Below, one piece after another: positions 1 to 33,772 of a stretch of DNA of 33,772 bases (the first letter of the stretch is position 1; every line of letters starts with the position of its first letter). Where the stretch lies: IMG/VR virus record IMGVR_UViG_3300000228_000014, positions 1-33,772 of that record. One strand, written 5' to 3'. The notes beneath the pieces were generated by a model, which was given only the letters and a program-made list of their open reading frames with translations, was not told the DNA's origin and did not search any database. A program made the translations under genes and the position numbers. The stretch comes from a virus.

Positions 1-558
1 TCCTAAATCAATCCCTACTGCCATCTGGACTTGGTTTTCGTCCAGTGGCAGGTCAGGAATGTTTAAGGAGACAGAGGCAAACCAGCCTGTCGCTCCTCTT
101 GAAATAACAACTGATTGAAGTTTACCTTTGAAGCGCAAATGCTCTTGCATTCTTACCCAGCCCAGCTTGGGTATAAATATCTTTTTACCATCAACCTTAA
201 AGTACTGGGATGCAACATAGAAAGAATCGTGAAGACCCTTTCTTTTGAACTTTGGATAACCTGGCTTCTGCCCAGACTTAACTCTTCTGAAGAAATTCTT
301 GAATGCTTTATCGAGATTCAAGAACGCTGCCTCTGGGCTACACTTTGTTACCTCTGTTATCCAAGGAAACTCCTGCTTCTTGATAGAGTTGAACTGTTTC
401 TTCAAAGCATAAGCAGAGGGATGTTCTCCGGCCTCATACTGTCGCTGCCACTCAGCTAATGACCAGTTGTAAGTAAAACGAGCGCAACCACAAGCCTTTA
501 CAAAATAGGTAGTCTGAACATTATTTGGTTGAAGTTTTATTTTGTGGGCTCTTTGCAT
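1..558 (-). CDS. tnpB: TnpB, RNA-guided nuclease (partial, runs off the window start)
   Basis: Reading leftward from an ATG at 558 gives 186 uninterrupted codons to the window edge, so the C-terminal half is missing here. The protein begins MQRAHKIKLQPNNVQ and carries the N-terminal TnpB pattern (CGCARFTYNWSL, FPWITEV, LNLDKAFKNFFR, GYPKFKRKG). It ends exactly in the first RuvC motif, AVGIDLG, whose Asp (about residue 184) is the first catalytic residue. Its start overlaps a serine-recombinase remnant by 22 bases, the arrangement of IS607-type elements. The family is an omega-RNA-guided DNA endonuclease. Whether this copy is intact cannot be judged without the sequence beyond position 1. It differs clearly from the second tnpB at 12725-13816, so it is not a recent duplicate. 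Confidence 0.9.
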   Translation of the reverse strand, partial: MQRAHKIKLQPNNVQTTYFVKACGCARFTYNWSLAEWQRQYEAGEHPSAYALKKQFNSIKKQEFPWITEVTKCSPEAAFLNLDKAFKNFFRRVKSGQKPGYPKFKRKGLHDSFYVASQYFKVDGKKIFIPKLGWVRMQEHLRFKGKLQSVVISRGATGWFASVSLNIPDLPLDENQVQMAVGIDLG

Positions 559-677
559 TTTCTCCCACCTCTCCGTCCATACAATCTTGCAGAGTAAGAA
601 GCTATGAGAGCCACGATGTCTTCTGCAAATTCCTGCTCAAACTCTATCTTTGTTAGTCTCACTATATTCATAGGCAT
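537..677 (-). pseudogene. tnpA: Remnant of an IS607-type serine recombinase (TnpA C-terminus)
   Basis: A 46-codon frame (ATG at 677, TAA at 537-539) overlaps the tnpB start. Residues 13-40 read like the end of an IS607 TnpA: FEQEFAEDIVALIASYSARL followed by YGRRGGRK. The catalytic serine domain and the N-terminal HTH are absent, and an in-frame TAA lies just upstream, so the gene is a 5'-truncated relic. This indicates the neighbouring tnpB came in on an IS607-like element that can no longer move by itself. Assignment is by recognised motif pattern only. Confidence 0.72.
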
Positions 678-730
678 CTCTGTTGTCAACAAGTTTTATA
701 GTTTTTATAAATTATTTGAAAACTGCTTGA

Positions 731-737
731 CCTCCTT
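731..737 (-). promoter_or_regulatory. Orphan Shine-Dalgarno beside the tnpA/tnpB relic
   Basis: AAGGAGG lies immediately after the stop of the 736-1476 gene, but no ATG, GTG or TTG follows at usable distance. In this compact genome such a site normally serves the next gene, so the start of a former downstream gene was probably lost when the IS607-like element arrived or decayed. Confidence 0.4.
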
Positions 738-1476
738 AAAATAGAGCAGTACCACAATTAGAACAAAATTTATTACTTGTTTTGCTTTTTTTGCCACAAG
801 TACCGCATGTAATTTTAGTTTTTACTAATACTGCTTCTTTTATCGGGGTACTTTTTATGTGGCCAACAAGTTTCAAAACAATTACATTTTCTGTGGTTTC
901 TAAATTACCAATGAAACCATTTGAGAATTGTTGGCTTGACGTAGATCCTTTTACAGTAATACCATCTGTATTTTTTGTATCACAGTTTGCTGCGAAGACA
1001 CAGGAAGAGCTACCCAAAGGTGTTGATGAGTCAGCCCAGCAACTAGGTGTATAAGTTTGATGACGTACATAAGTTTGTATAGGGGTGTTGTGCCACCAAA
1101 TAGAGGCGGTACTACACTCCTCAAACTTAAATGACACCCTAACTAACCCATCATCTATTTTATTACCTCGATAGTTTGTTATTTGTTCAGTTTTTTTAAT
1201 AAATTTAAATTTATTCGTTACTTTTTTATTTTTAGAGAAGCCTTCTATCTCTACAGATGTATTAGCAGGCACTATAACTTCATGATTATCTAAAACATCT
1301 TCACCATCTACATGAATACTAGCTACAGCTTTTACAGAATTAAGATTCTTTAGCATTATTGAGTATTCAGAACCAAATGGAATAAAAATATCACCAGAAT
1401 TTTCTCGTAGAATTTTTCCATTTACTTTAATAGCCACAACAAATTTTTGATTATACACCATAATAGTACCCAACAT
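736..1476 (-). CDS. Phage protein with C-terminal zinc ribbon, function unknown
   Basis: A 246-residue protein. The first ~85 residues look like a beta-rich domain (FVVAIKVNGKILRENSGDIF, then PFGSEYSIMLKNLN and VDGEDV). A middle part follows that is rich in Ser, Thr and aromatic residues. The end is a zinc ribbon of the CxxCG-x-CxxCG type (TCGTCGKKSK, then FCSNCGTALF). I recognise the layout as typical of phage proteins of unknown role and cannot assign a function. A second ATG at 1461 (MVYNQKF) is a possible start and neither has a strong ribosome site. A short hairpin (AGTCTC/GAGACT, about 1480-1501) lies just upstream. No membrane segment or signal peptide is visible. Confidence 0.75.
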   Translation of the reverse strand: MLGTIMVYNQKFVVAIKVNGKILRENSGDIFIPFGSEYSIMLKNLNSVKAVASIHVDGEDVLDNHEVIVPANTSVEIEGFSKNKKVTNKFKFIKKTEQITNYRGNKIDDGLVRVSFKFEECSTASIWWHNTPIQTYVRHQTYTPSCWADSSTPLGSSSCVFAANCDTKNTDGITVKGSTSSQQFSNGFIGNLETTENVIVLKLVGHIKSTPIKEAVLVKTKITCGTCGKKSKTSNKFCSNCGTALF

Positions 1477-1531
1477 TAAAGTCTCACTGTCTAAGAGACT
1501 AATTATTTAAGACAGTATGCGTAATTGCAGT

Positions 1532-1816
1532 TTAAGATTCTTTTGTGCGAATCTTAAGCTTCGTATCAATGTCATTTACAACTGTTTCAGTATGTACACT
1601 AAAACAAGTTGTGCTCTCCCCATTAGACAAAGTTAATAAGTTTTTATCACATGCTAAATAACGAACAGAACTACTTACAGAAGTATTTTGCAAATGTTGG
1701 TTAAATTTTTCACTGTCATCTGGTATTTTACCATAAAGTTTTAAAATAAAAATTAAAGTAATAACTGATAAAGCTATTATATTAAGACTTTTACATAGCA
1801 ACATTATAATATCCAT
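1532..1816 (-). CDS. Small single-pass membrane protein
   Basis: The ATG at 1816 (MDIIMLLCKSLN) is preceded at 5-6 bases by GAGGA and is preferred to an in-frame TTG at 1828, whose next codons are the ribosome site itself. The 94-residue product has one hydrophobic helix near the N-terminus (about residues 3-26, ending ILKLYGK). A polar domain of ~65 residues with two cysteines (YLACDK, TTCFSV) follows, so the bulk may sit outside the membrane or in the periplasm. No family recognised. It neighbours another small membrane protein (1898-2257), so a lysis or envelope role is possible, but nothing in the sequence proves it. Confidence 0.6.
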   Translation of the reverse strand: MDIIMLLCKSLNIIALSVITLIFILKLYGKIPDDSEKFNQHLQNTSVSSSVRYLACDKNLLTLSNGESTTCFSVHTETVVNDIDTKLKIRTKES

Positions 1817-1897
1817 AAAATTCCTCAATAGTTATGACTACTTATACAAAACTAAATAGCTTTACTTTGGTAATCTTCAGTACACAAAAACAAGACG

Positions 1898-2257
1898 CTA
1901 CTGAACCAAATCAGTATTGTCTTGTTTTTGCTTAATTGCTTCTTTTTTTAACTCTGTACGTGACTCTAAAAATTTAGTATAAATTTTATACATAAAAAAT
2001 AAAATAATGCCAGTTTTGGTAGTGCCCGCAAATTCATGGAAATTTACTGCATTACCTGCTTTTAAAGCCACCGCTATGTCTTTTGCTGTCGTGGCATAGT
2101 TAACTAGTTCTTCTGGAGAAGGGAGCTGTACAGCATCATTGCCTAAAAAGTCTTTCAGGAGATAAAGCCCGCCAAGTAGAACTCCAGCTAAAGACTGCCC
2201 CTCCATAGACTTATACGCAGGCTTGATTATATAATTTTCATTAGATTTATTAATCAT
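1898..2257 (-). CDS. Small putative membrane protein, holin-like size
   Basis: A 119-residue protein with an N-terminal amphipathic or weakly hydrophobic stretch (SLAGVLLGGLYLLKDFLG, about 22-39), a helical middle (PEELVNYATTAKDIAVALKAG) and a clear hydrophobic segment (TGIILFFMYKIYTKFL, about 82-97). The tail is highly charged, rich in Lys and Gln. Size, hydrophobic helices and charged C-terminus resemble phage holins or tail-membrane accessory proteins, but no specific family is recognised. The ribosome site before ATG 2257 is weak (GGTGTG). A candidate promoter lies about 60 bases upstream, which would start transcription at this gene. Confidence 0.55.
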   Translation of the reverse strand: MINKSNENYIIKPAYKSMEGQSLAGVLLGGLYLLKDFLGNDAVQLPSPEELVNYATTAKDIAVALKAGNAVNFHEFAGTTKTGIILFFMYKIYTKFLESRTELKKEAIKQKQDNTDLVQ

Positions 2258-2315
2258 AACACACCATTTAAGTAAATCTGCTTAGTATTTTGTCAATTTA
2301 CTAACTAATTCATTT

Positions 2316-2344
2316 ATAATATATAAGTTAGTTAATTATGTCTA
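2316..2344 (-). promoter_or_regulatory. Candidate sigma70-like promoter for 1898-2257
   Basis: On the minus strand TAGACA (2339-2344) is followed after 17 bases by TATTAT (2316-2321). The -10 box lies in the loop of a 7-bp inverted repeat (TAACTAA at 2302-2308, TTAGTTA at 2328-2334) that overlaps the stop codon of the upstream gene. Sequence match only. Confidence 0.4.
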
Positions 2345-2684
2345 AACCAGTTATAGAAGCAGTTACTAAATTTTTGGTAGATTCAAAAATATCAGTATCA
2401 GATAATTTTATTTCAGGGACTGTTAGATCTTTGAAGCCAAAAGAAGTTATTTGACTTGCTTTTTCAGAATCACATTTAAGTTTCTTAGCTTTCTTATTAA
2501 TACAAGTATTAATTTTATTTTTGACTGTATCAGAAAATTTACTTCTATTTAAATAAGCCCTGGCAACACGTACATGTTCACAGTCAATGGCGGGGAAAGA
2601 CCGCTTAGGCCCACAAAAATCCGAGTCTTTTAATTTATTTCTATCTTTAGTAGATAGTTTTTTCGCCTCTTCTGTTTCATTCAT
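2328..2684 (-). CDS. DUF6582-like small phage protein
   Basis: 118 residues. The segment LSTKDRNKLKDSDFCGPKRS, then FPAIDCEHVRVARAYLNRS and an Lys/Ala-rich helix, follows the pattern of a domain often seen in phage structural and protease proteins (LSxxxRxxLxDxxF, a short loop, then IxDxxHVRxALxR). The rest (SFGFKDLTVPEIKLSDTDIF) is not recognised. The domain's biochemical role is not established. Its ATG overlaps the stop of the 2681-3280 gene as ATGA, so the two are probably translationally coupled. Confidence 0.5.
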   Translation of the reverse strand: MNETEEAKKLSTKDRNKLKDSDFCGPKRSFPAIDCEHVRVARAYLNRSKFSDTVKNKINTCINKKAKKLKCDSEKASQITSFGFKDLTVPEIKLSDTDIFESTKNLVTASITGLDIIN

Positions 2685-3280
2685 TGTACGACTCCATTAA
2701 AAAGTTTATTAAATTTAGTACAAAACTCTTCAGGTGTGTGAGGGTCTAACCAACCTAAAATCACACCACCAGGCTCCAAGCAAAATTTAGCAGCTAGTAC
2801 CATATCTTCTATCTCAGGTAATGTGTCTTCATCAATATGTTTATAAAAATCCATAAATATAAAATCGTACTTATTTTTTGTAAGTATCATGTGTCTAATA
2901 CCATCTTGATTGACTATGCTGTGCTTACTAACATCATACGTTATCCATTTATTACTCCTAGTATCTAATAAGTCAATACAGTCTTTATGTGTGGCTATGA
3001 CATCTTTCCTTAACTCCACAGTAGTCAAAGAAGTTACTTGTGGATAAGTTAGTATACATCTTGAAGCTACTCCTAAACCTAAACCTATCTCTAAACATTT
3101 ACCTCGCGGTTTATCTCTAAGTTGTTCCATGTATACAGAGTATTCGCTTTCAAGAGCCCATAAATTGTGTCCTGGCCCTACTTCTAAAAATAGCTCATCA
3201 AACATTTCATATACAGTCACTTTACCATGCTTACTAATTACTTTACCCTCTTTAAAATAAATACCTGTAGCTGATTGCAT
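2681..3280 (-). CDS. Class I SAM-dependent methyltransferase, spermidine-synthase-like
   Basis: 199 residues. Motif I is KCLEIGLGLGVASR (about residues 61-74), followed by an acidic strand end TTVELRKD (about 85-92) and the fourth strand YDFIFMDFYKH (about 138-148). The closing region LEPGGVILGWLDPH has the post-motif of class I methyltransferases. The order and N-terminal beta part (FDELFLEVGPGHNLWALES) resemble spermidine synthase-like folds, but aminopropyl transfer cannot be told from methyl transfer here. Ribosome site GAGG lies 7 bases before ATG 3280. Its stop overlaps the next gene's ATG. Function in the phage is unknown; a polyamine or small-molecule methylation role would be inference. 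Confidence 0.7.
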   Translation of the reverse strand: MQSATGIYFKEGKVISKHGKVTVYEMFDELFLEVGPGHNLWALESEYSVYMEQLRDKPRGKCLEIGLGLGVASRCILTYPQVTSLTTVELRKDVIATHKDCIDLLDTRSNKWITYDVSKHSIVNQDGIRHMILTKNKYDFIFMDFYKHIDEDTLPEIEDMVLAAKFCLEPGGVILGWLDPHTPEEFCTKFNKLFNGVVQ

Positions 3281-3304
3281 ATAAGTGCCTCAAAAGTTAT
3301 TAAA

Positions 3305-3778
3305 TCATTGCACTACATTTTCCTGATCTTGATCTTCTTGTTGGTCGTATATACTCTGTACTAATAAGTGTAATTTAGAAACCCAACTAGGGTCGTCAAT
3401 ATTTTTTTGAATTTCTGTGGCGAAATCTTCTATATCATGCCCTACGATTTTCAACTTTCCAGTTTCTTCCAAACTAATATGACTCAACTCATGGGAAATC
3501 ATACGTTTTCTATTAATTTCTGATGCGTACTGCCAAGCTAGTGCGTCCATAGTAAGTAAACAATCATACCCTTCTGGTGCGTTAGCATCAGCAGTAAGAA
3601 ATTTTACCTTCTCATTAGTTAGTTCTATAGCAGTTAAAACAACAGACCCCTTAGAAACACGCTTTTTTGTATTAAAAAGTAGCTTAAATTTAACACTTTC
3701 CAGCCAATTAAACTCGTTAGTAATAACATCGTTGAACATTGTTTCAAAATCATTGTTAGCATCTAAGTATCTATTCAT
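3305..3778 (-). CDS. Putative phage zinc metallopeptidase (HExxH)
   Basis: 157 residues with the zinc-protease motif HELSH at residues 96-100, preceded by a helix (WQYASEINRKRMIS) and followed by KLKIVGHDIEDFATEI, which could offer the third ligand. The two His and the Glu are all present, so it may be active. This matches the pattern of the putative phage metallopeptidase domain, usually 120-160 residues, whose substrates are unknown. AAGGAA lies 6 bases before the ATG. Related proteins in phages are not known to be secreted, and no signal peptide is seen here. Confidence 0.65.
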   Translation of the reverse strand: MNRYLDANNDFETMFNDVITNEFNWLESVKFKLLFNTKKRVSKGSVVLTAIELTNEKVKFLTADANAPEGYDCLLTMDALAWQYASEINRKRMISHELSHISLEETGKLKIVGHDIEDFATEIQKNIDDPSWVSKLHLLVQSIYDQQEDQDQENVVQ

Positions 3779-3799
3779 TGTAATTTCCTTTTTTTAATA

Positions 3800-4096
3800 T
3801 TATTCAACAAACATTTTAAATTCGCCTGTACGCTCGTTCACAGAATAAAAAACTTTAGTGGCACCATCATAATAACCAATACAACGCTTCTCTATAGTAA
3901 ATGACTCGGCACACCCAGGGACCATAGAAGCTGAGTTACGTACAAAGTACGCAGCCTTGTCTACTAAATCCCATCGTCTATTATCAAAATAGAGCGATAG
4001 TTGTTTTATATCTTTTTTTGGAATCTGCTTCCACTCATACTGCTCTTCAGTCATTATTGACCCATCTAATAATGTTACTTCCCACCCTCTTTGCAT
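3800..4096 (-). CDS. Small conserved-looking phage protein, unknown
   Basis: The start at ATG 4096 (MQRGWEVTLLDGSIMTEEQY) is chosen because AGGGAGG stands 4 bases before it; upstream in-frame codons have no such site. The 98-residue product is soluble and rich in aromatic residues (WKQIPKKDIKQLSLYFDNRR, CIGYYDGATKVFYSV). It has two cysteines but no motif I recognise. It sits in the small-gene cluster between the metallopeptidase and a zinc-binding mini-protein. Confidence 0.6.
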   Translation of the reverse strand: MQRGWEVTLLDGSIMTEEQYEWKQIPKKDIKQLSLYFDNRRWDLVDKAAYFVRNSASMVPGCAESFTIEKRCIGYYDGATKVFYSVNERTGEFKMFVE

Positions 4097-4122
4097 AAAG
4101 CCTCCCTTAGTAATTTTACACC

Positions 4123-4314
4123 TCAGCAATTGCTAGATAATTTAGCACCACAAAAAGGACAAAAATTAATAGGCATACCATAAATATGTTTTTTATGGAA
4201 AGCCCCTTCATCTGAAATTTCTATCCATGAAATAATTATACCATAATTTTCATGTTTTTGAAACAAAAAAGGATGGTCTTCTAAAACTTTTTCAAAATTC
4301 TCACAACAAATCAT
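4123..4314 (-). CDS. Mini-protein with a C-terminal CPFCG zinc knuckle
   Basis: From ATG 4314 the product is 63 residues: MICCENFEKVLEDHPFLFQK at the start, a beta-like middle (YGIIISWIEISDEG) and the ending INFCPFCGAKLSSNC. The CPFCG pair plus the two N-terminal Cys could bind one zinc. An in-frame TTG at 4347 would add 11 residues but lacks a ribosome site. The strong GAGGAGG at about 4339-4345 is separated from ATG 4314 by a perfect hairpin (CCTACTT/AAGTAGG). Folding of that hairpin would bring the ribosome site to a normal distance. Confidence 0.55.
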   Translation of the reverse strand: MICCENFEKVLEDHPFLFQKHENYGIIISWIEISDEGAFHKKHIYGMPINFCPFCGAKLSSNC

Positions 4315-4418
4315 AAAATAAAACCTACTTAAAGTAGGCCTCCTCAAATATTAAACTTGTTTTGTTTTAAATATCCGCATCATTTTCTGCAGCCTTCGCC
4401 CACACAAATCAGTTCTAA

Positions 4419-5228
4419 CTAATCCCCAGTGTAGACTACAAGTAATTCCTTTACTTTTTTTCTGCTATCTGCACTTGCAGATATACTCCTTGTTACTACC
4501 AACTCAATAATTTTGTCAGCATTTTTATATAATTCTCTAGTAAATTCAGTATCATGGTTGGATATTATCACCTTACTTTTACTATTTTCTGCTAATTCTG
4601 CTAACTTTTTCTGTTTATCTGCGCCAAAGCTTTCTTTAGTGTATGCAGTAAAATATGCGGTGTCATCTAAAGGCACATATGGGGGGTCTAAATAAACAAC
4701 ATCTTCTTTTTTTGTATTATACATTATATTTTCAAAAGAGTCTACAAAAAAATTATAATTTTTACAATTATCACAAAACCAACTAAGCTCTTTTTCTGGG
4801 AAATATACAGTACCGTACTTACCAAAAGGCGTGTTGAATTGTCCCTTTTTATTATATCTACACAAACCATTAAAAGCATTCCTATTTAAATACAAAAAAA
4901 TAGCAGCTTTTTCTAAATCATTGTTTGTTGTGTTAAAACGAGTACGCAGTTTATAAAAAGAACTTTCGTTTTTAAACTCCTCTTCAAAAAGTAAGGCACA
5001 ATAGTTGATAAAAAACTGCCCCTTATTTTTTAGTTGAGTATAAACATTAATCAAATCTGTATTTATATCAGATAAGACATAATTAGATGCATGTACATTA
5101 AAAGCAACAACCCCAGAACCCAAAAACGGTTCTATGTAAGTCCCGTCTACCTTACCTATCTCATCTAAAATAACAGGTAAAAGTCTACTTTTACCACCTG
5201 CCCACTTTAAGAACGCCTTATTTACCAT
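4419..5228 (-). CDS. dam: Dam-type N6-adenine DNA methyltransferase
   Basis: 269 residues, the normal length for Dam/D12-class enzymes. The motifs appear in the order of the alpha class: FLKWAGGK (residues 6-13), the SAM-binding EPFLGSG (33-39), SDINTDLI (53-60), and the catalytic DPPY (181-184). The region FNGLCRYNKKGQFNTPFGKY (119-138) matches the target-recognition part typical of the GATC-type enzymes, though the exact site cannot be read from sequence. It would methylate adenine in phage DNA, protecting it from restriction or marking it. No cognate restriction enzyme is nearby, so it looks like an orphan methylase. AAGGAA precedes the ATG by 4 bases. A terminator of the upstream dnaK lies just before it. 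Confidence 0.92.
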   Translation of the reverse strand: MVNKAFLKWAGGKSRLLPVILDEIGKVDGTYIEPFLGSGVVAFNVHASNYVLSDINTDLINVYTQLKNKGQFFINYCALLFEEEFKNESSFYKLRTRFNTTNNDLEKAAIFLYLNRNAFNGLCRYNKKGQFNTPFGKYGTVYFPEKELSWFCDNCKNYNFFVDSFENIMYNTKKEDVVYLDPPYVPLDDTAYFTAYTKESFGADKQKKLAELAENSKSKVIISNHDTEFTRELYKNADKIIELVVTRSISASADSRKKVKELLVVYTGD

Positions 5229-5237
5229 AAATTTCCT

Positions 5238-5265
5238 TAAAATTAGGGGAGAATGACCTCCCCTA
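5238..5265 (-). terminator. Rho-independent-type terminator after dnaK
   Basis: The minus strand folds TAGGGGAG / CTCCCCTA (8 bp, 6-base loop, 5244-5265), followed by AATTTT. It lies between the dnaK stop and the dam start and makes dnaK a likely single-gene transcript. The T-run is short, so termination may be partial. Confidence 0.65.
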
Positions 5266-5285
5266 TAGTACTTACCGACTATTTA

Positions 5286-7172
5286 CTAGATTTGTGTAGT
5301 AGCTTCACCATCACTTGGCTGTTCAGAAGTTTGTTGCTCTGACATAGGTTGCTCAGGAGTAGGAGTAGCTTGAGTATAAATTTTTGAAGCTACTGGATGA
5401 AAAGAGTTATTCAACTCCTCAACTTTACTATTAAGCTCTTCTACTGTCACTTCTGTATTATCAAGTGCCACTCTTACTTCTGAAAGTTTTGTCTCAATTG
5501 CCTCTAATTCTTCATCAGTAATCTTATCCTTATTATCCTTAACAGTTTTTTCCATCTGATACACAGTACTTTCTGCTTGGTTCTTAGCATCTATTAAAGC
5601 ACGTTTAGCTTTATCTACGTCAGCATGTTCCTCAGCATCTGAAACCATTCTAGCTATATCTTCCTTAGATAGTCCAGAGGAAGATTCTATCTTAATAGAT
5701 TGTTCTTTACCAGTTCCTAAATCTTTAGCGGCCACCGTTAAAATACCGTCAGCGTCAATATTGAAACTGACTTCAATTTGAGGAATATTTCGTGGCGCAG
5801 GTGGGATATCTACAAGGTCAAACTTGCCTAATGTCTTGTTATCTCGCGCCATTTCTCGTTCCCCCTGGACTACATGGATAGAGACGGCGTTTTGATTATC
5901 TGATGCCGTAGAAAATATTTGGGTTCTTAAACAAGGAATCGTAGTATTCTTTTCAACAATTTTTGTTGCTACACCACCAAGAGTTTCAATTGAAAGTGTT
6001 AGGGGTGTTACATCCAACAGTAATACGTCTGTTGTACCACCTGTAAGAATACCAGCTTGAATAGCTGCTCCCTGAGCCACTACCTCGTCAGGATTAACAG
6101 ACTTATTAGCTTTCTTATCAAAGAACTTCTCAACCATTTCCTGAATGGCTGGAACTCTTGTACATCCACCAACTAAGATAACCTCATCAAGCTCTTCCTT
6201 TGTAAATTTTGAGTCCTTAAATATAATATCACAGAGATCCTTAATCTTTTCTACAAGATGTGAAGTCATTGAGTCAAACTTAGCCCTTGATAGCTTGGTA
6301 TTTAAATGCTTTGGTCCAGCAGCATCTGCTGTGATAAATGGTAATGAGATTGAGACTTCTGTAGAAGTGGATAACTCCTTCTTAGTTTTTTCTGCTTCAT
6401 CCTTAAGTCTCTGTAGTGCCATAGTATCATTTTTTAAATCAATACCATCTGACTTCTTGAAGTCATCTACTAACCAATTGATAATGGTTTGGTCAAAGTC
6501 AACTCCTCCTAGAAAAGAATCCCCATGAGAAGCAATAACTTCTACAACGTTGTCTCCTAATTCTAAAATTGAAAGGTCTGTTGTACCAGCCCCTACATCT
6601 ACAATTAGAACTTTTTCTTGCTTTGACCCATCAGCACCATAACATAAGGCGGCTGAAGTTGGTTCGTTAATAATTCTCTTTACATCTAAACCAGCAATGG
6701 TTCCTGCATCCTTTGTAGCCTGCCGCTGACTTTGGGTAAAGTAAGCAGGCACTGTAATAACTGCTTCCGTTACAGCTTCTCCTAGATAATCTTCAGCATA
6801 CTTTTTCATTTCACCTAAAACAGAAGCAGAGATTTCAACTGGTGATAAGTCTTTACCATCAACTTCAATTAGTACCTCACCTTCAGAGCCTTCCTTTAGT
6901 TTAAAAGGAGCAATTTTAGCAAAGTCTTGAACTTCTTTATCTTTGTAAAGTCGACCAATCAAACGCTTAGCTTCAAAAATAGTTCGTTCTGGATTAGTAG
7001 CTGCTTGTCTTTTTGCAGCATTACCTACAATTTTCCCTTCATCAGTGAAAGCTACAACAGATGGTGTTGTTCTATTCCCATCAGTAGAAACAATAATTTT
7101 TGGAGATCCGTTCTCCATAACTGAAACACAACTGAAGCCAGTACCTAAATCAATACCAATACATTTTCCCAT
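5286..7172 (-). CDS. dnaK: DnaK, Hsp70 chaperone
   Basis: 628 residues, full length for bacterial Hsp70. The nucleotide-binding domain has [13 protein letters not shown] (6-18), [20 protein letters not shown], the phosphate-2 loop [10 protein letters not shown] and LVGGCTRVP. The linker [19 protein letters not shown], the substrate-binding beta domain and the helical lid are all present. The tail is Gln/Ser/Pro-rich and ends GEATTQI, without the EEVD or EDDKK-type ending. The usual GTTNS of phosphate loop 1 is GTGFS. As an ATP-driven folding chaperone it would act in the cytoplasm with host DnaJ and GrpE, neither of which is encoded here. It has its own promoter, a 5' leader hairpin and a terminator. 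A dnaK in a phage is uncommon; it may be host-derived and support virion or replisome assembly. Confidence 0.95.
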
Positions 7173-7209
7173 AATAAGTTCCTTTTATTTATTTATTTAT
7201 TTAAACATA

Positions 7210-7231
7210 AGTTGTGTTTTTAGACACAACT
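7210..7231 (-). promoter_or_regulatory. Inverted repeat in the dnaK leader
   Basis: AGTTGTGT / ACACAACT forms an 8-bp stem with a 6-base loop between the dnaK promoter and its ribosome site. It is not the CIRCE consensus. It could be an operator, an RNA leader hairpin or a stabiliser. It is followed by four TTTA units (AAAT on the other strand) before AAAAGGAAC. Confidence 0.5.
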
Positions 7232-7251
7232 ACCTTTTTTACTATTCGCAT

Positions 7252-7279
7252 AATATAATCACAAAATTCTAAATGTCAA
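7252..7279 (-). promoter_or_regulatory. Strong sigma70-like promoter of dnaK
   Basis: TTGACA (7274-7279) is followed after 16 bases by TATATT (7252-7257), on the minus strand, about 80 bases upstream of the dnaK ATG. The -35 box overlaps the TGA stop of the HNH gene upstream. Confidence 0.65.
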
Positions 7280-8160
7280 TAGGCATAGTTAAACTTTTTA
7301 CTCATAATTTCTTGATACCACTTAGTGTGCCACTCTCGATCTTTATTAGCTTTGCCATTACAACTTCTACAAACTGTAATTAAATTACTAGGATGACAAT
7401 TCTTTTTGTTGTAGTCAATATGATGGATTGACAACATTTTATCTGTCTTATAACAATAAGGATTTTGGCAGGTGTCATTGTCTCGTAACCTAATGTCTGC
7501 TTTGTAACCTTTGTCTGACCAAATTGGACAATAACCCGAAAGCCCTTCACCGTTTATATAGTTAGGATGGTTTTCTCCAATATTATCTAAAAGGTAACAA
7601 GCTGTACATTTATGTCTTCTTCTACGCAAATCTTCTAAAGATTTTGTTTCTATATGCCCAAGTTGGCACTCGTATATTATATTTTCTTTAGTATTAATAT
7701 AACCTGATATTAAGTTTAGTTTGTAACCTTTAAGCTCTTGTTTGACTTCTTCCAACGACAATGTAAGTAAGTCTTTTAAATCTTCGTATTGACAATATCT
7801 ACATCCATGACCCTGCTGGTACGAATTGTATAAAATTCTATATGTATGCCCTCTTACACACTCTACATCTATATATGATCTGGAGTTGGAAAATGTTGTA
7901 GATATAAGCTTCTCTCCATTTTTGGATACTTCTTCTCTTACCTGATCAAGAGTTCTGGTATAACTATCTAAACAATACGGGCAATGTTTATCGTGCAAGA
8001 GATCATCTAGTCTTATCTTGTGTAGGTGTCCTTTGCTGCATATGTAATCTAAAGGAGTTCTATTATTGATATAATAATTTGATAAAAGTGTGTAACCCCT
8101 TGCTTTAAATATTTTTTCTACTTGTTCAAAAGTATATTTTTTCCTAAACAAAATATGCAC
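7276..8160 (-). CDS. HNH homing endonuclease with N-terminal zinc repeats
   Basis: 294 residues from a GTG at 8160. Three tandem units of ~55 residues each end with a CxxGH...CxxC knuckle: YICSKGH...HCPYC, VECVRGH...GCRYC and YECQLGH...KCTAC. They are probably DNA-binding. The nuclease follows: CQNPYCYKTDKMLSIHHIDY, NLITVCRSCNGKANKD, with both HNH histidines and the structural Cys pairs. This is the build of free-standing phage homing endonucleases; the natural target is often near the insertion, here dnaK or the glycosylase. AGGAG touches the GTG, which is too close for good initiation, and frameshifted repeat-like sequence lies immediately upstream, so this reading frame may itself be a truncated form of a longer gene. 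Confidence 0.82.
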   Translation of the reverse strand: MHILFRKKYTFEQVEKIFKARGYTLLSNYYINNRTPLDYICSKGHLHKIRLDDLLHDKHCPYCLDSYTRTLDQVREEVSKNGEKLISTTFSNSRSYIDVECVRGHTYRILYNSYQQGHGCRYCQYEDLKDLLTLSLEEVKQELKGYKLNLISGYINTKENIIYECQLGHIETKSLEDLRRRRHKCTACYLLDNIGENHPNYINGEGLSGYCPIWSDKGYKADIRLRDNDTCQNPYCYKTDKMLSIHHIDYNKKNCHPSNLITVCRSCNGKANKDREWHTKWYQEIMSKKFNYAY

Positions 8161-8322
8161 TCCTGTTTTGATTTACATCTTTTAAAGTTTTGTACTGTAA
8201 ATGATCTTTGTCACATTTACACAACATTTTGTGCCATTGTTAACATACTCTGTACTTAGTAATTCGTAACCAGCCTCCTCAAATTTATCTTTTACATACT
8301 CATACAATAATCTTATACTCAT
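8161..8322 (-). pseudogene. Frameshifted zinc-repeat unit of an HNH-type endonuclease
   Basis: An ATG at 8322, two bases past the glycosylase stop, opens a 46-codon frame: YEYVKDKFEEAGYELLSTEY then VNNGTK. After that the same gene-like sequence continues only in another frame as MLCKCDKDHLQYKTLKDVNQ. Joined, the pieces match the repeat unit of the neighbouring HNH protein (FEQVEKIFKARGYTLLSNYY, INNRTPLDYICSKGH). The second frame then stops at a TAG just after the HNH gene's GTG. At least two frame changes are needed to join it to that gene, so this is a decayed extra repeat or 5' end. Confidence 0.7.
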
Positions 8323-8323
8323 T

Positions 8324-8893
8324 TTAAGCTACTTTATATTTATTCCAAATATCTAAATCAAATTCTGCCGTAGTTTTCCCTGATTCTTTAGCCAAGTTAA
8401 TCACTATATCTTCGATTGTCAAGTATAGTTTTTTACTACTTGGTGTATTTTTTGGTACATTGAACCCTAAACTAGCTAGATGTTTAAGCATATGGGTATC
8501 CAAACCAGCATAAGGTGAATTTTTTCTAGTATGAATTATAAAACAACGTGCTGTCTTCATACCTATACCATATATTTTTTCTAAGTCTTCTGCTGTACAA
8601 GTTCTTAAATCTAGTCCAGACCTACTTATTTCAAATAAACTACGCCCTTTACTTTTTTGACACCCTGTACCATGAAAAGCGCACTTAGTAATGATTTTAT
8701 CAAGAGAAAGCATTCTAAGCATTTTAAATGGTTTAGATACACCCGTTAATAATTCCCACATAGCAACCATATCATTAGTTATTTTAGCTGCCCTAGTGCC
8801 ATTTTTTCCAGCGGCCAAAATCCAAAAAACCATGTGGGCTTCTAATTCATTATAAAATAAACTATAATTAGTTATATTTGCAGCATCTACCAT
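8324..8893 (-). CDS. HhH-GPD superfamily DNA glycosylase
   Basis: 189 residues. The helix-hairpin-helix LEKIYGIGMKTARCFI spans about 104-119. Lys113 lies at the position of the bifunctional glycosylase/lyase lysine of endonuclease III, and Asp132 in GLDTHMLKHL is the conserved catalytic aspartate. The four C-terminal cysteines of the iron-sulphur cluster in EndoIII are absent. It probably excises damaged or modified bases from phage DNA; which base cannot be told. Ribosome site AAAGGAGG lies 6 bases before the ATG, and the strong promoter at 8939-8966 faces it. It is the first gene of the leftward block. Confidence 0.8.
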   Translation of the reverse strand: MVDAANITNYSLFYNELEAHMVFWILAAGKNGTRAAKITNDMVAMWELLTGVSKPFKMLRMLSLDKIITKCAFHGTGCQKSKGRSLFEISRSGLDLRTCTAEDLEKIYGIGMKTARCFIIHTRKNSPYAGLDTHMLKHLASLGFNVPKNTPSSKKLYLTIEDIVINLAKESGKTTAEFDLDIWNKYKVA

Positions 8894-8938
8894 GTAAACC
8901 TCCTTTTATTTAACTATACTATAATATGAATGACTTTA

Positions 8939-8966
8939 ATTATAACACATTTTACATATTAGTCAA
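8939..8966 (-). promoter_or_regulatory. Strong extended -10 sigma70-like promoter
   Basis: TTGACT (8961-8966), 16 bases, TATAAT (8939-8944) preceded by TGT, on the minus strand about 46 bases upstream of the glycosylase ATG. It lies in the 93-bp divergent gap between the leftward genes and the plus-strand structural block. A near TATAAT at 8920-8925 on the plus strand has no convincing -35 partner. Confidence 0.7.
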
Positions 8967-8986
8967 GAAAAATTAGGAGATAGATT

Positions 8987-11161
8987 ATGGCAAATTATTA
9001 TGTGGACTTCAGCTCCGGGACAAATGGCACCGGTACTGCTGCATCCCCATGGAATGTTTTCACAGCTACAGAAAATGCTGGTGTTTCTGCTGGGGATAGT
9101 GTGTGGTTTAGAAGGTATATTGTTGCAGCAGATACTAAATTTATAGCCTGGAAGTCTGGAACAGATGGAAGTACCAGAATAAACTACATTGGCTGGCCTA
9201 TTACAGGTGACGAGTATTTTGATAGTAGAGAAGAAAGTTTAAAAGCCGCTTGGGATGGTGATGCTACTCAATATGCTTATCAAAGACGCCTTACCTACGT
9301 GGCCGATACTCCGGCTGCTTTATTAGTTAGTTACATAAATGTACATAGATTTTACTTTTTGGATGATAATACTAATAACGCAACTTTACGAATGGCCCTT
9401 AGTACAAAAAACGCAAATTATATAAAAATAAAAAATTGTTATGCTTATGTATCTTATTTACCAGCAACAACAAATGATCTAAGTGCTAGTTGGTGGGGAG
9501 GTACATTAGGCTGTGACAACTCGGGCAGTATAGAAGTAATAGATAGTACTATAGATGGTTCTGGTTATATGTCTTTTAGTAGGTCAAATACTATAAAAAT
9601 TAGAAATTCTAATGTTACTTTCTCTGGGTGTACTTTACAGTATGGTTCTTCAGGTATCCCTTATATATCTTACATACAAGAGGCTGCTTCTTCTTATGCT
9701 TTAAACAGCACTTTAACGTTTAACAATTGTACTTTAAATTTTAGACAAACTTCTGGAAATGTCGCGTCAGGATATTCTACTAGTAACTTTTATGCCCATC
9801 AACATTTTATTAGTTGCAACACAACTTTTTCTGGTTGTACCATAGGTATAAACAATACAGGAACCAACTCTACTACTAACTTAATGCCTATAAATATCCC
9901 TATAGCTTGTATGCGTTTTGGTGGTGGTACTTTAAATATGCAATCAACAAATACCTCTTCTATACAAAATAAGTTCACTATGTTTGAATTAACAGATAAC
10001 GTAGCAGCTACTTTTAATAATGTTGATTGGACAATAGGTTCTAATACGTTTTCAAACATATTCATATTAATAAGGACATCAATAACCTCTTTGGCTTTAA
10101 GTAATATTACTGGATCAGTACCTTCTACTGGTACAGGGTATTACGACTATGAAAATTTTTCCTTTGGTTTTATAGGTTGGGATAAAGTATCTGATACAGC
10201 AAATATAACTATGACTAATATGGCTACAACTTTAGGATATGTTTTAGATGCAACAAGGCCAAATAGTGACATCGTATTCCAAAATAAAACAGTAACAGAC
10301 AATAGCTGTGCTATATTAAAATATAATACTTTATACGTAAACTTATTACGCTATTTAAAGGTGTACGACAGTGATTTTTATGGGGTTAAATTAATACAAA
10401 AGACTTATGTTGCTAGTGATTTTATACAAGGGTCATCTTTAAACGCAGTAAGAGTTACACTTTATAATTCCACTTTATCTGTAGTACCTATACAAGTACA
10501 CGCAACAAATATGCAAGCAATAGACGCTACAATTTATAACTGTGTAGGTGCTGGAACAGATATATTACAAGCTAATGGAAATACTATCTATACGTTGAGT
10601 TTGGTAGCCGCAAGAAATCGTGGATTTACAGGTATAGGTACTATAGCAGATGTACCTTGGGTTAGTGCTAAAGCTATATTAAATGATTTTAATAATGGTA
10701 CTGCTCAATATATAAGCAATACACTAAGTTATGAAACATCAACAGCAAGCAGATCAGGTGGTGCGGGGTATGCTGTAAAAATAATTAAAAAATTAGATGA
10801 TAACTTAGAAGTAATGTACCCAAATATAGGAGAAGATGCCACTTGGATATTCTTCCCTAGTGCTGCTACATATACAGTGACTGGTTATGTTATTTATACG
10901 GCCTCAAGCGGAGCTTTATCTTCTACTGATATAAAATTAGGTATAGACATAATGGGGGCATATTCTTATGAAAATACTACATCGGTATTAAGTTCGGATG
11001 ATAGTACATGGACTGGTGTGGTTAGTGGTACTATTATAAAACTGACAAGTATTATTGCAATACCAAAAGAACAGTACGCCCCCGTTAAAATATATCTATC
11101 AAAAAGACTTGATGGGTTAATAGTATATTTTGATCCTAAATTAACAGTAGTGGAAAATTAA
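8987..11161 (+). CDS. Right-handed beta-helix tail protein (tail spike or fibre-like)
   Basis: 724 residues. The start MANYYVDFSSGTNGTGTAAS followed by PWN is the classic opening of pectate-lyase-like beta-helix phage proteins (YYVDxxxGxxGxGTxxxPW). From about 130 to 530 the chain repeats short beta-strands with Asn, Ser and Thr turns (IKIRNSNVTFSGCTLQYGSS, TLTFNNCTLNFRQTSG, NTTFSGCTIGINNTG), as expected for helix coils. The last ~150 residues (GYAVKIIKKLDDNLEVMYPN to YFDPKLTVVEN) look like a separate carbohydrate-binding or C-terminal cap domain. The likely role is receptor binding or surface-glycan recognition at the tail. No catalytic site is evident. AGGAG lies 7 bases before the ATG. It heads the only plus-strand group. 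Confidence 0.8.
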   Translation: MANYYVDFSSGTNGTGTAASPWNVFTATENAGVSAGDSVWFRRYIVAADTKFIAWKSGTDGSTRINYIGWPITGDEYFDSREESLKAAWDGDATQYAYQRRLTYVADTPAALLVSYINVHRFYFLDDNTNNATLRMALSTKNANYIKIKNCYAYVSYLPATTNDLSASWWGGTLGCDNSGSIEVIDSTIDGSGYMSFSRSNTIKIRNSNVTFSGCTLQYGSSGIPYISYIQEAASSYALNSTLTFNNCTLNFRQTSGNVASGYSTSNFYAHQHFISCNTTFSGCTIGINNTGTNSTTNLMPINIPIACMRFGGGTLNMQSTNTSSIQNKFTMFELTDNVAATFNNVDWTIGSNTFSNIFILIRTSITSLALSNITGSVPSTGTGYYDYENFSFGFIGWDKVSDTANITMTNMATTLGYVLDATRPNSDIVFQNKTVTDNSCAILKYNTLYVNLLRYLKVYDSDFYGVKLIQKTYVASDFIQGSSLNAVRVTLYNSTLSVVPIQVHATNMQAIDATIYNCVGAGTDILQANGNTIYTLSLVAARNRGFTGIGTIADVPWVSAKAILNDFNNGTAQYISNTLSYETSTASRSGGAGYAVKIIKKLDDNLEVMYPNIGEDATWIFFPSAATYTVTGYVIYTASSGALSSTDIKLGIDIMGAYSYENTTSVLSSDDSTWTGVVSGTIIKLTSIIAIPKEQYAPVKIYLSKRLDGLIVYFDPKLTVVEN

Positions 11162-11162
11162 T

Positions 11163-12329
11163 ATGGGTATATTTGGTGCAATACCACTATTATTTACACC
11201 TAATGTAACTAATAGTGGTATAGTAAGTAGTTTTGGTCTACTAGTTCACGGTAATTCAACCACTTTTTCTGGAGGTCCTTCAGATGATCCTGAATTGCTT
11301 AAGAGCTTTGGACAAGAACTAAAACAATTTACAAATAATACTGTATTAGCTGGAGGTATTAAAAGCACCGCGTATATATCATCTACATCAGTAACACCTG
11401 CTCAAACATATTTTAGTAGTAATATACAAATAGCATCAATAGATTCTTTATTAAATTTTAATTATGGTATAATATTAGATCTAAAAATAAAAGCCGGTAT
11501 AAAAACCTTACTTGCAGATTTAAATGTTATATCTATAGATAACATTATTGGTTATATAGTACCAACACAGAGAGAGCTAAAAGATTTATCAACTTATGTA
11601 AGAAGAGCCTTAAGAGAAGAAAATACTTTTGATGCTATAGTAGATGTAAAAGCACCATATAAACTTTTTCAAGTTTTTACAAAAAATGAGTATGTTTACG
11701 CTGCTGTACAAAAAGGGATAGAAATATTTGATTTAAATACTAGTGCTTCTTTATATATAAGAGAAGTACCTAATACACATATTACTACAATTTGGGGAAA
11801 TGATACAACACTTTTCTTTGGTGGTATAGGTGGATTATTCTGTATAGACTATGTTAATTTACACGCCGATTATGCAAATGCTACAATAAATGACAGCTTT
11901 TCATTAAAATCTCAAATTGTTAGATATATACATGGTAAAGATAATGCAGTACTAGTAACAACTTCTTCTGGTGTAGAATATTTTAACTGGTCGAATAACC
12001 CAGTAATAAAAAGTAACACTTGTATTGAAAATGCTGAAAAATGTTTCTTAACTTCCGATTCAGCTTATTACTTTACAAATACAACTTTATCAGGTGAAGC
12101 TTACTGGACTTTAAACAAAAAACAGAATTTAATAACAGATTGGATACAACCAACAAAAACATTTAATACTGGGGACACATTTACTTTAAGCACAGCTTTA
12201 ACAGACCTATATATAACAGAAAGAACAACTATAAGTGGCAACAATACTATATTTTGTGCAACTACAAGTGGGATATATGTTATAGACGAGGATGAAGATA
12301 AAAAAGCAATCTATTATACGAGGCAATAA
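11163..12329 (+). CDS. Beta-rich tail-associated protein, possible propeller
   Basis: 388 residues, starting one base after the beta-helix gene's stop. The N-terminus is Gly/Ser-rich with hydrophobic strands (GIFGAIPLLFTPNVTNSGIV). From about residue 165 the chain shows repeated short blades: VYAAVQKGIEIFDLN, TLFFGGIGGLFCIDY, AVLVTTSSGVEYFNW, TIFCATTSGIYVIDE. This (A/F)xxxGIxxID pattern suggests a beta-propeller or beta-sandwich repeat. No family name is recognised. Its position with the beta-helix protein suggests a virion part, probably tail or fibre base. It ends in a TAATG overlap with the next gene, which carries what looks like more of the same fold. Confidence 0.65.
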   Translation: MGIFGAIPLLFTPNVTNSGIVSSFGLLVHGNSTTFSGGPSDDPELLKSFGQELKQFTNNTVLAGGIKSTAYISSTSVTPAQTYFSSNIQIASIDSLLNFNYGIILDLKIKAGIKTLLADLNVISIDNIIGYIVPTQRELKDLSTYVRRALREENTFDAIVDVKAPYKLFQVFTKNEYVYAAVQKGIEIFDLNTSASLYIREVPNTHITTIWGNDTTLFFGGIGGLFCIDYVNLHADYANATINDSFSLKSQIVRYIHGKDNAVLVTTSSGVEYFNWSNNPVIKSNTCIENAEKCFLTSDSAYYFTNTTLSGEAYWTLNKKQNLITDWIQPTKTFNTGDTFTLSTALTDLYITERTTISGNNTIFCATTSGIYVIDEDEDKKAIYYTRQ

Positions 12330-12568
12330 TGGTAAGTATACACTATATTTTAAATGGTGATTCTAACGTTTTTAATTCTATTTGGTGTGATCCTAATACT
12401 TCCTTGAATAATGGTACCATATATTTTAGTACAGGTAAAGACCTGACCATAATTCAAGTGAACAATGGACAGGCCTTCATAAAAGACTATTATACAAAAA
12501 CAATGGCTGGTTCCTCTGCAGAAACCTTAGAAGAAGAAACTTCTGTAGACATAACTGTTAGTTATTAA
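12329..12568 (+). CDS. Small beta-rich protein coupled to the preceding tail gene
   Basis: 79 residues. ATG 12329 overlaps the upstream stop as TAATG, with GAGG 5 bases before it. The sequence reads like one more blade of the upstream protein (SIWCDPNTSLNNGTIYFSTG, then KDLTIIQVNNG) with an acidic tail (SSAETLEEETSVDITVSY). It could be a separate subunit made in fixed ratio by coupled translation, or the broken-off C-terminus of the 11163 gene. It ends four bases before the end of a converging minus-strand gene. Confidence 0.55.
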   Translation: MVSIHYILNGDSNVFNSIWCDPNTSLNNGTIYFSTGKDLTIIQVNNGQAFIKDYYTKTMAGSSAETLEEETSVDITVSY

Positions 12569-12572
12569 ACTA

Positions 12573-12628
12573 TTATTTACAAAAAGCTGCTATTATCCAT
12601 ACTACTATGCTAACAAAAGATACTGGAA
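12573..12628 (-). pseudogene. C-terminal piece of a membrane-protein gene split by the tnpB element
   Basis: These 56 bases encode, after the junction codon, PVSFVSIVVWIIAAFCK and a TAA at 12573-12575. The stretch is a hydrophobic helix. It continues in frame from the N-terminal piece at 13914-14042 if the 1290-bp element between them is removed after TTTAT. It abuts the convergent structural block, as a natural gene end would. Confidence 0.75.
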
Positions 12629-12740
12629 GTGAATTACATCGCCCACAATGGGCAAGGCTTCCTGCTTCAACGAGGGCCTTACTGCAGCCGTTCTCCACAG
12701 GCTTAAAATCGCGTCATCCCAACGCTATTTTACAAATGCA
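12629..12740 (-). ncRNA. Omega RNA scaffold region of the tnpB element
   Basis: The right-end region after the tnpB stop holds GGATGACGCGATTTTAAGCC TGTGGAG and then GAAGCAGGAA and a hairpin. This kind of sequence forms the omega RNA that loads TnpB, with the guide taken from the flank. The predicted guide is the adjoining TTCCAGTATCTTTTGTTAGC. A 27-base core (12693-12719) recurs with one mismatch at 14388-14414. The exact 5' end, probably inside tnpB, is not determinable by eye. Confidence 0.6.
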
Positions 12741-13816
12741 AAATTTAATATATTCTTAGCGGCCAAAATGTCACGATCATGCACTGCACCACACTCACAA
12801 GTCCACACTCTGTCAGTGAGTTTAAGACCTCTGTTTATAGTACCGCAGATGTTACACATTTTAGAACTTGGTTCAAAGCGACCAATTACTTTAACAGCTT
12901 TTCCGCTCCATGCCGCTTTATAAGTACAGAATGAGCGGAATTGACTCCAGGCAACATCAGAAATATGTCTGGATAACCTCCGATTTTTCAAGAGGTTAAT
13001 AACAGCAAGGTCTTCAAGACAGACTGCTTGGTTCTCACTAATCAGTCTATTAGACAACTTGTGTTGAAAATCTTTCCTCTGGTTGGTTAACTTTTCATGT
13101 ACCAATGCTACTTTATGCCGTACTTTGTTTCTATTACTGGAGCCTTTCTTTTTGCGAGACAAACTACGTTGTGCTCTGGCAAGTTTCTTTTTAGTGGTTT
13201 TTATTAGTCTTGGGTTTGCTATTTTTTCGCCAGTTGAAAGAATAGCAAAATCTTTAATTCCAAGATCAACCCCTATAGATTGATTAATATCTGGTACAAT
13301 GGCAACTGGCTCTGGATCACTATTGTCAACCAAAATAGATGCAAAATATTTACCTGCTGCAGTACGGGATACAGTTACAGTTTTAATCTTACCCTCAAAT
13401 GGCCTGTGTAGTATTATTTTAACATCTTTAATTTTAGGGAAAGAAATCTTGCCGTGTTCAAAGGCAACTTTTACACCTTGTGGACATTGAAAAGATTGTT
13501 TACTGCTTTTATTTTTAAACTTTGGGAAATTAGCTTTCTTACTAAAAAACTTTGTGAACGCAGTATCAAGGTTTCGTAAAGATGCCTGCAATGACTGGCT
13601 ATTAACATCTTTAAGCCAAGGAAACTCTATCTTTAGCGGAACTAGCATATTTGTTAAGTCAAACACAGAAAGATTCTTTTTGTTTTCTTGTGTATGTGCT
13701 TTAACTTTTTGCTCAAGACCAAAATTATATACCCAGCGAGCACAACCAAAATGTTTTGCAAAATATTGTTGCTGGACGGTGTTTGGGTAGAGCCTGTATT
13801 TGAATGCTTTAATCAT
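12725..13816 (-). CDS. tnpB: TnpB, RNA-guided endonuclease, apparently intact
   Basis: 363 residues, close to the usual 350-410 for TnpB. The N-terminal HTH-like part reads AFKYRLYPNTVQQQYFAKHF then GCARWVYNFGL. RuvC I is GVDLGIKD (Asp184), RuvC II is AVCLEDL (Glu268), and RuvC III is VHDRDILAAKNI (Asp347/Asp349). The zinc finger CNICG...CECG (321-343) sits between. The Asn normally seen in DRDxNAA is Leu here, which may matter. The protein would cut DNA next to a short target-adjacent motif using the omega RNA from its own 3' end. In this phage it probably helps the element survive or spread by cutting element-free alleles. Only a weak ribosome site is visible before ATG 13816. Confidence 0.92.
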   Translation of the reverse strand: MIKAFKYRLYPNTVQQQYFAKHFGCARWVYNFGLEQKVKAHTQENKKNLSVFDLTNMLVPLKIEFPWLKDVNSQSLQASLRNLDTAFTKFFSKKANFPKFKNKSSKQSFQCPQGVKVAFEHGKISFPKIKDVKIILHRPFEGKIKTVTVSRTAAGKYFASILVDNSDPEPVAIVPDINQSIGVDLGIKDFAILSTGEKIANPRLIKTTKKKLARAQRSLSRKKKGSSNRNKVRHKVALVHEKLTNQRKDFQHKLSNRLISENQAVCLEDLAVINLLKNRRLSRHISDVAWSQFRSFCTYKAAWSGKAVKVIGRFEPSSKMCNICGTINRGLKLTDRVWTCECGAVHDRDILAAKNILNFAFVK

Positions 13817-13913
13817 GCTTAAATATAGTACCTGTTGAGTGAGTTGTTAAAAATTGTTTTACATTAAACACCCGTCTTACATTCGTACCCACAAGGGGTA
13901 CGGTTTTACGGCG

Positions 13914-14042
13914 CTATGATAAAAGATTACCTAATCCAGACAAATAACCTCCCCCATCATCGTGAATAAACAGCACATATCCAAATGAAACTAAAGTCAC
14001 AATTGTTGGTAGCATCCACCAAGTAATTGTTATAGTCATCAT
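13914..14042 (-). pseudogene. N-terminal piece of the interrupted two-helix membrane protein
   Basis: ATG 14042 overlaps the upstream stop as TAATG. Forty-one residues of the native protein follow (MMTITITWWMLPTIVTLVSF, GYVLFIHDDGGGYLSGLGNLL), then one foreign codon and a TAG inside the element's left end. The first part is one membrane helix (about 8-25), and a second lies in the 12573-12628 fragment. The rebuilt protein has 59 residues with two helices and a short acidic loop, of the size of small phage membrane or lysis accessory proteins. Its function is unknown. It sits next to the tail genes. Confidence 0.75.
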
Positions 14043-14269
14043 TAACTAAATAACCAACTAAAAAAGGTGCTACCTTCTTTAGGTATATCTTCTGAATTTC
14101 TTGCAGCCCGCGCCATAGCAATATTTAGTTGGTCTATGGTAAATAATGCTGGGACTTCTTTACCATCGGAAATAACTATATATGCAGGATAATAAGCAGA
14201 GTTACTACCAAAAGATCTACAAGTATTGGCTACCTCTTCTTCCATTTTAATCTTTGAATCAATACCCAT
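14042..14269 (-). CDS. Small conserved-type phage protein, unknown
   Basis: 75 residues: an N-terminal helix (MEEEVANTCRSFG), a beta hairpin (YYPAYIVISDGKEVPALFTI) and a helix (QLNIAMARAARNSEDIPKEG), ending with an aromatic tail. The NNAYYPAxxVxDGxxVPALFTxxQxxxAxxRAxxN pattern is one I associate with small phage proteins of unknown role. Ribosome site AAGGAA is upstream of ATG 14269. Its stop overlaps the start of the interrupted membrane gene, so the pair was probably translated together. Confidence 0.6.
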   Translation of the reverse strand: MGIDSKIKMEEEVANTCRSFGSNSAYYPAYIVISDGKEVPALFTIDQLNIAMARAARNSEDIPKEGSTFFSWLFS

Positions 14270-14326
14270 AATAACCTGATTCCTTTAACTTATAAAAACT
14301 TAATAAGTCATAAATTTTAAGTAAAG

Positions 14327-14448
14327 TTCCTGCTTCTCAGTCCGTAGTTTCACTCAAGCAACAATGCTCAAGCCAGAGCTGTCCAGACTCCACAGGCTTA
14401 AAATTGCGTCATCCGAACCCATAATTGATGCGGTTTTACGACGACACG
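14327..14448 (-). ncRNA. tnpB-less copy of the element ends, possible standalone omega RNA
   Basis: About 122 bp. On the minus strand it starts after TTTAT (14449-14453) with CGTGTCGTCGTAAAACCG, contains GGATGACGCAATTTTAAGCC TGTGGAG, and ends in GAAGCAGGAA at 14327. The left end and scaffold match the tnpB element at 12629-13918, but the coding region and the right-end hairpin are missing. The middle has its own stems (GCTC/GAGC, AGTC/GACT). If transcribed, the base-pairs after GGAA would be a guide: CTTTACTTAAAATTTATGAC. It may be a MITE-like deletion derivative or a guide RNA used in trans by the nearby TnpB. It lies wholly between two genes. Confidence 0.65.
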
Positions 14449-14465
14449 ATAAATACAATACTACA

Positions 14466-14840
14466 CTACTTACGTTTATTAAAACCAAATCCCTTAGTTT
14501 TAACTTCCGTCTCTTTCTTCTCCAGAGTTTCCTGTGATACCTCTACAACAGCCTCCACAGCAACTGGCTCTTCTACAACAGGCGTATCTTCGACTACTTT
14601 AACTTCCTCAACCACTGGATCAATTGTACTAGCAGCTACTTCGGCAGCAACAGCGGCGTCTGTCTCTTTTATAGACTCTTCAATAAAAGGTTTCATAGCG
14701 GTCATTATCTTTTTACCATAACTTCTTGCCCTAGCTACAGAGTTAAGATCATTTTCCTCACACCACTTGTTCCCTAAAGACTCAAATTCTCTTACAAATG
14801 TCATAATTTCTTTAAACAAAACTTTTGATACGTTATCCAT
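14466..14840 (-). CDS. Hc1/histone H1-like domain protein with long acidic tail
   Basis: 124 residues. Residues 4-58 (SKVLFKEIMTFVREFESLGN, KWCEENDLNSVARARSYGKK) share the pattern of the 15963-16142 protein (SKTVLAEMQEVFNTILEDGA, KWVEKDNNSAAARLRKSTLA), so the two are paralogues of the small histone H1-like (Hc1-type) family. The rest is an Ala/Val/Glu-rich low-complexity tail (VEEVKVVEDTPVVEEPVAVE) closing with a basic KGFGFNKRK. The acidic tail is opposite in charge to that of typical DNA-condensing Hc1 proteins. AAGGAG lies 5 bases before the ATG. The role may be nucleoid or genome packing; this is inferred from the family only. Confidence 0.6.
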   Translation of the reverse strand: MDNVSKVLFKEIMTFVREFESLGNKWCEENDLNSVARARSYGKKIMTAMKPFIEESIKETDAAVAAEVAASTIDPVVEEVKVVEDTPVVEEPVAVEAVVEVSQETLEKKETEVKTKGFGFNKRK

Positions 14841-14859
14841 GATATCTCCTTATTATATG

Positions 14860-15150
14860 TTAATCTGTTACGCATGCTCTAAAATTGCTTAAGCAATCTA
14901 TCTTAGCATTTTGATTAGTTTTTTGAATATACTCCGCCCTCATGTCTTCTTTCAAGGACTTTTTATATTCTTTCCTTGTTCTTATATTATAGGGTACATA
15001 AATAGCTTCCATTTTACTAATAGATTTAGCTTTTTCCGGAGCATATTCAAAATGATCACACCTTCTTGATTTATTTTGAGAAACACTATTACCTTTAAGC
15101 AAACAAATAGTACCATCAGTATTTTTACAAACCTTACATCTTATCTTCAT
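14860..15150 (-). CDS. Small zinc-binding phage protein
   Basis: 96 residues with an N-terminal CKVC (5-8) and a second pair C16...C31 in KSRRCDHFEY, spaced as in a treble clef or rubredoxin-like knuckle. After that comes a basic helical part (TRKEYKKSLKEDMRAEYIQK). Proteins with this MKIRCKxC...RRCDxxE opening recur in phages without known function. Its ATG overlaps the stop of 15147-15386 as ATGA, so the two zinc proteins are coupled. Confidence 0.6.
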   Translation of the reverse strand: MKIRCKVCKNTDGTICLLKGNSVSQNKSRRCDHFEYAPEKAKSISKMEAIYVPYNIRTRKEYKKSLKEDMRAEYIQKTNQNAKIDCLSNFRACVTD

Positions 15151-15386
15151 TTAAAATCTCCTATATAAGAATACTCGCAACAAGGCCACTTTCTGCCTAA
15201 GTCATCTAAAGGCTCTGTCCAATTATCTAAGTCTAAATTATCATAATTACCATCTATAGGTACTGTGTTGCAACTACACCCTCTTGGTACACATATATCA
15301 CAATAGAAATCATTTCTTTGTGGGCCATCATAACTTGGCATATATAACCACGTAGCTATATTACCGCAATCGCATAAGTCTGTCAT
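15147..15386 (-). CDS. Cys-rich zinc-binding mini-protein
   Basis: 79 residues and eight cysteines: CDCG (5-8), CDIC and GCSC in the middle, CC near the end. The opening DLCDCGNIATWLYMPSYDGP then FYCDICVPRGCSC is a recognisable pattern of small bacterial and phage proteins of unknown role, probably a two-zinc fold. Acidic residues dominate the C-terminal half. It is coupled by overlap to the next small zinc protein. No activity can be inferred. Confidence 0.6.
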   Translation of the reverse strand: MTDLCDCGNIATWLYMPSYDGPQRNDFYCDICVPRGCSCNTVPIDGNYDNLDLDNWTEPLDDLGRKWPCCEYSYIGDFK

Positions 15387-15395
15387 AATTGTTTA

Positions 15396-15461
15396 CTACC
15401 AAGAAATTAAAGTATTTTTAGTAATATTTTTAACACTTTGTGCATCCATATTATACCCCAT
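15396..15461 (-). other. Possible 21-codon ORF in a 99-bp gap
   Basis: The gap 15387-15485 holds an ATG-TAG frame (MGYNMDAQSVKNITKNTLIS W). A TATAAT lies at 15450-15455 on the same strand, and an AAGGAG at about 15481-15486 follows the upstream gene's stop without a start codon at normal distance. The frame could be a tiny gene or chance; the orphan ribosome site hints at lost sequence. Confidence 0.2.
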
Positions 15462-15485
15462 TGTAATAATCTTAAATAAAACTCC

Positions 15486-15902
15486 TTATATTTTTTGTAT
15501 TAAATCACTAACTATCTTACCATCAACAGCATTTCCAAATTTTTCTTTTACAATTTTTACAGCTTGCATTTTATTAGATAGCTTTGAAAAATCTATAGTA
15601 GCAATAAAAGAATGTAACTCATAAGCAGTTATTTGTTTTGGTAAGTAGGTTTCTATTAATGGTTTTAAAGTACTTGTGGAAGATGGTAGTAACTCTAAAA
15701 GTTTATCTTCGCCTGCAACAACTAGTTTAAGCACACGTATGGCTTGGGTATCAGTTAATAAATCTCCAATATATTCTTTACCATCCTTAGTACCCTTTAA
15801 TCTTGAAAACTCACCCAGTATATATTTTAGGTCATTTATAGTATCACTTTTATTTTTTATAGCTAAAAGTAAATCTTCTTTTATTTTAGTATGTAAAGGC
15901 AT
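15486..15902 (-). CDS. YqeY / GatB-tail domain protein
   Basis: 138 residues, the usual length of YqeY proteins (about 145). It opens MPLHTKIKEDLLLAIKNKSD followed by LKYILGEFSRLKG, the typical helix pair. Then come an interrupted middle helix (AIRVLKLVVAGEDKLLELLP), YLPKQITAYELHSFI (the family's YLPxQLSxxEL) and KMQAVKIVKEKFGNAVDGKI (family: GxVMKxlmpkxxGradGk). The family shares the tail domain of GatB, a tRNA-amidotransferase subunit, but its own role is not firmly known; tRNA binding is often suggested. AGGAG lies 5 bases before the ATG. YqeY-like genes appear in some phages. Confidence 0.78.
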   Translation of the reverse strand: MPLHTKIKEDLLLAIKNKSDTINDLKYILGEFSRLKGTKDGKEYIGDLLTDTQAIRVLKLVVAGEDKLLELLPSSTSTLKPLIETYLPKQITAYELHSFIATIDFSKLSNKMQAVKIVKEKFGNAVDGKIVSDLIQKI

Positions 15903-15962
15903 AAATACTCCTAAAGACGTAGTACTGACTTAGTATTAACTAAGCCAGTACTACTATTTTAA

Positions 15963-16142
15963 TTATTCTTTTACAGATAATTTTCTAAACTCTTTACCCA
16001 ACTTCTCAAGAGCTAGTGTAGATTTTCTTAACCTGGCAGCAGCAGAATTATTGTCTTTTTCCACCCATTTAGCTCCATCTTCTAAAATTGTATTAAAAAC
16101 TTCTTGCATTTCAGCTAAAACTGTCTTTGATGTTCTATCCAT
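15963..16142 (-). CDS. Hc1-type histone H1-like mini-protein
   Basis: The start is ATG 16142 (MDRTSKTVLAEMQEVFNTIL), because GAGGT lies 5 bases ahead; an in-frame ATG at 16154 contains that ribosome site in its own codons. The 59-residue product reads SAAARLRKSTLALEKLGKEF RKLSVKE, a close fit to the small helical N-terminal domain of the Hc1/histone H1-like family. It lacks the Lys/Ala repeat tail. It could bind nucleic acid as a dimer. The 14466-14840 protein has the same domain plus an acidic tail. Confidence 0.7.
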   Translation of the reverse strand: MDRTSKTVLAEMQEVFNTILEDGAKWVEKDNNSAAARLRKSTLALEKLGKEFRKLSVKE

Positions 16143-16153
16143 TTTATACCTCA

Positions 16154-16201
16154 TTATTTAGTTTTACACCTTAATTCATGATACCCACAATTAGGTAAAA
16201 C
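16154..16201 (-). pseudogene. Scar: last residues of an HNH endonuclease
   Basis: Just downstream of the RNR stop, the minus strand encodes VLPNCGYHELRCKTK and TAA. The C-terminus of the HNH protein at 31948-32892 reads TLPGCGYNELKCDR, so 8 of 11 residues match over LPxCGYxELxC. The rest of such a gene is absent. It is probably the tail left behind when an HNH gene beside the RNR was deleted. Confidence 0.55.
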
Positions 16202-16230
16202 ACGAATCCCTATATAGTACTCTTTAAGCA

Positions 16231-18747
16231 TCAACTGCATCTTGAGTATCCACACTCTAACACACATTTTACACACCCCTCAACATTCATTAAAGAGTTC
16301 TCTCCACATTTAGGGCACTTACTAGCATCGCCCTCCATCTCGTAAGTACCTACATATTTACTAAGAACTCTTGCTACAGCTGTTGAAAAATCACTTATAC
16401 TGCCATTAGTTTTCTTCATCTGATCAACGATAAATTTTGGTAAAACACCATGCCTAAGTGATGTACTAATCAAACGTGTGCTAAGCCTTTGACCATCCGT
16501 CATCAACACGGAAGCTAAATCTTTATAAACAACTGTTTGGTTTCTTATCTGTACCTCTAGTTCATATTTCCCCTTTCCTTGTTTTCTTATTATACCATCT
16601 TTACAAGTTTTTGGCAAGTATAATTCATCTGAAGCATGACCAACAAAAATCTCTAAAGGATTTCCATCAAGCAAACCAACTAAAACCGTCCATACTTCCC
16701 CTTTTATGGAAGTAAAAAACACATCGCAGGGAATCTCAGCAGGTCTTTTAGGGGCGCATGTGTATAAAATACTAGATGGTCTATTTTCGCTATTACAAAT
16801 ATCTGGTTGTTTACTGAACTTAGCCTCATTAGTTTTTGGGTCTTCGAAAATCAGGATCCCTTGCCTAGAACCATCTCTATAAACTGATACAGCCCTTACA
16901 CCATTATCATAAGCTGCCATATAAATATTTTCCACGTCTTCTACTGTTGCTGTAGATGGTAAATTATACGTACAAGAAACACAAGCATCCACCCACTTAT
17001 AGACCTTAGACATTAGTTTTATTTTCTGAAATGGGTTTATTTCGTGGGCTGGTTTAAAAAACCCTTCAGGTAAATACTTATTCACTATAGCTATAAGCTC
17101 TTTACCTACTAAACCATCACTGTCTAAAACAGAACCAGAAAAAGAGTACAACTTACTATAGTCGTCTGAGCCTTTTTCAATTTTAGAAAGTACATATTCT
17201 TGTATTCTGTTGGGAATAACAAAATAATATGTATATACTCCTTTATCAATGGCCCGTGTTCTACGCCAGTAAGCACTCCCAAAACATGGTTCAATGCCGG
17301 AAGACACACATGATTTAGGGAAAGTATTGCTTAATGACCCTGTGGGAGCAATAGACATATGAGCAGTATTACGCATATGCACTATTTTGGTAGCATCACC
17401 ACCAAAAAACTCATTAATTATATTTCTAAAATAAGAGGAGCCCATAAGAACCTTTTTATCTTTAACTAGATCAAACACCTGAGCATTTCCTTTTTCTTTT
17501 CCTAAATCCATAGAAGTAGTAAATACATTATAAGAATAGTACTTCATAAATGTTTCTACTTTTTCTATCGCCTCGTCTGAGTCGTAGGCCACATCCTGTT
17601 TTAATAACCAGCCGTGGATATTTGTTATACCACAACCTATCTCTCTTGTCAACGCTACAATTTCTTTTTGCTCCGGTAAAGGTGACAAGTTTTTTTCTAG
17701 CTCATATGATATGACATTATCACTTAATCTAGTTAATAATGGTACTACTATAGCTAATTCTTTTTTGTACTCTTCTTCATCTGTAGAAAAGTTTTCCATA
17801 TTTAAGGAAGCTAAATTACACACATTATACGGTGCCAAGAATTTCTCAGAACATGCATTCGATGATCTTGGCTTAAATCTTTCGTCACCTGTGGCTGTAT
17901 AAATCTGCTGGGTCATGGTGCCTTCAGCCATTAAGTCAACATATTGAATGCCTGGTTCTGCCGAAGCGTGTGCTGTTTTAGAGATTAAAGTAAATAATTC
18001 TTTTGCTCTAACTTGCTTAACAACAGATGGATATCTAACATCTTTAAAATCAAACCGTAATTCCCAAAAATCATCTTTTTTTACAGCCTCCATAAAATCG
18101 TTGGTAATTTGTATAGAAATGTTAGCATTTTCTATAACACCAAGTTCACTTTTTGCTTTAATAAATTCCTCTACGTCTGGATGTTTAACAGACACGCTTA
18201 ATAGCACGGCTGGCATCCGACCCTTTTGACCTACATACTCTCCTATGTTATTTAGTTTTGTAGCCCAAGGTACTATACCAGTAGATTCTTCTGCAGCATT
18301 AGATACTGGAGCCCCTCTAGGACGTAACCTAGATACATCCACGCCAAGCCCCTGTCTATATGCCGCACACTTCATCATATCATATTCACATTTAGCTATA
18401 CTTTCCATGGTGTCTTCTTCTAAAGGAATGGTGGTGCAGTTGGACAAGCTTACTTTTCTTGTATTTCCTACACCAGTAAGAATGCTTCCTCCTGGTCTAA
18501 ACCACCCTCCCCACAATAAAGAAAACCACAACTGTGTATACCTATCTTGCAACTCTTTTGAAGATTCCACAGAAGCCAAACCAGAAGCTACTCTCATAAA
18601 CACCTCAGCAGGAGTTTCTTTATTTCCACCGTCCTTTGTATGACAATATTTAATATCAAACATATCTGAAGCAAATGCCTCGCCAGAAAGGTATTCTTTA
18701 CTTGTAATGTGTTTCACGTCTTCAAAATTTACTAGTTCGTAAACCAT
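16231..18747 (-). CDS. nrdJ: Class II (B12-dependent) ribonucleoside reductase
   Basis: 838 residues from ATG 18747, which has AGGAG 6 bases ahead; the in-frame TTG at 18753 touches that site. The enzyme reduces ribonucleotides to deoxyribonucleotides with adenosylcobalamin. Visible features are the first redox Cys in SLSNCTTIP (about 104), the active-site loop NACSE (297-301; classically NPCSE) followed by CNLASLN (second Cys about 310), the substrate region APTGSLSNTF, and CVSCTYNLPSTATVEDV before the finger region. The last 30 residues form a zinc ribbon (CPKCG...CVKC...CGYSRC) typical of this class. No separate small subunit or NrdAB partner is present, which fits class II. It would supply dNTPs in aerobic or anaerobic hosts that have or scavenge B12. 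Confidence 0.93.
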   Translation of the reverse strand: MVYELVNFEDVKHITSKEYLSGEAFASDMFDIKYCHTKDGGNKETPAEVFMRVASGLASVESSKELQDRYTQLWFSLLWGGWFRPGGSILTGVGNTRKVSLSNCTTIPLEEDTMESIAKCEYDMMKCAAYRQGLGVDVSRLRPRGAPVSNAAEESTGIVPWATKLNNIGEYVGQKGRMPAVLLSVSVKHPDVEEFIKAKSELGVIENANISIQITNDFMEAVKKDDFWELRFDFKDVRYPSVVKQVRAKELFTLISKTAHASAEPGIQYVDLMAEGTMTQQIYTATGDERFKPRSSNACSEKFLAPYNVCNLASLNMENFSTDEEEYKKELAIVVPLLTRLSDNVISYELEKNLSPLPEQKEIVALTREIGCGITNIHGWLLKQDVAYDSDEAIEKVETFMKYYSYNVFTTSMDLGKEKGNAQVFDLVKDKKVLMGSSYFRNIINEFFGGDATKIVHMRNTAHMSIAPTGSLSNTFPKSCVSSGIEPCFGSAYWRRTRAIDKGVYTYYFVIPNRIQEYVLSKIEKGSDDYSKLYSFSGSVLDSDGLVGKELIAIVNKYLPEGFFKPAHEINPFQKIKLMSKVYKWVDACVSCTYNLPSTATVEDVENIYMAAYDNGVRAVSVYRDGSRQGILIFEDPKTNEAKFSKQPDICNSENRPSSILYTCAPKRPAEIPCDVFFTSIKGEVWTVLVGLLDGNPLEIFVGHASDELYLPKTCKDGIIRKQGKGKYELEVQIRNQTVVYKDLASVLMTDGQRLSTRLISTSLRHGVLPKFIVDQMKKTNGSISDFSTAVARVLSKYVGTYEMEGDASKCPKCGENSLMNVEGCVKCVLECGYSRCS

Positions 18748-18761
18748 GTGCAACTCCTTTA

Positions 18762-18842
18762 TTATCTATAAATAATTTCTGTACTTATCATTTTCTGTAC
18801 GTACATATCACATTTAACAGCTGTAACCTGCTCGTAAGTCAT
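18762..18842 (-). other. Possible 26-codon ORF between dUTPase and RNR
   Basis: The gap 18748-18878 holds an open frame that starts straight after the dUTPase TAA and runs 38 codons; its first ATG is at 18842 (MTYEQVTAVKCDMYVQKMIS, ending IIYR). There is no clear ribosome site. It could be a tiny gene or the rest of a gene whose start was lost. Nothing else is seen in this gap. Confidence 0.25.
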
Positions 18843-18878
18843 GTCTGAAATAAATTTACCAGAGTGTCTTATAAACCA

Positions 18879-20171
18879 TTATACAGCTTTAGCATTTATA
18901 GTATTACTTGTAAACTCAGCTATGGCTTTCATAGCATTTTTATTACATACTACATCACTTGGTATATGTGTAGAGTATTTAATTGAATCAGTAGATCCAA
19001 AGCCACCATCACCTCTACTAGATTCTGATAACTCATCTACTTCTACTACATTAAAATGTTCTATCTTTCTAGGAATTATCTGTGCGCATCTAAAAGGCAA
19101 ATCAGGTAAAGGTTTTGTTACATCTATCTTTTGTAACACTATTTTCACAGGACCAACATAACTTTTATCTAGCACACCAACGCCACCAACAAAATGCATA
19201 TTATTTTTTGGAAGAGAGCTTCTGCCAACCATATCAAAATAGTAACCAAGAGGTGGTTCAAGAGCAAGTTTAGTATTGCCCATATATAAACCATTACCCA
19301 TGTCCTCAAACTCTACTACACTTAAATCATAGCCACTGTCTGTAACTCTAGCTTTGTATGGTAATGTAGCGTCTTTTCTTAGTTTACATACTTTGAAGCT
19401 ATCTATAGTTATATGCTTGTTACTAGACTGTCTTGGCTCGTAATTTAAAATAGAAACAAAATAATTGTACTTCTTCTCATGACACAAAGTAACGTTTTCA
19501 TACATTTTTCCACAAATATCTAAAGCCTTGTTACCATAAGATCTGATGTTCAAACCATCACTATAATTAACCTCCCATAACAAAGCTAATTTTCTTAAAA
19601 ATAATACTGAGTTTGAGCGTATCTTTATAGCAGGATAGTTGTAATCGTACCTAAAACCGCCATCACCATCAAAAACACCACAAAGAAATGACCAATGGAA
19701 CTCTTCAGGAATGTCAGGAAATTCTATAGTGGAGCTTTTCTTACCTACATTTATACCACCTAAAGACAACAAATATTCTACAAATGTTTTACTACCAATT
19801 GTCAATTTAGCTTTTAGGCCTGTAGGAATTTCTTGGTAAGTGCATATATTTTTTCCAAATATAATATGCGATATTTTCTCCAAAAGCTCACCAGAATACT
19901 CTTTATGTTGTACTATCTGTACATTTTTCGTAGTTAAATGACCGTCAGACCATATTAAACCTAATATGTAAGCACCATTGTGATTAAGGTTGAATATACA
20001 TGATAAATCTGGTACATGTTTAATAAAAGGATTTCCTTCCCCTAAATAAGATCTACTTCTAAAAATGTTTAAGCACTCTTTACTACAGAAACTGTGCTTT
20101 GTTCTGTTAAGTTCCGACTGTGATTTAAACAAGTATTTATTACATTCGGAACACTGCACTTTTTGCAACAT
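18879..20171 (-). CDS. dut: LAGLIDADG endonuclease fused to dUTPase
   Basis: 430 residues in one frame from ATG 20171 (GGAGGGG 6 bases ahead). Residues 7-33 are a C2C2 zinc knuckle (CSEC...CSKEC). Then come two LAGLIDADG helices: AYILGLIWSDGHL (67-79) and FLCGVFDGDGG (162-172). From about 257 the chain is a complete trimeric dUTPase: SGYDL (279-283, motif 1), GRSSL (316-320, motif 2), GVLDKSYVG (332-340, motif 3 with catalytic Asp), RCAQIIP (361-367, motif 4), SRGDGGFGSTD (385-395, motif 5). A normal dUTPase starts near the KVCKLRKDATLP segment, and no ATG or HN-type splice junction exists there. It is thus a translational fusion rather than an obvious intein. dUTPase hydrolyses dUTP to dUMP, which ThyX can use. 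A 35-residue extension follows motif 5. Confidence 0.88.
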   Translation of the reverse strand: MLQKVQCSECNKYLFKSQSELNRTKHSFCSKECLNIFRSRSYLGEGNPFIKHVPDLSCIFNLNHNGAYILGLIWSDGHLTTKNVQIVQHKEYSGELLEKISHIIFGKNICTYQEIPTGLKAKLTIGSKTFVEYLLSLGGINVGKKSSTIEFPDIPEEFHWSFLCGVFDGDGGFRYDYNYPAIKIRSNSVLFLRKLALLWEVNYSDGLNIRSYGNKALDICGKMYENVTLCHEKKYNYFVSILNYEPRQSSNKHITIDSFKVCKLRKDATLPYKARVTDSGYDLSVVEFEDMGNGLYMGNTKLALEPPLGYYFDMVGRSSLPKNNMHFVGGVGVLDKSYVGPVKIVLQKIDVTKPLPDLPFRCAQIIPRKIEHFNVVEVDELSESSRGDGGFGSTDSIKYSTHIPSDVVCNKNAMKAIAEFTSNTINAKAV

Positions 20172-20174
20172 AAT

Positions 20175-20399
20175 TTACCCCTCCACTAATTCTTCAATAT
20201 AAAGATATTTCTCACCAGCCTTACAACCTAAAATAACATAAGGGCTTGTATGCTCACAACCCTTGTCAAAATAAAACAAAGCACACCAACTACCGCATAG
20301 AACGTCGGTAGAAGAATGTGGGCAACGCCCGTTCAAGAAAAAAGATTCTTTATCTTTAGTAGATTCTAATGCGACACCATAACTTGTAAATACCTTCAT
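20175..20399 (-). CDS. Small cysteine-rich protein, unknown
   Basis: 74 residues with six cysteines and several His (RCPHSSTDVLCGSWCALFYF, then GCEHTSPYVILGC). The spacing suggests a metal-binding or disulphide-stabilised fold, but no family is recognised. GGAGGG lies 3 bases before ATG 20399. The end of the gene (GTGGAGGGGTAA) carries the ribosome site of the dUTPase fusion gene, so the two are tightly linked. Confidence 0.55.
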   Translation of the reverse strand: MKVFTSYGVALESTKDKESFFLNGRCPHSSTDVLCGSWCALFYFDKGCEHTSPYVILGCKAGEKYLYIEELVEG

Positions 20400-20416
20400 A
20401 AGCCCTCCAATGTAAT

Positions 20417-20788
20417 TTAATTATTTTTTTCTATAAAATGTGCGTATAACTGGCCACTAATAAACGAAGGGTTTTTAACAAAGAAACCAACTACACATAT
20501 CGGTTCATTTAAAGACATGTCTTGTATTTTTTCTACAAAAACGTAGTTATTATAAACTATATAATCTATAGGTTTGTCATAAAAATCTTTAATATTCATA
20601 GTAATTACTTTATCAGCATATTCTAAACAAACACCAGTAAAAATATGTGTGTTTAATAAAACAGTATTAGAAAACGTAAATAAGTCATTATGATTATAAA
20701 GTAACAATTCACCACCAATGTCGTCTATTATAACATTATTAGAATATCTAGTCAACATAACTTTTGTATTATTCCCTAGTTCTACCAT
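20417..20788 (-). CDS. Protein of unknown function beside DNA polymerase
   Basis: 123 residues, mostly short beta-strands (VMLTRYSNNVIIDDIGGELL, VITMNIKDFYDKPIDYIVYN, EPICVVGFFVKNPSF) with many aromatic residues. No cysteine knuckle, nucleotide-binding loop or membrane segment can be seen, and I do not recognise a family. The ribosome site before ATG 20788 is weak. It is located directly downstream of the polymerase gene. Confidence 0.5.
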   Translation of the reverse strand: MVELGNNTKVMLTRYSNNVIIDDIGGELLLYNHNDLFTFSNTVLLNTHIFTGVCLEYADKVITMNIKDFYDKPIDYIVYNNYVFVEKIQDMSLNEPICVVGFFVKNPSFISGQLYAHFIEKNN

Positions 20789-20837
20789 AATATTTTACCC
20801 AAAAATAAATTTAGTACAGCCAGTGTTAGAGGTTTAC

Positions 20838-23800
20838 TCAATCTTGTACCCCCTCACATTTAGCGCAGACCAGTTTTGAACCATAATGCTCGTCAGCTAT
20901 AAATTTCATAACATTATGTCCACATTTTTCACCAGAAACATCTTTAGTTTCACAATCCCCTTTAAGCCAACAAGGACCTATAGCAGGAGATGTGTACATA
21001 GGCATAACAGGGAAGTAGTGGTTAAAAGCGTCATCGACCGCACTTACTGCCACTTTAGCCACTTCCTCACAATGTTCTTTTGGGGACTCGATTACGATTT
21101 CATCATGAACCGATAAAATAAGTTTAGCACCAACATTAAGTTCCTCAAGTCTATCAACACAGAGTATCATGGCTAGTTTAATAGTATCGCTGTCGCTCCC
21201 CTGTACCGAGTGATTTTTAGCCGCCCTCTCTACAGCGCCAATTATAGATTTTCTGGATGGATCGCTCATTGGAGGTATATTATAAAAACGATGCCTACCT
21301 GTAATAGTAACACTACTATGAGTTCTAATGGCATCTTTAGCTGTTTTATTAAGCCAATAATTTAAAGCACTGTTTACTCTAAAGTAAGCATTAATAAGTT
21401 TTTGTGCTTCATCTTTAGAGATGTTTAAACGCTTTCCTAAGCCTACAGCAGAAATACCATAGCAATTATGTACTACAAAGCCATTAGCTAAAAACAACTC
21501 CCTGTTAGCTACTGATATATCATATACCGGTCGTATCCCTACAGATTTTATAGACTTTATTGGCAATGGTACTATATTATTTTCATATATAAAAGATAAC
21601 TGTTTGTCATATACATGTAAAGCCATTAATTGTTTTTCTGTTATTTTATTAAGTTTATCTTTATTATTTAAAGAACTTCTACAACATGATAATAATCTAT
21701 GTCCTATCCTATAACAATTTCTATGTTTGTAGTCTGTAGTAGATAGGTCTTTTCTTAAAATGTCATTATTAGATTCGTGTACATGCTCAATTAAAGTATT
21801 TAAAATATCTCCTTGGTAAGGTACTGAGTAGGAAGGAAATTCTTTTTCCAAATCATAACTAACAGGCGTGTACTTACTGTTTTTATAGTTAGTAAGAAAG
21901 CCGATATCACTCATAAAAAGCCTTCTACTATTTTCCCCTATTATAATAACTTTATAATAATGCCTATCTGGATATCTTTTGTCGTGACACTCTACTAGTG
22001 AAGATAAAATACCAAAATTTAATAACATACATTGCAAGTCTTTACAAAGATTCAACGCCATAGAGCTATATTCTATCTGTGATCTATTTAGCTTAGTGTA
22101 TATAGTACCATCACCCTCATACAACGCTGACAAAAAAGCAGCTTGTATACGTTTTGGACTCTGTTTAATACAGTTAGGTATAGCTATATCTATAGTTTTA
22201 TTAATGCATGACTTTATATCACATAAGTCATATACAAATTTAGCAAACTTTTTAGAACTAAGATTATAGTAAACTAAAGGCATTGTTTTATAGTAGTTTC
22301 TACGCACTTTCTTATACACAGAAGAAAAAATATCTTCTAATATACAAAGGTATTCTTCAACTTCAGGAGAAAACCCAAACGTCACATTCACAGGTTCTTT
22401 ACGTTTATTTTTTTGTAATGATCCCTCAGATACAAACGTTCCTAAGAACTTAGCCATATTCTCGTCTAAAGTTTTAGGTAAAACTCTTTTAATGACATTT
22501 CGCATAGCATCATATGTACTTGTATCAAACACATAAAGTTCTTCTGGGAACAGATTACTACCCTTTTTTAAACAAACAAAGTCTGATTTTACATTTATAT
22601 CTTTAAGTTTCTTATCTACATAATTACCATTAACATCTATAACTTTTACTTCATGGTCTTCCGTAGCATTTAAAGTATAACCATATTTTGTTTCTATCTG
22701 AAAACATTCTTTATCGCCCATGAATTTTTTATCTATTACTTCGTCTGAACCTATATCATGTGCAACAACATCTCCTATACTAATATCTTTAATTTTAACT
22801 ACACCTGATGAGCATAAAATACTAGAATCTTCAGCAACGCACAAGCCAAATGATATAGCTTTTGAGGCTTTTCTTTGTTCTGATGTTACCTCATCATAAG
22901 GTACATTATAAACACGAGAGGCATTAACTGTATGTAAATCTAATCCTTTCTTGTAGGTATCAATAAAATTAGGTTCGCCAGACATGGCTCCCATGATAAT
23001 TAGTTCAGCTGAATTTTGGTCAATTGTTATAAGGACCTTACCATCATCAGCGATAAAACAAGATCTGAACTTTTGTTTTCCTGGGATATTCTGTAAGTTA
23101 GGGTTATTAGAAGACAACCTACCAGTAGAAACCATTTGTTTAAAATCTGTGTGTAACCTACCAGTTTTAGGATGTATCCTATCAACTAGAGCTTCACCGT
23201 AGGTATTGACAAGCTTAGAATTTTGTCTATAAGATAGCAAATTATCAATTATTTTATTTCCTGAATATCTCTTTAAAGAATCACTAGCTGTAGACTCTAC
23301 TTTTAAACCTAACTTATTTAAAGCAGATTTAAGCTGGATAGGACTAGCTATATTTACAGTAGGTATGTCAAATAAAGACAACTGATCTTGTGTTACTTGT
23401 AAACTATTTTCAATGTCTGCTTTAGCTATTTCGAGTTCTTCAGAGAACTCTTTCATCATTATTCTCCATTTATCAGTATTAAGCTTAATACCATTTAATT
23501 CCATCTCAGCTAACGGTTTTGTAAAAGCCATTTCAAGTGCTAAAACTTCGTGTAAATTATATTTATTAATACGATCAAGCTGAGCGTTTCTAATTATATC
23601 TAAAACACATACATCATTGGCGGCGTATGCAAGTTGCCTTTCAGTGTACACTTGGTCATAAATCTCAAAAGTACCTCTAGGCTCTTTGTTCATACACATG
23701 CCGAGATATTTTTCTACTAACTTTGCTAAACTAAAACCGGACTCTTGAATACCTAGATAAAGTAGAATTTCTGCCAACATAGTATCATAAATATTTTCAA

Positions 23801-24149
23801 TATAATAACCATACTGAACTTTCAATACTTTCATATCGTAGTTAGCATTTTGTATAATTTTTAAATGCTTTTTACTTGTAAGGATGTCTTTAAATAAACT
23901 TCCGTGAATATTTATGCCTGGAAGGTCATTTCGTACATCAAAAACATAGGCCATATTTGGAACACCAATCTGTATTAAAGTTGTTCTACAGCTAAATGGA
24001 TCTAATGCAGTGCCCTCAGTATCTACCTCCAATATAGATTGAGTATCTAAAAAAGATAAAACTTTCTTTGCCCTTGTTTCATCTGTAATGTACTCATAAT
24101 TAGGAGTAGGTAGTTCTGGTAAATCTACTAATGTTGCTAAATCACTCAT
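20838..24149 (-). CDS. polA: Family A DNA polymerase with 3'-5' exonuclease, split by an intein
   Basis: 1103 residues as translated, 644 after removal of the intein (437-895). An RNase D/DnaQ-like exonuclease domain comes first: VDTEGTALDP (42-51) with Exo I Asp and Glu, NANYDMKVLK (101-110, Exo II), and Exo III near AYAANDVCVLD (174-184). Polymerase motifs follow: TGRLSSNNPNLQNIP (342-356), motif A IDQNSAEL (376-383), motif B KAISFGL/CYGI (430-436 and 896-899, cut by the intein), and motif C VHDEIVIE (1014-1021). The last ~35 residues add a CxH...CxxC knuckle (GEKCGH, LVCAKC), perhaps zinc-binding. There is no 5'-nuclease domain. It is the likely phage replicase and works with the clamp loader encoded immediately upstream (4-base gap). 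Confidence 0.95.
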   Translation of the reverse strand: MSDLATLVDLPELPTPNYEYITDETRAKKVLSFLDTQSILEVDTEGTALDPFSCRTTLIQIGVPNMAYVFDVRNDLPGINIHGSLFKDILTSKKHLKIIQNANYDMKVLKVQYGYYIENIYDTMLAEILLYLGIQESGFSLAKLVEKYLGMCMNKEPRGTFEIYDQVYTERQLAYAANDVCVLDIIRNAQLDRINKYNLHEVLALEMAFTKPLAEMELNGIKLNTDKWRIMMKEFSEELEIAKADIENSLQVTQDQLSLFDIPTVNIASPIQLKSALNKLGLKVESTASDSLKRYSGNKIIDNLLSYRQNSKLVNTYGEALVDRIHPKTGRLHTDFKQMVSTGRLSSNNPNLQNIPGKQKFRSCFIADDGKVLITIDQNSAELIIMGAMSGEPNFIDTYKKGLDLHTVNASRVYNVPYDEVTSEQRKASKAISFGLCVAEDSSILCSSGVVKIKDISIGDVVAHDIGSDEVIDKKFMGDKECFQIETKYGYTLNATEDHEVKVIDVNGNYVDKKLKDINVKSDFVCLKKGSNLFPEELYVFDTSTYDAMRNVIKRVLPKTLDENMAKFLGTFVSEGSLQKNKRKEPVNVTFGFSPEVEEYLCILEDIFSSVYKKVRRNYYKTMPLVYYNLSSKKFAKFVYDLCDIKSCINKTIDIAIPNCIKQSPKRIQAAFLSALYEGDGTIYTKLNRSQIEYSSMALNLCKDLQCMLLNFGILSSLVECHDKRYPDRHYYKVIIIGENSRRLFMSDIGFLTNYKNSKYTPVSYDLEKEFPSYSVPYQGDILNTLIEHVHESNNDILRKDLSTTDYKHRNCYRIGHRLLSCCRSSLNNKDKLNKITEKQLMALHVYDKQLSFIYENNIVPLPIKSIKSVGIRPVYDISVANRELFLANGFVVHNCYGISAVGLGKRLNISKDEAQKLINAYFRVNSALNYWLNKTAKDAIRTHSSVTITGRHRFYNIPPMSDPSRKSIIGAVERAAKNHSVQGSDSDTIKLAMILCVDRLEELNVGAKLILSVHDEIVIESPKEHCEEVAKVAVSAVDDAFNHYFPVMPMYTSPAIGPCWLKGDCETKDVSGEKCGHNVMKFIADEHYGSKLVCAKCEGVQD
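21465..22841 (-). other. LAGLIDADG intein in DNA polymerase motif B
   Basis: 459 residues, polymerase residues 437-895. It opens with Cys1 (CVAEDSSILCSSGVVKIKDI) and ends VVHN before Cys+1, all residues required for splicing. The endonuclease has two LAGLIDADG helices (FLGTFVSEGSL and FLSALYEGDGTI). Excision joins SFGL to CYGISAVGLGK, restoring the conserved O-helix, so the polymerase is inactive until splicing. Block B (NATEDHEVKV) is also visible. Confidence 0.93.
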
Positions 24150-24153
24150 TGTT

Positions 24154-25218
24154 TTAATTCTCCAATATAGAAACTACTTTAAACATAATGTTGTAAAATA
24201 TATGTTCCGCAGGTTTTCCAGTTAAATATATTGGAGCTGTAAGATATGTTAAAGAATTTGATATATTTTTGCCGGTCTTTATATTACTTCTCTTCAAACA
24301 TCCTACGAAAAAACCGCAGACAGCTACACGAATACTCTCTACTGGATATTTTTTAGTTAGCTTGTCAAATAATAAACAAGAAGATGCAAAATCACGTTTT
24401 ATTAGAAGTTTAGATAGATCCATTATCTCAGCATCGTCCTCGTCTAATATAACACCTGTCAACAAAGTCTTTATAACAGTCAAATCCCAAGAACCATCTG
24501 TTATAACAGAATCCAAAAAGTTTAAAGCTTTTCTAGGAACACCTTTAGACAAAGCGCATATATAATTTAATACGTCTTTTTTGTAAGCTACACCCTCAAA
24601 TTGTGACACATTCTCAAGTAGGCCCATAATCTCAACATCTGTTAAAAGATCAAGATGTAGTAATTTACACCTGTCTAAAAACGGATCGTCATCTTTGGTC
24701 TTATTGGATAATTTTTCTGGCTCGTTAGTACAAAATATTATGTAAACATGTGAATAACAGTCCTCCAATTTTTTTAGTAAGAGGGCTTGAGCAGCAGTTG
24801 ATAATTTATGGGCTTCATCAAATATTATTATCTTGTTTTTTGAATTAAAAGGAGCAGCCGCTAAATCACTTACAAGCCCCTCTACGGCGTCTTTACCATT
24901 ATTGCTACCTACATTCACCTCATGTACATCTATGCTGTTAGAGCCCAATATAGAGCTACATGAAGCACATTTTAAACAAGGGCTGTTATCAACTATATTT
25001 TCACAATTTAAATGTAATGCAATTATCCTAGCTAATGTAGTTTTACCTAAACCAGCATCACCTGTCAGAAGTAACACATGAGGTAATGTATTCTTAACCA
25101 TATAATTACTTACAAGTTTAATTGTAGAAGAACTACCAAGAAATTCATTAAGAGCACATGGTCTATATACAGTTAAAAAACTGTTTGCTCCTGTATTTGT
25201 TTCTCTTCTTATAAGCAT
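24154..25218 (-). CDS. dnaX: Clamp-loader ATPase, DnaX (gamma/tau)-like
   Basis: 354 residues. It starts in the DnaX manner (FLTVYRPCALNEFLGSSSTI), with Walker A GDAGLGKT (53-60), a zinc module C72...CLKCASC (81-87), Walker B IIIFDEAH (130-137), sensor FCTNEPEKL and an Arg in the LDRCK position of the SRC motif. The C-terminal collar part is shorter than in bacterial DnaX and there is no tau extension. As an AAA+ ATPase it would load a sliding clamp for the phage polymerase; no clamp gene is in the window. AGGAG lies 5 bases before ATG 25218, and the ATG lies inside the end of the HAD gene (10-bp overlap). Confidence 0.87.
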   Translation of the reverse strand: MLIRRETNTGANSFLTVYRPCALNEFLGSSSTIKLVSNYMVKNTLPHVLLLTGDAGLGKTTLARIIALHLNCENIVDNSPCLKCASCSSILGSNSIDVHEVNVGSNNGKDAVEGLVSDLAAAPFNSKNKIIIFDEAHKLSTAAQALLLKKLEDCYSHVYIIFCTNEPEKLSNKTKDDDPFLDRCKLLHLDLLTDVEIMGLLENVSQFEGVAYKKDVLNYICALSKGVPRKALNFLDSVITDGSWDLTVIKTLLTGVILDEDDAEIMDLSKLLIKRDFASSCLLFDKLTKKYPVESIRVAVCGFFVGCLKRSNIKTGKNISNSLTYLTAPIYLTGKPAEHIFYNIMFKVVSILEN

Positions 25219-25652
25219 AAATACTCCTGTAGATTTAAATATAATTCTGTTAACACGCCCTTACCTGCCTGAGTTTTAAAGGTACTAAAACCTAATAATG
25301 GGTTTGTACAAAATGATAATGGTATCATATTCATACAAGGTATATCAGAAATAGAACTGCCAATATAAAAAGTTTCTTCTGCACTGTAATTATAATGACG
25401 TAGTATTTCTAATAAAGTTGTTCTTTTATCTTTAGGCGCCCAATAAAACGGTATGCATTTTCTAGAACAGATATTATAATTAACGTTATTATCTGAGGAC
25501 AAAAATACAAAACGAAGAGAGTTTTTCAATTTATTTATAGCCTCAAAATCGCCTAAATAAAAATCTTTAAATAATGTTATACCTACATTATCGATCTGAC
25601 TAACTCCAGAAGTTAGTACACCATCTATTTCTGATACGATTAATTTTATCAT
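25209..25652 (-). CDS. HAD-superfamily protein, KdsC-like, with altered catalytic site
   Basis: 147 residues, the size of KdsC-type phosphatases without a cap. The fold motifs are in order: IVSEIDGVLTSG (5-16), FLSS (50-53), a Lys in KDKRTTLL (74-81) and YIGSSISDIPCM (96-107). In active enzymes motif I is DxDG and motif IV is GDxxxD. Here the nucleophile position is Glu8 and the motif IV Asp is Ser, so classic phosphatase chemistry is doubtful. KdsC relatives dephosphorylate sugar phosphates in LPS or sialic acid pathways, which fits the neighbouring glycosyltransferases, but this copy may be inactive or binding only. It overlaps genes on both sides. Confidence 0.72.
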   Translation of the reverse strand: MIKLIVSEIDGVLTSGVSQIDNVGITLFKDFYLGDFEAINKLKNSLRFVFLSSDNNVNYNICSRKCIPFYWAPKDKRTTLLEILRHYNYSAEETFYIGSSISDIPCMNMIPLSFCTNPLLGFSTFKTQAGKGVLTELYLNLQEYLCL

Positions 25653-26209
25653 CTTTTGCCTATTATCAATATGTCACAAGGATTTTTTAGTAAATCTTTA
25701 CAGGGATCTTTTATAAAATGCTTAACTGAACAGCTACAACTGGTTATTATTGCCCGCCATAGCCCTTCAGACCTACTTCTAAACGTGTCATCAGTATATG
25801 TTTTTTGTAAATTTCCAGATATTATCATTACACCTTGCGGCTTCAAATAATTACATAAGTTTTCCAGAGATTTTTGCCAAACAAAGTCATCCAACTCTAA
25901 AGATAATGTATCCAAAGTATTCACAATATCGTATTGACTAGTGAACGGGCCAATGGTTTCATATAAAGTGGACTCTACAAAATCATAATTATTGTACTTA
26001 TTGTACTTAATTGGCTGAGGTAAAAAATCACTAATACTGGTGACTACGTCTGTTTTCAAAGTTTCTAAGTAAAAATCTAACCACACATCCTCTACAGTTG
26101 TATCCAACACGCATAGTTGTGAAAAAGTGTCTCCATATTCTTTATATAAAACTTTCAAAATAAGATTCTTTAAAAAGCTATCGAAGTAACATTTTTCCCA
26201 TTTTAACAT
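25649..26209 (-). CDS. Probable class I methyltransferase-like protein, divergent
   Basis: 186 residues. The C-terminal half reads YDIVNTLDTLSLELDDFVWQ, then LENLCNYLKPQGVMIISGN and FRSRSEGLWRAI, the order seen after strand 4 of class I SAM methyltransferases. The N-terminal half (YGDTFSQLCVLDTTVEDVWL) lacks a clear GxGxG SAM loop, so activity is uncertain. GGAG precedes ATG 26209 and the stop overlaps the HAD gene as ATGA. It lies between a clear methyltransferase and the HAD gene, so a sugar-related role is possible. Confidence 0.5.
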   Translation of the reverse strand: MLKWEKCYFDSFLKNLILKVLYKEYGDTFSQLCVLDTTVEDVWLDFYLETLKTDVVTSISDFLPQPIKYNKYNNYDFVESTLYETIGPFTSQYDIVNTLDTLSLELDDFVWQKSLENLCNYLKPQGVMIISGNLQKTYTDDTFRSRSEGLWRAIITSCSCSVKHFIKDPCKDLLKNPCDILIIGKR

Positions 26210-26246
26210 AAAATCTCCGTAAATGCAATAGTAAAAGTAATTTAAA

Positions 26247-26732
26247 TTACTTTATAACCTTTAGAATAAAATTAGAGCCAGCTGATTCATCGGATAAGTA
26301 AGTTAACCCTGCGTCACTACATAAGGAAGCTAACCAAGAAACATCGAACATAACATAATGAAAATTGCCTGGATAGTCTTGTCCTCCAAAAATATGGTAA
26401 GATACAAACTTAGCATCTTTACTTTCTTGGTAATGTTTAGCTGCCCAGGCCATATCTGGGGTACGGAACTCAATTACACCACCTTTTTTCAAAACTCTGG
26501 CCCATTCAGTAAGAATACTTGGAATTTCAGAAAGTGCGACATGCTCGATTATGTCGCTGGCTAAAATAAATTCAAAGTAGTTATCTGGCCAAGGAAGCTT
26601 TCTAATATCTCCTACAAGGTCTGTATGTCCTTCAATAGGTCTGGCATCAAAATTAATACAAGTAAAACCTGATCCTAGAGGATATTCTTTATAAGTCCTT
26701 TCTCCAGATCCAACATTTAATGTGTTTTTCAT
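26247..26732 (-). CDS. Class I SAM-dependent methyltransferase
   Basis: 161 residues, a minimal methyltransferase. The SAM loop is NVGSGERTYKEYP (about 6-18), followed by the second strand end INFDARP (26-32), GDIRKLPWPDNYFEFILASD (41-60) and IIEHVALSEIPSILTEWARV with LKKGGVIEFRTPD (motifs IV to VI of the Methyltransf_11 type). Such small enzymes are often found with glycosyltransferases, where they methylate sugars; the substrate here cannot be read. AGGAG stands 6 bases before the ATG, and the GT4 gene lies 12 bases upstream. Confidence 0.85.
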   Translation of the reverse strand: MKNTLNVGSGERTYKEYPLGSGFTCINFDARPIEGHTDLVGDIRKLPWPDNYFEFILASDIIEHVALSEIPSILTEWARVLKKGGVIEFRTPDMAWAAKHYQESKDAKFVSYHIFGGQDYPGNFHYVMFDVSWLASLCSDAGLTYLSDESAGSNFILKVIK

Positions 26733-26744
26733 TTGTGTCTCCTA

Positions 26745-27866
26745 TTATAACATTTCTTCTATTTCTTGCACTAATTTTTTGCCAACTACTTCCATAGAAA
26801 AATTATCTTGTATATATTTTTGTAGCTTTAAACCTTTGGCTTTAGCAGCTTCTTGATTATAAAATACTTCTTGCATTAAATTTGCACCATGTTCGATATC
26901 AGCTCGTGCCCAAAGTTGCTCCGATCTATACCATGGGCTATAAGGCATCCCGTGAGTAGGTGCTAGTGTATAATTAACTAAATAGCTATTATCTGGTTTT
27001 AAGAAAGCGTTCACACCTCCAAAACCTGTAGCTATGACAGGCTTACCATAAGCACCTAATTGAAATGGACCAAGGCCCCAACCTTCCCCTCTATCTAAAG
27101 TAGCATAACAATCTATACGTTTAAATACACTACGCATAGCATCTTCAGACAACATATCTGAAATAAAATATATTTTTGGAAAAACATCAAAAATCACCAT
27201 ACTTTTTAATTGAGCAATAGTAGCTCTTATTGCTTCTTTTTCTTGCTCAGAGTAGCTAAACCTATAAGTCTTTAATACCAAAGCTACATCTTCATTTTTC
27301 TGAAAAGCATACCAATAAGCTTTTAATAAAGACAACGGATCTTTTCTCTCATTCCACTGAGATACAAAACCAAATACAAACGTGCTGTCGTCTATACCTG
27401 GTATATTATAGCACTCTACATTATCAGAATCGTTCTTGTCTAAACAGTGTGGTACACAACCTATAGGGATAGTAACACCACTGTCCCTAAACACATCTAC
27501 GTTCCATTGTGTTGGAACAAGCAGTTTATCAGCATTGTTATTTATATAAGGTACCCAATCTGGGTGAAGTTTCGTGGTTTCCCATATAGTTTGATTTATC
27601 ATCAATTTCCCTGGTTCTTTATACTTTTCCCAAAACTCAGGAGTGGTACGGATGGTTACAACATTGTACTCTATGTCTTTATTAAATAAAGGTTTTAGTA
27701 TTTCACCATCTTTTCCTAAATCTGGGTGATTTTCCTCAAAAGAAATAGGATGAATCGTCACAGGTACACCTTGAGATAACAAAGCTAATACATCATTTCT
27801 ACAAGCTTTGCCGTATCCCGAATTGTCGGTTATCGGGCCAATATATTTAATTCCTTTAATTTTCAT
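26745..27866 (-). CDS. GT4-type glycosyltransferase
   Basis: 373 residues with a GT-B layout: N-terminal acceptor domain (IKYIGPITDNSGYGKACRND, ADKLLVPTQWNVDVFRDSGV) and C-terminal donor domain (FVFGFVSQWNERKDPLSLLK, IDCYATLDRGEGWGLGPFQL, KPVIATGFGGVNAFL). The EGWGLGPFQLGA region is the nucleotide-sugar site, in which the second Glu of the usual Ex7E is not conserved. It would transfer a sugar from an NDP- or GDP-sugar to an unknown acceptor such as phage DNA bases, virion proteins or host glycans. AGGAGG lies 6 bases before ATG 27866. The second GT4 (29538-31943) is a relative that contains an intein. Confidence 0.87.
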   Translation of the reverse strand: MKIKGIKYIGPITDNSGYGKACRNDVLALLSQGVPVTIHPISFEENHPDLGKDGEILKPLFNKDIEYNVVTIRTTPEFWEKYKEPGKLMINQTIWETTKLHPDWVPYINNNADKLLVPTQWNVDVFRDSGVTIPIGCVPHCLDKNDSDNVECYNIPGIDDSTFVFGFVSQWNERKDPLSLLKAYWYAFQKNEDVALVLKTYRFSYSEQEKEAIRATIAQLKSMVIFDVFPKIYFISDMLSEDAMRSVFKRIDCYATLDRGEGWGLGPFQLGAYGKPVIATGFGGVNAFLKPDNSYLVNYTLAPTHGMPYSPWYRSEQLWARADIEHGANLMQEVFYNQEAAKAKGLKLQKYIQDNFSMEVVGKKLVQEIEEML

Positions 27867-27876
27867 TTCAATCCTC

Positions 27877-28698
27877 CTAACATTTATATAGCATTAATTC
27901 ATGAATACTACAGTTTTTTATATGCCCATATTTATAATGACACGTTACACAAACGGCCACACCATTGTCTGGGTCTAATGCAGAAAAAGCATCCAAAATT
28001 TTAGGTATTATGTGATGAGCATGTAAAGCTTGTCCTCCACAATAGTAGCATACATAATTAGCCCTTGTTAACACTTCTTTAGACCAGATACGCAATTCAT
28101 ACCGTGTATAATGAGAAAAATTACTAGTTTTATGTATATCTAAATAATCAATGGTACGTTTATTATAAATGGAACAAGTCTTTTTACATTGCTCAGAACA
28201 ATACAATCTTGCTTCTCCTGGAACTCTACCATTTAAAGCACCTAGTCTGGCCTTTACACTATGCAAACTAGGTATAAAAACTTTATCGCATTTTGTACAA
28301 TGTACTTCTAAAATTCTTATACCAAGAGCGTCCTCATAATAAGATACATTTTCTACAAAATCCAACTTTGGTGCATATGTATCATATAGTGGTAATGAGA
28401 CACTTCCCAAACCTCCTCGCCATGTAGCACTTCTAGGCCCTAAATTTTTACCTAATTTAGAAGTAGAAATTTTAACCTTAGTACTATTTGTATGTTTTTT
28501 ACCATAAAAATTATTATTTTCGCCGGTCCTTGCGCAAGATGTAGAACAATAGTCGGACTGCTTATATTTATATGTTAAATAAGGTTCTCCACAAAGCTTA
28601 CAAGAACTACGCTCTATGTAAAAACTTTTATCGTCTTTTGTAAAATGTCCCCCTTTTGTAAGTTTAAAATTCTCTAAAGTGTCGTAACAAATACGCAT
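27877..28698 (-). CDS. HNH homing endonuclease with NUMOD3-like segment
   Basis: 273 residues. It starts with a zinc knuckle (CKLCGEPYLTYKYKQSDYCS), then a DNA-binding NUMOD3-like stretch (NNFYGKKHTNSTKVKISTSK), a middle part with CTKC and YCSEQCKK knuckles, and the nuclease CYYCGGQALHAHHIIPKILD with AVCVTCHYKYGH at the end. The HNH residues are present. Its middle (LPLYDTYAPKLDFVEN, IRILEVHCTKCDKVFIPSLH) is closely related to the HNH gene at 31948-32892. It lies between thyX and a GT4 gene, and its ribosome site lies in the thyX end (AAGGAGGTTTAA). It is probably a free-standing homing gene. Confidence 0.85.
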   Translation of the reverse strand: MRICYDTLENFKLTKGGHFTKDDKSFYIERSSCKLCGEPYLTYKYKQSDYCSTSCARTGENNNFYGKKHTNSTKVKISTSKLGKNLGPRSATWRGGLGSVSLPLYDTYAPKLDFVENVSYYEDALGIRILEVHCTKCDKVFIPSLHSVKARLGALNGRVPGEARLYCSEQCKKTCSIYNKRTIDYLDIHKTSNFSHYTRYELRIWSKEVLTRANYVCYYCGGQALHAHHIIPKILDAFSALDPDNGVAVCVTCHYKYGHIKNCSIHELMLYKC

Positions 28699-28704
28699 AG
28701 TATT

Positions 28705-29457
28705 TTAAACCTCCTTTAAAATAACTTGTGCCTTTGTTGGGTACTTTCCACAGGATCTTTTATAGTTTTCAGGACAATAACCAAGAGAAACACATCTGCT
28801 TCCAGTCTCATTAAACACACATGGTAGCTGCTCTTTACATACAGCTAACATCTTATTTGCCAAATCTCTTATTTCCCACTGAGCCAAAGTACAACACCTT
28901 AATCCAAAAAAATGTAGGAGTGCTACACAATTCATAGTAAGCACAATACGTGTTTTGGCAGCATTAGGTAACACGTATCTTGCATCTTCTGGTGCAATTC
29001 CATCATCCACTAGTATATTGTATGTGCTCTGAATGTCTCGCATTAGTTGAGTGTATAACAAATATGCTTCACTATTTTTACTAATTTTTGGAGGCACGAC
29101 AAAATCATCTATGTTAAATTCAACTGCTAAATTAACATACCGTTGACTCTGTTGACTATAGCTTGCAAGCCTATGTCTAACAAGTTGATGAGTTAAAGAT
29201 CTTGAAACACCATCAATAGCAAAAGTAAACTTGGCGTGTTCTAAAACACTTGTATGACCAGACTCTTTTAAATAAGTCACTAAACGTGTTATCTCTTTTT
29301 CTGAACAAGCATGTCCGTCTTTTAAATCTCTAACAACTATACCAAATGAATCTTCTTCCCAAGCATCACCAACCCAACCAGCAGTATAACACTGCCTTCC
29401 TGCAGCAAAAATGAGTTCCTTAGCATTAGGTGTTACTGATAATAATCTTAGTTCCAT
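28705..29457 (-). CDS. thyX: ThyX, flavin-dependent thymidylate synthase
   Basis: 250 residues. The signature RHRLASYSQQSQRY (94-107) matches RHRxxSxxxxSxRY, which binds dUMP and flavin. SGHTSVLEHAKFTF (66-79) and the C-terminal NAAKTRIVLTMNCVALLHFF with LRCCTLAQWEIRDLA follow the family order. The enzyme makes dTMP from dUMP with methylene-tetrahydrofolate, FAD and NADPH. It completes a dUTP to dUMP to dTMP route with the dUTPase fusion protein. The C-terminal extension (CVSLGYCPENYKRSCGKYPT) has three Cys. GAGGAGG lies 4 bases before the ATG, behind a promoter and a long inverted repeat. Confidence 0.95.
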   Translation of the reverse strand: MELRLLSVTPNAKELIFAAGRQCYTAGWVGDAWEEDSFGIVVRDLKDGHACSEKEITRLVTYLKESGHTSVLEHAKFTFAIDGVSRSLTHQLVRHRLASYSQQSQRYVNLAVEFNIDDFVVPPKISKNSEAYLLYTQLMRDIQSTYNILVDDGIAPEDARYVLPNAAKTRIVLTMNCVALLHFFGLRCCTLAQWEIRDLANKMLAVCKEQLPCVFNETGSRCVSLGYCPENYKRSCGKYPTKAQVILKEV

Positions 29458-29475
29458 AAGCCCTCCTCGATATAA

Positions 29476-29530
29476 ATAATAAAACTTAACTCAGTATAGA
29501 TGTATATTATACCAAGTTAAGTTTTATTAT
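29476..29530. promoter_or_regulatory. 16-bp perfect inverted repeat before thyX
   Basis: ATAATAAAACTTAACT (29476-29491) and its exact complement AGTTAAGTTTTATTAT (29515-29530) are separated by 23 bases. On the minus strand the stem follows the GT4 stop and ends in TTTTATTATTTAT, so it may terminate GT4 read-through. A promoter -10 box lies in the loop. Confidence 0.7.
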
Positions 29531-29534
29531 GCAA
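29506..29534 (-). promoter_or_regulatory. Extended -10 promoter of thyX
   Basis: TTGCAT (29529-29534), 17 bases, TATAAT (29506-29511) preceded by TGG, on the minus strand, about 50 bases before the thyX ATG. The -35 box overlaps one arm of the inverted repeat and the -10 box lies in its loop. Confidence 0.6.
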
Positions 29535-29537
29535 CAA

Positions 29538-31943
29538 TTATAATTGTTCTAACTTAATATTTTTAGTGTTTTTATTTACTTTACTAAGCTGTGCAGCCTC
29601 ATTGTCAAAGACCGCTACCCATTGCTTAGCTATATTACCTGACCAAGTCATATTATTCTGCGCCCAATCAAAAGCATTAATAGATTTTGTTAAAGCCTCA
29701 TCATAATTATCATAAACATGACACATCTTCTTTACTAAGTCATCTACATCAACAAGAGGTCGAAGAACATCATTGTCATTAGGTAGAGATGTCCACAAAC
29801 TTGATGAAGAACCACTGTCAGCTAAATAACCTAAGTCTTCTGATATAAGCTCTTTCATAGAAGTGTTGTTAGGCATTATTACAGGAATCTTACAAGCCAT
29901 GGCCTCTAACCAGGAATTATGTACTACTACATTTTCTGCTACGAAATCATTAGTGTTTGCTACTTGAATATCTACTAATTTCCCTTTGTAGTGTTCTTTA
30001 GATATTTGTTTAATTGGATATAATAAGTAATCATCGTTTTGTATAGCCCTATCATAACCATTTTCCCACTTACGTGTTTTATCATATACAATATTGAACA
30101 TATCGAGTAATTTTCTCTTTGAAGTACCACTAACATTTACCTTGTATTCAACCCTACTAGTTCTTACAGATGATAAAATATTTAGCCTGGCCATTATTAA
30201 TCTTAATGAATATGCTATATGCTTAGATGTAGTAGAAATAGAGAACTCATAAGTAGATTTACTATAACTACCATCTCCTAAGAACTCACCAAGTAGTAAT
30301 TCTTTTAGTAGCTCAGGTGATTGATTTAAAATATGTTTATGTATAAACTTATTTCTTGCACCTAATCCAAACAAAGATTTAAATAAAAATGCCACTACAG
30401 AAGAATAAAATATTATAGATTGCCCATTGTAGTTTCTTCTACTTCTATGATTCACAGGATGACTTTCCAACCCAAAAATTTCTAGCATAGACTTATTTAC
30501 AAAATTAATTAAATGTGTTTCATCTTTATGAAAACTAAACCCTATACTATCCATTTTAGAAGCTCCAACATGCCCCTCTGCTAAAAACAAGCCTAATAAA
30601 AACATGAGATCTTTTGTTACTTTTAGAGTCTTAGGTATAAATTTTGATTCTTTGGTGAAATTAGATTGTATTTTAAAATGTGTGCTTGTCTCAACCAAAT
30701 TATTTAAGTGTGCTTTATTTAAATAAGGTTTAATAAAAGATAGTACGTCTATGGTATTGCCGGTATCTTTAGTACTATTACTCTTAGGAAAAACTAAATA
30801 GTCACCTATAGATAGTTCTGAAGCTTTTTTCCAAACACAGCCTTTATCAGTCATAACTTTGAACCCGTGCTCTGCAGAAGACTTGACTGGGGTATTTGTC
30901 ATCCAAGTAGTTATACTGTATAAGTCACCATCATGCTTTTTTGTCATTATACCTTCGACAGCGTTATATGTGCCATCAGAAGACAATACTTTATCTGACA
31001 CTGTTAAATCTTTAATATACTTTATACCAGTATCAGTATAAATATTAGTATCATAATGAAGACACAGGCCCATACCTTCCCCTAATGTGGTACTAACTAC
31101 ACAATCAACACTGTTGTATAAGTAATTAACTACCTCAACTGGATAGCCTTGATTGGGTTCCATTTTTTCAGGTAGAACTACATCTTTACCTAGTTTAATG
31201 TCCATTGCTTCAAGCAGTTTTGGTATATTCCAACCCTGATCCACTGGTGCTGTGTGCAAATACAACATTGACTCTGGAACTACTTTTTTAAATTCTTTAA
31301 ATGCAAGTATGGTTCTGGGCAAGTCTTTCCTTTGTTGATTGCGGTTTACATTCATGAAAATAAATCTATCTTTACCATGAGAGAAATAAGAAGCCCTAAA
31401 AGAATTAATTTCTTCTGCAGATAATGGTTTGAAAACCTTGTTATCAACCCCGTGATAAATTACATCAACGTCTTGTTTATTAGGTAAATGTTTTAATAAT
31501 GCCTGTTTACCAAACTCAGTATAGGCAACCAGTTTATCAACATCAGCTAAATTTTTACACCACTCTTCTCTCAATATACTATCCACGGGGAAGTACATAA
31601 TTGTTCTGAACGGTTTAGCCCTGTTACTCTTAAGATGTTTAATAAGTTCTGGTAAAAAATCTACAATAAACGTGTCCTGTAAAACCCATAAAATATCAAA
31701 ATCATGTTGCATAGCAAAATAACAAAATTTTCGTCTACCATATGGATCTCCAGCTTGATAATCAGAAGCCGGCCAAATTCTATAAGGAAAGTCATATGGG
31801 TCGCCGTGATGATTGATACCAAAGATATCTATCTCATATCTACCAGTAGCATATAATTGTGCCAGTACATTCCTTGAAACCGTCCCAAACCCTGTGGCTA
31901 CTGTAGGGCTATCACAATAGCAAAGTATTTTTATTTTTTTCAT
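29538..31943 (-). CDS. GT4-type glycosyltransferase interrupted by an intein
   Basis: 801 residues from ATG 31943 (AGGTGAG ahead; an in-frame GTG at 31958 overlaps the upstream stop). Removal of the 383-residue intein leaves 418 residues. Extein features: ILCYCDSPTVATGFGTVSRN (Gly-rich acceptor loop), LVAYTEFGKQALLKH, VIYHGVDNKVFKP, FIFMNVNRNQQRKDLPRTIL, SVDCVVSTTLGEGMGL then SWLEAMACKIPVIMPNNTSM. The last two join across the intein into GEGMGLSWLEAMA, the donor nucleotide-sugar motif (Ex7E type). It probably glycosylates phage or host material; acceptor unknown. It lies next to HNH, thyX and a second GT4. Confidence 0.92.
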   Translation of the reverse strand: MKKIKILCYCDSPTVATGFGTVSRNVLAQLYATGRYEIDIFGINHHGDPYDFPYRIWPASDYQAGDPYGRRKFCYFAMQHDFDILWVLQDTFIVDFLPELIKHLKSNRAKPFRTIMYFPVDSILREEWCKNLADVDKLVAYTEFGKQALLKHLPNKQDVDVIYHGVDNKVFKPLSAEEINSFRASYFSHGKDRFIFMNVNRNQQRKDLPRTILAFKEFKKVVPESMLYLHTAPVDQGWNIPKLLEAMDIKLGKDVVLPEKMEPNQGYPVEVVNYLYNSVDCVVSTTLGEGMGLCLHYDTNIYTDTGIKYIKDLTVSDKVLSSDGTYNAVEGIMTKKHDGDLYSITTWMTNTPVKSSAEHGFKVMTDKGCVWKKASELSIGDYLVFPKSNSTKDTGNTIDVLSFIKPYLNKAHLNNLVETSTHFKIQSNFTKESKFIPKTLKVTKDLMFLLGLFLAEGHVGASKMDSIGFSFHKDETHLINFVNKSMLEIFGLESHPVNHRSRRNYNGQSIIFYSSVVAFLFKSLFGLGARNKFIHKHILNQSPELLKELLLGEFLGDGSYSKSTYEFSISTTSKHIAYSLRLIMARLNILSSVRTSRVEYKVNVSGTSKRKLLDMFNIVYDKTRKWENGYDRAIQNDDYLLYPIKQISKEHYKGKLVDIQVANTNDFVAENVVVHNSWLEAMACKIPVIMPNNTSMKELISEDLGYLADSGSSSSLWTSLPNDNDVLRPLVDVDDLVKKMCHVYDNYDEALTKSINAFDWAQNNMTWSGNIAKQWVAVFDNEAAQLSKVNKNTKNIKLEQL
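29916..31064 (-). other. LAGLIDADG intein in the glycosyltransferase donor site
   Basis: 383 residues (294-676 of the ATG-31943 product). Cys1 opens it (CLHYDTNIYTDTGIKYIKDL), block B reads KSSAEHGFKVM, the endonuclease helices are FLLGLFLAEGHV and LLLGEFLGDGSY, and it ends VVVHN before Ser+1. All splicing residues are present, with Ser as the extein nucleophile. It differs from the polymerase intein (Cys+1), so the two are not recent copies. Confidence 0.92.
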
Positions 31944-31947
31944 AAAC

Positions 31948-32892
31948 TCACCTATCACACTTTAATTCATTATAGCCACAGCCAGGTAGTGTGTGCACCT
32001 GTTTGTGATGTTCCTTACATAAAGTGACACAATTATTCATATCAGCTGATTCTATAGGGTTCTGAGACACCGGCTCAATATGATGGCAATGTAACTCTGC
32101 TTCTTCTATTCCAACACCACAAATCTGACATTGGTAGTTATCTCTGGCTAAAACTAGTTTTCTTAGTTGTGGTTGTACCTCTCTGGAAGTAGAAATTTTA
32201 AAGCCTTTGGGATATTTATGTTGTCCGTAAGTAGGGCAGGCTTTTTTACAATTTTCAGAGCAGTATAAATACCTATCCCCATAATTAGTGCTAGCTATAG
32301 AACCCAACCTCGATTCCACTTCTTTAATTGTTGGTACAAAAACCTGGTCACAGTACATACACTCAACTCCTAATAGCTCTAAACCGTTTTGTTCTATTTT
32401 ATAAACTGGTTGGTATTTTTCTAGTTGTGGTGCGTAAGTTGTATATAAAGGTACTTTTAATCTTTTAACCCCACCTTTCCATTGTGGATTATTATCACCT
32501 GTCTGGTTAATACCTTGATTAATATATCTACAAATAGGACATATACTACCGTTATGAACTCTATTCCATGGAGCGTGGTATGTATGGAACCTATCACATT
32601 CTATTAGTAATATAGACCTATTATTAATATAATCAGCTTCACTAGATAACAGCTTGTAACCACGCTTTGCAATGTACTCTCTTACATAACTAAACGGTTG
32701 TTTAGTCAAACCAGCACATATAATACAACCGTCACCTTGACGTACATAAGAAGGTTTTTTATAGAAAACCGTACCACAAGTATTACATGAACACTTTAAT
32801 GGTACATAACTACCGCTATAGACCGTATCAAGTAGAGTAAAATCAATGGAATTGAAGTCTTCTTTTACTTCCTCATAACTTAGCTTCTTCAT
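31948..32892 (-). CDS. HNH homing endonuclease with N-terminal zinc repeats
   Basis: 314 residues. The front carries two zinc-repeat units of the type seen in the 7276 gene (LKCSCNTCGTVFYKKPSYVR...CIIC, then FSYVREYIAKRGYKLLSSEA, INNRSILLIECDRFH...CPIC). A middle part follows that is shared with the 27877 HNH protein (VPLYTTYAPQLEKYQ, LELLGVECMYCDQVFVPTIK, YLYCSENCKKAC). The nuclease ends it: CQICGVGIEEAELHCHHIEP, NNCVTLCKEHHKQVH. It appears to be a mosaic of both. The tail LPGCGYNELKCDR has a matching scar after the RNR gene. It starts four bases past the PD-(D/E)XK gene and stops at the GT4 ribosome site. Confidence 0.87.
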   Translation of the reverse strand: MKKLSYEEVKEDFNSIDFTLLDTVYSGSYVPLKCSCNTCGTVFYKKPSYVRQGDGCIICAGLTKQPFSYVREYIAKRGYKLLSSEADYINNRSILLIECDRFHTYHAPWNRVHNGSICPICRYINQGINQTGDNNPQWKGGVKRLKVPLYTTYAPQLEKYQPVYKIEQNGLELLGVECMYCDQVFVPTIKEVESRLGSIASTNYGDRYLYCSENCKKACPTYGQHKYPKGFKISTSREVQPQLRKLVLARDNYQCQICGVGIEEAELHCHHIEPVSQNPIESADMNNCVTLCKEHHKQVHTLPGCGYNELKCDR

Positions 32893-32896
32893 TATA

Positions 32897-33772
32897 TTAT
32901 TTCTTAAGCTTCCTTGTAGCTAAAAAAGCACTAGTAAAATTAGTCTCACTGATATCTTCAACTATAGGAAGAACACTAGGATTCTTATCTAAATACTTTT
33001 TAAACTTTGTCGGAGATACAGAAACCAAAGATGCAAAGTCATCTAAAGGAATATGCTTACTTAATTTTTCTGCGTTATATGATGTTCTTGAATTTTGCCT
33101 CAAAACAACAGCAGTATCTCCTGAAACTACATCTCTTTCTTGAAACTTTATTTTATCAATTAGAACACTGGATAACTCATTACTACGCATCTCAAGTATT
33201 TTTTGTGTGGTTTTCAATTCTTCCCACTCTTTTACTAAATCTTCATCAGGAAGTGTATGCACATTTAAAAAAGCAAACTCTTTTTTACCACACAGTTCTT
33301 GATATTTTTCACACACATTAGTATAGTCACACCAAGCACAAAGAAAATTTATAGTTGGTTGAGCATCTTCTTTTTGTATAGATGACATTTGGTCATGTAT
33401 AACTTTTAAATATTTTTCAAATTCGTCTAATTCTTCGGAAGTTCTAAAAGTATAAACAATTTCGTCTGTTCTTAGCATATCAAGGCAAAGAATTACATGC
33501 TTATATTTGGGATATAGTTTCCTAGCTACCAGACAATACATTGAAAGCTGTATATCAGTTCTTAGTTTATTGGAATCTGGGACAGTTTTAGAAGTTTTGT
33601 AATCCACAATTAAAAGTGTATCATCATTAATTTCTACAGACTTATCTATAGCACCTATTAAAGGAACACCATCTTCTGTAGTGATGTCTTGAACACCCTC
33701 AAAACCAAACCTGTCTTCAATACCTATTATTTTATTACCTATCTTGAAGTTCTTCAATTTACTTTTAATTAT
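32897..33772 (-). CDS. PD-(D/E)XK nuclease, RecB/Cas4-like (5' end outside the window)
   Basis: The frame is open to the window end; TTG 33757 is only the first possible start and codons continue upstream (ATA ATT AAA AGT AAA), so the N-terminus is missing. Visible: GAIDKS (metal-binding Asp), LIVDYKTSK (Asp and Lys of the D-x-K core), QLSMYCL (the QxxxY motif) and a cysteine cluster FLCAWCDYTNVC that may hold an iron-sulphur cluster with a Cys upstream. This is the RecB-nuclease/Cas4 family used for end processing in phage replication and recombination. A coiled stretch (ELKTTQKILEMRSNELSSVL) follows. No cas genes are near, so a CRISPR role is not supported. Confidence 0.82.
   Translation of the reverse strand: MIKSKLKNFKIGNKIIGIEDRFGFEGVQDITTEDGVPLIGAIDKSVEINDDTLLIVDYKTSKTVPDSNKLRTDIQLSMYCLVARKLYPKYKHVILCLDMLRTDEIVYTFRTSEELDEFEKYLKVIHDQMSSIQKEDAQPTINFLCAWCDYTNVCEKYQELCGKKEFAFLNVHTLPDEDLVKEWEELKTTQKILEMRSNELSSVLIDKIKFQERDVVSGDTAVVLRQNSRTSYNAEKLSKHIPLDDFASLVSVSPTKFKKYLDKNPSVLPIVEDISETNFTSAFLATRKLKK

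Follow-up and report, generated by a model that had tools for sequence, protein, structure and literature searches.

The window analysed here is a stretch of 33,772 nt, part of the IMG/VR virus record IMGVR_UViG_3300000228_000014 (43,008 bp); a ribonucleotide reductase and a DNA polymerase A with an intein are among its phage-type genes. Near its single intact tnpB element lies a short locus which looks like the guide RNA of such an element but has no tnpB, raising the question of what this solo locus is and where it came from. An earlier note, made from the letters alone, had placed it at 14327-14448 and had taken it for either a MITE-like deletion product of the neighbour or a second guide RNA used by the nearby TnpB in trans. 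It turned out that the locus is real and extends over 14275-14448 as a tnpB-less right-end guide RNA (reRNA, or omegaRNA). In our judgement it is probably a chimera, in which the left end of an IS605-like element and the right end of an IS607-type element were recombined at a core that both share.

The intact element (12629-13918, minus strand) is of the Y1 type (IS200/IS605-like) and consists of a left end after TTTAT, tnpB and a right end up to TTCAC. Its tnpB (12725-13816, minus strand) encodes 363 aa with RuvC motifs and a zinc finger, and is the sole TnpB gene in the 43-kb record. The protein has OrfB_IS605, Cas12f1-like and HTH domains, and its nearest cellular relatives (at most 53% identity) are from Methanosarcina and other archaeal and bacterial genomes. 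Downstream of tnpB, the right end reads GCGTTGGGATGACGC-GATTTTAAG-CCTGTGGAG...GAAGCAGGAA followed by a GCC hairpin and TTCAC, and in archaeal and bacterial genomes the right ends of TnpB relatives terminate in this way too. RAGATH-18 is the core of the IS607 TnpB reRNA, where it is accompanied by 5' and 3' flanking motifs (PMC11061315), and the reRNA which belongs to the intact element itself has its RAGATH-18-like core at 12659-12701 on the minus strand (RF03064, 26.3 bits). Besides, LAGLIDADG-domain inteins were observed on the minus strand in the DNA polymerase A (20838-24149) and in a large protein that weakly matches glycosyltransferases (29538-31958).

The solo locus, also on the minus strand, has the left end in common with this element. 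The TTTAT motif at its left end (14449-14453) is identical to that at 13919-13923, and the left-end alignment begins exactly there, with 33 of 44 ungapped positions identical between 13880-13923 and 14410-14453. Dinucleotide shuffling reached the score of this match (31) once in 20,000 trials, and the best score at any other place in the window is 22. The 5' part derived from the left end (CGTGTCGTCGTAAAACCGCATCAATTATGGGTTCGGATGACGC) covers 14406-14448; the right end of the intact element has a 5' hairpin to which GGATGACGC, within this part, is homologous as well. The right-end core is shared as well (29 of 31 nt between 12693-12723 and 14388-14418, plus GAAGCAGGAA). The sharing of both a left end and a right-end scaffold with the tnpB element, as described in the earlier note, is thus borne out, and so are a differing, longer internal stem between the shared blocks and the lack of coding sequence: the locus contains no tnpB, there is no ORF within 14270-14465, and no IS607-type tnpB adjoins it.

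The right part is of another class. The RAGATH-18-like scaffold core, CCTGTGGAG...GAAGCAGGAA with a 9-bp internal hairpin, lies at 14327-14396 (minus strand) and is followed at 14275-14326 by a 3' flanking stem and tip of an IS607-type reRNA (CTTTAC...GTTAAAGGAATCAGG), assigned by homology to IS607-type right ends. When virus contigs were searched by blastn, 14275-14405 showed 81% identity over 132 nt with 6042-6167 of contig L081, where a 367-aa TnpB has its right end. L081 encodes another TnpB, 57% identical to the first, which adjoins a MerR+Resolvase serine recombinase, and this is the architecture of an IS607 TnpA. We then aligned nine right ends of this class (class B) with the window copy left out, derived their structure by RNAalifold and built a covariance model, R1. 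It finds the solo locus at 14276-14427 with 83.8 bits (E 2.7e-17 over 122 kb; E 4.7e-19 with filters off over the 2.1 kb searched), against 38 bits for the right end of the intact element, and these are the only two matches in the record. RF03064 gives 22.2 bits for the solo locus, below the gathering threshold of 44.9, and is likewise sub-threshold for the tnpB-linked relative in L081 (26.1 bits) and for L070; with Rfam at gathering threshold there is no match in the window, and blastn against phage records gave no match. In the scan for this right-end class, L092, L093 and L094 have tnpB directly upstream, and L056, L069 and L073 have no detectable tnpB upstream (L069 with just 165 nt of upstream sequence).

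The covariance-model search proposed earlier therefore places the solo locus in the class-B reRNAs, and together with the sub-threshold RAGATH-18 match it supports an omegaRNA-like locus without tnpB. Several details had to be revised. The right boundary is not 14327, for the IS607-type homology runs on to 14275 in both the blastn and the covariance match. The right-end hairpin said to be missing is present as an IS607-type terminal stem, CTTTAC...GTTAAAG with an inner hairpin. The proposed second guide, CTTTACTTAAAATTTATGAC, falls in 14275-14326 and is the 5' arm of this terminal stem, while the predicted guide begins at 14274.

The class-B structure is upheld by covariation, the loop-to-3'-end pseudoknot included (pairing in 93% of cells; 15 pairs with changes in both partners; 0 of 500 shuffles). 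This pseudoknot, of the 5' loop with the 3' end, is supported in 97% of cells and corresponds to PK2 of ISFba1 (PMC11061315). In the solo locus, the internal hairpin is CTTGAGCA/TGCTTGAG, the terminal stem differs from that of L081 by a C-G to U-A double change in our own reading, and the 174-nt fold has a z of -2.74 against dinucleotide shuffles. As aligned to R1, the class 5' hairpin is broken here, and a predicted 8-bp stem (GTGTCGTC/GATGACGC), which joins left-end and core sequence, may be used by the solo RNA in its place. A 5-bp pseudoknot partner, GGTTC/GAATC, can pair, as 11% of shuffled loops do too. A fold that is kept does not show that a function is kept.

To place the right tip, we compared the locus with relatives which have no element at this site. 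Directly downstream of the solo locus is a 75-aa ORF (14042-14269, minus strand), whose Shine-Dalgarno has been replaced by the element's right end. The same gene without the element reads ...AACGAGG/TAATTATG in L052 and ...AGAGAGG/TAATTGACATG in L190, and the window reads ...GGAATCAGG/TTATTATG at the corresponding site, so that CAGG at the tip stands where the relatives have the Shine-Dalgarno GAGG. Since GAGG is followed by the same gene start in both element-free relatives, the right tip corresponds to the GG of the Shine-Dalgarno. It is also the place at which an IS607 crossover would be expected: in these elements crossover occurs at GG, and the scaffold includes the nucleotide flanking them on the right (PMC10711439). 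For this reason, the guide is predicted to start at 14274, directly after the GG tip; with the 20-nt length taken from PMC11061315, where guides are given as roughly 20 nt long and the TAMs as AGGAG or GAGGG, it is TTATTATGGGTATTGATTCA (14255-14274, minus strand). Judged by its letters, this predicted guide is the insertion flank, i.e. the start of the next ORF. In relative phages an extra gene (L052 5433-6460) lies between the homologues of the two ORFs flanking the locus; it is absent in the window and therefore points to a deletion or insertion at this place.

Searches for targets were negative. With as many as 3 mismatches allowed, the record has no second match to TTATTATGGGTATTGATTCA, and GG plus its first 16 nt had no exact match in viral contigs, where a relaxed guide pattern hit only the empty-site relatives and unrelated coding sequences. 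The site in L052 agrees with the predicted guide at just 13 of 20 positions (counted by eye), so no real target is shown. The guide first proposed, CTTTACTTAAAATTTATGAC, has no match in viral contigs either.

How could such a locus arise? Its left end would come from an IS200/IS605-like element that had entered after TTTAT, and its right two-thirds from an IS607-type tnpB element whose insertion site was the GG in the Shine-Dalgarno of the 75-aa gene. The two kinds of element share the reRNA core ATTTTAAGCCTGTGGAG, and the transition from left to right falls in a 16-nt core common to both classes, TTTTAAGCCTGTGGAG. Because the IS605-like left part and the IS607-type right part meet in this common core, recombination there is the origin we propose: two adjacent elements in the same orientation would have recombined at the core with deletion of everything between them, comparable to the formation of a solo LTR. 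The recombination event itself and both parents are unobserved, and we infer the origin from the arrangement of the sequence; a strict class-B pattern, run against 84,980 genomes, revealed no IS607 donor with matching ends. The resulting hybrid should be immobile, since its halves come from different element types and neither transposase is expected to move it as a unit. Read-through from upstream co-directional genes would transcribe it, the transcript would fold into an IS607-type reRNA with the insertion site itself (TTATTATGGGTATTGATTCA) as guide, and this RNA could direct an IS607-type TnpB, supplied by the host or by another element, to the unoccupied allele in related phages. A recent relic with its RNA scaffold kept is the most economical reading and the most likely one.

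The simpler derivations from the neighbour, an internal deletion of the intact element or a decayed copy of its right-end hairpin, were rejected, as the right end matches another class. Of the deletion product suggested earlier, the left end is indeed of that kind (33/44), but the right half is IS607-type. A plain MITE, that is, a non-autonomous derivative of a single element which is mobilised by that element's transposase and has no RNA role, would fit the recognisable left end after TTTAT and the recognisable right end, and tnpB-less copies with varied flanks do exist in other phages (L070, L063/L074, L068). We nevertheless regard it as unlikely, for the two ends are from different transposase families, the record has a single hybrid copy, and no transposase, Y1 or serine, was found anywhere in it. 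To the same small degree one may suppose that the hybrid is kept as Shine-Dalgarno and 5' UTR of the 75-aa gene, with the likeness to a guide RNA being ancestry only. The tip AAAGGAATCAGG does take the place of the relatives' GAGG at 6-9 nt before the start codon, but a Shine-Dalgarno alone would not keep a fold of 130 nt, an argument which depends on the age of the event.

Slightly less probable again is a dedicated second guide RNA for the resident TnpB (12725-13816) in trans, which would make a two-guide nuclease. The core is the same as that of the resident reRNA (29/31 nt), the locus is nearby and co-directional, the RuvC motifs of the resident TnpB are intact (GVDLG, EDL, HDRD), and the phage records G002 and G013 hold orphan reRNAs with TnpB genes elsewhere. 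However, the TnpB tree unites the class-B proteins in a clade (support 0.81, nested in one of 0.93) that is separate from the window protein, which groups with the proteins of TTCAC-ending scaffolds (support 0.6-0.93). Trans use by the resident TnpB, as the earlier note had imagined it, is unsupported because this protein belongs to the other, IS605-like scaffold clade, and the 3' scaffold of the solo locus is that of another TnpB clade. The guide, too, is simply the flank of the insertion, and was matched neither elsewhere in the record nor in viral contigs. Nor was a promoter found: there is no promoter match between the upstream co-directional 124-aa ORF (14466-14840, minus strand) and the solo locus, which is why this ORF is the possible source of read-through in our proposal. 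Sigma-70-like matches near the locus do not exceed the shuffle expectation (within two standard deviations), and one on the minus strand (14296-14268) is inside the terminal stem. Hardly more credible is that phages keep tnpB-less reRNAs, of which some have promoters and some lie in small arrays (such as the three within 1 kb in L073/G004), as multi-guide sets for a trans-supplied TnpB against rivals' unoccupied sites, the window copy being a hybrid member.

Orphan reRNAs as such are already known, and it is the hybrid make-up that is new in the solo locus. In a published survey, 10,258 of 16,029 RAGATH-18 RNAs adjoin an IS607 TnpB and 36% do not (PMC11061315). Among the virus loci with the core whose upstream sequence spans about 1.9 kb or more, 8 reRNAs have tnpB upstream and 10 distinct ones have none detected, although divergent TnpBs could be missed. 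From the 36% of the survey and the at least ten in phage contigs, the orphan arrangement is known and recurrent, and several of the tnpB-less virus reRNAs carry TTGACA/T-17-TAxxxT promoters.

For example, a 4.4-kb phage contig with no complete tnpB (L073/L200, G004) has class-B reRNAs at 3224-3358, 3649-3786 and 4042-4177 on the minus strand, all within 1 kb. Promoter-like TTGACA..TATAAT precedes the copies and two of them are directly followed by tRNA-like 3' portions; the triple is possibly a small guide array or a tandem duplication. Contig L056 of G002 (109,848 bp) has orphan reRNAs at 13599-13733, 20061-20195 and 29224-29358, the last without the class 3' end; its TnpBs at 68194, 83902 (broken) and 93444 are tens of kb away, belong to another clade and do not have this reRNA adjacent. 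The tnpB-less copies in L070 (3460-3668, which also has a left end), L063/L074 and L068 are of the IS605-like class with a full reRNA and a TTGACT-17-TATxxT promoter, and are candidate promoter-driven orphan guide RNAs. In L053 (1082-1233) and L069 (134-283), class-B reRNAs follow about 12 codons resembling the TnpB C-terminus (ATNILVMF), which suggests an internal deletion of tnpB.

If our reading holds, two transposon families can have their guide-RNA ends joined by recombination at a shared scaffold core. The product is a hybrid guide RNA which stands alone and may mark the beginning of a path from the cis guide of a selfish element towards a trans guide. Loading of such RNAs onto any TnpB would be relevant to the origin of separable guide RNAs; should none be loaded, the locus is a well-delimited relic which sets right a guide assignment that was tempting but wrong. 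The recurring, apparently promoter-driven orphan reRNAs in phage contigs are the more general lead.

Compared with known systems, the solo locus resembles the orphan reRNAs of L056, the L073 array, L070, L063/L074 and L068 in having a scaffold without tnpB directly upstream, whereas those have TTGAC(A/T)-17-TAxxxT promoters and ends of one class and the window copy has neither. With MITEs of the IS200/IS605 family and palindrome-associated elements (PATEs) it shares a left end after a short motif and the absence of coding sequence, but its right end lacks the hairpin plus TTCAC, and so it is not a simple internal deletion of that type. Unlike ISXfa1, which is autonomous with tnpA and tnpB, it has neither gene; like the ISXfa1-type IS607 reRNA (PMC10711439), it has the GG crossover at the right end and the right-flanking G in the scaffold, and a GG-ending TAM is plausible given GAGG in the empty relatives. 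It departs from RF03064 and the ISFba1 reRNA in having no adjacent tnpB, a score under the gathering cut-off, an IS605-like left end as 5' flank and a 3' flank of 52 nt against about 64. It agrees with the RAGATH-18 reRNA of IS607 TnpB (RF03064; ISFba1, PMC11061315) in the CCUGUGGAG...GCAGGAA core and the CCUGU/GCAGG closing stem, may form a 5' flanking hairpin and the ISFba1-type pseudoknot between 5' loop and 3' end, and has a 3' flanking stem loop with the predicted guide after the 3' flank.
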